From contig JAIXWV010000003.1 in the NCBI GenBank assembly GCA_027491115.1, positions 1 to 50,039 of the forward strand: a DNA stretch of 50,039 bases, given 5' to 3'. The notes under the pieces are model-generated. The model saw only the letters and a program-made list of their open reading frames with translations. It had not been told where the DNA came from and searched no databases. The position numbers and the translations under genes were made by a program. The DNA is from Pseudomonadota bacterium (lineage in GTDB: Bacteria; Bdellovibrionota; UBA1018; CAIMNF01). Within the stretch, counting starts at the first letter, position 1. The number at the start of each line of letters is the position of its first letter. Positions 1 to 50,039 of the stretch are shown here, one piece after another.

Positions 1-2439
1 AATGCCGCCGCCTTCACTGACGAGACCTCGATCGGTGACGTTCGCTGGATCGCCCGCCGGATCGCCAAGCTCGGCAGATCAGACTGGACGGCCATTCTTC
101 GAGCCGGAGCTTACCCGGCCGATATCGAAGCTCTGATCCTGGAAAAGACGCTGGCCCGGGTGAACCAGCTGATGGCTTTGGCCGGCGTACGGGATTTCAA
201 AGCCTTCTCCTACGACCCCAAGCTGACCTATGGAAACGTCTTGAAAGGAAAGGCTCTTCAGGAAACCTACCCCGGATACGCGCTTCGCTTCACTTACGGC
301 GACCCCGAAAGTCCGCTCCGGGCTTCGGAAATGATCCGCTTCGGCGGCATCACCTTGATCAATACCGCCCTGAACGCACTGCTTGAAAAAGCCAACGAGT
401 GGCTCCAGCTCTCGGATCCCGCCACCGTCATCCGCCAGCACAAAGAAGATGTGGCCCGGAAGGTGACCGAACACTTCCAGAATCACCCGAATGAACCCTT
501 TGTCCAGCCCATCTCGGTTTGGGGGGGGCCGGTGGGTGGAGTCCGACTTCAGGCGAGCCGGAATATCATGACCGGGACCTATTACGGATCCGAAAGTCGG
601 ATTCAGTTGGTCGACGTGGTCGGGGCCACCGTCAATGCGGGCGGATTCTTCGGTGTTTCGGGCATTCCGGCGGTCGGAATTTCGGCCGCACCCTCGGTGC
701 AGATCACCCGGAACTATGTGCACGTACGCCCCCTCTCCGATATCAAAACTGCATGGAAGGATTCTTGGTCAAACCTTCTGGTTCCGGCCTTCATGCGAGA
801 GCTCGCCCAGGTCCTCACCGGCAAAGAGCCCGGGGAATACGAAAGCTCAATCAAAGCGTTCATGGATCGGATGACTCCTGGCGAGCTCTTCATCATCACA
901 GACGGTTTTTCGGGCGGTGCCGGGGTGCAAGTGCAGATTCCTGTAGGTGCACTCCTCGGACTGGTGGCTCCGGGCGATGCATTGAGTGCGGGGGTCGGAG
1001 TGAGCGGAAACTATGGCATCCTCTCCAGAACCACGCTCCTTAGAACCGAAGACGGCATCCAGGTTTTATTGACGCGAATGAAGTCCGGCGCCTTCGAGGC
1101 CGAACTCACTGCCAGGTTCTTCATCGATCTCGCTCAAGGATCGATCCGCTTTCAGAAGGGCACCGCCCACACGCGCGCATTCATTCTTCCTGCAAAAGGG
1201 AAGGACGAGACCGAAAGTCGAAGAATCTCGAGATCCCTGATCACCTTGCTGAAGCGGAACAACCCGGAGGTTCTCGAAGAGGAGTTCAAGCCCTATGAAC
1301 TCGACCACTCGGCCAAAGGGAATCGGGCCCTGTTCAGACTCGGACCTTTTTCATGGACCCGGCGGGTGAACTTCCATGAATTGGTCATCACACCGCCGGA
1401 GGATCCGGAAGCGCGCTATCAGCGTGAGGAACACAAACGGACCGTGGTGGAAGGGCAGCTCACCCGAATCTTCGGTAGCGACATTTACGGATTTTTCGGC
1501 AGTCTCACGAGACTGATCCACCCCTTGATTTCGATCGGCGGACAGGCACGGGGAGACGATCCTGCATCGAACTTCCTGGGTCGATCGAAGACATTCATCT
1601 CGAGCGCTCAAATCGAACTCACACCCGGACGCGACCACCGTCCTTTTTTACGGGTTCAACAAGTTCATGCCGGTTGGTCCATGCGAACCAAGCGCCTGCT
1701 CCGCCTGGTCCGGAAACTCACGGATGAACTGGGGGAGTTCAATCCCGGAACCGGATTGATCCATCCGGACGAGTTCTCACAGACCAAGCGTATCGAAGCT
1801 TTTCAGATTTCCTGGAACCTGCTGATCCACCCGGAGGGAATCAGCCGCATGCTCCGCATACTGGACATAGCCAGAATGCCCACCCGCGAAGCCGCTGAAG
1901 AGATGATCTCCCTTCTGGGCAGCGAGCAGTACCGGGATTGGTGCAAGGATCACGATTTGGAACCCACCATCCGTTACGGCCTTCCGACACCGGAGGAGCT
2001 CGATCAAACCGGCAGAGGAATCCTTGCGGAATCCTCACAAGGAAAAACGGCCGTTCTCGGCTGTGTGACACCGGTCATGGCCACTCTGTTCGATCTACGC
2101 GCGCGGTACCGCGGTAAGGAGTCCTTGTTTGTTAGGGATCCGGCGAACCGGGACGAGGCGGTGGAAAAGATCCGCCTCCTCAACACGGCGATGTCGGAAC
2201 TCGATCGTGACATGGATCTCGAAGAACTCATCCGGCTTTTCGGAAAAGAGCGTGTTTTTTTCCAGGTGCGAATCAGCGGCTTCCGCGCGGGTGACGAGAA
2301 CGGTGATTCAGAGTATTTTTCACACACGGCCGGACGGCTTGACTCCGAGATGAGTGCGGGCCCCTTGTCGGAGATCGCACGCGGAAGTGGCATCAGCAGC
2401 AATGAAATCGAAGCGAGGTACCTCTCGAATGGTTATTGA
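1..2439 (+). CDS. Large hypothetical protein, 5' end cut by the window
   Basis: The frame is open from base 1 to the TGA at 2437-2439, giving at least 812 codons with no visible start, so the gene is truncated by the window edge. I do not recognise the family. The middle contains two glycine- and valine-rich hydrophobic stretches, roughly bases 610-690 and 900-1010, that resemble beta-rich or pore-like segments. The C-terminal third is charged and helical, with many Glu-Leu-Ile-Arg runs. I see no zinc or nucleotide-binding motif. The next gene, an exported protease, starts inside its last codons (38-base overlap), so the two are probably co-transcribed and translationally coupled. Codon use looks like that of its neighbours. 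That it is a real gene is near certain; its function is unknown. Confidence 0.8.
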   Translation, partial: NAAAFTDETSIGDVRWIARRIAKLGRSDWTAILRAGAYPADIEALILEKTLARVNQLMALAGVRDFKAFSYDPKLTYGNVLKGKALQETYPGYALRFTYGDPESPLRASEMIRFGGITLINTALNALLEKANEWLQLSDPATVIRQHKEDVARKVTEHFQNHPNEPFVQPISVWGGPVGGVRLQASRNIMTGTYYGSESRIQLVDVVGATVNAGGFFGVSGIPAVGISAAPSVQITRNYVHVRPLSDIKTAWKDSWSNLLVPAFMRELAQVLTGKEPGEYESSIKAFMDRMTPGELFIITDGFSGGAGVQVQIPVGALLGLVAPGDALSAGVGVSGNYGILSRTTLLRTEDGIQVLLTRMKSGAFEAELTARFFIDLAQGSIRFQKGTAHTRAFILPAKGKDETESRRISRSLITLLKRNNPEVLEEEFKPYELDHSAKGNRALFRLGPFSWTRRVNFHELVITPPEDPEARYQREEHKRTVVEGQLTRIFGSDIYGFFGSLTRLIHPLISIGGQARGDDPASNFLGRSKTFISSAQIELTPGRDHRPFLRVQQVHAGWSMRTKRLLRLVRKLTDELGEFNPGTGLIHPDEFSQTKRIEAFQISWNLLIHPEGISRMLRILDIARMPTREAAEEMISLLGSEQYRDWCKDHDLEPTIRYGLPTPEELDQTGRGILAESSQGKTAVLGCVTPVMATLFDLRARYRGKESLFVRDPANRDEAVEKIRLLNTAMSELDRDMDLEELIRLFGKERVFFQVRISGFRAGDENGDSEYFSHTAGRLDSEMSAGPLSEIARGSGISSNEIEARYLSNGY

Positions 2440-5122
2440 TGCGCTGACGGTGCTCGTAGCATCCATTCTGTTCCCGACCGCACTGGCCCAGCCCGAGAGC
2501 CTTGACTCGCTCTCTTGGGGAATCAAGAACCGTGGTGAGGAGCAACAGATCCTGATCGACCATTTCACCTCCGGGACCCTAATCGGAGTGGCGGGTGAGG
2601 ACGTGAACCGCCCCCCTCCATTCAACGGACGAAAAGTGAAAGTCGCGGTCTTGGATACCGGAATCGATCCTTCCCATCCGGATTTGGCGGGCGCCTTGAC
2701 GGGTCCGGGCTTCAACGCCATCACCGGAACATCGGATACGAATGACACCCACGGGCACGGGACCCATGTGGCAGGCATCATCGGTGCGCGCGCATCTTCA
2801 ACGAAAGGATTCCATGGCGTTTCTTCCAACGTTCTACTCCTGCCCGTGAAGGTGGTTCAGACGGGGCCAAACGCTCCGATCCGCCCTCAGAGTGTGGAGC
2901 CGGGAGCGGGAACCGCCCTGACCGAAAATGTTGCCAAGGGAATCGAGTACGCCCTCCGGAACGGAGCAGAAGTGATTCACCTTTCCTTGGCTTGGCCACA
3001 CTCGATTCGATCGGCACGGGTCGACGCCGCTGTAGAAGAGGCGAGGAAGAAGAATGTCCTCATTGTTGCATCTGCGGGCAATGACCGGACCGTCGCCCGC
3101 GTTTATCCGTGCATTTACTCCGAGGTGATTTGTGTCGGAGCCCATGGTCCGGACGGAGCGTTTTCCCACTTCAGTAACCACGGCCCCATGGTGGACGTCT
3201 TGGCTCCCGGGACAGCTATATTGAGCACTTGGCCAGTCGGTAAAAATCCGGTGACATTCGCAGGGGCCCGCGGATACGAGTTCCGCAATGGAACGTCGAT
3301 GGCTGCGCCATTCGTGACAGGAGCCGTCGCCGAAATGCTATCGCGCGGAATCCCACCTCGGGAGATCCGGGCGCGCTTGATTATGGGCAGTCGTCCCACC
3401 CGGACTGAAGCCTTGTTCCGATCCGCCCTCGCCCCCCTCCCGGCAGACCGGATCACAGTACAGAACCAAAATGCCAGAGGCGGCAACCTCGACCTGATCC
3501 GGGCACTCGATCTCGAGCTCGAACCCTTGATGGTTCCGGTCATGAAAGGACCGGTTGAGCTTTCTTGGGACGGTCGCGAAGGACGGATCAACACCACTTT
3601 GTTGCTGAAGAACATCGGCGCAGCTTCGGGACCCATGTCGATAAAAATCCCGGGTCAATCGGTCCCTTACGAAAGAATCGGCGCAGATGAAGAGATCTCC
3701 GTACCTCTGAGTTTGGACGTGAACCGCTCTACCGAAAGCCGGATAAGAATCCCGATCGTGACTCAGAGTCAGGGGCATCCATCGAGACAGTTTGAAGTAG
3801 AGATCTCACTTTACCGGCAAGTCGGCTCCAAGAATTCACTGATCGGTGCCAGTATCCGAGAGGTAGAGGGTGGCTCGAGACTTCCGATTCCGGACGAGGT
3901 TCGGACAGTCACCGGAGCGCCAGCCTCTGCTCCCGAGCATGTGCTGGTGAATCGGGTGGGCAGTGTGACGCGCCTGCATTTGATCAAAGGCACGAAAATG
4001 ATCGACGCTGTTTCGCTGGAGGGAGTCGGCACCGATTCCTTGCTGGGGATTCATCTCCTGCCGGACGGAAGCTACTGCCTCATTTCGAGTGAACTTTCAA
4101 AAGGGGCCTCACGCCCCTCGTTCAATTTCTATCGGCTCGACTCTAGCTGGCACCTGGAAAGTCGCTCCACCTTGGGAACCGAAACTACGGTTTTCTCGGA
4201 GAAGTTTCAGTGGGCACAGATCGGCGGAGAATGGGGCCCTCTCTGGCTCGGTATCGGATTCACCCCTCAAGCCGATCTCCCTCCCTATGATCCGTGGAAT
4301 CCAGGCGCCAAGGACCTGAAGAAGCCACGATTGTTCTATTTTGCCGGTGGAAAACTCAGGGCCATCGATCCGGGCTCCGGAAGACTCCCCCTCCAACTCC
4401 TTCCGGACGGGAGGATTCTCACCACCCAAGGAAATGATTACTTCCAGCGGTACGAACTGATCACTCTCGAAAACGGCCGAATCAGGCAAGTGGCCGATCT
4501 CCCGGCCGGACCTTACCGGATGTTTTCAGGCGCCATGGCCGGAACCCCGGTGCTTCCTCTCGACGGCGATCGACCCGACACACTCTTGGTGACGGGACCC
4601 TCCAGTCCCGGCGATTTACGAGTTACTGGTGTCGGCGAACGGGGTTTCGATCACGTTCTCCGCCGCTCTTCTCCACTCGATTCACTCGTGAACATTCCTG
4701 CGGCATTCAGTGATGGCTTTCAGACTTCCTTTTTTGTGGAGTCTCATCACGACCTGCTGTGGTACCGGGATCCATCGTCCGCTCCACTGGGCACGACGTT
4801 GCAACGCTACAGCTACATTCCCTCGATGATCTTCAGTCGGACCTTGTTTGCCGCAGTTTCCGGACTCGAGAACGGGTCGCGCACCCCGGCAATCTACCAA
4901 CCAGCAGGAATCTCAAATGGGGGTGTTTCGGAGGTGGTTCTTGCCGACCCGGGTTCAAATGCACTCAGGCGTCCTGCATTTCTCCGTCTGAAAGCAAACT
5001 CCGGAGAATGCTTGGCGATCGGAAACCTGATTCCTGCCGACACCACTCGACCCTCCACCCAGTCGTTTTACTGCGCGGGCCGGTTCATCGAAATTCCTTT
5101 GTCACTCACCACCGGTGAGTGA
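2402..5122 (+). CDS. Exported subtilisin-like serine protease (peptidase S8) with long C-terminal extension
   Basis: A secreted endopeptidase of about 906 residues. I chose ATG 2402 because it gives a basic n-region (MKSKRGTSR), a hydrophobic core and an ALA-Q signal peptidase site; ATG 2429 is an alternative. The subtilase triad is complete: Asp85 in VAVLDTGID, His119 in HGHGTHVAG and Ser299 in GTSMAAPF. The catalytic domain covers about residues 70-320. The remaining 580 residues are beta-rich, with DGxY/DGR-type repeats that could form a propeller or adhesive stalk; I cannot name this part. There is no obvious lipobox or sorting tail. The start overlaps the preceding unknown gene by 38 bases and the end overlaps the convergent hutH by 17. 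An extracellular degradative role is inferred from the family and the signal peptide. Confidence 0.88.
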   Translation: MKSKRGTSRMVIDALTVLVASILFPTALAQPESLDSLSWGIKNRGEEQQILIDHFTSGTLIGVAGEDVNRPPPFNGRKVKVAVLDTGIDPSHPDLAGALTGPGFNAITGTSDTNDTHGHGTHVAGIIGARASSTKGFHGVSSNVLLLPVKVVQTGPNAPIRPQSVEPGAGTALTENVAKGIEYALRNGAEVIHLSLAWPHSIRSARVDAAVEEARKKNVLIVASAGNDRTVARVYPCIYSEVICVGAHGPDGAFSHFSNHGPMVDVLAPGTAILSTWPVGKNPVTFAGARGYEFRNGTSMAAPFVTGAVAEMLSRGIPPREIRARLIMGSRPTRTEALFRSALAPLPADRITVQNQNARGGNLDLIRALDLELEPLMVPVMKGPVELSWDGREGRINTTLLLKNIGAASGPMSIKIPGQSVPYERIGADEEISVPLSLDVNRSTESRIRIPIVTQSQGHPSRQFEVEISLYRQVGSKNSLIGASIREVEGGSRLPIPDEVRTVTGAPASAPEHVLVNRVGSVTRLHLIKGTKMIDAVSLEGVGTDSLLGIHLLPDGSYCLISSELSKGASRPSFNFYRLDSSWHLESRSTLGTETTVFSEKFQWAQIGGEWGPLWLGIGFTPQADLPPYDPWNPGAKDLKKPRLFYFAGGKLRAIDPGSGRLPLQLLPDGRILTTQGNDYFQRYELITLENGRIRQVADLPAGPYRMFSGAMAGTPVLPLDGDRPDTLLVTGPSSPGDLRVTGVGERGFDHVLRRSSPLDSLVNIPAAFSDGFQTSFFVESHHDLLWYRDPSSAPLGTTLQRYSYIPSMIFSRTLFAAVSGLENGSRTPAIYQPAGISNGGVSEVVLADPGSNALRRPAFLRLKANSGECLAIGNLIPADTTRPSTQSFYCAGRFIEIPLSLTTGE

Positions 5123-6602
5123 TCGCTTCGATTTCTGAAATGGCTTCGTAAAACGGTGCATCCTCGGAGAAGTAGGGGACCTTCTTCCGGATTTCGCCTT
5201 TGTATTTTTCAAGCTTTTCGGTGGTCTTGAGGGGGCTCAACAGGTCCAGGCCCTGGGTTGCGGCCAGAAGCTCCATCGAAAGCACACGCCTGGTGTTTTC
5301 AACCACCTTGAGACATTTCCTCGCCGCCCAAGCCCCCATCGAAACATGATCTTCTTTGTCGGCCGAGGTGGGAATCGTGTCCACCGAGGCCGGATGACAG
5401 AGCGTCTTGTTCTCACTGACAATACTGGCAGCCGCAACCTGGACGATCATGAAGCCGCTGTTGATGCCTGATTTCTTCATCAGAAAAGCAGGCAGGTCGG
5501 AGATCGCGGGATTGATGAGCTTCTCGATCCGCTGTTCCGAGATCGATGCGATTTCAGCCATGGCGATCGCCAAAAAATCCATGGACAGTGCGAGAATCTG
5601 TCCGTGGAAATTCCCACCACTCAGCACCTCGCCATCATCCGGGAACACCAACGGATTGTCGGTCACCGAATTGATCTCCCGCTCGACCACTGAACGGACG
5701 AATCCGAGGGTCTCGAGACTCGCTCCATGCACCTGCGGAATGCAGCGGAGTGAATATGGGTCCTGGACTTTTCCACAACCCTCATGGCTCAGGGCGATTT
5801 CGCTCTTCCTCGGGCGGCCGAGCAGATCTCGCATGTTTCGCGCTACCTCGATTTGTCCGGGATGCGGACGGACCTCATGAATTCTCGCATCAAAAGCAGT
5901 CGTAGTCCCCCGCAATGCCTCAAGGGTCATGGCTCCGGAAAGATTCGCCACACGGATCAACTGCTCGGCCTCGAGTACCGCGTGTGCTGCCAATGCCGCC
6001 ATGAACTGGGTCCCGTTGATGAGAGCAAGGCCTTCCTTGGGTCCGAGTACAATCGGCTTCAATCCCTTCTCTTTGAGTGCCTTGGCTCCAGTCACCAGTC
6101 GGCCGTTGAGATAAGCCTTACCTTCTCCGATCAGGACCAAGGCCAGATGGGCCAATGGAGAAAGATCACCACTCGCTCCCACACTCCCCTGTTCAGGGAT
6201 CCAAGGAATGATGTCATGATTCAAAAGATCAATCAGGGCCTGAACGGTATCGAGTGCCACCCCCGAATGGCCCTGAATGAGTGTTGCAGCCCTGAGAAGC
6301 AACATGGAACGAACCCTCTGGGCGGGAAGAGGCTCTCCAGTCCCAACAGCATGGGACCTGAGAAGATTCACCTGGAGTTGTTGGAGCTCACGGGTTTCGA
6401 TCTTTACATTCGAAAGAAGTCCAAAACCGGTGTTCACTCCATAAATCACCTCTCCCGAGCGCACCTTTTCGAGGAGATAATGATGGGCCCGCTTGATTCT
6501 TTTTACCGCATCAGCTGACAGTTTGACCTTCAGCTTGCCGGTGGATACCGCCTCGACATCCTCGAGAGTGAGCGGCTTTGAGCCAAGTGAGAGCGTTTTC
6601 AT
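5106..6602 (-). CDS. hutH: Histidine ammonia-lyase
   Basis: Deaminates L-histidine to urocanate, the first step of histidine catabolism in the cytoplasm. The 498-residue length fits the family (about 500-510). The Ala143-Ser144-Gly145 triad in VGASGDLSPL forms the MIO electrophile. YGVNTGFG near residue 54, QVNLLRSH near 77 and the QDPYSLRC segment are typical HutH signatures. It is the last gene of a minus-strand run lptG-def-fmt-rpe-hutH and overlaps rpe by 4 bases. No hutU, hutI or hutG is present here, so either the rest of the pathway lies elsewhere or the enzyme only supplies ammonia or urocanate. Another MIO-family lyase such as tyrosine or phenylalanine ammonia-lyase is less likely given the HutH-like substrate-site sequence. 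Confidence 0.93.
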   Translation of the reverse strand: MKTLSLGSKPLTLEDVEAVSTGKLKVKLSADAVKRIKRAHHYLLEKVRSGEVIYGVNTGFGLLSNVKIETRELQQLQVNLLRSHAVGTGEPLPAQRVRSMLLLRAATLIQGHSGVALDTVQALIDLLNHDIIPWIPEQGSVGASGDLSPLAHLALVLIGEGKAYLNGRLVTGAKALKEKGLKPIVLGPKEGLALINGTQFMAALAAHAVLEAEQLIRVANLSGAMTLEALRGTTTAFDARIHEVRPHPGQIEVARNMRDLLGRPRKSEIALSHEGCGKVQDPYSLRCIPQVHGASLETLGFVRSVVEREINSVTDNPLVFPDDGEVLSGGNFHGQILALSMDFLAIAMAEIASISEQRIEKLINPAISDLPAFLMKKSGINSGFMIVQVAAASIVSENKTLCHPASVDTIPTSADKEDHVSMGAWAARKCLKVVENTRRVLSMELLAATQGLDLLSPLKTTEKLEKYKGEIRKKVPYFSEDAPFYEAISEIEAITHRW

Positions 6603-7249
6603 CGAATAGCCTCCATGAGATCATTCCAAGCTTTTTTTCTGTCCGCCGCCGAGAAGATTGCCGACCCAGCGACAAAATTCTCGACTCCAGCTACACGTGC
6701 AGCCATTGCCGTGGTCGGATTGATACCTCCATCAATCTGAATGACCCAGGAAGCACCCGTGGCACGTTTTTGTTGGGCGAGCCATTTCACCTTGGCCAAT
6801 GACTCCGGCATGAACCCTTGACCCCCGAATCCGGGCTCGACGCTCATGATCAGAATGAGATCCAAGTTCGCGAGGTACGGGATGAGGGCTTCGACAGGCG
6901 TCGCCGGTTTGATCGACAGTCCTGCTTTCTTCCCGGCTTTCCGGATGGACTCGATTGCATTCGCCGGATCTTCCAAGGCCTCGAGGTGGAGGGTGATGAC
7001 GTCCGCCCCTGCCTGGACGAACCAAGGGATCATTTTGACCGGATCCTTCACCATCAAGTGACAGTCGAGCACTGCCTTGGTTCGAGCACGAAGCGATCGG
7101 ACCACCACCGGACCGATGGTCATGTTCGGGACAAAATGACCGTCCATCACGTCGACGTGAAACCAGTCTGCACCGAAAGCCTCGATCTCCTTCATTTCGA
7201 CAGCAAGTTGAGAAAAATCAGCCGAGAGAATAGACGGAGCCAGTCTCAT
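6599..7249 (-). CDS. rpe: Ribulose-phosphate 3-epimerase
   Basis: Interconverts ribulose 5-phosphate and xylulose 5-phosphate in the pentose phosphate pathway. The 216-residue TIM barrel has all family landmarks: LAPSILSADF at residues 3-12, HVDVMDGHFVPN at 31-42 with the metal and acid/base residues His31, Asp33 and Asp36, LDCHLMVKDP, MSVEPGFGGQGF and the phosphate-binding IDGGI loop near residue 173. The start is the ATG at 7249, which shares ATGA with the fmt stop. The downstream hutH start overlaps its stop in the same way, so all three are translationally coupled. Confidence 0.96.
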   Translation of the reverse strand: MRLAPSILSADFSQLAVEMKEIEAFGADWFHVDVMDGHFVPNMTIGPVVVRSLRARTKAVLDCHLMVKDPVKMIPWFVQAGADVITLHLEALEDPANAIESIRKAGKKAGLSIKPATPVEALIPYLANLDLILIMSVEPGFGGQGFMPESLAKVKWLAQQKRATGASWVIQIDGGINPTTAMAARVAGVENFVAGSAIFSAADRKKAWNDLMEAIR

Positions 7250-8202
7250 TTGGAGGATCCTTTCAGGGTCATCGGAAGAGAGACGCCGCGGCCCTTCATG
7301 CCGTTTAGGAAATCTCCTGCCGATATCGATTTTTTACCCTCTTCCTGCAGCTCGAGCAGCTCGTACGCTCCCTCGCCACAATTCAAGACGAGTCGTCCGA
7401 AATGCTCTTGTAGAATCCCGGCGGGTCCCCCGACGGAAGTGCCAGCAGGCCTTCCTCTTTTTATCTTGATCCGGAGTCCATCGGTCGTTTCAATCCTGGA
7501 CCCCGGCCACGGACAAAGCCCTCTTACCTGGAGATCCAACTCGCGCACGCTTCCGCTCCAGTCGAGTTGCTCCATCTCTTTGATGAGTTTTTTAGCATAG
7601 GTGACCCTCGTTTCGTCCTGAGGTCGTGGGGTGACAGAGCCTGATCGGACACCCTCGAGCGTGGGAAGGATGAGGCGGGCACCCATCGCACTCAGCCGGT
7701 CGTGTACCGTTTCCGCCGTATCCTCATCCGAAATCGGAGTGGACTCTTGCAACAAGATGTCACCGGCATCCAACTTCGGCACGATCATCATCGTCGTGAT
7801 ACCGGTTTCCCGGTCGCCCGAAAGGATCGCCCACTGAATGGGGGCCGCACCCCTCCAGCGTGGCAGTAAAGAAGAATGGATATTGATGGTTCCGTACTTC
7901 GGAATCCCGATCACATCGGGCTTCAAAATCTGACCATAAGCCACCACCACCGAGAAGTCGGGCTCGAAAGCACGCATGCGCTCGATTTCCTCGGGAACAG
8001 ACACCCGTTCGGGTGTGAAGACGGGAATACCATGAGCCATGGCCAGCGCCTTCACCGGTGAGGGTTGGAGCTTCAGACCCCGCCCCACTGGTCGATCGGG
8101 CTGGGTGTAAACCGCGACCACGTCCGTATCACGGATGAGTGTTTCGAGGGTCGGCACCGAGAACTCTGGGGTCCCCATGAATACCACGCGCAAACGACTC
8201 AT
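7246..8202 (-). CDS. fmt: Methionyl-tRNA formyltransferase
   Basis: Formylates the amino group of initiator Met-tRNA using 10-formyl-THF. I start it at ATG 8202 (318 residues), not at the longer open frame, because AGAGGAG sits about 8 bases upstream, the protein then begins MSRLRVVFMGTPEF as expected, and the length matches the usual 310-320. The N-terminal transferase domain shows the NIHSSLLPRWRGAAPI signature with the catalytic His and the TGITTMMIVPKLDAGDIL segment. The C-terminal tRNA-binding domain begins near residue 205. It overlaps def by 4 bases; def-fmt is a common bacterial pair because deformylase later removes the group that Fmt adds. Confidence 0.96.
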   Translation of the reverse strand: MSRLRVVFMGTPEFSVPTLETLIRDTDVVAVYTQPDRPVGRGLKLQPSPVKALAMAHGIPVFTPERVSVPEEIERMRAFEPDFSVVVAYGQILKPDVIGIPKYGTINIHSSLLPRWRGAAPIQWAILSGDRETGITTMMIVPKLDAGDILLQESTPISDEDTAETVHDRLSAMGARLILPTLEGVRSGSVTPRPQDETRVTYAKKLIKEMEQLDWSGSVRELDLQVRGLCPWPGSRIETTDGLRIKIKRGRPAGTSVGGPAGILQEHFGRLVLNCGEGAYELLELQEEGKKSISAGDFLNGMKGRGVSLPMTLKGSSK

Positions 8203-8783
8203 CCCGAACTCCTCTTTCTGGCTTTGATCAGCTTTTTCTTCGCAAAGTCCTGCTTCAGTGGACTCAGTCGATCGATGAACAACGTGCCAACCAGGTGATC
8301 CATTTCGTGCTGGAGACATACTGATAGCAGCCCTTCGGCGGAGATTTCGCGACGAAGGCCGTCGAGATCCTGGTAGGCGACTTTGATTTTTTCAGACCGC
8401 TTCACCTCTGCGCTGTAGTCCGGGACGGAGAGACACGCCTCTTTCATTTCACTGGATCCTTCGCGCAGGATGATCTCAGGATTGATCAAGACCAGAGGCT
8501 TCTTGCCTGACACAAAAGAGCCGTTGATCCACTCAGATCCTTCGGGTGGTTTCTCTCCTGGCCTCAGGTCTTCCGCGTCAATTGAATCGTAGTCGGTGTC
8601 GACGACGATGATCCGCTCGAGAACCCCCACCTGGTTGGCCGCGAGACCGATGCCGGGGGCATGATACATGGTTTCGAGCATGTCCTCGGCAAGCTTACGA
8701 TGACGGGCTTCCACACGTTCCACGGGTGCAGCCCGTTGTGCCAGAACAGGGTCAGGAAAAGTGTAGATTTTCAGTCTGGCCAT
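8199..8783 (-). CDS. def: Peptide deformylase
   Basis: Metalloenzyme that removes the N-formyl group from nascent proteins. It has the three deformylase motifs: GIGLAANQVG at residues 44-53, EACLS at 115-119 with metal ligand Cys117, and HEMDH at 159-163 with ligands His159 and His163 and catalytic Glu160. Motif II reads EACLS, not the commonest EGCLS. The protein is 194 residues, longer than the roughly 170 of E. coli, because of an acidic insert at about residues 63-90 (DTDYDSIDAEDLRPGEKPP region). It lies 3 bases downstream of lptG and overlaps fmt by 4. Confidence 0.96.
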   Translation of the reverse strand: MARLKIYTFPDPVLAQRAAPVERVEARHRKLAEDMLETMYHAPGIGLAANQVGVLERIIVVDTDYDSIDAEDLRPGEKPPEGSEWINGSFVSGKKPLVLINPEIILREGSSEMKEACLSVPDYSAEVKRSEKIKVAYQDLDGLRREISAEGLLSVCLQHEMDHLVGTLFIDRLSPLKQDFAKKKLIKARKRSSG

Positions 8784-8786
8784 CCC

Positions 8787-9857
8787 TCACACTCCTATCC
8801 TTTTCAACAACACCATGGCAAGCCCCCCGAATACCAGGCTTGGAAGCCAGGCTGCGAGAACGGGGGGAAGCATGCCATTCTGCCCCATAGACAAGGATAC
8901 CGAGTATCCGAGCCAATAAAAGAACGTGATGGCAAAGGCGATCATCAAATCTCTTCCAACCCGACCATCGCGAGCCCGGGAAATGGCAAACGGGACGGCG
9001 AGGAGGAACATGATCACAGGAATGATGCTCAAACTGAAACGGGAGTGGAGCTTTACCTCGAAAGCTCGTGAGTCAATTCCACTCTCTTTGTTTGAGCGAA
9101 TGTAGCGGATGAGATCCTTAATTCTAAGCCGATCCGCCTCTCTCTCGATCATCTTGAAGTCCGCCGGTCCTTCCTTGATCAAGAGCGGCCGCTCCCGAAA
9201 CTCCTCAGTGACGGGATAGCCGGTTTCTTTATCGAACCGCGTGGATCGTCCGTCCTGAAGCATCCACTGCTTTCCAACCCAGCGAGCCTCGGTGGCTTGG
9301 ATCTGTTCGACGAGGTCGAAAGCATCATCAAAGAGGTAAACTCCGATTCCAAGGATCCGCTCATTCCTTGAATCGAAGTTTCTCAGATGGTAGATCATCC
9401 GGTTGGATCGGTACCAAATTTTTTCCTGCTTCACGTCCAGGAAGAAATCCTGCCGCTTTTTGATCTCTTTCCAGTAGAACACGTTTTTCTTCTCATTGAA
9501 CGCCGGGAGAATCCTGTCCTGTAAAACCAAAGAAAAACAACACAGGACAAACACCAGGGGGAATAGAATCCCCATGATCTGTCGGATACTCACACCGATT
9601 GAGAAACAGGCTACAAGTTCATTGGTTTTACTGAACGCCGAGAGAGTCAGCACGGTCGCCAGAAGAACCGACGGGGGTGCAATCATGACGAGGGTCGCAG
9701 GAATATCATACAGCTGATACAGGATCCTTTGACTCATGGTGAAATCGTTCACCTGGGTGATCAAGGTCTGGAAATAAAAGAGCCCCGTCAGACCCACGAG
9801 GGCCAGAATCAGATTCTTTAAAAACGTTGCTGCGAGGTATCGCGCTAGTATTTGCAT
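8787..9857 (-). CDS. lptG: LptF/LptG-family LPS export permease
   Basis: Inner-membrane permease subunit of the Lpt machine that extracts LPS from the inner membrane and passes it to the periplasmic bridge. The 356 residues show the YjgP/YjgQ layout: three membrane segments in the first 115 residues (about 10-30, 52-75, 95-115), a soluble periplasmic beta-jellyroll domain from about 120 to 265, and three C-terminal membrane segments from about 268 to 350. The family match is clear from layout and from the RYLAATFLKN and FSKTNELVA segments; assignment as LptG, not LptF, is a guess, since only one paralogue is here. It heads the run with def, fmt, rpe and hutH. Only 26 bases separate it from the divergent lepB, so the two promoters must be very close or overlap. 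Confidence 0.85.
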   Translation of the reverse strand: MQILARYLAATFLKNLILALVGLTGLFYFQTLITQVNDFTMSQRILYQLYDIPATLVMIAPPSVLLATVLTLSAFSKTNELVACFSIGVSIRQIMGILFPLVFVLCCFSLVLQDRILPAFNEKKNVFYWKEIKKRQDFFLDVKQEKIWYRSNRMIYHLRNFDSRNERILGIGVYLFDDAFDLVEQIQATEARWVGKQWMLQDGRSTRFDKETGYPVTEEFRERPLLIKEGPADFKMIEREADRLRIKDLIRYIRSNKESGIDSRAFEVKLHSRFSLSIIPVIMFLLAVPFAISRARDGRVGRDLMIAFAITFFYWLGYSVSLSMGQNGMLPPVLAAWLPSLVFGGLAMVLLKRIGV

Positions 9858-9883
9858 GAAATCAGGGTTAAATTATCCCTACT

Positions 9884-10666
9884 ATGGCAGAAGAATTCAA
9901 ATCGGAACAACCTGCGTTACCTCGAAATTCGTGGAAAAAGGTCGTGTGGGACAACGTGGTGTCGCTTGGATCGGCCCTGCTCCTGGTCCTGGTGATCCGA
10001 TCCAGCGTCATTGAAGCCTTCAAGATCCCGTCTGGATCCATGATTCCTACGCTCCTCGTCGGAGACCAGATTTTTGTCAACAAGTTCGCCTACGGACTCC
10101 GCGTTCCATTGACCGACTGGATCGGCGATAAGCCCCTGTATTTCTACAAGAACAATGGTCCTGAACGTGGCGACATCATCGTCTTCAAGTATCCTGTCGA
10201 TCCAGATGTGTACTTCATCAAACGTGTGGTAGCACTCCCCGGCGATCGGATCGAGATGAAGAACAAAGAGGTTTTCATCAATGGTAAGCCTTTCGAGCGC
10301 AAGCCCATGGCCCAGGACCAGGTAAACCGCATTTACGAAAAATGGCTCCACGACTCTGAGGGTGAGTATCCGAAGGAGCGCATGACCATTTATGAGGATC
10401 GATTTGATAGTGAAACTGCCACCATCATGGTCGACAAGCAAAGCATGATGTCAGTGAACTTTGAGGCCGTGACCGTTCCTGAAGGAAATTATTTCGTCAT
10501 GGGCGACAACCGAGACAACTCGAAGGACAGCAGATTTTGGGGCTTTGTACCCTTTGAGAACATCAAGGGCAGAGCCTTCATCGTCTGGCTGTCCCTTTGG
10601 ATCGATTTCGATGACTTGTCCCGCTCGACCCAACATTTCGATCGGATTGGTACCATCCTTCACTGA
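9884..10666 (+). CDS. lepB: Signal peptidase I
   Basis: Membrane serine protease that cleaves signal peptides of proteins exported by Sec or Tat. One N-terminal membrane anchor lies at about residues 24-45. The catalytic Ser52 is in IPSGSMIPTLL and the general base Lys113 in YFIKRVVALPGD. The GDNRDNSKDSRFWGFVP box near residue 208 confirms the family. The 260-residue length fits signal peptidases of many Gram-negatives with one anchor. It diverges from lptG across 26 bases and its 3' end overlaps the convergent CFI-box gene by 7 bases. Confidence 0.96.
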   Translation: MAEEFKSEQPALPRNSWKKVVWDNVVSLGSALLLVLVIRSSVIEAFKIPSGSMIPTLLVGDQIFVNKFAYGLRVPLTDWIGDKPLYFYKNNGPERGDIIVFKYPVDPDVYFIKRVVALPGDRIEMKNKEVFINGKPFERKPMAQDQVNRIYEKWLHDSEGEYPKERMTIYEDRFDSETATIMVDKQSMMSVNFEAVTVPEGNYFVMGDNRDNSKDSRFWGFVPFENIKGRAFIVWLSLWIDFDDLSRSTQHFDRIGTILH

Positions 10667-11379
10667 AGGATTCGTGCAAAACGAGAAAGCGAAACACCGA
10701 GAAACATCCTGATTCCCCGTGGAAGCCTCAGGACAATTCGGGCCACGGGCGGAGATGCCCGGTAATAGATCCGTACGAACCACCTTCCCCAGGGACTCTT
10801 CTGCAATCGAAGATCGCGGAACAATCTCAGGCGATCCAGGGTTCCGGGCTCAGACTCGTCTTCGAGGGCTGTCGCAATGAAACACTTTCCACCGCCGAGA
10901 CGGATGTGGGAATCCTTGAATTCTTTCCTGTGTTTGGGGGTCCCGTTGACCAGATATTTTCGGACAAGCTCCGCCGAAACATGATGGAAAGGCATGTTTT
11001 TCGAAAACAAGACGAATCGATCGAGATAAAATCGGAGTCGCGTCATATCCGACTTGGTAGAGCGATCGTGGATCTTGGCCAGGTCCCAAAATACGCCACT
11101 TAACAGAAGCAACTCTGCCACATCCTGCTTGAGGTCAAAGTGAGTCGGCTCGAGCTTGTCCCGACCCACGCCCTTGGTTCGCTCGAGAATGTCGATATAG
11201 CTGTAATAATTTTGAACGGCTTCCTTGAGTTTTCCTTCCCGATAGGCGAGTGCTCCATCACGAGCCAGCTCCATCCTGTGCTGAAAGAGCTTCATGAGGC
11301 GTTCACGCTCCGCTCTTTCCATTTGCTCTTTGACTTTTTTTCTCGCCCGTATTGACAAGGGACGATCATCGGATGCCAT
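10660..11379 (-). CDS. CFI-box C-terminal domain protein
   Basis: A 239-residue protein of unknown molecular role. The N-terminal 60 residues are a highly charged helix, probably coiled coil (RARKKVKEQMERAERER), and the centre is helical with TPR-like character. Residues from about 165 carry the CFIATA motif followed by an LRLFRDLRLQ segment, a glycine turn and a YYRASPPVA segment. That arrangement is the small CFI-box C-terminal module found at the end of many otherwise unrelated bacterial proteins. It is 9 bases downstream of priA and probably the last gene of galU-hypothetical-priA. Function is not known; the module identification rests on my recollection of the motif. Confidence 0.75.
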   Translation of the reverse strand: MASDDRPLSIRARKKVKEQMERAERERLMKLFQHRMELARDGALAYREGKLKEAVQNYYSYIDILERTKGVGRDKLEPTHFDLKQDVAELLLLSGVFWDLAKIHDRSTKSDMTRLRFYLDRFVLFSKNMPFHHVSAELVRKYLVNGTPKHRKEFKDSHIRLGGGKCFIATALEDESEPGTLDRLRLFRDLRLQKSPWGRWFVRIYYRASPPVARIVLRLPRGIRMFLGVSLSRFARILQ

Positions 11380-11388
11380 ACGAACAGT

Positions 11389-13386
11389 CTACGAGTGATA
11401 CGGGTCCACGTCCACAATCAGATCGACTTCTTGTTCACCGACCCACGCACGAACAGCCTGCCCAGCCCGATAAAGGAGCTCCACTCCCGGACTTTTGAAG
11501 TAAAAATCGTGACGATAGCGTCCGTTTGCCCTGGGCAACAATGCTTCGGAGGGGCCAAGCAACCTACCCCGGTGCTCCTCGGGCAGCAAGCGTCGCAACT
11601 CCTCGGCCGCACCTCGGGCGGCCTCCCGACTGATCGACTCCTCTTTGGACTCGAATCTGAAGCGGACAAGACGCGAGAACGGTGGGTACGACAGCATTTC
11701 CCGCATGGCCAACTCTTCGCTGAGAAAATCTTTACGATCCATTTCCCCGGTCAGTACCTGGATCACGGGGTGCTCGAGATCGTAGCCTTGGATGTAGACT
11801 CGTCCAGGCAACTCCCCCCTTCCGGCTCGGCCGGAAACCTGAATCAATGTCTGAAGGGCCCTCTCCGATGCGCGGAAGTCCGGCCACTTGAGGAGCATGT
11901 CGGCGCTGATGACCACCACACAGGTCACGCCGGGGAAATCATGGCCTTTGACCAGCATCTGCGTCCCGATCAGAATGTTGGCCCGCTTCGACCTGAATTC
12001 ATCGAGAGTTTCCTCGAGTCGCTGCTGGGAGGTGATGAGATCACGATCCAGGCGTAGAATCCGGGCTCCGGTCAGGACCATCCCGAGATCTTCCTCGAGG
12101 GATTCGGTGCCCGAACCCATACCGATCCATTCCCCGGTCCCGCACACATGACAATGTTTGGGTACAGGCTCTTTGGCTCCACAGACATGGCACTTGAGAT
12201 GGGGCCGCTTTTGGTAATGGGTCATTGAAATGGAGCACTGCACGCACTTCTTGACCTCTCCACACCCCTGACAGAGCAAGAACTGCGAGAATCCACGCCG
12301 ATTCAAAAAGAGAATGATCTGCTCGCCCCGATCGATGGTCTCCTGAATCGCACGGATTGTGGTCTCGGCCAGGTGGGTTTTGACTGTCCCTGCGCCAACA
12401 GGGGACTCCTCGACGAGCGAAACAAGATGAATGGCCGGCAGCTGTTGCTCCGAATACCGTTGCTCGAGCTTCAAGTGATGAATCTTGCCCTCTTTCACCC
12501 GCTGAAGGGTTTCGAGAGAAGGGGTGGCGGTCCCGAGGATCACCGATGCTTTCGAAAACCTTCCTCGGAATAGGGCCAAATCTCTCCCTTGGTAACGAAA
12601 CCGATCCTCTTGCTTGTAGGTGGGATCATGCTCCTCGTCCACAATGATGACTTGGAGATTCTGGAGAGGGGCGAAAACAGCCGATCTAGCCCCGATAACG
12701 ACGCGGACCTCACCTTGCCTGACCCGCCTCCAGAGATCTTGGCGTTGGCCGTCTGCAAGCGCCGAGTGCCAGAGTGCCGCAGGCACTCCGAGACCGCTTT
12801 CAAAGCGCTCTCTCAATTGTGCGGTGAGGGCGATTTCAGGGACCAGAACCAGGGCAGATCCACCTGCATCCAACACCCGCTTGACCTGGTCGATGTAAAC
12901 TTCGGTTTTTCCGCTTCCAGTGACACCTTCTAAAAGGAAAACGCTCGCAGGATTCTCCTTGCTGATCCGGCTCAGGGCATCCGATACGGCTCGTTGCCCT
13001 GCCGACAGCGTCCTGGGTGAATGTGCGACACTCGCTTGTTTTCCGGGTCTGGACTTGATCGATTGATCAATCTTGGGAGGAATCGCCGAAGCCAAGGCCT
13101 CACCCAAAGGGTACTGGTAGTATTCCGCGCCGAAACTGCAAAGTTTCATGATTTCCGGGAGCACCCGGAAGACTCCGTCGAGCTTCGCCTCGACAGCCCT
13201 CACTTTCACCCCATCGGGTAAAACCGGAGCCTCCTGCTGCACCGAAATCACGCAGGCGTTCAAGCGCCCCCTGCCGAAAGGGACCCTCACCCAATCTCCA
13301 GGCTCGACCGGGCCGAGTGCCTCTTCGTCATAGAGATAATCGAAGGTCGCGTCTAGGGGTCGAGGAACAACGACCTTAACGAACAA
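11389..13386 (-). CDS. priA: Primosomal protein N' (replication restart helicase)
   Basis: 3'-to-5' superfamily 2 helicase that recognises stalled forks and starts replication restart. The 665 residues have the expected order: an N-terminal DNA-binding domain starting VKVVVPRPLDATFDY, a Walker A motif GVTGSGKTEV at about 154-163, the DEEH box at 250-253, and a zinc region with eight cysteines in four CxxC-type pairs between CQGCGEVKKC and CHVCGTGEW (about residues 385-430). Helicase motif VSGRAGRGELPG follows. It is somewhat shorter than the E. coli protein (732). Its start overlaps the 3' end of the upstream exported hypothetical gene by 11 bases. Confidence 0.95.
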   Translation of the reverse strand: MFVKVVVPRPLDATFDYLYDEEALGPVEPGDWVRVPFGRGRLNACVISVQQEAPVLPDGVKVRAVEAKLDGVFRVLPEIMKLCSFGAEYYQYPLGEALASAIPPKIDQSIKSRPGKQASVAHSPRTLSAGQRAVSDALSRISKENPASVFLLEGVTGSGKTEVYIDQVKRVLDAGGSALVLVPEIALTAQLRERFESGLGVPAALWHSALADGQRQDLWRRVRQGEVRVVIGARSAVFAPLQNLQVIIVDEEHDPTYKQEDRFRYQGRDLALFRGRFSKASVILGTATPSLETLQRVKEGKIHHLKLEQRYSEQQLPAIHLVSLVEESPVGAGTVKTHLAETTIRAIQETIDRGEQIILFLNRRGFSQFLLCQGCGEVKKCVQCSISMTHYQKRPHLKCHVCGAKEPVPKHCHVCGTGEWIGMGSGTESLEEDLGMVLTGARILRLDRDLITSQQRLEETLDEFRSKRANILIGTQMLVKGHDFPGVTCVVVISADMLLKWPDFRASERALQTLIQVSGRAGRGELPGRVYIQGYDLEHPVIQVLTGEMDRKDFLSEELAMREMLSYPPFSRLVRFRFESKEESISREAARGAAEELRRLLPEEHRGRLLGPSEALLPRANGRYRHDFYFKSPGVELLYRAGQAVRAWVGEQEVDLIVDVDPYHS

Positions 13387-14077
13387 GAGTGACCCAACCC
13401 TTCACAGAGGTGTTCTCCGGCCTTCCCTGTGAGGCCGAGGCGGACTTATTCGAAACATCGACTTTGACGGATCGGATCTCGAACCGGTAAGTATTCGCCC
13501 CCGAGGAAACATCGACCGTCTTCGGTACCTGAAGCTGGTTACCCGAGAGCATGAAGCTTTCCACCTGAACGGATTCCAATCCGGCATCGGTGCGACTGAA
13601 GTATCCGGTTGGCAAAAAAGTGTCCTTACCGAACAGAACCCTCTGTTGCTCACCCCAACCCCAGGCAATCGACTTTCCGATCCTGATCAACTTGGATTCT
13701 AAATTTTCCTCAGGCAAAACTCCGAGCTCTGAAAGTGCTGACCTCACCCTCGCGCCATTCGGGTCAAGACCGACCGTGATCCAGAATCGACCCAAACGCG
13801 ACAAGGTCGAAGGATCCGCCTCATGAGACCCCAAGGGTTCGTCCGAAGGCCCCGAGTAGGTGGCGATCAAACGCCCGGAGGGAAACTCGACTCTGAGTTG
13901 CTCCTTGAAAAAGGCCTGGCTTTTCGTATCGGTGATGCGAGCGCTCCATTCAATCGACCGAAGACCCTTCCTGTCTTTGATGGACCGGGCGAGGATGAAT
14001 GCCGGTGGCGGCGAGTAAGCCACTGCCTCCAACACCGGAAAAAAACTCAATATCAGGAACCCGATCAGTTTATTCAT
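13376..14077 (-). CDS. Exported hypothetical protein, possibly LolA-like
   Basis: A 233-residue protein with a clear signal peptide (MNKLIGFLILSFFPVLEAVA, cleavage near residue 21). The mature part alternates beta strands, with segments such as FLPTGYFSR and QVPKTVDV that recall the half-barrel fold of LolA/LolB-type lipoprotein carriers. This is a weak resemblance from pattern only. There is no lipobox cysteine. It sits 10 bases after galU and overlaps priA by 11 bases, so it is co-transcribed with both. A periplasmic location is inferred from the signal peptide. Confidence 0.75.
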   Translation of the reverse strand: MNKLIGFLILSFFPVLEAVAYSPPPAFILARSIKDRKGLRSIEWSARITDTKSQAFFKEQLRVEFPSGRLIATYSGPSDEPLGSHEADPSTLSRLGRFWITVGLDPNGARVRSALSELGVLPEENLESKLIRIGKSIAWGWGEQQRVLFGKDTFLPTGYFSRTDAGLESVQVESFMLSGNQLQVPKTVDVSSGANTYRFEIRSVKVDVSNKSASASQGRPENTSVKGWVTLVR

Positions 14078-14087
14078 GCGCCTGTTT

Positions 14088-14972
14088 TCATGTAGGAAGG
14101 TGCGCCTTCATGAGACGAATCAGCCCGTCTCGAAGTTCGGGTCTCCTGAGGCCGAACACGAGTGTCGCCTCGAGATACCCCAGGCGATCACCTGTATCGT
14201 ACCGGTCTCCGTCGAATCGATACGACAACAGGCCTTCTTCTTTTGCGAGAGCAGCCAAAGCATCGGTGAACTGGATTTCTCCGCCCTTGCCTGGACGCGT
14301 CTCCGAGATGTGCCGGAATATTGCAGGATCCACGACGTACCGTCCGGGAATGGCGAAGCGAGAAGGCGCTTCATCGGGCTTGGGTTTCTCCACCATCCGG
14401 TCGATCTTGAGAGTTCGTTCGTCAAGCGAGGTTCCTCCGACAATGCCGTATTTCGAAACATCGGCCAAAGGAACCTCCATCACACCCACTACACTGGTTT
14501 CACGCTCTTCGAACACATCCATCAGCTGACGGGTGCAGGGAACAGGGGCATCGATGAGGTCGTCACCGAGCAATACTGCGAAGGGATGGTCACCGATGAC
14601 CGGCCGCGCACAACCCACCGCATGCCCAAGTCCCGCTGGCTCTTTTTGATAAACACAAATGATGTTGCAGCTTTCAGCGATGGCTTTCAGGCCGACAGCA
14701 AGATCGGTCTTTCCCGAGCTCATCAAGCGGTCCTCGAGCTCCGCATTGTAGTCGAAGTACCGCTGGATCTCGCTCTTGTGACGGGATGTGACCAGGACGA
14801 TGTCCTCGATGCCACTCGCCACCGCCTCCTCCACAATGTAGTGGATCATGGGCTTGTCGATGATGGGGATCATTTCCTTGGCGACGGCCTTGGTTACCGG
14901 CAGAAAGCGGGTTCCGAGACCGGCGACGGGAATGACGGCTTTGCTCACTTTGCCTATGGCTTTGGCTTTCAT
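14088..14972 (-). CDS. galU: UTP-glucose-1-phosphate uridylyltransferase
   Basis: Makes UDP-glucose from UTP and glucose 1-phosphate for LPS and polysaccharide synthesis. The 294-residue protein carries the nucleotide-binding signature AGLGTRFLPVTKAVAKEM at about residues 17-34, followed by IIDKPMIHYIVEEA, the LGDDLIDAP metal-binding stretch near residue 140, and VEKPKPDEAPS. These match bacterial GalU, not RmlA or GlmU. It leads the minus-strand run with the exported hypothetical, priA and the CFI-box gene. It diverges from the outer-membrane protein gene at 15012 across 39 bases. Confidence 0.95.
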   Translation of the reverse strand: MKAKAIGKVSKAVIPVAGLGTRFLPVTKAVAKEMIPIIDKPMIHYIVEEAVASGIEDIVLVTSRHKSEIQRYFDYNAELEDRLMSSGKTDLAVGLKAIAESCNIICVYQKEPAGLGHAVGCARPVIGDHPFAVLLGDDLIDAPVPCTRQLMDVFEERETSVVGVMEVPLADVSKYGIVGGTSLDERTLKIDRMVEKPKPDEAPSRFAIPGRYVVDPAIFRHISETRPGKGGEIQFTDALAALAKEEGLLSYRFDGDRYDTGDRLGYLEATLVFGLRRPELRDGLIRLMKAHLPT

Positions 14973-15011
14973 ATTGCCTTGTCATTCTATCCGCGATACC
15001 CCGAATATTGA

Positions 15012-15848
15012 ATGAAAATCCTGTTTTTGACGCTCTTGGCAAGTTTGGTGTGCCTGGTCTCCCCCGAGGTGACCGGTGCGGTCGAATACCAGAGCCCAAG
15101 AACCCTCGGCCTGGGGGGCGCGGGGCGGGCAGCCCCCTTGTTGAATGATGCCATTTACCTGAATCCTTCCCACGCCTCCTTCACACCCATTTACAGTCTC
15201 TATGCGGGCTATGTGCGATTCGAGAACGGAAGGAACTACAATGTTTCTGTGCTCGATTCCCGCACCGAGCTCTTCCAGGCGGGCCTTGGATACACTGTCC
15301 GGGAGCGGGATGCAGTCATCAATTTAGGGGCTAGCAAGCAAGTGATTGAACGATTGGGTGTGGGGCTAGGGTCAAAGATGATCCTGGGAAGGAACGGCGA
15401 ACGCCCCCTTTCGGAGCTGAATTTCTCGACATCCTTCATCGCACTTCCCTGGATGTACACTTCGCTGATTGTGGACAATCTACTGGAAGACCAAACGCGA
15501 ATCTCCAAAGGCCTCTACCGGACCGCCTACCTGGCATTCAAATTCATTCCCACAAAGAAGGTCGAATTTTTTGTGGATCCGCTTTACTCCCCCTCTTACT
15601 CACTCGGCAAAAAGGCTGGTTACAGTGCGGGAATGGAGCTGGGCATGCTCGAAGACTTGTATTTCAGAGTCGGAAAATTCCAAGATGGTGAGATCGCCCA
15701 CCTGGGAACGCGGGGTTCGGGTTATGGGTTTGGCCTTGGATGGATTGCGCCGAAGCTCAATGTCGAGTACGCCATGAGTCGGGCACAAACCACGCACACC
15801 GCGGGCGGTGACGTGGCCCACTCCGGAGCTTTGACGGTTTTCTATTAA
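15012..15848 (+). CDS. Predicted outer-membrane beta-barrel protein
   Basis: A 278-residue protein with a signal peptide (MKILFLTLLASLVCLVSPEVTGA). The mature N-terminus has the pattern LGLGGAGRAAPLLNDAIYLNPS, which is typical of the PorV/FadL-like group of barrels. Amphipathic strands then alternate to the end, and the final residue is Tyr, consistent with a BAM recognition signal. I cannot tell its cargo. It is a single gene between galU (divergent) and the ABC ATPase gene (convergent, 4-base overlap). Confidence 0.78.
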   Translation: MKILFLTLLASLVCLVSPEVTGAVEYQSPRTLGLGGAGRAAPLLNDAIYLNPSHASFTPIYSLYAGYVRFENGRNYNVSVLDSRTELFQAGLGYTVRERDAVINLGASKQVIERLGVGLGSKMILGRNGERPLSELNFSTSFIALPWMYTSLIVDNLLEDQTRISKGLYRTAYLAFKFIPTKKVEFFVDPLYSPSYSLGKKAGYSAGMELGMLEDLYFRVGKFQDGEIAHLGTRGSGYGFGLGWIAPKLNVEYAMSRAQTTHTAGGDVAHSGALTVFY

Positions 15849-16579
15849 TATCTGACCGAAATTCGGCCCTGGGTGTCGATTTCCAGGTCGGTGTCGGGAT
15901 ACATCTTCTTCAGGTTTTCTCCGTTGAAAACTTCTTTCACCGTTCCTTCAGCGACCACACGACCTGATGCGAGAAGGAGCAAACGATCACTCCAGGTCGC
16001 GAGACGGTTCAGGTCGTGTGATGCAATCACCACCACTCCGCCCGCATCGGCGCGTTCACGGATCAGAACCTTGGCCGCGGCCAGACGGTCGAGATCGAGC
16101 TTGGAAAAGGTCTCGTCCAAAACCAGAACCTCCGGATCCTGGATGAGAGCCCGACCGAACATCACCCATTGTTTCTGTCCGTCGCTCAAATCACCGAAGT
16201 CCCTCGAAACCCATCCGGTCAAGCCAAGCCGCTCCAGCACCCTCGCAACGCCCTCACTTCGCCCCCTCGTACGGGCAGCGAGCTCGAACAGTTCGCCCAC
16301 CTTCACGCCGAAGGAAGAATTGAAATCACTCCCCAAGCGCAGGATCTTGCGACACCGCTCAGCCGGATCGATTCGAGGAGAGATCTCCACTCCATTGATC
16401 TCGATCGTACCGGTGTGTTCCAGATCGAGAACTCCCGCCATTGCACGGAGTAGGGTGCTCTTCCCAGCACCGTTCGGACCATACACTCCGAGTACCGTGC
16501 CCCGGGACACGTGAAATCCGATTTGCGAGAGCAACAACCGGCTCCGTATCGATACCGTCATCCTGTTCAAGCGGATCAT
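15845..16579 (-). CDS. ABC transporter ATPase, BtuD/FecE type
   Basis: ATP-hydrolysing subunit of a cobalamin or siderophore-type importer. I take ATG 16579 (244 residues) and reject the 86-residue open extension upstream, which is the antisense of the permease gene; this start overlaps the permease stop by the usual 4 bases. Walker A is YGPNGAGKSTLL near residue 36, the signature is DLSDGQKQW near residue 130, and Walker B is EVLVLDETFSKLD near residue 150, with switch His in IASHDLNRL. The Walker B end is DETF, not the common DEPT. It follows permease and binding-protein genes in the order btuF-btuC-btuD. Confidence 0.9.
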   Translation of the reverse strand: MIRLNRMTVSIRSRLLLSQIGFHVSRGTVLGVYGPNGAGKSTLLRAMAGVLDLEHTGTIEINGVEISPRIDPAERCRKILRLGSDFNSSFGVKVGELFELAARTRGRSEGVARVLERLGLTGWVSRDFGDLSDGQKQWVMFGRALIQDPEVLVLDETFSKLDLDRLAAAKVLIRERADAGGVVVIASHDLNRLATWSDRLLLLASGRVVAEGTVKEVFNGENLKKMYPDTDLEIDTQGRISVRY

Positions 16580-17529
16580 GATTCGACCCGCCCGCGCATC
16601 CGCGCATGAATCCAGAAAAATACGGGGACTCCGACCACCACCATCACCGCCCCCACAGGAATTTCTTTCGGACTTGCGACTCCGCGGGCCAATGCATCCG
16701 CCGCCGATAGTACCGCCCCACCACAAATCCAACACAGGGGCACCAGGTGGCGGTGCAACGCCGTGCCGGCCATGCGCCTCAGCACATGAGGAATCGCCAG
16801 GCCGACGAATCCGATCATCCCGGCCGAACTCACACAAAATCCCACCAACACTGAAACCCAGAGGACAAACATCCGCCGTGATTTTTCGAGTGAGACACCG
16901 AACCCCTCGACCTCCGCCTCGCCAAACAGAAAAGCATCGAGTTTTCTCGAGACAGAGGTGAAATAAACCATACCGAACAGACCCAGCGCCAAGACCAGCA
17001 AGGCCGTTCTGTAAGTCGCGCGGCCCAAATCACCCAAAAGCCAGAATTGAAGCGAGCGGACACCGGATGGATCGGCCAGCCCCATCCACAAGGACAGGAA
17101 TCCTGCCAGCAACAGGCTCAACATGACCCCGCCCAGAATCATCGAGTCCCCGCTCCTGGAACGTTTCCGGAGCCCTCTCAACAGCAGAAGAATCGCGCAT
17201 CCAGCCCCGAGTGTTGCGCCCGATTCGAGTGAGAGCGCGCCGCCAGCACCATCCCATGAGGAACCCAAGGCAGCACCCAAAGCGGCTCCCGAAGCCACTC
17301 CGAGCGTGTAGGGCTCAGCAAGTGGATTTCCGAGTGTGGTCTGAAGCACCAGACCGGAAATCGCAAGCGCGCCTCCCACCGAAAGTGCTAGCAAAAGACG
17401 CGGCAGACGCAACTCAGTCAGAATCAACCTGGCCTGATCCGGATCCAATCCGAAAAATAAGGACAGCAGGACTCCGGAAACCCAGGCGACCGAAACCCAA
17501 AAGTAGACTCGAACCATCCGATCCGCCAT
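16576..17529 (-). CDS. FecCD/BtuC-type ABC permease
   Basis: Inner-membrane permease of 317 residues with about nine or ten predicted helices. Family signatures are LRLPRLLLALSVGGALAISG at about 41-60, LQTTLGNPLAEPYTLGVASGA directly after, and the GFVGLAIPHVLRRMAG coupling region near residue 240, which contacts the ATPase. All are standard for the BtuC/FecD/FhuB family that imports vitamin B12, haem or ferric siderophores. The substrate cannot be read from the permease. It overlaps the ATPase gene by 4 bases and is 3 bases after the binding protein gene. Confidence 0.92.
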   Translation of the reverse strand: MADRMVRVYFWVSVAWVSGVLLSLFFGLDPDQARLILTELRLPRLLLALSVGGALAISGLVLQTTLGNPLAEPYTLGVASGAALGAALGSSWDGAGGALSLESGATLGAGCAILLLLRGLRKRSRSGDSMILGGVMLSLLLAGFLSLWMGLADPSGVRSLQFWLLGDLGRATYRTALLVLALGLFGMVYFTSVSRKLDAFLFGEAEVEGFGVSLEKSRRMFVLWVSVLVGFCVSSAGMIGFVGLAIPHVLRRMAGTALHRHLVPLCWICGGAVLSAADALARGVASPKEIPVGAVMVVVGVPVFFWIHARMRGRVES

Positions 17530-17532
17530 GAA

Positions 17533-18348
17533 TCAACCGAGCCCTTTCAGTGCACGCAATAATCTAGGGGTGCATCTGGCAAAATCCTCGCCTCGCAACC
17601 GGAGAACCCGGCCTTGTCGAACCGCCCTCAGCGCCGGAAACCGCCCCCAGGACTTGCGAGACTCCTCGAACTCACGCTCACGCCCCCTCAGGTCGAGAAT
17701 GTGGATCTCCTCGGGATCGGCCTTGAGCACGGACTCGCGAGACACTCTCGGATAACCCTCCCGATGATTGCGAAAAATATTCTGAAGCCCCACCGCCTCG
17801 AATGCTTCATCCAAAAAACTTCCACGACCCACCGTGATGAGTGGATCATGTTGAACCTCGATGAACACCGTCCTGTTGCGCTTTTTTTGTGCGGCGAACT
17901 CCTTCAGCCGTGTCGACCAAAGTGCGCTCTGACGCTTCGCCTGCGGAACTGCGTCGAGCAGCTCACCCAATCTCTCGATCCAGGCTGGCATCGCCAAAAA
18001 CCGCTCCTTAGGCAGAACTTCGACCCGGACCCCCAAAGCCTTCAGCCGATCGATCGCCTCCCGGTTGTACTCTTCCGATGCGAGCACGAGATCCGGCCTG
18101 AGTGAGACGATCTTTTCTACCGAGACATGGTGATAGGGTCCCACACTGGGCTTGCCCGCAAGACATTCAGGAAAATCTGAATACTCGCTCACACCTGCAA
18201 CCATCCGCACCGCTGATTCGCAACCGAGCAACTCTCCGACCCATTCAGAAATCAGTGGCGAAAGTGTCACCACCCGGGAGGGCAAGGCCACGGCCACCGA
18301 AACGGGAAGAAGGGCTTGCAGGATCAGCAACCTAAGGATGGCGCGCAT
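17533..18348 (-). CDS. Periplasmic binding protein, BtuF/TroA-like
   Basis: Substrate-binding component of the adjacent importer, 271 residues with a signal peptide (MRAILRLLILQALLPVSVAVA). The fold is the two-lobed helical-backbone type: RVVTLSPLISEWVGELL opens lobe one, VSEYSDFP and KPSVGPYHHVSVEKIVSLRPDLVLA are typical BtuF/FecB positions, and TVFIEVQHDPLITVG starts lobe two. The BtuF-like sequence favours cobalamin, but haem or a siderophore is possible; no TonB-dependent receptor or cobalamin riboswitch is seen here. Its start lies inside the end of lgt (17-base overlap), tying the transporter to the lspA-lgt operon. Confidence 0.88.
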   Translation of the reverse strand: MRAILRLLILQALLPVSVAVALPSRVVTLSPLISEWVGELLGCESAVRMVAGVSEYSDFPECLAGKPSVGPYHHVSVEKIVSLRPDLVLASEEYNREAIDRLKALGVRVEVLPKERFLAMPAWIERLGELLDAVPQAKRQSALWSTRLKEFAAQKKRNRTVFIEVQHDPLITVGRGSFLDEAFEAVGLQNIFRNHREGYPRVSRESVLKADPEEIHILDLRGREREFEESRKSWGRFPALRAVRQGRVLRLRGEDFARCTPRLLRALKGLG

Positions 18349-19123
18349 CGGACTGTCTCATTCTCAACGCGAGCATCCACCAGGCCGCGGCAAACACGAG
18401 AATCGAGATGAACTGGCTGGTCGAGAGGATTCCATCAATCACGAAGCCACGGACCGTGTCACCACGGAAAATTTCGATGATGCTCCGGATGATCGGGTAC
18501 AGCATGAAATAAGTCAGACCGACTTGTCCGTCGAAGCGCTTTTTCCTCGACACAAACATCAAACCCGCAAAAAGAATGAAAAGTGCGGAAGACTCGTACA
18601 GTTGGGTGGGATGGAGGGGGATTCCCCTCAAGGAGGCGTCCACCAGCTCGGATTCCAGTCGGATCCCCCACGGCTGCCCCGTGGGGCTCCCGTAACAACA
18701 CCCCGCAGCCAGACACCCGATTCTGCCGAAAGCGTGGGCAACCACCACCCCAGGAGACAATACGTCGATCATCTTCCAGACGTTGAGACGGTGCTTTCTA
18801 AAAAACCAGAACGCATATGCGGTCGCGGTGATGAGGCCTCCGAAGAAGACCAGGCCCCCCTCCCACACCTTGAACATCTCGATCGGATTGGAGAGAAAAT
18901 AATCGATGCGGGTGATGATGAACAGGATCCTCGCGCCGAGGAATCCCGTCATGAGTAGCCAGAAGGACAAATCAGCGATTTGCTCCGGATCCATGGAATT
19001 ACGAACAGAAAGTTTTTTGACCACGGAGATCCCCACCAGGAATCCGATGGCGATCATCAGGCCGTAACTGTGCAGGGGAAAACGCCAAGAACCGAGCTGG
19101 AGCTCAAGAAGGGTCGGATGCAC
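18332..19123 (-). CDS. lgt: Prolipoprotein diacylglyceryl transferase
   Basis: Transfers diacylglycerol from phosphatidylglycerol to the lipobox cysteine, the first step of lipoprotein maturation. I start it at GTG 19123 (263 residues): AAGGGGG lies about 6 bases upstream and the protein then begins with the expected HPTLLELQLGSWRFPLHSYGLMIA pattern; the longer frame has no support. Multiple membrane segments are evident. The conserved loop reads HAFGRIGCLAAGCCYGSPTG, the cysteine-rich GCCYG variant in place of GRIGNFINGE, common outside enterobacteria. The start lies inside lspA (20-base overlap), so the two lipoprotein enzymes are coupled. Confidence 0.95.
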   Translation of the reverse strand: MHPTLLELQLGSWRFPLHSYGLMIAIGFLVGISVVKKLSVRNSMDPEQIADLSFWLLMTGFLGARILFIITRIDYFLSNPIEMFKVWEGGLVFFGGLITATAYAFWFFRKHRLNVWKMIDVLSPGVVVAHAFGRIGCLAAGCCYGSPTGQPWGIRLESELVDASLRGIPLHPTQLYESSALFILFAGLMFVSRKKRFDGQVGLTYFMLYPIIRSIIEIFRGDTVRGFVIDGILSTSQFISILVFAAAWWMLALRMRQSDARHP

Positions 19124-19616
19124 TCTGACCCCCTTCTTGCTTGAAGGTGGAAAGGAGCAGGATGCCCACCCCGATGCAAATGGCAGAGTCAGCCACATTG
19201 AATGCGGGGAAGTACCAGGAGGTGTGCCAGTGGAAGTCCAGAAAATCCACGACGTATCCGAGGCGCACCCGGTCGATCAGGTTCCCGAGCGCCCCACCTG
19301 AAACCAGCCCCAGCGACATTGCACGGTAGCGGGAGGCTTTGGGAAGATCACGGTAGAGCAGGCCGAGGACCACCATGGCAATCAGGGGAACCACGAGAAA
19401 AAACGGAACCCGGAAGCTGGGATTCGCATCAGCGAGGAAACCGAAAGCTGCACCTGTGTTCCTCACATAGGTCAGGCTGAACCAATCTTGAATCAAGGCC
19501 AACGATTCGCCGTAAGCGAACTTGGCGAGTACGAGACTCTTCGTCCACTGGTCGGCTAGGATCACCACGACAATGCTGACAAAAAAGAAAGCCGCCTTCA
19601 CCAAGAGGAACCCCAA
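19104..19616 (-). CDS. lspA: Lipoprotein signal peptidase (signal peptidase II)
   Basis: Membrane aspartyl protease that removes the signal peptide of diacylglyceryl-prolipoproteins made by Lgt. The 170 residues form four membrane segments. The catalytic pair is Asp124 in GYVVDFLDF and Asp143 in FNVADSAI. Other conserved boxes are ADQWTK at 21-26, VRNTGAAFGF at 51-60 and GGALGNLIDRV at 107-117. The length matches the family. It is followed by lgt with a 20-base overlap and preceded by the nucleotidyltransferase-like gene with a 19-base overlap. Confidence 0.97.
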   Translation of the reverse strand: MGFLLVKAAFFFVSIVVVILADQWTKSLVLAKFAYGESLALIQDWFSLTYVRNTGAAFGFLADANPSFRVPFFLVVPLIAMVVLGLLYRDLPKASRYRAMSLGLVSGGALGNLIDRVRLGYVVDFLDFHWHTSWYFPAFNVADSAICIGVGILLLSTFKQEGGQSASDPS

Positions 19617-20170
19617 AGGGTGATCCCTGTATCGAGGCTCTTCGACAACTCCTTGTTCTTGGATTCGACCGAAGCGAACTCATCCGGGGTGAGCACCATC
19701 GGCTCGAGCTTTTTTCCGAGTGGGTGCCGGGAGGTGATCTTCTTGATCTCGTCGGGAGTCTCGGAGACCACCAACAGGTTGTAATTGCTGTCCGTCCTCG
19801 ACTTCCCGCTCGCACGGCTTCCGAAAAGCACGCCACGAGAGGACATGGGCTCGATCATTTGCTTCAGCCCCTCGAGATCGGAAATGGCACAAAATGTCTT
19901 CATGAGCTGAATCGCGGGGTGATCGTTCTGAAGACAGACCTCACGGTTGTTGTTCAAGAAAATCACCAGACCGAGCTCCTGAAGTGATTTCAGGATCTTG
20001 GTGATGCCATCCACCCCGCCCAATCCACGAACGCCCTTCAGCTTGGACGAAAGGACCCGGGGGGTGAAGGCCGTGGTCGGTTCCGTCATCAGGAAGCGGA
20101 GCAGTTTCTGCTCGGGCGTCACAAAGTAAATGGAATCCAAGGTGATCTGGGGTTTGTTCGTTCTGGCCAT
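19598..20170 (-). CDS. Winged-helix plus degenerate nucleotidyltransferase-fold protein
   Basis: A 190-residue protein. Residues 18-80 look like a winged-helix DNA-binding or sensor domain (LLRFLMTEPTTAFTPRVLSSKL, then LKSLQELGLV). Residues 110-170 resemble a minimal nucleotidyltransferase: GVLFGSRASGKSRTDS at 113-128 is the GSRARG-type motif. The residues that should be the metal-binding SDxD are Ser128-Asn129-Tyr130-Asn131, so both aspartates are replaced by Asn. Catalysis is therefore doubtful and a binding role more likely. It overlaps lspA by 19 bases and heads the operon lspA-lgt-btuFCD. The combination of winged helix and NTase recalls transcription-linked or antitoxin-like proteins, but nothing nearby looks like a toxin. 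Confidence 0.7.
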   Translation of the reverse strand: MARTNKPQITLDSIYFVTPEQKLLRFLMTEPTTAFTPRVLSSKLKGVRGLGGVDGITKILKSLQELGLVIFLNNNREVCLQNDHPAIQLMKTFCAISDLEGLKQMIEPMSSRGVLFGSRASGKSRTDSNYNLLVVSETPDEIKKITSRHPLGKKLEPMVLTPDEFASVESKNKELSKSLDTGITLWGSSW

Positions 20171-20246
20171 AGAGCACTACAAAATACCCTAAAACAGGCG
20201 GATTTTCCAGAGCTTGAACCCAACGTCCCCGGACATGACACCTCCC

Positions 20247-20330
20247 CGTCGGTGTAAATATTCGGCGGTGCGATTCGACACCGACGCCAGAGGCCGGACC
20301 GGGGCGTCGGGGGCTTTCTTCATTTTTTCT
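20247..20330 (+). promoter_or_regulatory. Attenuator-like pair of mutually exclusive hairpins
   Basis: On the plus strand a 9-base sequence at 20247-20255 is perfectly complementary to 20278-20286. The 8 bases 20281-20288 are also perfectly complementary to 20303-20310, and this second hairpin is followed by a T-rich tract at 20315-20329. The two stems share bases 20281-20286 and so cannot coexist: the second looks like an intrinsic terminator, the first like an antiterminator. It lies in a 327-base gap upstream of the dksA-like gene at 20498. A weak sigma-70-like element (TTGTTC 20154-20159, 18-base spacer, TACAAA 20178-20183) could start the leader. No ligand class is recognised, and a short independent RNA is an alternative. 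Confidence 0.45.
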
Positions 20331-20385
20331 ATTGATTTCAACCCCTTGCACAAAGGGTGGCCGCCGGGCGGCAGGTGGGACTTTC

Positions 20386-20401
20386 TGGCACGGCTCTCGC
20401 A
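20386..20401 (+). promoter_or_regulatory. Sigma-54-type -24/-12 promoter candidate
   Basis: The sequence TGGCACGGCTCTCGCA matches the consensus TGGCACGNNNNTTGCW at all specified positions but one (TC in place of TT). The GG and GC dinucleotides are exactly 10 bases apart. Transcription would start near 20412, giving a leader of about 86 bases before the dksA-like ATG at 20498. I did not find an enhancer-binding-protein site. This is a match by eye only, but placement and orientation relative to the gene are right. Confidence 0.55.
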
Positions 20402-20407
20402 ATCTTA

Positions 20408-20444
20408 TTGGGTGTGCGGCACCCAGGATGGGCGCCCCACCCAA
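20408..20444 (+). promoter_or_regulatory. Leader stem-loop with AGGAU apical loop, possible CsrA site
   Basis: Bases 20418-20420 pair with 20434-20436 and 20422-20424 with 20430-20432 around one A-C mismatch, leaving the five-base loop AGGAT at 20425-20429. An outer stem TTGGGTG (20408-20414) with CACCCAA (20438-20444) can extend it. A GGA in a short hairpin loop is the preferred CsrA/RsmA target. A second GGA lies in the ribosome binding site AAAGGAG at 20483-20489, eight bases before the start codon. Two sites, one on the Shine-Dalgarno, is the usual layout of CsrA-repressed mRNAs. If transcription starts at 20412, the outer stem is partly lost but the inner hairpin is intact. Confidence 0.5.
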
Positions 20445-20497
20445 GAAAAAAAGACGCACAGGGACGCGCAAAAATCACCAGTAAAGGAGTCAGACGT

Positions 20498-20911
20498 ATG
20501 ATGAAAATCGAGCAAGCCATGAAGTTCAAAAAACTCTTCGAAAACCAGAAGGCGGCGCTACTCTACTCCCACACACTGCTGAACGAAGATTTCAATCTCA
20601 AGACCGAAGAACTAGCCGACGAGGTCGATCTCAGCTCCGCCGAAGCCGAACAGGGCATGAAGCTACGCCTCAGGAACCGGGAAGCCCTACTCCTGAAGAA
20701 GATCGACGCCGCTCTCGAGAAGATCCAGGCCGGAACCTTCGGTGTTTGTGAATGTTGCGAGGAGAACATCGAGTTTTCCAGACTGGAAGTGCGCCCCACC
20801 GCCTCGTTGTGCCTGACCTGCAAAGAACAAGAGGAAATGCGGGAAACCCGCTCCGCGGACGGACGCAGATCCAAGAGCAGCGGCCTGAAGAATCATCTTC
20901 GGATCGCATAA
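20498..20911 (+). CDS. DksA/TraR-family zinc-finger regulator (first copy)
   Basis: A 137-residue protein that would bind the RNA polymerase secondary channel and modulate initiation, probably with ppGpp. The start is ATG 20498 with AAAGGAG eight bases upstream; the longer open frame is rejected. A helical region forms the coiled-coil arm, with Asp41 and Asp44 in ADEVDLSS matching the DxxDxA tip of DksA except for Ser at the Ala position. The zinc finger is Cys84/Cys87 and Cys105/Cys108 (two CxxC pairs, 17 residues apart). A basic tail follows. The gene stands alone on the plus strand, with regulatory elements on both sides. Confidence 0.88.
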   Translation: MMKIEQAMKFKKLFENQKAALLYSHTLLNEDFNLKTEELADEVDLSSAEAEQGMKLRLRNREALLLKKIDAALEKIQAGTFGVCECCEENIEFSRLEVRPTASLCLTCKEQEEMRETRSADGRRSKSSGLKNHLRIA

Positions 20912-21135
20912 CTTTCCGGGCAAGGGCAGACTTAAGGATGAGTCGCTGATCTGCCCCAACCAAACCGAGCCGTCCCGCTTGAGGGACACGTGAACACAAC
21001 CACCCACCAGGACGGAGGGTGTCGAGACGAAAGGCCTTCAGGACGAAGACCCTCAGTCACTCGAACGGATTCGAGCGCTTTATCTTGTGAAAAAGAACCC
21101 TGGCCCTCAAGGATGAAGGCCGGGGTTCTGCGTTT
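20912..21135 (+). ncRNA. Candidate CsrB/RsmY-like sponge RNA (or structured 3' UTR of the dksA-like gene)
   Basis: This 224-base gap contains no plausible gene but a chain of plus-strand hairpins. H1: 20924-20930 with 20950-20956, loop containing AAGGAT. H2: 20972-20976 with 20983-20987, no exposed GGA. H3: 21001-21005 with 21017-21021, loop holding AGGA and CGGA. H4: CTTC-AGGAC-GAAG at 21036-21048, a near-ideal CsrA site. H5: CTCGAA-CGGA-TTCGAG at 21060-21075. H6: terminator 21094-21129, loop containing AAGGAT. Five of six expose GGA, as in CsrB/RsmX/Y/Z sponges. I see no strong promoter of its own; CATAAC at 20906-20911 is only a weak -10. It may be made from the dksA-like transcript. Confidence 0.55.
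21089..21134. terminator. Bidirectional intrinsic terminator between two dksA-like genes
   Basis: AGAACCC plus GGCC at 21094-21105 pairs with GGCC plus GGGTTCT at 21118-21129, leaving one T-G mismatch and a 12-base loop. Read on the minus strand the stem is followed by TTTTT (bases 21090-21094 of the plus strand are A-rich), ending the run that finishes with the second dksA-like gene. Read on the plus strand it is followed by GCGTTTTC, a weaker U-tract, which would end the candidate sponge RNA. Confidence 0.8.
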
Positions 21136-21519
21136 TCAGTGAACCATGTGGCGAGCGCCGCGGAGGACGCGATCCTGATGATCGAGCTTCTCCTGGCACT
21201 GGATGCAGAACAAGGTGAGTCCGTTGGCAGCGAGGCGCTTCGGTTCGATTTCCTCGCCGCAGTCGACGCCGTCACAGAGTTCGTATTCATCCTTCTGGAT
21301 CTTTTCGAGAACCCGCTCGATGTTCCGGAGTTGCTTGCGGGCCTTCTCTCCCCACTGCATCATCCGGGATTGCTCGATGTAGGCGTTCGCCTGATCGACT
21401 TCGTCTTTGTCTTCCGGACGGGCGACCAGGTTTTCGCGGATCCTGTTCGCATCTTCGAGAATCAGAAGCCTCTGGGCTTCAAACACTTTCTGTCGCTTGG
21501 CCACTTCGGTCTTGCGCAT
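21136..21519 (-). CDS. DksA/TraR-family zinc-finger regulator (second copy)
   Basis: A 127-residue DksA/TraR-like protein. The coiled-coil tip reads Asp39-x-x-Asp42-x-Ala44, an exact DxxDxA motif as in DksA, so it is a good candidate for a functional polymerase-channel regulator. The zinc finger is unusual: the first pair is Cys82 and Cys87 (four residues between, CDGVDC) in place of CxxC, while the second is Cys105/Cys108. The sequence is only distantly similar to the neighbouring plus-strand copy, so this is not a recent tandem duplication. The start has GGGGA about six bases upstream. It lies 50 bases after mglA and ends at the terminator at 21094-21129. Confidence 0.88.
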   Translation of the reverse strand: MRKTEVAKRQKVFEAQRLLILEDANRIRENLVARPEDKDEVDQANAYIEQSRMMQWGEKARKQLRNIERVLEKIQKDEYELCDGVDCGEEIEPKRLAANGLTLFCIQCQEKLDHQDRVLRGARHMVH

Positions 21520-21569
21520 TTTTTCCCCATTCTCAAATTCCCGGGTGGTTCTGGTTGCCGATCAATGAT

Positions 21570-22166
21570 TCAGGAATTTGCCCTCAACCCTCTTAATGCA
21601 TCCATGACCATTTGGCTAATGTTTTCTAATGTCTCCATCACACCCTGCCCGCGGTTTGCCACCGCTTCAAAGTGCGGTTTCTTGGCCGGATTGAAGGTGA
21701 GCTCGAGATCTTCAAGACTGAGCGCGTCAGGCAGGTCGCGCTTGTTGTATTGGAACACCAAGGGAATGCGCGAGAGATCATAACCCTGCCGGGTGAGTGC
21801 CTGCTGGAACTGCTCCCATGCCTCGAGATTGGCATCCAGACGACCCGGGTCCGAGTCGATCACATAGACCACGCCGTCGACCCCTTTCAGAATGAAATCT
21901 CTCGAGACTTCATAAAAGGTCTGTCCGGGAATGGTGTACAAGTGGAAACGCGTCTTGTAACCCCGGACCTCTCCGACGCTGAGTGGAAGAAAATCGAAAA
22001 ACAGGGTCCGCTCGTTTTCAGTGCTAAGGCTCACGAGCTTTCCAGCCCGATCGGTACGGGTGTTCTCGTAGATGTATTGGAGATTGGTTGTTTTTCCGGA
22101 CAACCCGGTCCCGACGTAAACGATCTTGCAGTTCACTTCTTTGGAAACCGGGTTGACGAAGCTCAC
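21570..22166 (-). CDS. mglA: MglA-type small Ras-like GTPase
   Basis: Bacterial polarity-determining GTPase; in Myxococcus MglA marks the leading pole for gliding and type IV pili, and in Bdellovibrio it is linked to pili and prey invasion. The 198 residues match closely: P-loop GTGLSGKT at 19-26, the switch region DFLPLSVGEVRGYKTRFHLY, TIPGQTFY with Gln82, and the NKRD base-specificity motif at 141-144. The start is GTG 22166, sharing GTGA with the recR stop. It is thus translationally coupled to recR and dnaX. No MglB-like Roadblock gene (its GAP) is in the window. Confidence 0.93.
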   Translation of the reverse strand: MSFVNPVSKEVNCKIVYVGTGLSGKTTNLQYIYENTRTDRAGKLVSLSTENERTLFFDFLPLSVGEVRGYKTRFHLYTIPGQTFYEVSRDFILKGVDGVVYVIDSDPGRLDANLEAWEQFQQALTRQGYDLSRIPLVFQYNKRDLPDALSLEDLELTFNPAKKPHFEAVANRGQGVMETLENISQMVMDALRGLRANS

Positions 22167-22756
22167 TTCTGCATCTCCGTTCGGTTCTCCAGCGCCTTAC
22201 CCAAGGTTTGCCGATCGGTAAACTCGATGGTGCCTCCGAACGGGATTCCATAAGCCACCTGGGAAACCTTGATTCCAACGGGCTTCAGCAGTCGCGACAG
22301 GTACAGGGTCGTCGCCTCACCTTCGACAGACGGATTGAGTGCAAAAATCACCTCGGACACATCGGCCTGCTTGAGCCTGCTGAACAGCTCCTTCATGCGG
22401 AGATCCTCAGGACCCACTCCGTCCATCGGCGAAAGCAAACCGTGCAGCACATGATACACACCCCGGTAACTGCCGGTCTTCTCGAGCGGTGTCACATCGC
22501 TCGGACGCTCCACCACACAAATCAGCGCGCGGTCTCTCGCCGTGTCGATGCAAATTTCGCAGCTTTCTTCTTCTGAAAAATTGAAACACTGGGAGCAGTA
22601 CCGGAGCTTGGTCTTTGCATCGAGGAGCGCCTGGGCCAGGCCCGAAGCATAAGCTCCATCTTGATTCAAAATGAAATACGCGAGCCGGGTTGCGCTTTTC
22701 TCGCCGATTCCCGGTAACTTGGAAAGTTCGAAGACCAGTCTCGAAAGCGGGTTCAT
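22163..22756 (-). CDS. recR: Recombination mediator RecR
   Basis: RecR works with RecO (and RecF) to load RecA on gapped DNA. The 197-residue protein has the helix-hairpin-helix segment LSKLPGIGEKSATRLAYF at 11-28, a C4 zinc finger with Cys54, Cys57, Cys66 and Cys69, and a Toprim domain starting ICVVERPSDV at 79-88. The length is normal. It overlaps dnaX by 4 bases and mglA by 4. The small ybaB/ebfC gene that normally separates dnaX and recR is absent. Confidence 0.96.
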   Translation of the reverse strand: MNPLSRLVFELSKLPGIGEKSATRLAYFILNQDGAYASGLAQALLDAKTKLRYCSQCFNFSEEESCEICIDTARDRALICVVERPSDVTPLEKTGSYRGVYHVLHGLLSPMDGVGPEDLRMKELFSRLKQADVSEVIFALNPSVEGEATTLYLSRLLKPVGIKVSQVAYGIPFGGTIEFTDRQTLGKALENRTEMQK

Positions 22757-24516
22757 GAATTCCTCTTCACCACTTCCACCTGGGTCAGCCGGGCGCCGAA
22801 CAGGGACGTCGCCTCTTGAACCACTTCGTGAGAGAGAATGCGCTTCATGGTGTTCTCTTGCTGTTCGCGATCTTCCCGCTCGGCCCTCTCCGCGAGACTT
22901 TCCGACTGAATCTCGGAAAAGAAGACCTCAGGCTGGGCCTTGAAGCCGAGATAATTCTCGGTCAACAGGAGGAACTGGTCTTTCATCGCCTTTTGCTGCA
23001 ATTGATCGGCCTTGGTGCGATCCTTCATCCGGAAACCGAGGCGGAATTTGTCTTCAGGTCCGTTGGGCAAGGTCCACTCCACCACAGATTCCAACAGGAT
23101 CCCGAGTACCGGGCGGGCCGCGGTGGCAAACTGGATCATACCCTCCCAGGTTTTTCCTCCGGCCAAGACCGGTGAGCGGACCGCCGTCGAAGGTTCCACT
23201 TTGGGGGCCGGAGTCGAAAGCGAAGCCCTGAAGTCGAATCCAAGACCCGTGGGTGCTGAAGACTGGATGGGCGCGGTAGGTGGCGGCGCGCTGGGTACAG
23301 CCGCTGGAGAAACGGTTGCCGGCCCTGCTTGTTGGACTGGTCGGGGCTCCGTCACCGGATTCTTGCGGGGAGATTCGGTGGCCTTGCCCTCTCCACCGCC
23401 TCCGGTCCGGACCAATGCTTCTGCCAGCGCCGTTTTGATCACGAGCATGTCGAAGACCAGCTTGGGCTGGGGCGCGCGGGAAAGGAGATCGAGACCATGA
23501 TGATAAACCTGGAAAATGAGCTCGATTTCCTCGAGCTCGCGACGGTCGAGCAGGCGCTTCAAACTCGCGATCTCGTCCGAATTGAACGGCGTCTCCGGCT
23601 CAGACACCCCGGCCTTCAGCAGGAGCAGGGCATGAGTCATCTCGATCAGGGCCTTCAGGAGCGCCCTCAGATCGACCCCTTGGTTGAACGCTGTCTGCAG
23701 GGTCGAGAGCGCCGGTACTGCATTCCGCTCAAGTACGGCGGTCAATAAAGAAAGGACCAACTCGGTTCCGATCAAACCGATACTGTCTCTCACCGCGATG
23801 GCGCTGACCCGCATTCCCGAGAACGAAATCACCTGATCCAGAATGGAAAGCGCGTCCCGCATCGAACCTTCGGCTGCGCGGGCGATCAGACTCAACGCCG
23901 CCGGTTCGAACTCGATTTTTTCCGAATTCAAGACCTGGGTCACTCTTTCGACAATCTGGGCGACCGTCACGCGCTTGAAATCGAAGCGCTGGCATCTGCC
24001 CAAAATCGTCTCAGGAATCTTGTGGGACTCGGTGGTGGCGAAAATGAACACCACATGCTCGGGCGGCTCTTCGAGCGTCTTCAGAAGCGCATTGAAGGCC
24101 TGGTTCGAAAGCATGTGAACTTCATCGATGATGTAAATCTTGTATTGGCCGCTCGAAGGCAGGAATTTTGCATTTTCCCGGATCTCCCTGACGTTCTCGA
24201 CACCGTTGTTCGAAGCACCGTCGATCTCGAGGACGTTCACACTCGTTCCGGATGCGATTTCATGGCAATCCGAACAGGCGTCGCATGACACCAGCAAACC
24301 GTCCCGCTCGATCACATTCGGACAACGGAGCGCCTTCGAGAAAATCCGGGCGATGGAAGTCTTGCCGATCCCCCGGGATCCGGAAAAAACATAGGCCTGA
24401 TGGGTCCGCTTCAGCTGAATCGCATTGACCAGGGTGCGCACGACCGACTGCTGACCGACAATGTCGGAGAACTGCTTGGGTCGGTACTTACGCGCGAGGA
24501 CAAGATAAGAACTCAC
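22753..24516 (-). CDS. dnaX: DNA polymerase III subunits gamma and tau
   Basis: Clamp-loader ATPase that also holds the replisome together. The 587 residues begin LARKYRPKQFSDIVGQ, with Walker A GSRGIGKTS at about 46-54, zinc ligands Cys65, Cys78, Cys81 and Cys84, the DEVHML Walker B at 131-136 and an arginine-finger region near residue 170. Domain III follows to about residue 370. A Pro/Ala-rich linker (roughly 385-430) leads to a C-terminal tau-like domain. I did not identify a convincing frameshift site for a short gamma form. The gene is 17 bases after the two-domain protease gene and overlaps recR. Confidence 0.95.
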   Translation of the reverse strand: MSSYLVLARKYRPKQFSDIVGQQSVVRTLVNAIQLKRTHQAYVFSGSRGIGKTSIARIFSKALRCPNVIERDGLLVSCDACSDCHEIASGTSVNVLEIDGASNNGVENVREIRENAKFLPSSGQYKIYIIDEVHMLSNQAFNALLKTLEEPPEHVVFIFATTESHKIPETILGRCQRFDFKRVTVAQIVERVTQVLNSEKIEFEPAALSLIARAAEGSMRDALSILDQVISFSGMRVSAIAVRDSIGLIGTELVLSLLTAVLERNAVPALSTLQTAFNQGVDLRALLKALIEMTHALLLLKAGVSEPETPFNSDEIASLKRLLDRRELEEIELIFQVYHHGLDLLSRAPQPKLVFDMLVIKTALAEALVRTGGGGEGKATESPRKNPVTEPRPVQQAGPATVSPAAVPSAPPPTAPIQSSAPTGLGFDFRASLSTPAPKVEPSTAVRSPVLAGGKTWEGMIQFATAARPVLGILLESVVEWTLPNGPEDKFRLGFRMKDRTKADQLQQKAMKDQFLLLTENYLGFKAQPEVFFSEIQSESLAERAEREDREQQENTMKRILSHEVVQEATSLFGARLTQVEVVKRNS

Positions 24517-24533
24517 AAACCTTGAACGCTAGC

Positions 24534-26780
24534 TCACTCACCCGGGAAATTCAATTTCCAAATGGCCTCGAGGCGCTCCGGACTCCACCCCCTCTGGAGG
24601 AGTCTGGCCTTGATCTTTCCGACACTTGACGCGCGCGCACCCAGTGTGTCCGACCAAAGTCGGGCAAAGGGGGCCGCTTCAACCTCGCCGTCCTCGTGGA
24701 GATCGACCAGGTCCCAGAAAAACCCTGAAGCTCTCCACTCATTGGTTTGTTTTCCACAAACATCGGCCGGGATGTTCTCGATCCGGATCGGTGCCCGGCG
24801 GGGAACCATGTATTCGAATCGGGCATCGGGGTCGGAAAGGGAGAGCGCCACCCAGGCGGAATAGAACGAGGCCCAACCCTCGGAGATCGCCATGGCATCG
24901 GTATAGCACTGATCGATGTAGTGCTGGCCCCCGCCAAAAACACCGATTCCGGCCTGATCATAAATCGCATGTCCCATTTCGTGGCCCACCACATCCCAGT
25001 GGTCACCGCGCGTGATCCGGACCCGGTCCATGCTGTAATAATCGCCCTTGGCGGGCCATTCAAAGTCGATGGTGCGTTTCCAGAACTGGAGCCCCACCGA
25101 TTCGGCCAGCTTCCGCTCACCCTTGGCTGCAGTTTGCCAGATTCCGATCGCCTGGCCTGCGGGAGTGGCTTCATCGAAAATCAGTTTTTGTTCGATTCCG
25201 CAACGGACCCTGAGAACCAGTTCGTAAGGTGAATTCCCTGCAACAATCCGGAAGCGCGGGTTTTCGAGGTAGGCCGTCACCGTAAAAAACTCGCGGTCAC
25301 AGGCTTGTGCTCGAATGAAGCCATCCGGACCCGAACGATAAACCGCAGAAGCCCCACTGGAGACCGTTTGCGCCCGGAAGGAGATCCCCTCAACCGGAAC
25401 ATCGACTCCTTTCACTTTCCGGACCATCTGGAGAGCCAGGCCACTCAGTCCAGCGCCCTCTTCCACCCGATCCGGGCGGATCACTTCTCCACCCAGGAAA
25501 AGCTCAGGAAACATCGACCCCCCGGAGAGGTCGGTGTCATCAGCGTCGATATGCTTTTCGACGCTGTTCCGACTCACAGCTGCACGCATGGCTCGAAGGA
25601 CGTCAATCCGGCCGCCTGTCCTAGTTTTCGCCTGGAGAGCGGCAGAGGGAACGACGGTGTCAGAAAAGATCCGCTTCAGGTCCTGCGCTCTCAGATCCGG
25701 GCGTGCCGAGAGGATCAAAGCGGCGCTTCCGCTCACCATCGCTGCCGCCATAGAGGTGCCCGAAAGGTTTCCGTAATTCCCGGACATCATCGTGCTCAGG
25801 ATCTCCTTGCCGGGAGCTCCGAAGTCGACTTTCGTTTTTCCGTAATTCGAGTATTTTTCGAGCTGATCGTTCTCATCCACGCTGGCGACCGAGACCGTAT
25901 TGGAGAGAATCAAATTCGCCGGATGATGCGGCTTCACATCGTTGTCGGCCTTGCCGTTGCCAGCAGAAGACACGAAAAAGACTCCCTTTTTTTCTGCCTC
26001 GCGAACAGCCTCTTCGAGAGCTTTCGAATATCCGATCCCACCCCAGCTCGCATTGATCACCCGGGCACCCATCTTCACCGCGTAGTAAATCGATTCGATG
26101 GCGTCCTCTCCCCAACCCAACCCCTTCTTCATCCAACGGACGGGAAGAATCCGGACGCGCGGGGCAACCCCGCTGATGCCGATCCGGTTGTCACTCTTCG
26201 CGCCAATGATTCCGGCCACATGGGTACCATGATGGAAGTCATCCGAAGAGTCCGCATCATCCGCCTCGAAGTTCCAACCTCTGACATCATCGATGAATCC
26301 GTTACCGTCGTCGTCACGACCGTTGCCAGGAACTTCTCCGCGATTGGTGTACATCACCTCACGGAGATCCGGATGAGTCGCCTCAACCCCGGTGTCGATC
26401 ACCGCGACGAGGATTTCCGGCGCATTCGAGGGGATCGATTTCCACGCCTCAAAGACTCCGAGCCGGGTCAGCGCCCACTGTTTCGAAACCTGGGCATCGT
26501 TGGGCATTACGGGATCGACACGGACTTGATGATCTTCCTCCACCCACTCGGTTTCCGGATCTTGGAACAGCTGAAGAATCCGGTCCGCCTTTTCGGCTCC
26601 GTTTTCCAGTTCCAACACCTGCCAGTGGGTGCTACCGGCAAGCATTCGCGCGCCGGGAACCGGCTTCGTGGACTTGATGAGCAAGTGGGTTTGAGCAAAC
26701 GCTGGCGACGCGACCACCAAAAGGATCAAAAGAGTGAGCAATTTCATGATTCTGGAAAGTTTAAGCTGGCGACGTTTCAA
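24534..26780 (-). CDS. Exported subtilisin with a C-terminal HExxH zinc-peptidase-like domain
   Basis: A 748-residue secreted protein with two apparent protease units. The annotated start is TTG 26780, with GAGG about ten bases upstream and a basic n-region before the signal core; ATG 26747 (MKLLTLLILLVVASPAFA) is a good alternative. Residues 31-90 resemble an inhibitory propeptide. The subtilase triad is Asp129 (AVIDTGVE), His184 (HGTHVAG) and Ser343 (GTSMAAAM; the usual Pro after MAA is Ala). After a beta-rich spacer, HEMGH at 600-604 and Glu634 in ISEGWASF form a gluzincin-like HExxH-x29-E pattern. It lies 17 bases upstream of dnaX. The family of the second domain is not known to me. Confidence 0.85.
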   Translation of the reverse strand: MKRRQLKLSRIMKLLTLLILLVVASPAFAQTHLLIKSTKPVPGARMLAGSTHWQVLELENGAEKADRILQLFQDPETEWVEEDHQVRVDPVMPNDAQVSKQWALTRLGVFEAWKSIPSNAPEILVAVIDTGVEATHPDLREVMYTNRGEVPGNGRDDDGNGFIDDVRGWNFEADDADSSDDFHHGTHVAGIIGAKSDNRIGISGVAPRVRILPVRWMKKGLGWGEDAIESIYYAVKMGARVINASWGGIGYSKALEEAVREAEKKGVFFVSSAGNGKADNDVKPHHPANLILSNTVSVASVDENDQLEKYSNYGKTKVDFGAPGKEILSTMMSGNYGNLSGTSMAAAMVSGSAALILSARPDLRAQDLKRIFSDTVVPSAALQAKTRTGGRIDVLRAMRAAVSRNSVEKHIDADDTDLSGGSMFPELFLGGEVIRPDRVEEGAGLSGLALQMVRKVKGVDVPVEGISFRAQTVSSGASAVYRSGPDGFIRAQACDREFFTVTAYLENPRFRIVAGNSPYELVLRVRCGIEQKLIFDEATPAGQAIGIWQTAAKGERKLAESVGLQFWKRTIDFEWPAKGDYYSMDRVRITRGDHWDVVGHEMGHAIYDQAGIGVFGGGQHYIDQCYTDAMAISEGWASFYSAWVALSLSDPDARFEYMVPRRAPIRIENIPADVCGKQTNEWRASGFFWDLVDLHEDGEVEAAPFARLWSDTLGARASSVGKIKARLLQRGWSPERLEAIWKLNFPGE

Positions 26781-26811
26781 AACTCAAGGCCTCGTGATAG
26801 TTTAAGGGGGC

Positions 26812-28311
26812 GTGAACAAGCTAACCCTGATTCTTGGCAATCAACTGTTTCCCGAGTGGCTCGAAGACGGGCCACTGGGCGGCAACCGTGACGCCGATGT
26901 GCTGATGATCGAGGACCTCGGAATCGCACGCCAGTACCGGTACCACCGGAAAAGACTTCTCCACACCTTTGTCGCCATGAGGAGCTTCCGGGACCGGTTG
27001 GTCACACAGGGATTCCGGGTCCGGTACTTCGAGCTCCCCGAGTCCGCCACCCGCTCTTTTTGGGATCGAGTTTCGGATCACCTTCAGGGAAAATCCGGGC
27101 TCCGGGTGGCGCGCAATCCGGACCGCGGATTCATGCAAGCACTCGATGCCTTTTGCAGAGAGCGTAAAATCAATCTTGAAATTCTGCCCTGCCCCTCGTT
27201 TCTCTCCCAAGACCGGCACTTCGATGCCCATCTCGACAAAAACGGTAAACCCTTCATGAAGCGGTTCTACGAACAGGAACGCAAACGTCTCAACATCCTG
27301 ATTGACCGTGACGGCGGCCCCGCAGGAGGCAAGTGGAGCTTCGACACTGAAAACCGCAAAAAGCTTCCCAAAGACTATCGCGAACCCCCGCTTCCGAAGT
27401 CAGCTCCCTCACCTCATGAGCCCCGGGTTCGGGCCATGATCGAAGAATACTTTCCTGACCACCCCGGAGAAATCGGATCACTCTATCTTCCCTACGATCA
27501 CGCCGGAGCACTTGCTTGGCTCGAGGACTTCTTGAATGTCCGCCTCGAGGATTTCGGGCCTTATGAAGACGCCCTCGATGCAACCCGGAACTTTCTTCAC
27601 CACTCCCTGCTCTCTCCCCTACTCAACCTCGGCATCCTGAGTCCCCGGACCGTTGTGGAGCGCACTCTAGCTCATGCCAAGAAATCCAACGCGCCGATCG
27701 CCTCTGTGGAGGGATTCTTACGGCAGATCATCGGCTGGAGGGAATTTGTCCGGGGCGTTGATCAGAAGTTCGGTCCGGTCCAGGAAACTTCGAACTTCTG
27801 GAAACACAATCGGAAGCTCGGTCCCGCCTGGTACACCGGAGACACCGGAATTCCCCCGCTTGACGATGCCATCAAAAAAGTACTCCGCTTCGGATACAAT
27901 CATCACATCGAGCGACTGATGGTCGTTTCCAATCTCATGCTCCTGTCGGAAATCCACCCACAGGAGGCGCATCGCTGGTTCATGGAAATGTATCTCGACT
28001 CTTACGAATGGGTCATGGGTCCCAACGTGTACGGAATGGGTCTCATGAGTGATGGTGGCATCTTCGCCACCAAGCCTTACATTTCAGGATCGAATTACAT
28101 TCTCAAAATGAGTCACTACACCAAAGGCCCTTGGTGTGACGAGTGGGACGGTCTGTACTGGAGTTTCATCGATCGCCACCGGGCGTTCTTTTCGAAGAAT
28201 CCGAGACTTTCGATGATGGTGAAATTGCTCGAAAAGATGCCTGCTCAGAAAATCGACCGACTCAGAGCCGCGGCAGCCGCCTTCCGAGACAGGACCTCGA
28301 CTCCGCTCTGA
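26812..28311 (+). CDS. Photolyase/cryptochrome homologue of the PhrB (Fe-S) class lacking the cluster cysteines
   Basis: A 499-residue flavoprotein homologue of prokaryotic (6-4) photolyases. The GTG start at 26812 has AAGGGGG a few bases upstream. The N-terminal domain (LTLILGNQLFPEWL, then HRKRLLHTFVAMRSFRD) matches the family, as do SVEGFLRQIIGWREFVRG, GYNHHIERLMV and DGGIFATKPYISGSNYILKMSHY. PhrB-type enzymes bind a 4Fe-4S cluster with four cysteines. Here the first position is Pro349, the CxxC pair is Thr437/Pro440, and the region before LYW has lost its loop, with Asp443 at the fourth position. Cys442 is the only cysteine nearby. It diverges from the two-domain protease across 31 bases and ends 3 bases before mltG. 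Confidence 0.85.
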   Translation: MNKLTLILGNQLFPEWLEDGPLGGNRDADVLMIEDLGIARQYRYHRKRLLHTFVAMRSFRDRLVTQGFRVRYFELPESATRSFWDRVSDHLQGKSGLRVARNPDRGFMQALDAFCRERKINLEILPCPSFLSQDRHFDAHLDKNGKPFMKRFYEQERKRLNILIDRDGGPAGGKWSFDTENRKKLPKDYREPPLPKSAPSPHEPRVRAMIEEYFPDHPGEIGSLYLPYDHAGALAWLEDFLNVRLEDFGPYEDALDATRNFLHHSLLSPLLNLGILSPRTVVERTLAHAKKSNAPIASVEGFLRQIIGWREFVRGVDQKFGPVQETSNFWKHNRKLGPAWYTGDTGIPPLDDAIKKVLRFGYNHHIERLMVVSNLMLLSEIHPQEAHRWFMEMYLDSYEWVMGPNVYGMGLMSDGGIFATKPYISGSNYILKMSHYTKGPWCDEWDGLYWSFIDRHRAFFSKNPRLSMMVKLLEKMPAQKIDRLRAAAAAFRDRTSTPL

Positions 28312-28314
28312 ACG

Positions 28315-29379
28315 TCAGGGTTTGCCGGACTTCCCGAGATCACGCCAGCTCTTTCCCTCCCGCGCCTTCGGATCGAGCTGGGTTTCGCGCACGTGCGCCG
28401 CATGTTCGGCGTAGGTCTTCGAGAAGATGTGGGTGCCGTCGTTCTTCGAGACGAAGTACAAGTAGTCGGTTTCAGCGGGATACAGCACTGCCTTGATGGA
28501 TTCGGGGTTCGGATTCGAGATCGGTCCGGTCGGCAATGCAGGAATGGCGTAAGTGTTGTACGGGGTTTTCTGGAGCAGGTCGGAGCGGTGGAGGTTTCCG
28601 GAATAATTCTCCCAGATTCCGTAAATGGTGGTCGGATCGCTTTGAAGCCTCATCTTCTTTTTGAGTCGGTTGTGAAAAACCGAGGCGATCATGGGTCGCT
28701 CGAATCCGGCTCCCGTTTCTTTTTCCACCACTGACGCCAGAATCACCACCTCACGCCGAGAGAGTCCGAGCGCCTTTGCGCGTGCATCGAACTCGGGAGT
28801 CCAGTTTTTCTTGAAAGCTTCGACCATCCGACGGATCAGATGCTCGGGCGTTTCGCGCTTGTCGTAGAAATAGGTGTTGGGGAGAAGGTAACCCTCCAAA
28901 CTCGCACCCGCCTCAGGCAAAAGTCCCAACTCCGAAATGAACGGGGGGGATCGCAAGCGATCAAGGATCGCCGCTTTTTCAGCGAGGCCCGCTGACGCAA
29001 AGGTATCGGCCACCTGGAAAATATTGTCTCCCTCACGAATCAGGAGTGCCTTTTGGATCCCCACTCCGCTTTGAAGCATCTTGAACAACTGTCGAGGTGA
29101 AAGGGAGGGGCTCAGTTCATATTCGGCGGACTTGACCCCACCCCAAGCCCGATGCAATTTGCCGGACCAAAGAAACAGGAATCCGTTGTCGATCACCCCC
29201 GCCTTTTCGAGCGACTCCGTGATTCCCTGGGGGCTCATCCCACGGGTCAGATCGAAAATCACCTTCTGGTCTCTTGCCCCGGGCTTCAACGGCGTTTCCC
29301 AGAAACGGTCTGCATAGAGGTATGCCGCCACGAAAGCGAGTGGAATCATGAGTATCCAAAGCCACTTGAAGCGATTCAT
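28315..29379 (-). CDS. mltG: Endolytic murein transglycosylase
   Basis: Inner-membrane lytic transglycosylase that cuts nascent glycan strands and sets their length. I start it at ATG 29379 (354 residues) because TGGAG lies just upstream and the protein then begins MNRFKWLWILMIPLAF, a membrane anchor with a basic n-region. A LysM-like subdomain leads to LEGYLLPNTYFY near residue 180, and the YceG signature ILASVVEKETG has catalytic Glu219. FHNRLKKKMRLQSDPTTIYG and YAIPALPTGPISNP are further family boxes. It converges on the photolyase gene, and its promoter must lie in the 29380-29531 gap shared with rho. Confidence 0.93.
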   Translation of the reverse strand: MNRFKWLWILMIPLAFVAAYLYADRFWETPLKPGARDQKVIFDLTRGMSPQGITESLEKAGVIDNGFLFLWSGKLHRAWGGVKSAEYELSPSLSPRQLFKMLQSGVGIQKALLIREGDNIFQVADTFASAGLAEKAAILDRLRSPPFISELGLLPEAGASLEGYLLPNTYFYDKRETPEHLIRRMVEAFKKNWTPEFDARAKALGLSRREVVILASVVEKETGAGFERPMIASVFHNRLKKKMRLQSDPTTIYGIWENYSGNLHRSDLLQKTPYNTYAIPALPTGPISNPNPESIKAVLYPAETDYLYFVSKNDGTHIFSKTYAEHAAHVRETQLDPKAREGKSWRDLGKSGKP

Positions 29380-29531
29380 CGAACTCCAGAGTACCATCCA
29401 AATCCCACTGGACGGGATCAAAAAGCTTTGCTATTTCTCAATCAACCGTAAGGTTCCTTTCAATCTTTTGACGTCCCACTTCCCACCCCATTCAAACAGT
29501 CCATTTTTCAGATCCAAAAAAGAGATGCGTT

Positions 29532-30977
29532 ATGAACAATTCAATCCCTCCGAAGAAGCCTGCAAATAAGCGCATCATCGCTGGAAAGCGCCCCGCCGAA
29601 AACCCTTCCGACACTCCGGTCGAACCAACCGAAGCTCCGGCAGGCAATCAGGACCCCGGCCTTGAGGCGGTCTCGAACCCGGGCATCGAGCAGGATGAAT
29701 CCTCCGGGGTCGATCTGAGTCAGAAGCCGATGCATCTGAAGGAACTCAAGAACAAGAAAGCCCAGGAACTCATCGACCTTGCCCACAGCGTAGGTATTGA
29801 AAATGCGGGAAGCCTCCGCAAGCAGGACCTCATTTTCATCATCCTGCAAAAAATGGCCGAACGAAACGAACACATCTATGCAGACGGCGTTCTCGAATGT
29901 CTGCCTGACGGATTCGGATTCTTGCGTGCGCCGGAATACAACTACCTCCCAGGACCGGATGACGTGTACGTTTCCCCGTCCCAAATCCGCCGCTTCGGTC
30001 TTCGCACAGGTGATACCGTGAGCGGGTCAGTCCGCTCCCCCAAAGAGGGCGAGCGCTACTTCGCACTCCTGAAGGTCGAGCAAGTGAACTTCCAGGCCTC
30101 GGAACTCAACACCGAGCGTGTCCTGTTTGACAACCTGACCCCCCTGTACCCCAAGCAGCGTCTGAATCTTGAGTATCAACCCACGAATCACAGCACCCGG
30201 ATCATCGACCTCATGGTTCCACTCGGAAAGGGTCAGCGCTGCCTGATCGTGGCCCCTCCCCGTGCCGGCAAGACGGTACTCATGCAGGACATCGCAAACG
30301 CCATCACCTCCAATCACCCGGAAGTGAAGCTGATCGTCCTCCTGATCGATGAACGGCCCGAAGAAGTGACCGACATGCAACGCTCGGTCAAGGGTGAGGT
30401 CATTTCCTCGACCTTCGACGAACAAGCGTCCCGCCACGTACAGGTCGCCGAGATGGTGATCGAGAAGGCCAAGCGCCTCGTCGAAAACAAGTACGATGTC
30501 GTGATTTTGCTCGATTCCATCACCCGTCTGGCACGGGCCTACAACGCCGTGGTTCCGCCCTCGGGGAAAATCCTTTCGGGTGGCGTGGACTCGAACGCAC
30601 TCCACAAGCCGAAGCGCTTTTTCGGTGCCGCACGAAACATCGAAGAGGGCGGCTCTCTCACCATCATCGCCACCGCTCTGGTGGACACCGGATCAAGAAT
30701 GGACGAGGTGATTTTCGAGGAGTTCAAGGGAACAGGCAACTCCGAGATCGTTCTCGACCGTAAACTCATGGAAAAGCGGATCTTCCCGTGTCTGGACATC
30801 AACAAATCGGCCACCCGGAAAGAAGACCTCCTGCTCCCGAAAGAAGTGATCAACCGGATCTGGATCCTCCGCAAGGTGCTGCACCCGATGAACACGGTGG
30901 ATGCCATGGAGTTCTTGCTCGACAAGGTCGCTCACACCAAGTCGAACGAAGAGTTCATCAAATCGATGAGTAGCTGA
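29532..30977 (+). CDS. rho: Transcription termination factor Rho
   Basis: Hexameric RNA-dependent ATPase that ends untranslated transcripts. The 481 residues include a 60-residue N-terminal extension rich in Pro, Glu and Asp, absent from E. coli Rho (419). Then come the Rho N domain ([18 protein letters not shown]), the RNA-binding CSD ([15 protein letters not shown]), the P-loop APPRAGKT with Lys247, the Q-loop region and the R-loop. The start is ATG 29532 with AAGAG about eight bases upstream. The upstream gap 29422-29531 is A/T-richer and holds a TTGACG at about 29468 but no convincing -10. It leads rho-prfA-prmC-murA-methyltransferase, joined to prfA by TGATG. Confidence 0.96.
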
Positions 30978-32053
30978 TGTTTGACAAACTCGAGGCCGTC
31001 GAGGCGCGTTTCCTGGAGATTGAACACAAGCTCGGGGATCCGGAGCTGGCAAACCGCCCGGATGAGTTCCGTCGCTTGTCGAAGGAGCATGCTTCACTAC
31101 TCGAGGTGGTCGCCGAATACCGCCACTACCGGAAAACGAAGTCGGAAATTCAATCGAACAAGGAACTTTTGATCGAGGGGGATCCCGAATTCACGGCCAT
31201 GGCCAAGGAAGAACTGAAAATCCTCGAGCCGGAGCTGGATTCGAGCGCCAAGAGGCTCCAGGTCCTGCTCCTGCCACAGGATCCGAACGACCTCAAAAAC
31301 GTTTTCCTCGAGGTTCGCGCCGGTGCCGGGGGAGAAGAGGCCGCCTTGTTCGCAGGCGAGCTGTATCGACTCTATCAAAAATACTCAGAGCGCCAGGGAT
31401 GGCGGACCGAAGTGATGTCCGTCAGCCAGGCCGAAAAGGGTGGACTCAAAGAAGTCATCCTCATGATCGAGGGCACCAAGGTCTATTCCCGGCTCAAGTT
31501 CGAAGCAGGAGTGCATCGGGTCCAGCGTGTTCCAGAAACTGAAGCGCAGGGCCGCGTCCACACATCGACTGTGACTGTGGCGGTCCTACCCGAGGCTGAA
31601 GAAATCGACGTCCAGATCAATCCGGCCGACCTCAGGATCGACGTGTTCCGCTCGAGTGGTGCCGGTGGGCAATCCGTGAACACCACCGATTCGGCCGTTC
31701 GGATCACTCACCTTCCGAGCGGCGTGGTCGTCGCCTGTCAGGACGAACGTTCACAGCTCAAGAACAAGGAAAAGGCGATGAAGATCCTCCGCTCGAGAAT
31801 CCTCGAGGCTGAGCAAGAAAAAGCCGCCAAAGAGCACGCAGACTCCAGGCGTGCCATGGTGGGAACCGGAGATCGATCTGAGCGCATCCGCACCTATAAT
31901 TTTCCGCAAGGCCGGCTCACCGATCACCGCATTGGTTTCACCATTCATCAACTCCCGGATGTGATGGAGGGCCATATTCAAGAACTCCTGGACGCCCTCC
32001 AGACTCATTATCAGGCAGAGGCCCTGAAACAGGCCGGATATGCGGGAACTTAA
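30977..32053 (+). CDS. prfA: Peptide chain release factor 1
   Basis: Recognises UAA and UAG and triggers peptide release. The 358-residue length is standard. The catalytic GGQ is Gly230-Gly231-Gln232 in SSGAGGQSVNTTDSAVRITH, and the RVPETEAQGRVHTSTVTVAV segment carries the region of the PxT-type anticodon-like motif. Its ATG shares one base with the rho stop (TGATG). It overlaps prmC, whose product methylates the glutamine of the GGQ motif, by 14 bases, the usual pairing. Confidence 0.97.
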   Translation: MFDKLEAVEARFLEIEHKLGDPELANRPDEFRRLSKEHASLLEVVAEYRHYRKTKSEIQSNKELLIEGDPEFTAMAKEELKILEPELDSSAKRLQVLLLPQDPNDLKNVFLEVRAGAGGEEAALFAGELYRLYQKYSERQGWRTEVMSVSQAEKGGLKEVILMIEGTKVYSRLKFEAGVHRVQRVPETEAQGRVHTSTVTVAVLPEAEEIDVQINPADLRIDVFRSSGAGGQSVNTTDSAVRITHLPSGVVVACQDERSQLKNKEKAMKILRSRILEAEQEKAAKEHADSRRAMVGTGDRSERIRTYNFPQGRLTDHRIGFTIHQLPDVMEGHIQELLDALQTHYQAEALKQAGYAGT

Positions 32054-32924
32054 ATCAGAGATCCTCGGCACGCTCAAGGCAGGAATGGAGAACGTGGCGA
32101 GCCCCGAGGCCGAAACGGATCGGATCTTACTGCATGTGCTGTCACAATCCCGTCCGGATCTCGACAGCTTCGGCAAGCTCTACCTTTCGGACCCGGTGCC
32201 GACCCCATCGGAACGGGAACTTGCAATCAGTTTGGCCCGATCGCGCGCCCGAGGCATCCCCCTCCAACACCTTTTCGGCTACCAAACCTTCATGGATCGG
32301 GACTATCGGGTGAATGGATCCACGCTGATTCCACGCCCCGAAACTGAGATTCTGGTGGCCTCCTGCGAGGAATGGATCCAGCAACGCAAACAAACCACAG
32401 GCCCCCGCTTCGCAGAGCTTGGCCTCGGCACCGGAGTGATCTCATGTGAGTTGCTGGTACGGTTTCCCGGAGCATCGGGAGTTGCAACTGAAATCTCTTC
32501 TGAAGCAATCCGATTGGCCGAGTCGAACCTGAGTCGATGGTGTGGTCCACGCTGGATCGAGCGCCTCCGGATCCTGCCAGTGACCCCGGATCAAGGCTTC
32601 AATCCTTTCGAGCCCCTGGGGCCGTTCGAGCTTCTGGTCTCGAATCCTCCCTATGTCTCAAGAGATGATGAAATCGATGCCGGAGTCTTGCTCCATGAAC
32701 CCGGTTCGGCACTCTTTCCCTGGAACAACGATCCCGGTTTTTTTTATACGGACTTCATTTTGCGCGCAAAGAAACTCATGGCACCCGGCGGCGCGGCCTT
32801 TTTCGAAATCCCCCACGAACGCGCCGACCTGCTGGAAGCGGAGTTCCAGAAGTCAGGGGCGAAGCGGGTATCCCTGATTCCAGATCTGACTGGACGACCC
32901 AGAGTGCTTCGGGCAGAGTTCTGA
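32040..32924 (+). CDS. prmC: Release factor glutamine methyltransferase
   Basis: Methylates the Gln of the GGQ motif in RF1 and RF2 using S-adenosylmethionine. In the 294-residue protein, an N-terminal helical domain (residues 1-85) precedes the Rossmann methyltransferase domain. Motif I is FAELGLGTGVIS near residue 125; the substrate-binding NPPY is at 202-205. The LFGYQTFMDRDYRV and TLIPRPETEILV segments are PrmC-specific. It sits directly after its substrate gene prfA and 3 bases before murA. Confidence 0.96.
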   Translation: MRELKSEILGTLKAGMENVASPEAETDRILLHVLSQSRPDLDSFGKLYLSDPVPTPSERELAISLARSRARGIPLQHLFGYQTFMDRDYRVNGSTLIPRPETEILVASCEEWIQQRKQTTGPRFAELGLGTGVISCELLVRFPGASGVATEISSEAIRLAESNLSRWCGPRWIERLRILPVTPDQGFNPFEPLGPFELLVSNPPYVSRDDEIDAGVLLHEPGSALFPWNNDPGFFYTDFILRAKKLMAPGGAAFFEIPHERADLLEAEFQKSGAKRVSLIPDLTGRPRVLRAEF

Positions 32925-32927
32925 TTT

Positions 32928-34187
32928 ATGGAGATCTTGAGAATCCGCGGCGGAACCAGGCTCGAAGGGTCTGTGCCGGTCAGTGGCGCCAAAAATGCGG
33001 CCCTTCCCATTCTTTTTGCCGGGATCCTGAGCGACCAACCCTCTCAACTCAGGAATGTTCCCGACCTTGCCGACATCAAGACCACGCTGAAGGTCCTCGA
33101 AACCCTCGGCATCTCCGTCACCCGCGACGGAGACCGTGTCGAACTTCACGCGAAGCAATTGAGCTCCATCGAAGCTCCGTATGATCTCGTCCGGACCATG
33201 CGAGCATCCGTTCTGGTGCTCGGTCCCTTGCTCGCCCGCAAGGGTGAAGCGAGAGTGAGTCTTCCTGGAGGCTGTGCGATTGGCGCAAGACCGGTCGACT
33301 TCCACTTGAGCGCCCTGGAAAAGCTCGGTGCCATCTTTGATATTGAAGGTGGCTACATTCACGGCCGCGCACCCGATGGACTTCGTGGTGCGACGATGGC
33401 ACTCCCCTTCCCGAGTGTCGGAGCCACAGAAAACGCGCTCATGGCGGCCGCCCTTGCTTCCGGCTTTTCTGAAATTCAAAATGCTGCTTGTGAGCCCGAA
33501 ATCATCGATCTGGCTGAAGCCCTCCGCTCCATGGGCGCCAGAATCACCGGCGAAGGAACGCCGATCATCCGCATCGAAGGCGTTCCGTCTCTGGGTGGAA
33601 TGAATCACGCCATCGCCCCGGACAGGGTAGAAGCCGCTACTTTTTTGTGCGCAGGATTGATCAGCAAAGGGAAAGTGCGGGTCACCGGAATCGCCCCGCA
33701 CTACCTGGGCTCGGCCCTTGAGGTCCTCGGCTCCATGGGGGCCAAGATTTCCTCTGGAACGGATTGGGTCGAGGCAGAGTCCACGGGGGTGCTCCTGCCG
33801 GCTCACATCAAGACCGCGCCGTTTCCAGGATTCCCGACTGATATGCAGGCACAGTTTATGGCACTGATGACTCAGGCAGAAGGAAACTCCAAGATCGAGG
33901 AGACCATTTTTGAAAATCGATTCATGCACGTGCCTGAACTCGCCCGCTTGGGGGCGCGCATCCGGATCCAGGGCAACGAAGCGCTGGTGGAGGGGCCTAC
34001 CCGACTGAGTGGTGCAACCGTCATGGCGACGGACCTGCGGGCGAGCGCCTCTCTGGTGATCGCGGGAGTGGTGGCTGCCGGCGAGACCTTGATCCGCAGA
34101 ATCTACCACCTGGACCGGGGCTACGAAAAACTCGAACTGAAACTCAGCGCTTTGGGTGCGCAAATCCACAGGGAGACCGAGAAATGA
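32928..34187 (+). CDS. murA: UDP-N-acetylglucosamine 1-carboxyvinyltransferase
   Basis: Catalyses the first committed step of peptidoglycan synthesis, adding enolpyruvate from PEP to UDP-GlcNAc. The 419 residues carry Lys22-Asn23 in SGAKNAALPIL and the reactive loop LPGGCAIGARPVD with Cys116, the residue alkylated by fosfomycin, so this enzyme is of the Cys type. TDMQAQFMAL and RASASLVIAG are further signatures. It is the fourth gene of the rho operon; the following methyltransferase overlaps it by 4 bases. Confidence 0.97.
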   Translation: MEILRIRGGTRLEGSVPVSGAKNAALPILFAGILSDQPSQLRNVPDLADIKTTLKVLETLGISVTRDGDRVELHAKQLSSIEAPYDLVRTMRASVLVLGPLLARKGEARVSLPGGCAIGARPVDFHLSALEKLGAIFDIEGGYIHGRAPDGLRGATMALPFPSVGATENALMAAALASGFSEIQNAACEPEIIDLAEALRSMGARITGEGTPIIRIEGVPSLGGMNHAIAPDRVEAATFLCAGLISKGKVRVTGIAPHYLGSALEVLGSMGAKISSGTDWVEAESTGVLLPAHIKTAPFPGFPTDMQAQFMALMTQAEGNSKIEETIFENRFMHVPELARLGARIRIQGNEALVEGPTRLSGATVMATDLRASASLVIAGVVAAGETLIRRIYHLDRGYEKLELKLSALGAQIHRETEK

Positions 34188-34840
34188 TCTTCAGAGAGGG
34201 AATTGAGAAGTATTGCGATGAACATAGCAGCTTGAGCGATCCGCTGTTCAGGGAGCTCGAAGAAGAGACTCGTGCCTTCGCACCGAAAGTTGCTCACATG
34301 CAAGTGGGCACAATCGAGGGCAGACTCCTTTCACTGCTCACCCGCCTTTCTGGTGCGACTCGGATCCTGGAATTCGGAACCTTCACCGGCTGCAGTTCTC
34401 TTCATTTCTTGAAGGCACTTCCAGATCACGGCAAGCTGACCACCCTCGATATTGACGAAAAAGCGGTATCGGTGGCCCGCAAGTTCTGGTCCAGTCACGG
34501 ATGGGAAAACAAAGTTGAGAGCCTGGTCCAGGATGCCCATGCCAGCGTTTCGATGCTGATCGACGAAGTCGATTCCGGCAAGCGCCCCCTCTTTGACCTG
34601 GCCTTCATCGACGCAGACAAGTCCTCCTACGAAGACTACTTCCGGGCCTCGATGAAATTGGTCAAAAAAGGCGGATTGATCATTGTCGACAATACGCTCT
34701 GGTCGGGCGATGTTCTGAACCCACAAGACAAGGCCGCCAAGGCGATTCACGCCTTCAATGAAGCCAGGAGAACGGACAGTCGCGTAGAGAGTCTCTTGCT
34801 CCCGATCCGTGACGGTGTTTCTTTGTTCCAGATCCTTTGA
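34184..34840 (+). CDS. SAM-dependent O-methyltransferase, caffeoyl-CoA type
   Basis: A 218-residue methyltransferase of the class I, metal-dependent COMT-like group. The SAM site is ILEFGTFTGCSSLHFLKAL near residue 60, acidic loop LDIDEKAVSVARKFW follows, and the metal-binding stretch FDLAFIDADKSSYEDYF (around residue 137) and IIVDNTLWSGDV are typical. Bacterial members act on catechols or unknown hydroxyl substrates, so the substrate here is open. The ATGA overlap with murA couples it to the cell-wall gene, but no functional link is evident. It ends 10 bases before the convergent cysteine-rich gene, with no terminator seen between. Confidence 0.9.
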   Translation: MIFREGIEKYCDEHSSLSDPLFRELEEETRAFAPKVAHMQVGTIEGRLLSLLTRLSGATRILEFGTFTGCSSLHFLKALPDHGKLTTLDIDEKAVSVARKFWSSHGWENKVESLVQDAHASVSMLIDEVDSGKRPLFDLAFIDADKSSYEDYFRASMKLVKKGGLIIVDNTLWSGDVLNPQDKAAKAIHAFNEARRTDSRVESLLLPIRDGVSLFQIL

Positions 34841-34850
34841 GTGCGTCCGT

Positions 34851-37800
34851 TCAGTATTTGCAAAGACTTCCGCTCGACATCATGCCAGGCAAACACTTCC
34901 CACCGTTCTTGGTCCGGATGATGTCTCCGACATTGAGTGTGCTGGCCGATTTCTGGTCCAAGACGGTGTCGACCGGAGCCATTTGGGGTTCGCCCACGAT
35001 CCGGAACACCTGCTCTACCCGGACTTGCACCTGAGCCACGTCTGCCGACGGACAGCGGGTAATGTTGTTCGCGTCTTTCACGGTGAAACGGGGTGCATTG
35101 GTTCCGTTGGTCGGAGTGCTCGGGCAACGGGTGATCAATGCCGCACGAACCAATAGCGGACATCTTCTGGCATGGTTCAGCTCAAGCGCAGTGCCTGCGG
35201 CTGGGTTCGGTGCCCTGGCCCTAACTCCGAGTCTCGAAACGATATCATCGAATGCCGGGCCAGAGGGCATCGGGATCGGAGCACCGGTAGCCAACCATGG
35301 TGCGGTCGCAACCTCTTTTTGACCTGCGGTGCTGAAAGGAGCCACCGTTCCTGGAATAATTTGATTGGCACTGAACTCACTGAACTCCATGCAACGACGC
35401 CCATCATGAGTATACCAGCCGGTCAAAGGCTGGTAATTCCCGGTCGACAACACCACCGCGTTCAACTGACCTCCGAGTGTCGAAGGGTCCGCCGCCCAAA
35501 GTTCATTGAAGGTCGCGGTCTTGGCCTGAGCGGTATTGTCCACGCAGTCGAATTTGACCGACGAGGAGATGGTGTTCGCATCCATGTCGTTGGTACAGCA
35601 AGCAACCCGCTTGTTCACAATTTGTGACCAAGAGGGGAAGGCCTGATTCTCTCGGGTTCTTGCGGGCAATGGAGACGTTGAATCACACTGATGCGCAGAA
35701 GGATCCCAGACGCACCTGGAGTTGGCCTTGTCGAGCACATACCCGATCTGACACTTGTGGATTCTCCTGGCATACTTCACCATACTGTTCGGTGCGGCCA
35801 CGCTAGCCGGTAGACTGATCTCCTTCTGGATGTTATTCGCTGAGTCCCTGGGTTCGGTCGACGGATTGATCACAAAGGTCGCATCCTTGACCGGATCAAA
35901 CAGGGTGAAGGCCCGATTCGGATCGGTCTTCAGGGCCCCTGGAGGGGCACACACCACACCGAGACGCGGCTCGGTCGCACTCACTGCGGTCGGCACTTCG
36001 TTCACGTTCGGACAGGCACACACCGAGTTCGAAGCGGCAAACTCAGCCCCCAGGCGACCATCCTGGGAGGAGTTTTTGTGGACGGCGACCATCCCATAAT
36101 TCGAATCCGGGAATCCGCCGGTTTGCTTGGTGATGACATCGTAAGTGTCCGGAGAAAGCCCCGAAACTCTTGCGTTGGGATTCGCAACTAGAGCCAAGGG
36201 CGGAGACTTCAATGCCGCATTGGCACAATAACAGTGGGTCTGATCTGAGTAGAGGTAGAAAGGGTACAGGTTCGGGGCGCTTCCCATCTGTTTGGCGTGC
36301 CTGTATTCCACAATTCCCTGCATGGATGCGCTCGTCCAATATGCAGGACCGACATAGAGCGGCAACTCGCTCCCCGAGTAACTTCCTGCACTCATCGAGC
36401 TCGCTCCGTACTGAACTGCGATCCTCGAAGTCAAAACAGATCCCGAAGCAGACCCCGCCGTACAGACGGGATAGCCGTCAGCATTTCGCGTGAACTCGTT
36501 CGAAGGAAGCTTCGGACGGCACTTGCGCGCAGGATCCGTATTGTTCGGCACCCAATCGTATCCAGGCGGGCAGACCCAAGTGTTATTCGAATCCATCTGC
36601 GCACCATCGTACGGCGATGCCAGGCAGAGATTGTTCGTGGCGTCATAGTGCGGCTTGGTGGGATCAGCCGCAAAACAATCGCAAAGGAGACGACTTCCAG
36701 TTGAAGAAGTCTTCCTGGACACCCCTGACGGACAGGCTTTCACACAGGCCACCATCAAGGTGCCGTTCTTGACGAGGGGGGATTCAGCGACAGGACCCGT
36801 GGAATCGAAGCCCCAATTTTGCGCGGAGGTACCGTAAAGGTTGAAGCCTTCTTCCGGAGCGGCATAGAGGTCAACCGGAGTCCCGGCGATCGGAGTCGGA
36901 GTCGCCGTTGAACCGCTCGGCGTAGGAGTGGGGGTCGGAGTCGTGCTCGAATAGCAAGTAATGGGGGGCGCAATACAAACCTGAAAAGGAGCGACGCCTC
37001 CGCAGCAAGTGTTGTTTGGACCATCCCACACTCCGGTCAATGAGGCATTGCCACAAATATCACCATGCTGACAAACCTTCGGTGATCCCTTGGTAGGCGT
37101 CGAATTCGGAGTCGGAGTGGCGGATGCCGGACAAGCAATGGAAAGATCCATTCCGCAGGCCCAGCTCGCCGGCTGAAGGCCTGCATAAAACTGAGTACCC
37201 AGGCTGCTGTTCTCACTGCAGGCACCGAAATAAGCCGGAGCCGTTGACGGATTCACGTTAGAACAGATCACGTAGGGGTTTTGATAGTTGGTGGTGCTGC
37301 CATTCCAAGGCGCGGTGCAAGTTGAGGATGAAGCAGGGAAGGTGCCCCCTCTGCTGGCCGCATAGGTGATGAATTGCATCAAGTCCTGGCTGTATCCGAA
37401 ATAGAGCTTGCTTCCACCAGAGGGACAGGTCACCGAGGCACAGGTGTTCACTGGGCAGCTCCCCGTCTTTTGAGCACGTGCTTCTGGTACCAGTCGCGTT
37501 GATTTCAATTCCTGGCGAAGCTCAGGAGACTTCTGCAAGGCTCGCTGAACCAACGACCAAAGGACTTCACGCTTTTGTCGCATCGGACTCACCGAGGCGA
37601 TCGAGGAAAACTCACTCGGCAGAATCAACGCCGGCACATATTTCGGGGGTCCAGATTTACACGCACAGATTTTCGAATCCGGATTCCGGTTGGGGTCACC
37701 CGAGGTGAGCTTACACTTGAATCCGAAGCTGTTGTCCCAAACCATGGCGGCTGGATCGTGCCCCGAGCCCTTAGGCATCAACTGAGCCGGAGTCACATAA

Positions 37801-39488
37801 GGTGCCGGAACAGGGTACTTGCCGCCAGTCGGATTCACGCACATTTTGAGAGGTCCCGAGGTCCAGAGACGAGGTCCATTCGACGCACCGATCGGATCCT
37901 GTGACCGCGGAAGGTCCGCCTCCATCCAGTCAAAATTGGTCGCAAAATTCATGTAGTAATTCACGCCGTTCGTACAGCCCCCATCCCCATCCGTGCAGCC
38001 AGGATGCTGACTCACGGGCTGATGGCCCGCAACCATACACTTCAATCCCGAACAACAGTCGGCGTCGGTACCGCACTTCCGCCCCACCCCCCCCGATGCA
38101 AAGCAATTGGTTGCCGGAGTTCCAACGGGGGCTGGTGTGGGTGTCACCGGGGCCGTGCAGGTGCTCCAAGACACCAAGCACACCTGTTTGGTCTGATTAA
38201 TGCAGCAATTCCCAACCGCATCATAGGTACAGACATCGCCCAGTGGACAGGGACCGCAATTGTAACCCGCAAAGCAGACTGCCGCACCCGAAGAGGCCCC
38301 GGTCACCCTGAAAGTTCCGCTAGTGAAGGTGCCTGTTGGACCAGAAGGAATCGAGGCCGGTCCACAGTTCACCGCAGGGTTGTACCCCACCGCGCAGTAA
38401 CAGGCTTGCTGGCTGGCGAAGCCACAAGTCGCCCAACCGGAACCCACGCAATCGCAGTGATTCGTGGCAGGACAAGTGGGCACAGTGCAAGCTCCAGCCG
38501 ACTGGAAAAGGGCACTTTCAAGCCACTTGAGCGTAGCCCTTCCCCCACTGTAAAGGGTCTCGGCCACTTGGGTTGGCGCAGATTTCGGTGCCCCGATTTT
38601 TGCCATCAACGGACACGAATTACCACCGCTTCCACAGCAAAGACTCAATTGACCTGTTTCGGCCGAAGTGCTGCCTGGTGATGCAGTGACGCTAAAGTTG
38701 CAAGATCCACCCGCCGGCAATGAATTGCAGTTGGTGGCTCCTGAAATCACGAACACATCGGGGCGAGTGCTGTATAAAACGCAGCCGACATAACTCGTGA
38801 CAGAAGTATTTGAAATGGTCACCGTCTTTTTGGTGGAGGCTTGCCCGAGCGTGATCGTTCCAAAATCAAAAGAGTTGGGACTGAAGCTCACTCCGCCAGA
38901 CCCGGACGGCGTAGGGGTGGGCGCGGGGGTACTGCAAGAAGCATCGAGCTGGCAGGTCGGATTCCATTGCCCAAACCCATTGGTGGCTTGCTTGGGATTA
39001 CAAGTACATTTCATTCCGGGACCACACCCTAGAGCATCAAAAGCCGGACTCGTCGTGGTGATGCAACCGAAATTGTCGTCACATCGCTGACCAAGAATCC
39101 CACTACCCGTTCCGCAGGATCCTGCCGTAGCGGTCGGGACACAAGTGGCTCCCGCATAGCCACCAAATGAAATGGTTCCGCAATCGCAAGTCCCACCCGT
39201 ACAAGTCTCGCCACTCGGTAACTCGGTCGTGTAAGCGGACCGATGCCAAAGACACTTGTCGTTACACGTGGCAAATTTTGTTCCGATGTTTGCCGGCTTA
39301 CAGGTGTCGTCGGCTTGGCAGACGCCCATCACGGACGTGTAATATTGGTAGTACACGTTACAGCTCTGGCCAACCGAGATACCGAGGCCACATTCGCGCG
39401 CCACGCCCCAAGCAGCTACCGGAAATGCCCCCATCAGGGCAACTACCGTCACCAGCCTCAACGCCGCCTTTTTCAACCCCTTAAGCAT
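34851..39488 (-). CDS. Giant cysteine-rich secreted mosaic protein
   Basis: A 1545-residue exported protein that I cannot assign. The signal peptide is MLKGLKKAALRLVTVVALMG followed by AFPVAAWG. A cysteine-rich region to about residue 185 leads to a Thr-Pro linker and a beta domain (FSPNSFDFGTITLGQASTKK onward) resembling ASH or choice-of-anchor-D modules. Further cysteine-rich blocks are separated by more TPTP-type linkers. One block, GRKCGTDADCCSGLKCM, looks like a dickkopf or knottin-type disulphide module. The last 250 residues have fewer cysteines and end near GKCLPGMMSSGSLCKY. Cysteine pairs imply oxidative folding outside the cytoplasm. A long linker-and-module surface or secreted protein, possibly for prey or surface contact, is a guess. 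Confidence 0.8.
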   Translation of the reverse strand: MLKGLKKAALRLVTVVALMGAFPVAAWGVARECGLGISVGQSCNVYYQYYTSVMGVCQADDTCKPANIGTKFATCNDKCLWHRSAYTTELPSGETCTGGTCDCGTISFGGYAGATCVPTATAGSCGTGSGILGQRCDDNFGCITTTSPAFDALGCGPGMKCTCNPKQATNGFGQWNPTCQLDASCSTPAPTPTPSGSGGVSFSPNSFDFGTITLGQASTKKTVTISNTSVTSYVGCVLYSTRPDVFVISGATNCNSLPAGGSCNFSVTASPGSTSAETGQLSLCCGSGGNSCPLMAKIGAPKSAPTQVAETLYSGGRATLKWLESALFQSAGACTVPTCPATNHCDCVGSGWATCGFASQQACYCAVGYNPAVNCGPASIPSGPTGTFTSGTFRVTGASSGAAVCFAGYNCGPCPLGDVCTYDAVGNCCINQTKQVCLVSWSTCTAPVTPTPAPVGTPATNCFASGGVGRKCGTDADCCSGLKCMVAGHQPVSQHPGCTDGDGGCTNGVNYYMNFATNFDWMEADLPRSQDPIGASNGPRLWTSGPLKMCVNPTGGKYPVPAPYVTPAQLMPKGSGHDPAAMVWDNSFGFKCKLTSGDPNRNPDSKICACKSGPPKYVPALILPSEFSSIASVSPMRQKREVLWSLVQRALQKSPELRQELKSTRLVPEARAQKTGSCPVNTCASVTCPSGGSKLYFGYSQDLMQFITYAASRGGTFPASSSTCTAPWNGSTTNYQNPYVICSNVNPSTAPAYFGACSENSSLGTQFYAGLQPASWACGMDLSIACPASATPTPNSTPTKGSPKVCQHGDICGNASLTGVWDGPNNTCCGGVAPFQVCIAPPITCYSSTTPTPTPTPSGSTATPTPIAGTPVDLYAAPEEGFNLYGTSAQNWGFDSTGPVAESPLVKNGTLMVACVKACPSGVSRKTSSTGSRLLCDCFAADPTKPHYDATNNLCLASPYDGAQMDSNNTWVCPPGYDWVPNNTDPARKCRPKLPSNEFTRNADGYPVCTAGSASGSVLTSRIAVQYGASSMSAGSYSGSELPLYVGPAYWTSASMQGIVEYRHAKQMGSAPNLYPFYLYSDQTHCYCANAALKSPPLALVANPNARVSGLSPDTYDVITKQTGGFPDSNYGMVAVHKNSSQDGRLGAEFAASNSVCACPNVNEVPTAVSATEPRLGVVCAPPGALKTDPNRAFTLFDPVKDATFVINPSTEPRDSANNIQKEISLPASVAAPNSMVKYARRIHKCQIGYVLDKANSRCVWDPSAHQCDSTSPLPARTRENQAFPSWSQIVNKRVACCTNDMDANTISSSVKFDCVDNTAQAKTATFNELWAADPSTLGGQLNAVVLSTGNYQPLTGWYTHDGRRCMEFSEFSANQIIPGTVAPFSTAGQKEVATAPWLATGAPIPMPSGPAFDDIVSRLGVRARAPNPAAGTALELNHARRCPLLVRAALITRCPSTPTNGTNAPRFTVKDANNITRCPSADVAQVQVRVEQVFRIVGEPQMAPVDTVLDQKSASTLNVGDIIRTKNGGKCLPGMMSSGSLCKY

Positions 39489-39512
39489 GAATCACGTCTT
39501 CCCCTATGCGGA

Positions 39513-39542
39513 ATTATCGCATGATGCTTCGGGTGCGTCCAA
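39513..39542 (-). promoter_or_regulatory. Promoter candidate for the cysteine-rich protein gene
   Basis: On the minus strand TTGGAC (plus 39537-39542) and GATAAT (plus 39513-39518) are 18 bases apart, and the -10 is preceded by TGC, giving an extended -10. The start codon at 39488 lies 25 bases beyond the -10, with AGGGGA upstream of it. This fills most of the 80-base gap between truC and the cysteine-rich gene, so the latter can be transcribed on its own. Confidence 0.45.
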
Positions 39543-39568
39543 ATCAAACCTGACTCAACGAACTCGGT

Positions 39569-40276
39569 TTATTTTGTGGGACAGTATCCGGCTCGATCAA
39601 ACACCCGATGCCACACTCCCGAATATCGAGCCTGAAACTCCATCCACTCCCCCGAATGAGGATGATGAAGGCCGAGTCGCCAAGCCAGGAGATAGAGTCG
39701 ATGATCGCCGGTCTGAGCCCTCCAGAGTCTGTTGTGTGATCCATCGCCGTGAACCGAATCACCGATCAGCGGATGAGAAAGCCTCTTCAGATGCCGTCGA
39801 ATTTGGTGCCATCGGCCTGTGAGCGGCTCGGCCCTGACCAAAGAATACCGAGACGTGGCGTGCTGCCGATCGGGCACAGGCAACTCGAAATGATGCAAGC
39901 CCTCGTACCTGGTGAAGGCAGGCTTCAGAACCGATGGGTCATGTTCAGAAGCCAAAGGGGAATCCACCAGGCCCGCCCCCTTCAACCACCCTCGAACCAT
40001 GGCCAAATAGGTTTTGTGAATTTTGCCCGCCTGGAACTGTGCTTGGATTTTACCGGCAGTTGCTGAATCCAGCGCCCAGAGCATCACTCCGGACGTGGCC
40101 TGATCCAGTCGATGGACGGGATATCCCCGAACCCCGAGTTGCGCGCGAAGAATCCTGATGAGGTCGACGCCCGCCCTGCCCTCGTCGGGAGTTTCTGGCG
40201 GATGGACCGGGACCCCGGCTGGCTTCTCAATCACCACCAAAGAGGAATCCCTCCAAATGACCCGGACTTGCTGCAT
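39569..40276 (-). CDS. truC: tRNA pseudouridine synthase, TruC-like (RluA family)
   Basis: Isomerises a uridine to pseudouridine; E. coli TruC modifies U65 of some tRNAs. I start it at ATG 40276 (235 residues), with GAGGG about five bases upstream; the 152-codon open extension upstream is unsupported and has no family sequence. The catalytic Asp58 is in VHRLDQATSGV. KTYLAMVRGWL, the ATSRYSLV segment, TGRWHQIRRHLKRLSHPLIGDSVHGD and the HPHSGEWMEF end match TruC more closely than RluA, RluC or RluD. It is divergent from lpxC across a gap rich in palindromes. Confidence 0.88.
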   Translation of the reverse strand: MQQVRVIWRDSSLVVIEKPAGVPVHPPETPDEGRAGVDLIRILRAQLGVRGYPVHRLDQATSGVMLWALDSATAGKIQAQFQAGKIHKTYLAMVRGWLKGAGLVDSPLASEHDPSVLKPAFTRYEGLHHFELPVPDRQHATSRYSLVRAEPLTGRWHQIRRHLKRLSHPLIGDSVHGDGSHNRLWRAQTGDHRLYLLAWRLGLHHPHSGEWMEFQARYSGVWHRVFDRAGYCPTK

Positions 40277-40294
40277 GGGACCCTCAACGTTTCC

Positions 40295-40356
40295 AGTGTA
40301 CACTTTTGTGCACACCCCAGTGTGTACTGTACAACACTCTAGCCAGTTGACGTCAA
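40295..40356. promoter_or_regulatory. Cluster of palindromes in the truC-lpxC intergenic region
   Basis: Four dyads lie in 62 bases: AGTGTACACT at 40295-40304, TGTGCACA at 40307-40314, TGTACTGTACA at 40323-40333 (imperfect only at the centre), and TTGACGTCAA at 40347-40356. The first three share a GTGTAC/TGTAC core; the centres of the first two are 11 bases apart, one helical turn. The last dyad provides a TTGACG -35-like hexamer in both directions. On the minus strand it is 17 bases from the third dyad, which would then overlap the -10 of truC. This suggests operator sites for a dimeric regulator of truC, lpxC or both; I do not recognise the regulator. Confidence 0.45.
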
Positions 40357-40427
40357 AATTCCAACACCTATGGCAATACAACCACCTGAAAGGAATGGGT
40401 TTTTTTAATGTGTTGACGCATGGCGCA

Positions 40428-40443
40428 TGGCACACGTATTGCT
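40428..40443 (+). promoter_or_regulatory. Sigma-54-type -24/-12 promoter candidate upstream of lpxC
   Basis: TGGCACACGTATTGCT matches TGGCACGNNNNTTGCW at all but one specified position, with GG and GC exactly 10 bases apart. Transcription would begin near 40454, about 18 bases before the lpxC ATG at 40472, leaving a short leader with GAGAG as a weak ribosome binding site. A sigma-70-like TTGACG (about 40413-40418) with TATTGC overlaps the same bases and is an alternative reading. Confidence 0.45.
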
Positions 40444-40471
40444 TCCTTCTGTGTCGAGAGTCAAATTGTCC

Positions 40472-41434
40472 ATGAGCAAAACCCATATCGAACACAAAAC
40501 GCCCCACCAAGTGACGATCCGGAGAGAAATCCGAATCGAGGGCGTTGGGCTTCACTCCGGGAAGGCCGCGAGCCTGACTCTCAAGCCCGCACTTCCGAAC
40601 ACCGGAATCTTGTTTGTCCGGAAAGACCTTTCCCAACCCGTTGCCATTCCTGCATCGTTTGAGTTTGTGACTCAAACCGTTTTGGCCACCACCCTGGGCC
40701 GGGGCGAGGCCCAGATTTCGACCGTGGAACATCTCCTTTCAGCCTTCCGCCTCATGGGCGTCGACAATGCCTTGGTTGAAGTGGACGGCCCGGAAGTTCC
40801 GATCATGGATGGCTCAGCAGGCCCGTTCTGCGACGCCATTCAGGCCGCGGGCTTCTTTGATCAGTCCGTCGCTAAAAAGGTCGCCGTTCTGAAAAAAAGG
40901 ATCGAAGTGAGAAAGGGCGACAAGATCGCCTTGATCGAGCCCGCGAACGAACTCTCTATTCACGCGCGAATCGAATGGAACCATCCCGTGATCCGCACCC
41001 AAGAGCTTTCCTTCACCGTAGGACGCAGTGATCATCGTGAGATTGCTCGCGCCCGCACCTTCGGCTTCCTGAAAGATGTTTCCGCTCTTCAGGCCAAGGG
41101 CTTGATCCAAGGTGGATCCTACGAGAACGCCATTGTGTTGGATGAGTCCTCCGTGGTGAACCCCGGGGGTCTTCGCTATTCGGACGAATTTGTCCGCCAC
41201 AAAGTTTTGGATGCCATCGGAGATTTCGCGTTGGCACCGATTCCCATCGTCGGGAATGTCACGCTGCACAAGGCCGGCCACGAGCTTCACGCCGAGTTGG
41301 TCCACTCGATCTTCTCGAGCACGGACAACTACGAGGTCAAAACCCTTGACGAAATCCCCACCCCGATGGATGCTTCTTTGGCCGCGGTCAGCGCCCTTTT
41401 CCGGGGTTTCCGGCCGTTGCAGGGCTCTTTTTAA
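40472..41434 (+). CDS. lpxC: UDP-3-O-acyl-N-acetylglucosamine deacetylase
   Basis: Zinc deacetylase and first committed enzyme of lipid A synthesis. I start it at ATG 40472 (320 residues), close to the usual 305; the frame is open to 40427 but an upstream start would place coding sequence over the promoter candidate. Zinc ligands are His87 in STVEHLLSAF, His243 and Asp247 in RHKVLDAIGD, and the catalytic His270 is in KAGHELHAEL. The VDGPEVPIMDGSAGPF segment is a family signature. Finding lpxC confirms an LPS-bearing outer membrane. The tRNA-Pro gene follows 33 bases downstream. Confidence 0.95.
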   Translation: MSKTHIEHKTPHQVTIRREIRIEGVGLHSGKAASLTLKPALPNTGILFVRKDLSQPVAIPASFEFVTQTVLATTLGRGEAQISTVEHLLSAFRLMGVDNALVEVDGPEVPIMDGSAGPFCDAIQAAGFFDQSVAKKVAVLKKRIEVRKGDKIALIEPANELSIHARIEWNHPVIRTQELSFTVGRSDHREIARARTFGFLKDVSALQAKGLIQGGSYENAIVLDESSVVNPGGLRYSDEFVRHKVLDAIGDFALAPIPIVGNVTLHKAGHELHAELVHSIFSSTDNYEVKTLDEIPTPMDASLAAVSALFRGFRPLQGSF

Positions 41435-41467
41435 TCAAGAGCTCACCCCTGATTGTCCGCCTTGGTT

Positions 41468-41545
<78 letters not shown>

Positions 41546-41548
41546 TTT

Positions 41549-42535
41549 TCAATCTCTTCCAAACTCGTTCCCCTCGAACACAAACTTCCCGTTGATCGCC
41601 TTTCTCGTCACCCCGTTGTAATAACCGACCGCTGCTTTTTCGCTCGAGTGGGCAAGCTGATTGTGTTCGATCCTGACCTCCTCTTGCGGAATCCCACGAT
41701 GAATGAACGCGGGCACGGTCGTTGAAAGGATTCGATTGTGATGGATGTGCACCCGACGTCCCGCAATTTCGGTTCCATCGCTCCGGTCTTTGCCCCCATG
41801 CATGTCGAGTGGGGTAGCGCTGTGATCCGGGCCGAACCAATTCAGATCCGCCTCGTAAACTTGTCCCGGCAGACCACTCGCCGCAATCGAGTGGCGATTC
41901 CAATTGAAACGATTCCCGGTGATGCGCGCCTGTGCCCGCTCATGGAGTGCGACTCCATATCCCAGACCCCAGCGTTGATTGTGATGAAAATAACTTTTTT
42001 CGATGTATGCCGATGAGTCTCCGCTCAAAAAAACAGCCGCATGCGAAAAGCCACTCAACTCACAACCCGAAAGGACCACACCCCGCGAAACGATTTCAAT
42101 CCCTCGGGTGACCGGGAACTGATAGACCCCCTTGATTCCCCTGCGATTGAGTTCAATGATTTCCTCTTTTTTGGAATCTTTCTCGATTCCCTCGAACCTC
42201 AAGTCCTCAATCCGCACATCAGGTGCTTCGACCCTCAACATCGGCAAGGGTCGACCGAGATGCACCAAGGTGGGCGTCGAGCCCCCCGGGCCCTTGACCC
42301 CTTTAAGGATCACCGGCACCGTCACTTGGAGTGTCGCTTCCGCACTCAGGTCCAAACGGACGCCCTCTCCAACCAGAATAACTTCGGACTCCTTTGCATG
42401 GGCCAATCGTTCTTTCAGTTGCTCCACAGTCGAAACAGGTGTTTCCGAAGCAGAAGGGCTGCGACTGAGTAGGCGGGTGGAGCAAGAGGCCATCAACAAG
42501 ATCACCGGCAAAAAAATTAGAGGCTTCATCTTCAT
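41549..42535 (-). CDS. Lipoprotein with right-handed parallel beta-helix
   Basis: A 328-residue protein. The N-terminus MKMKPLIFLPVILLMASC has a lipobox-like MASC, predicting lipidation at Cys18; Met at the -3 position is not the most typical. From about residue 70 the sequence forms PbH1-type repeats: VEAPDVRIEDLRFEG, VSRGVVLSGCELSGF, SSAYIEKSYFHHNQ, RAQARITGNRFNWN and RRVHIHHNRI. Such right-handed beta-helices are found in polysaccharide lyases, epimerases and surface proteins. No lyase active site is obvious. The gene stops 3 bases from the tRNA. Upstream (42571-42586) is a perfect CTCGCC-TTCG-GGCGAG hairpin next to a TTGACA on the minus strand. Confidence 0.8.
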   Translation of the reverse strand: MKMKPLIFLPVILLMASCSTRLLSRSPSASETPVSTVEQLKERLAHAKESEVILVGEGVRLDLSAEATLQVTVPVILKGVKGPGGSTPTLVHLGRPLPMLRVEAPDVRIEDLRFEGIEKDSKKEEIIELNRRGIKGVYQFPVTRGIEIVSRGVVLSGCELSGFSHAAVFLSGDSSAYIEKSYFHHNQRWGLGYGVALHERAQARITGNRFNWNRHSIAASGLPGQVYEADLNWFGPDHSATPLDMHGGKDRSDGTEIAGRRVHIHHNRILSTTVPAFIHRGIPQEEVRIEHNQLAHSSEKAAVGYYNGVTRKAINGKFVFEGNEFGRD

Positions 42536-42686
42536 CCCGTTTCGTCATTCTCGGCTCAGATCTGAATGGGCTCGCCTTCGGGCGAGTGTCAAAAAAATTC
42601 CGCCAAGTCGGCCACTCAAGTCGAGTCACCGAAACGCCGATCAGAAGGATAGACATTGCATCACAACCTCCCAAGGAGAATAAGAA

Positions 42687-42983
42687 ATGAGCAAGAAAAA
42701 GGGCAAATTCGATCTGACGAAACTGGTTCACGATGGTTACCTGAAAGACGGCGAAACCATTTTTTTCGTGAGCAATCCGGCCATGTCGGCCGTCGTTCAG
42801 AAGCAGCCCAACGGTGAATTCAAAATCAAAACTCCCGAAGGAACCACCACGGTTCATGCATTTGCGACCCAGTGCCTCGGCACCGAACCACCGGAGCACG
42901 CCTCGCGTTGGTTCAGAAATGCCAAGAATGAGACCCTTTATCAACTCTGGCATGCGGGAGAAGAAGACCAGTACGCAGCCTGA
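42687..42983 (+). CDS. Small protein, possibly RAMA-like modified-DNA reader
   Basis: A 98-residue single-domain protein with a strong ribosome binding site (AAGGAG about nine bases before the ATG) and its own terminator, so it is a real, probably well-expressed gene. The pattern LTKLVHDGYLKDGETIFF, then a beta hairpin NGEFKIKTPEG, then HAFATQCLG and a tryptophan-containing end (LYQLWHAG) loosely resembles RAMA domains, proposed readers of modified DNA bases often fused to restriction or methylase systems. I am not certain; a SAND-like or unrelated fold is possible. No restriction or methylase gene is nearby. The 151-base gap before it (42536-42686) has no clear promoter for it. Confidence 0.6.
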   Translation: MSKKKGKFDLTKLVHDGYLKDGETIFFVSNPAMSAVVQKQPNGEFKIKTPEGTTTVHAFATQCLGTEPPEHASRWFRNAKNETLYQLWHAGEEDQYAA

Positions 42984-43007
42984 GTTCAAATCTGCGAAGA
43001 ATATTTC

Positions 43008-43039
43008 AAACCCGGTGGAGGATCTTCACCGGGTTTTTT
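43008..43039 (+). terminator. Intrinsic terminator after the 98-residue protein gene
   Basis: AAACCCGGTG at 43008-43017 pairs perfectly with CACCGGGTTT at 43027-43036, loop of nine bases, with six T at 43034-43039. It ends the plus-strand gene at 42983. The ruvB stop is at 43042, so the hairpin may also end the ruv transcript, though on the minus strand only GTTTG follows it. Confidence 0.92.
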
Positions 43040-43041
43040 CA

Positions 43042-44064
43042 TTAGAACAGTGTCTTCGGTGGAAACCCGAGGTGGGTGAACGCCTGGGGCGTGGCCACCC
43101 GGCCGCGCGGAGTCCTTTGGATGAACCCTTGCTGGACCAGATACGGCTCGTACACGTCCTCGATGGTGTCTCGCTCTTCAGACAGGACACTCGACAGAGT
43201 CTCGATTCCCACCGGTCCCCCGTCGAATTTTTCAATCATGGCGGTGAGGAGCTTGCGGTCCATGGAGTCGAGACCCAGTTCGTCGATCTCGAACAGACTC
43301 AAAGCCTCGCTCGCAGTTTTCTTGTCGATGCTGAAACCGGTGACCGACTTGAACTTCACTTGCGCAAAATCCCGGACCCGCCTGACCAGGCGATTGGCAA
43401 TCCGAGGAGTTCCACGAGCCCTTCTGGCAATCTCGAAGGCTCCGGCCTCTTCAATGCTGACATTCAGCAATCGGGCGGATCGGGAAACGATTCTTGCTAG
43501 CTCACCCGCCGCATAGAAATCCAAGCGGAGCTCCACGCCGAAACGCCCACGCAGAGGACTGGAGAGCAATCCCGTTCGAGTCGTCGCACCCACCAAGGTG
43601 AAACGGGGAAGGTCGATCCGGATGGTTCGGGCGCTCGGACCCTGTCCGACAATCAAATCGAGCTTGTAGTCTTCCATCGCCCCGTACAGCACTTCTTCTA
43701 TGGATTTTTGCAGGCGGTGGATCTCGTCGATGAACAGAACATCGCCTGGCGCCAGATTGGTCAGAACCGCTGCGAGATCTCCCTTTTTTTCAATCGTGGG
43801 ACCGGTCGCGATGTGAATCTGGGTTCCCATTTCACGGGCGACAATCTGGGCCAGGGTCGTCTTACCGAGACCCGGCGGACCAGCAAGCAACACATGATCG
43901 AGTGCGTCCCCGCGCTGTCTCGCCGCCTCGATGAACAATGAGATTTTTTCCCTAACCGAATCCTGCCCGATGTATTCCTCGAGCACCTGGGGTCGAAGGG
44001 ACTGCTCGATCTGGAGCTCTCCACCCTCTGAACGGATGGCGGGATCGACATCACGATCGCTCAT
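43042..44064 (-). CDS. ruvB: Holliday junction branch migration helicase RuvB
   Basis: AAA+ motor of the RuvAB complex that drives branch migration. The 340-residue protein starts with the RuvB-specific [25 protein letters not shown], followed by Walker [12 protein letters not shown] near residue 63, [17 protein letters not shown] (Walker B), the [17 protein letters not shown] sensor/arginine-finger segment and a C-terminal winged helix ([20 protein letters not shown]). It overlaps ruvA by 4 bases and is the last gene of the operon. Confidence 0.97.
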
Positions 44065-44732
44065 GACCCGAGCCCCCCCTTGAGCGCGACTTTGAGAACA
44101 TCTTCCACCCGCTCAGGTCGGCCCAACAAAGAAAAGGCATGCTCGACCATTTGCTTGGCCTGGACTTCCTTATAGCCAAGTCCTTGAAGGGCCAGATAGG
44201 CATCGATGAAGACAGGGTTGGTCCGATCACCGGATCCAGAAGCAACCGTAGCGGTGCCCGTCCGAGCCGGTGCGGCTCCGGCTGCTGAACGCCGAAGGGT
44301 TCCGGCCTCGATCTTCTTCACAATCACATCTTTCAGCTCGAGCACCATCCGCTCGGCGGTTTTCTTGCCGACCCCGGAAATACCGGTGAGTGCGGCCTTG
44401 TCTTCCTCGAGGATCATCGAGGCCAATGAGAGATCGTCCGAATGCGAAAGGAGCGCAAGCGCCATTTTCGGACCCACTCCGGATACCTGCAACAGTGTGG
44501 TGAAGAAGTGTTTCTCTGCGGGGTGCTGGAACCCGTACAGGTCGAAGGCATCTTCTCTGACGTGGGTGTAGACATACACTTCAGCTCGCTGCCCGGGGAT
44601 GAGAACATCGTAGCGGGGGTGATCGGGGGTTTTGACCAGGTACCCGACCTGCCCCTGTGACTCACTTCCCGTCACGAGAATCATCTCACCGTTTTGTCGT
44701 TCTTTGACGACGCCGTTCAGATAAGCCAACAT
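44061..44732 (-). CDS. ruvA: Holliday junction DNA-binding protein RuvA
   Basis: Tetrameric protein that holds the Holliday junction for RuvB and RuvC. I start it at ATG 44732 (223 residues), where the sequence begins [12 protein letters not shown] as in the family; the longer frame is the shadow of ruvC. The OB domain is followed by two helix-hairpin-helix motifs, [16 protein letters not shown] near residue 78 and [19 protein letters not shown] near 115. A flexible Ala/Gly/Thr linker precedes domain III ([19 protein letters not shown]), which contacts RuvB. It is slightly longer than E. coli RuvA (203). No strong ribosome binding site is seen 31 bases after ruvC. Confidence 0.95.
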
Positions 44733-44763
44733 GCGTTCATCATGTCTTGAATCGGCGGTCTTT

Positions 44764-45336
44764 TCAACGCTTGAGTGCCGGGCCCCGCTGGAGTGCGGAT
44801 TCTGCGAGGGATTTGAGCGAATTCTTCGATCTTCCCCCGGACTTGGCCTGACCGACCAACGCATGCGCCAATGCGATCGCCAACGCATCTGATGCGTCCG
44901 CAGACTCGAACTCCTGACCACCCAGTAGGATACGGAGCATCTTTGCCACCTGCTCTTTATCTGCGCGCCCGTGCCCGGTGATGCGACTCTTCACTTCAGT
45001 GGCAGCATATTCGTGGATCTCGAGATCATGGAGAGCCCCGGTGAGTAGGACCACACCCCTTGCTTGACCAAGCTTCAGAGCTGAAACGGCATTCTTTGAA
45101 AAGAAAACCCTCTCCACCGCCATGACTGTGGGCCGATACTTCAGAATCAATTCTGAGAGACCGGTATGGATTTCTTTGAGACGAGACGGAGTGGTCTCAT
45201 CCACCGGAACATCACGGTACTCTTTGTGAAACAACCTGAGAGTGCCGTGATCAACCACGCGGACGGAGTTACCCGATTTCTCGATCAATCCGTACCCGAG
45301 GAGGCGTGATCCGGGATCCACCCCGAGAATGATCAT
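44764..45336 (-). CDS. ruvC: Holliday junction resolvase RuvC
   Basis: Endonuclease that cuts Holliday junctions. The 190-residue RNase H-like protein has Asp7 in LGVDPGSRLLGYG, Glu75 in VMAVERVFFSKN and the C-terminal acidic pair in ADASDALAIALAHA, which together make the metal site. The linking segment YAATEVKSRITGHGRADKEQV is standard. A basic C-terminal tail extends about 25 residues beyond the E. coli protein. It overlaps the SPT-like gene by 4 bases. Confidence 0.97.
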   Translation of the reverse strand: MIILGVDPGSRLLGYGLIEKSGNSVRVVDHGTLRLFHKEYRDVPVDETTPSRLKEIHTGLSELILKYRPTVMAVERVFFSKNAVSALKLGQARGVVLLTGALHDLEIHEYAATEVKSRITGHGRADKEQVAKMLRILLGGQEFESADASDALAIALAHALVGQAKSGGRSKNSLKSLAESALQRGPALKR

Positions 45337-46598
45337 TGAATGGAGTGAGCTCCGAAGTTCTCAAGAGCGATTCGGTTGAGGCGCTCGGTGGTTTCGGCGC
45401 TTCCGAGAACGCCGAACTCACGTCCGATCTTTTCCAGATGTTCGAGGGCGTAATCCAAATCTTCCTTGGTGTGCGACGCCATGTAGCTGGTCCGGATGAG
45501 TGAGCATCCTTCTGGCACCGCAGGACGGACCACGGGGGTCACAAAAACGCCTTCCTCACAGAGCTTCTGGGTCATGGCGAACGCCGTGGCGTCGTCTCCG
45601 ATCAAAAGCGGAATGATCGGAGTGCGGCTGTTGAGCGTGTTGAAGCCCATGGATCTCAGGTTTTTGCTCATGTAAGCCGCATTGTCGGTGAGACTGCGCA
45701 GGTGCTCGGGTTCGGTCTCCATGATGTCCAGACACTTCAACACCGTGGCGGTCGAGGCCGGAGACATGGCGGCAGAAAACATGAACGGGCGCGCCTTGTG
45801 CTTGATGTAGTGGACCACATCGCTGGTGCCGGCGATGAATCCGCCGATCGATGCGAATGATTTCGAAAAGGTCCCCATGACGAGATCGATGTCCTGGTGA
45901 TTTCCGAAGTGGTGTCCGGTTCCTTCACCGCGAGGTCCGAGGACTCCGAGGGAATGGGCGTCGTCCACGTAGATTTTGCAATTGTATTTCTTGCCGAGAT
46001 CGATCATGCCGGGAAGGTTCAGGATGTCACCGGACATCGAGAACACACCGTCGGCGATGATGAGAGCGCCATCGTATTTTTCGCGGGTGTTTTTCAATAC
46101 GCGCTCGAGGTCTTCGAGATCATTGTGTTTGAAGCGAATCGTGTCTCCGAGAGCCACGCGGGTTCCCTCGACGATGGATGCATGATTCTCACGGTCACTG
46201 TAAATGACATCAGCCCGACCGACGAGCGCACCGAGCGTTCCCTGATTCACAAAGAAACCGGTGGAGAAACAGAGTGCCGCTTCTTTTCCGACAAATGCGG
46301 CGAGACGGGCTTCGAGCTGTTCGTGCAAGTCCAGGTTCCCGTTCAAAAAGCGGGATCCGGTGCAGCCGGTGCCGTATTTGTCGATCGCGTCCTGGGCGGC
46401 TTCCATCACTCTGCGATCATGGGTGAGTCCCAAGTAATTGTTTGAACCGATCATGACCTGGCGCTTGCCCGCGGTAACGACGTTGTTGCCGGTGGATGCT
46501 GTGATCGGTCTGAAGTAGGGATAGAGCCCCATCGCCTGAAGCTTCTTGGCATCTTCGAACTTGTAACATTTGGAGAACAAATCACCGCCGGTGCTCAT
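45333..46598 (-). CDS. Serine palmitoyltransferase-like alpha-oxoamine synthase
   Basis: A PLP enzyme of 421 residues that condenses an acyl-CoA with an amino acid. The PLP lysine is Lys246 in GTFSKSFAS; DDAHSLGVLGPRGEGTGHH and RENHASIVEG are fold-type I landmarks. The N-terminal sequence LYPYFRPI...MIGSNNYLGLTHD and YGTGCTGSRFLNGNLDLHEQLE resemble bacterial serine palmitoyltransferases of Bacteroidetes and delta-type bacteria more than glycine C-acetyltransferase (Kbl) or BioF. Sphingolipids are known from Bdellovibrio-like bacteria, which fits, but no other sphingolipid gene is in the window. It is the first gene of the ruvCAB transcript, with AAGGG and a good promoter upstream. Confidence 0.85.
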   Translation of the reverse strand: MSTGGDLFSKCYKFEDAKKLQAMGLYPYFRPITASTGNNVVTAGKRQVMIGSNNYLGLTHDRRVMEAAQDAIDKYGTGCTGSRFLNGNLDLHEQLEARLAAFVGKEAALCFSTGFFVNQGTLGALVGRADVIYSDRENHASIVEGTRVALGDTIRFKHNDLEDLERVLKNTREKYDGALIIADGVFSMSGDILNLPGMIDLGKKYNCKIYVDDAHSLGVLGPRGEGTGHHFGNHQDIDLVMGTFSKSFASIGGFIAGTSDVVHYIKHKARPFMFSAAMSPASTATVLKCLDIMETEPEHLRSLTDNAAYMSKNLRSMGFNTLNSRTPIIPLLIGDDATAFAMTQKLCEEGVFVTPVVRPAVPEGCSLIRTSYMASHTKEDLDYALEHLEKIGREFGVLGSAETTERLNRIALENFGAHSIQ

Positions 46599-46624
46599 AA
46601 AAAATATCCCTTCAAATTTAGGAG

Positions 46625-46653
46625 GTTATACCTTTTGGGGGGCGGGTTCGCAA
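46625..46653 (-). promoter_or_regulatory. Promoter for the SPT-ruvC-ruvA-ruvB operon
   Basis: On the minus strand TTGCGA (plus 46648-46653) and TATAAC (plus 46625-46630) are separated by 17 bases, a good sigma-70 layout. The -10 ends 27 bases before the ATG at 46598. AAGGG lies about eight bases before that start codon. Confidence 0.6.
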
Positions 46654-46713
46654 GGGAATTATGGGACGTTGCATTACTTGACGGTTGTGATAAACTATCG
46701 TGGAGGTAAATTC

Positions 46714-47058
46714 TTGATCCCAAAGGTAAACTCCCTCCCTATGCTCCGAGTCGTTCCCGAGCCCCGCTCGACGGAAAATGATCCTGGCTCTAGCCAGGGG
46801 AGCGGCGTGGCATACGACGCGCCTTCTGAGGGGTCTCGAGACTCCAGCCCCGACTCTGAACCCCAAGCCCAATCTGAATCAGAACCTCGGTCGGGCCTCC
46901 GTGTTGTGGTTCCCGTGGAGCAAAGCGGGATGACCGAAGTGGTCCGAGAGTTCCACGAAAACAAAAAGGAACGCGAGCCTCCGACCGGCCTCACCACTCG
47001 TTACCACCCCTCCGCTGGGAACACCAAGGGCCTGCTCCTCAATCGCAAGGCTGAGTGA
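46714..47058 (+). CDS. Small low-complexity hypothetical protein
   Basis: I take the TTG at 46714 as the start because GGAGG at 46702-46706 stands seven bases before it; the in-frame ATG at 46741 has no ribosome binding site. The 114-residue product is rich in Pro, Ser, Glu and Gln, with SEGSRDSSPDSEPQAQSESE in the middle, and so is mostly disordered. The last 45 residues (VVREFHENKKEREPPTG then RYHPSAGNTKGLLL) are more conserved-looking. There is no signal peptide or membrane segment. It ends 3 bases before the convergent TPR gene. Function unknown. Confidence 0.6.
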   Translation: MIPKVNSLPMLRVVPEPRSTENDPGSSQGSGVAYDAPSEGSRDSSPDSEPQAQSESEPRSGLRVVVPVEQSGMTEVVREFHENKKEREPPTGLTTRYHPSAGNTKGLLLNRKAE

Positions 47059-47061
47059 GAC

Positions 47062-50039
47062 TTAGCGTTTCATTGCCTCGATTTCGGCTCGATCTGGGGC
47101 ATCCGGCGCAAGGTCGACATAAAGTTGAAAGTGCCGGTTGGCAGATGACTGGTCACCGCTGTCCCGGTATGCAAGGCCGAGCTTCTTGTGCACTTCGGGG
47201 TTTCCTTTGTCGAGGGCCAGAGCTGCCTGATAGAGCGCGATCGCCGGCCCATACTGGCGCCTTAAATAATTCACGTACCCGGCCCCGATTTTTGCAAATG
47301 GGCTCTGCGGATCGAGTGTCATGGCTTGATTGAAGCTCTTGGCAGCCTCCTCGAGATCTCCAGCTTTGGTTCGGATCTCGCCGAGATCCAACCAAGAAGA
47401 AAGATGGCGAGGATTGATCTCAATTTCCCTTTCGAGTTCCACCAAGGCGTCCTTAGTTCGCCCCATCTTGCTCAACATTTTTGCTCGCCTGTAGTGCAAT
47501 TCGGGATAACGGGGCGAAACCTCAGAAACCCGCTGCAGGGACTCCTCCGCCTGCTCAAAATCGCCATCTTTGATAAATATTTCAAAGCGCTGAAGATACC
47601 CGTAAGGATCAGAGGCTTTTCTGTCTGAATATGCTTTGTAGGCCTCTAGCGCCCGTTTCTTGTTCTCCCTTTTCGCCCGGATCTCACGAAGGTAAATGTC
47701 CCCTTGAATCCGGTATGCGTCTGGATAATCGGGATCAATCTCCTGCGCATCCTCGGTAAATTGGAGCGCCTTTTCATATTCTTGCGACATAAAGAATATT
47801 TCGGCGATCCCGGTGAGAAGATCGGCCCTGGCTTTCGGAAGACGGGCAAGTTCATCCTGAATCCTACTCACTGCCTCGGAAACCCCGTTCGTTTTCAATA
47901 GACACTTGGCAGCACCGACAATTGCTGTCGTATTGAAAGGATCGAGTCGTTGGGAGATCGAATAAAAGAACTGGGCGTCCCGGTAGTTTTCCGTTTCTCT
48001 GAGGACATTCGCGTAGGAAGAGTAAACCTCCGTATCGATCGTATCGCGGGACATTGCTTTTCGATAAAATGAAATGGCCTGGGCGTAGTTCTTTTGATGA
48101 TAAGCGAGATCCCCTGCCAGCCGATCGATGGCACTCCTGAGCTTCGGCGAGTTTCGGTACTTGGCCATCACCCGTGAAGCTTCGTCCCAATCATGATTCC
48201 GGATGAGGGCATCGATCAACTTCACAGCAATTTGTGACTCTGCCTGGGACTTTCCGGTTTGCGCGAGCTCGAGCGCGCGCTTATACTGCGCCTGGGCTCG
48301 ATTGTACTCCCCTTGGCCCTGGAATAGGTCACCCATTCTTTCGACAGGAACATAAGATTGCGGAAAGGTATCCTGGGCTTGAAGGAATGCCGTGGTCGCC
48401 TCATGAACTTTTCCTGCCCTGATGTTTCGGTCACCCTCAAGAATGAAGGCGTACATCTTCGCCAGATCCTTGTACTTCGAGTCCTTTTCTGATGCTGCGA
48501 GAATGGAGTAATACTCCAACCGGAGGGCCTCATTCTTTGGATCCACCCGCAAAGCTTGCTCCAATGAAGTGATCGCTTTACCCACACTTTTGTTCAGGAG
48601 AGCGAGCTTGGCTCTGTAGATCAACGCCTGAACAAACTCTTTCGGGCTTTGTAACGAGGAGTTGTCCACCAGGAACTCAATGTTCCTGAGCTCTCGCATG
48701 AGTTCGCCCTTCTTCTCACTGATCCGGATCAATCCCAGAATTGAACGAGAGTGGCGCCTGTTGATCGCAAGCGCACGATTGTACTCCGCGGCAGCTTGAT
48801 CGTACTCCTTGTTTTGTTCATGTAGAAAACCCCTCAGGTAGTACAGCTTTGGAATCTTGAGTGCACTGGCCGGAATGAAGTCCAGGTTTTTCATAGCCTG
48901 GCCATAGTCCCCTTTTTCGACATAAACCCAGCCCAAGGTAAAGTAGAGAGCTGCATCCAGCTTTCCATAGAGCTTTCCGTACTCGACAATACGTTGGATT
49001 GCCGCTTCGTAGCGCTTGGACTGGACCAGGAACTCCACTTCAGCGATCAGGGTCTCCACCAGATCAAGTTGTTTGGTTTTCGAAAGTTCAATCAATTTAT
49101 TGATGACTAGAAACGTCCGCTCATCCTTGTTCGAAGACTCGATGGTATTCAAATAACAGGACGCCAACATCGCCAAAGCCTTCACATTCTGGGGATCGAG
49201 CCGAAGGGACTTGTGAAACAGCTCTGCCGCGCGAATGTAACCCTGTACCGTGTCTTCCCGATACGGATCCAGACCCTCCGCATAGAGCTTAGTGCTGATT
49301 GCCGGATCGGACTCACCGCTTCCCCCTCCGGGCAATTGGGGCCGGATCGGAGTTAGATTGACCTGTGGTTTCTTGGCCACCTCTTCATCATCTTCGTAAA
49401 GGACTTCGTATGCGACAAGGGTCAAGAACGCCAAAACGAGGAACGATTTTTGGGGAATGAACTTCCTGGCCCCCTTGCGCTTTTCGCCCTCAATACGAAG
49501 ATCTTCTTCAGAGAGAAGCTCTTTCGGCCTCTGAATGATGGTCGTTCTTTCACTTCTGAGCTGTTGATCCGAAAACTCATCTACCCGAACGGGAAGAACC
49601 TCTTCCTCGATGACCGTCGAGGGTGGAGCAGAGACCACTTCGGGTACGTCCTCACGATTCATCAATCGTGTGGGAATGTCGTCTGGTCCCGCTGGCGGCC
49701 TATGGTCTAAACGAGTGGCTTCGTTGTCTTCGTCTGAAAAATCGGGTCGTGCCAAACCGGGATCAGTTTTTTCCTCAACCTCATTTTCGGGAACTGAAGT
49801 TCGCTGAGTGGGAGCACGGACCACTACTGATCGAGTCGGTTCTTTGGGTGCGTGATCTTCAAATGCTTGCTCAGGTACAGACTCCGGTTGCCTGGCGATG
49901 ATTTGGGTTCGGGGCTCTGAATCCTGGACTGGCCGTGGTTTGGGCTTGGGTTCAGGCTTTGGCTCGGGCTTTGGCTCGGGCTTTGGCTCGGGCTTTGGCT
50001 CGGGCTTTGGCTCGGGCTTTGGCTCGGGCTTTGGCTCGG
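47062..50039 (-). CDS. TPR-repeat membrane protein with Pro-Glu-Pro-Lys N-terminal tract, 5' end cut by the window
   Basis: The minus-strand frame is open from the stop at 47062 to the window edge, more than 990 codons. Counting from the N-terminus the visible part begins with seven PEPK repeats, then an acidic disordered stretch, then a single membrane segment (KSFLVLAFLTLVAYEVLY, about bases 49400-49450), then roughly 700 residues of TPR-like helical repeats with the AxxYxxALxxxP pattern, such as AAAEYNRALAINRRHSRSILG and AAKSFNQAMTLDPQSPFAKIG. A GTG at 49824 is an internal candidate start, but it would drop the PEPK tract, whose frame is unbroken. The topology suggests a cytoplasmic N-terminus and extracytoplasmic TPRs for protein interaction. 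The missing N-terminus may hold a further domain. Confidence 0.85.
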   Translation of the reverse strand, partial: EPKPEPKPEPKPEPKPEPKPEPKPEPKPEPKPKPRPVQDSEPRTQIIARQPESVPEQAFEDHAPKEPTRSVVVRAPTQRTSVPENEVEEKTDPGLARPDFSDEDNEATRLDHRPPAGPDDIPTRLMNREDVPEVVSAPPSTVIEEEVLPVRVDEFSDQQLRSERTTIIQRPKELLSEEDLRIEGEKRKGARKFIPQKSFLVLAFLTLVAYEVLYEDDEEVAKKPQVNLTPIRPQLPGGGSGESDPAISTKLYAEGLDPYREDTVQGYIRAAELFHKSLRLDPQNVKALAMLASCYLNTIESSNKDERTFLVINKLIELSKTKQLDLVETLIAEVEFLVQSKRYEAAIQRIVEYGKLYGKLDAALYFTLGWVYVEKGDYGQAMKNLDFIPASALKIPKLYYLRGFLHEQNKEYDQAAAEYNRALAINRRHSRSILGLIRISEKKGELMRELRNIEFLVDNSSLQSPKEFVQALIYRAKLALLNKSVGKAITSLEQALRVDPKNEALRLEYYSILAASEKDSKYKDLAKMYAFILEGDRNIRAGKVHEATTAFLQAQDTFPQSYVPVERMGDLFQGQGEYNRAQAQYKRALELAQTGKSQAESQIAVKLIDALIRNHDWDEASRVMAKYRNSPKLRSAIDRLAGDLAYHQKNYAQAISFYRKAMSRDTIDTEVYSSYANVLRETENYRDAQFFYSISQRLDPFNTTAIVGAAKCLLKTNGVSEAVSRIQDELARLPKARADLLTGIAEIFFMSQEYEKALQFTEDAQEIDPDYPDAYRIQGDIYLREIRAKRENKKRALEAYKAYSDRKASDPYGYLQRFEIFIKDGDFEQAEESLQRVSEVSPRYPELHYRRAKMLSKMGRTKDALVELEREIEINPRHLSSWLDLGEIRTKAGDLEEAAKSFNQAMTLDPQSPFAKIGAGYVNYLRRQYGPAIALYQAALALDKGNPEVHKKLGLAYRDSGDQSSANRHFQLYVDLAPDAPDRAEIEAMKR
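49955..50039 (-). repeat. Tandem 12-base repeat encoding Pro-Glu-Pro-Lys
   Basis: Seven perfect copies of GGCTTTGGCTCG (plus strand) run from 49955 to 50038 and continue past the window end. On the minus strand each encodes PEPK in the TPR protein frame. The identity of the copies suggests recent expansion by slippage; the repeat count is likely to vary between strains, always in frame because the unit is 12 bases. Confidence 0.95.

Follow-up and report, generated by a model that had tools for sequence, protein, structure and literature searches.

The 224 bases that start right after the stop codon of a dksA-family gene, at positions 20912-21135 of the window (the whole analysed stretch of DNA, 50,039 nucleotides long), likely form a 3' untranslated region (UTR) that acts as a CsrA-titrating RNA, i.e. 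a sponge of the Csr/Rsm type. We assign a probability of about 0.75 to this reading. The hairpins, the conservation of their loops together with covariation of the stems, the specificity for this dksA orthologue, the presence of csrA and fliW and the hairpin in the flgF leader are shown. Binding of CsrA, its titration and the transcript with its ends are inferred.

Six plus-strand hairpins were found in this element, and five of them carry GGA in the apical loop, the last one being the terminator hairpin with the loop AAGGAT (Table 1). The original prediction had described the same six hairpins, five GGA loops and terminator end; this description held and all its GGA coordinates are exact. In AGGACGGA at 21009-21016, which belongs to hairpin 3, the first GGA is looped and the second lies within the stem.

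Table 1. Hairpins of the array and the two neighbouring dksA-family genes (positions in the window).
Feature	Start	End	Strand	Details
dksA-family gene, 137 aa	20498	20911	+	Pfam DksA_N + zf-dskA_traR; proposed host mRNA of the array
Hairpin 1	20924	20956	+	outer stem GGGCAGA/TCTGCCC, inner stem GACTT/GAGTC (20929-20944); loop AAGGAT 20934-20939; GGA 20936-20938
Hairpin 2	20972	20987	+	GTCCC-GCTTGA-GGGAC; loop without GGA
Hairpin 3	21001	21021	+	CACCCACC-AGGAC-GGAGGGTG; GGA 21010-21012
Hairpin 4	21033	21051	+	GGCCTTC-AGGAC-GAAGACC; AGGAC 21040-21044; GGA 21041-21043
Hairpin 5	21060	21075	+	CTCGAA-CGGA-TTCGAG; CGGA 21066-21069; GGA 21067-21069
Hairpin 6	21095	21128	+	terminator hairpin, loop AAGGAT; GGA 21111-21113
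Second dksA-family gene, 127 aa	21136	21519	-	convergent, ends at the same terminator region; Pfam and NCBIfam matches

The hairpins are present in both the MFE and the centroid structure. In the ensemble, the five loop GGAs are unpaired with probabilities of 0.84, 0.72, 0.95, 0.85 and 1.00, compared to a mean of 0.44 over all positions, and the folding of the region reaches z = -2.3 to -2.5 against dinucleotide shuffles. Buried GGA motifs, which would have refuted the prediction, can thus be excluded at the level of folding. The array ends in an intrinsic terminator, as judged from the hairpin in the window and from good U-tracts in relatives, e.g. L008 and L009. In the window itself the U-tract is weak (GCGTTTTC), and the plus-strand scan assigned no score to the terminator at 21095-21128. 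The motif CTTGTGA is kept between hairpin 5 and the terminator (window 21080-21095; L008 and L009, downstream of dksA), preceded in several relatives by a run of C. Pairing with CAAGG of the terminator loop or with another RNA is possible, but the motif remains unexplained. A 50-aa frame at 20990-21142 was rejected as coding, with no Pfam match and a one-base insertion within the stretch in the close relative G007.

One rival explanation is chance, with GGAs that happen to lie in the usual structure of a 3' UTR and terminator. Strict hairpins were defined by a 4-6-nt loop, a stem of at least four contiguous pairs and GGA in the loop. The strict count in the window element is just three, against a shuffle mean of 0.26, and 7 of 5000 shuffles reach this number. 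On the window alone the case against chance is good, not overwhelming; the relatives decide. The genomic background consists of a sample of the genome (746 kb of strand-bases), not of the whole genome. In this sample, 250-nt segments with four strict hairpins occur only here and in one place with open reading frames, and no comparable intergenic GGA-hairpin cluster was found elsewhere. The other four-hairpin segment (L062, minus strand) was discarded, long open frames overlapping there on both strands. A search of the own genome with the hairpin model R1 scored only 150 of 448 candidates, so that its count of other clusters is a lower bound. The window's own hairpins were not listed in this search at E <= 10, because the model is too short for genome-wide discovery of single sites.

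By DNA similarity alone, only the two closest relatives show the element in its full length, and dksA was therefore taken as the anchor for the comparison. The same design follows this dksA orthologue in all 11 loci of the genus, window included, with 3 to 6 strict GGA hairpins in the 300 nt after the stop codon and never fewer than three. After other dksA-family paralogues, three is not reached at any of 26 loci. About 49-50 of the 82 GGAs in the genus 3' UTRs (first 300 nt, ca. 60%) lie in apical loops, compared to 17/140 (12%) after the other paralogues (Fisher P about 1e-13 for 49/82). The share is 27/599 (4.5%) in the remainder of these loci on the same strand, 1/41 on the antisense strand and between 0 and 12% for 15 other trinucleotides in the genus UTRs.

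The loops CAGGAUG, AAGGAU and AGGAC are constant across the relatives, and the stems vary. Where stem positions differ between the window and the two relatives nearest to it, pairing survives in 14 cases, 4 of which have both sides altered, and is lost in one; three pairs of hairpin 3 covary in these two relatives. A first hairpin alignment (A1) was dropped for its mixed loop lengths, and its successor (A2) is restricted to 5-nt loops. A common consensus, TTCAGGATGA, is seen in 22 pentaloop hairpins from across the genus, whose stems vary. The covariation alignment of the 22 hairpins is partly circular, as its rows were picked for pairing. Taken together, the retention across 11 orthologues, the P value of about 1e-13 against the other paralogues and the stem covariation leave chance all but excluded. 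Missing conservation of the GGA loops would also have refuted the prediction; they are kept in every genus orthologue.

Outside the genus, the enrichment is weak. After the nearest dksA genes in the order, 65/338 GGAs are looped and 7 of 50 loci have at least three hairpins (P about 0.04), L018, L021 and L096 being good candidates. Two genomes with csrA, G006 from the same genus and G012 from the same family, have no such array after their nearest dksA copies. We regard the conservation of the array as firm for the genus and as tentative beyond.

The array lies directly after the open reading frame on the same strand, and the terminator is common to both. That the upstream gene is dksA-like, as originally predicted, held in view of both Pfam domains; its score against the NCBIfam dksA model is 96 bits, under the cut-off of 115.5. 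Orthologues were found in ten other genomes of the genus, and the array follows one paralogue only among the dksA-family genes compared. The 2.5-Mb genome (G000) has five dksA-family matches, two of them convergent within the window.

A sigma-70-type promoter-like site was found upstream of the dksA-family gene, and none on the plus strand at 20498-20912, the scan being limited to that promoter type. The absence of a promoter before the hairpins fits an origin from the dksA mRNA without proving it, and the predicted release from the 3' end of a dksA/traR mRNA is likewise compatible, not proven. Alternatively, the sponge could be encoded by an sRNA gene that stands alone, is driven by a promoter within the end of dksA and is expressed independently of dksA. 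RNAs of the CsrB/RsmY type are normally independent genes, and a second sRNA candidate in this genome comes with a promoter-like site of its own. Against this, no sigma-70-type site was detected in the scanned range, no more than about 60 nt separate the stop codon from the first hairpin in 11/11 genus loci and the array stays with one paralogue. We consider a free-standing gene unlikely.

The second candidate, a free-standing sRNA for which CsrA binding is inferred, lies outside the window (L076:1260-1425; G000:C44, about 8490-8660, plus strand), with an rsmI-type methyltransferase gene on one side and an HD-domain-like gene on the other. It combines a promoter-like TTGACC-16-TATCCT, the near-invariant 5' part GTGTGGTTGTGGTTGAGTCCAWGGATGGATTC and the terminator loop ATCAGGATGAT, with a fold z of -4.3. 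It occurs once in each of the 12 genomes of the genus and once in another family, and Rfam gave no match for L076:1260-1425. The near-invariant 5' part might contain a mini-ORF (L076:1280-1297, ATG TGT GGT TGT GGT TGA, MCGCG), and could equally be an unpaired pairing region. The hairpin GTCCGTTCAGGATGAACGGGG at L076:1500-1534, immediately ahead of the start of the HD-domain-like gene downstream, is likely a CsrA-controlled leader, again by inference.

The absence of csrA would have refuted the prediction as well. The genome holds a single csrA, encoding L4, R44 and N55, and fliW adjoins it. L4 and R44 of CsrA are RNA-contact residues, and N55 has been linked to FliW binding (PMC13407953). Among the relatives searched, csrA was found in 56/58 and fliW likewise in 56/58. 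The whole-genome search with the hairpin model revealed, among its best matches, a hairpin some 20 nt upstream of the start of an flgF-type flagellar basal-body rod gene, about 8 kb from csrA (L072; G000:C1:98068-98088, minus strand). In the relatives (L138-L151), comprising most of the genus and other families, the AGGA loop is kept and the stem varies: GTTTTC-AGGAA-GAAAAC, GTTTCC-AGGAT-GGAAAC and CCCCTC-AGGAT-GAGGGG, with CCTCC-AGGAT-GGAGG in another family. In a few relatives the hairpin is weak or absent. The flgF mRNA is a likely CsrA target, inferred without binding data.

Since the same loop with a varying stem sits upstream of flgF, as expected of a CsrA-regulated flagellar mRNA, we take CsrA to be the ligand of the array. 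The loop motif agrees with the CsrA consensus from SELEX and the CsrB repeat. It also agrees with the CANGGANG hexaloops cited in PMC4894983. In principle, the Shine-Dalgarno-like AGGAUG loops could bind another protein or pair with other RNA; AAGGAUG does resemble a ribosome-binding site, and there are no binding data. This explanation appears very unlikely, as the genome encodes a CsrA with the RNA-contacting residues and the same hairpin precedes flgF in the genome region holding csrA-fliW, where a CsrA target should carry it.

CsrA could further bind the 3' UTR for control of the dksA mRNA in cis (stability, RNase protection or termination) without being titrated. The hairpins are part of the mRNA itself, and for E. 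coli CsrA has been reported as a repressor of dksA (PMC7652899). For such control, however, one or two sites would be enough; the 3-6 strict hairpins that every orthologue has, with the loop consensus preserved, resemble titration, and no such hairpin was found at the dksA ribosome-binding site in the window sequence. Cis-control is therefore judged improbable.

According to the preferred sponge reading, the five GGA loops, the last of them in the terminator hairpin, would offer high-affinity sites to CsrA dimers, and sequestration of CsrA by the array would free CsrA-repressed mRNAs, e.g. flagellar ones. The array would be transcribed with dksA and could be active within the whole mRNA, as the Campylobacter jejuni flaA leader is (PMC4894983), or after release as a stable RNA of some 200 nt, as in the case of RsmU (PMC7694677). 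In either form, expression of this dksA would lower free CsrA and thereby CsrA activity, and Csr control would be coupled in cis to the DksA arm of stress control. In E. coli this link acts in trans: ppGpp and DksA activate CsrB/C, and CsrA represses dksA (PMC7652899). If the reading is true, one transcript bears both parts, and stringent-response and Csr circuits are joined in cis.

Several observations speak against a sponge. The window has only five GGA loops, fewer than CsrB (22 GGA, PMC7652899), the U-tract is poor and no Rfam family matches above the gathering score. The weak enrichment outside the genus and the two csrA-bearing genomes without the array point in the same direction.

CsrA-titrating sRNAs are mainly reported from Gammaproteobacteria, where FliW is absent; an anti-correlation has been reported between FliW and CsrB/C or its activators (PMC4894983, PMC7652899, PMC13407953). 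Here, csrA-fliW and the conserved GGA-hairpin array occur together within one genus, which makes the relation between FliW and titrating RNAs testable. If confirmed, control of CsrA by RNA and control by protein would be compatible, and a Csr sponge would exist outside Gammaproteobacteria, tied in cis to dksA in a FliW-bearing lineage related to the Bdellovibrio group. For the bolder reading, in which a non-gammaproteobacterial Csr sponge system exists alongside FliW, lies within a dksA-family 3' UTR and includes a second free-standing candidate sRNA, the balance tips only modestly in favour. No prior report of CsrA together with Bdellovibrio, Deltaproteobacteria or Bdellovibrionota was found in the openly licensed literature searched, and an earlier report elsewhere is not excluded. 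Attack-phase sRNAs of B. bacteriovorus HD100 are covered in PMC3627812.

With CsrB/CsrC and RsmX/Y/Z of Gammaproteobacteria (Rfam CsrB RF00018) the array shares several short (A)GGA-loop hairpins, the CAGGAUG/AAGGAU motif, a terminator in last position and a predicted titration of CsrA. It differs by its location in a dksA-family 3' UTR instead of a separate gene, by the non-gammaproteobacterial lineage with FliW and by fewer sites. At the gathering threshold, Rfam recognized tRNA alone in the window, and a permissive search of the element gave chance-level matches only; the nearest match in a relative (L010) is CsrB with 18.3 bits (E = 0.3, cut-off 71). The predicted CsrB/RsmY-type sponge is hence supported as a functional class, and membership of these Rfam families failed.

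Further parallels are found among mRNA segments. The flaA mRNA leader of C. jejuni is a CsrA-titrating mRNA in a FliW bacterium, with two GGA hexaloop hairpins (PMC4894983), but it is a 5' leader and itself a CsrA target, not a dedicated sponge, whereas the array is a multi-site 3' UTR. For plasmid-encoded fimbriae, PMC4894983 discusses an mRNA leader that aids CsrB/C against CsrA. This mRNA segment helps to antagonize CsrA without being its target, as inferred for the array; it is a 5' leader, acts beside CsrB/C and belongs to a gammaproteobacterium. RsmU of Xanthomonas campestris (PMC7694677) is, like the array if its inferred CsrA binding holds, an RsmA/CsrA sponge from an mRNA 3' UTR (XC1332, comEA-like), with another host gene and in another lineage. 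RsmU still bound RsmA after changes of its GGA motifs, whereas the GGA loops are the conserved part of the array. By analogy, RsmU provides a precedent for the 3'-UTR origin of the array.
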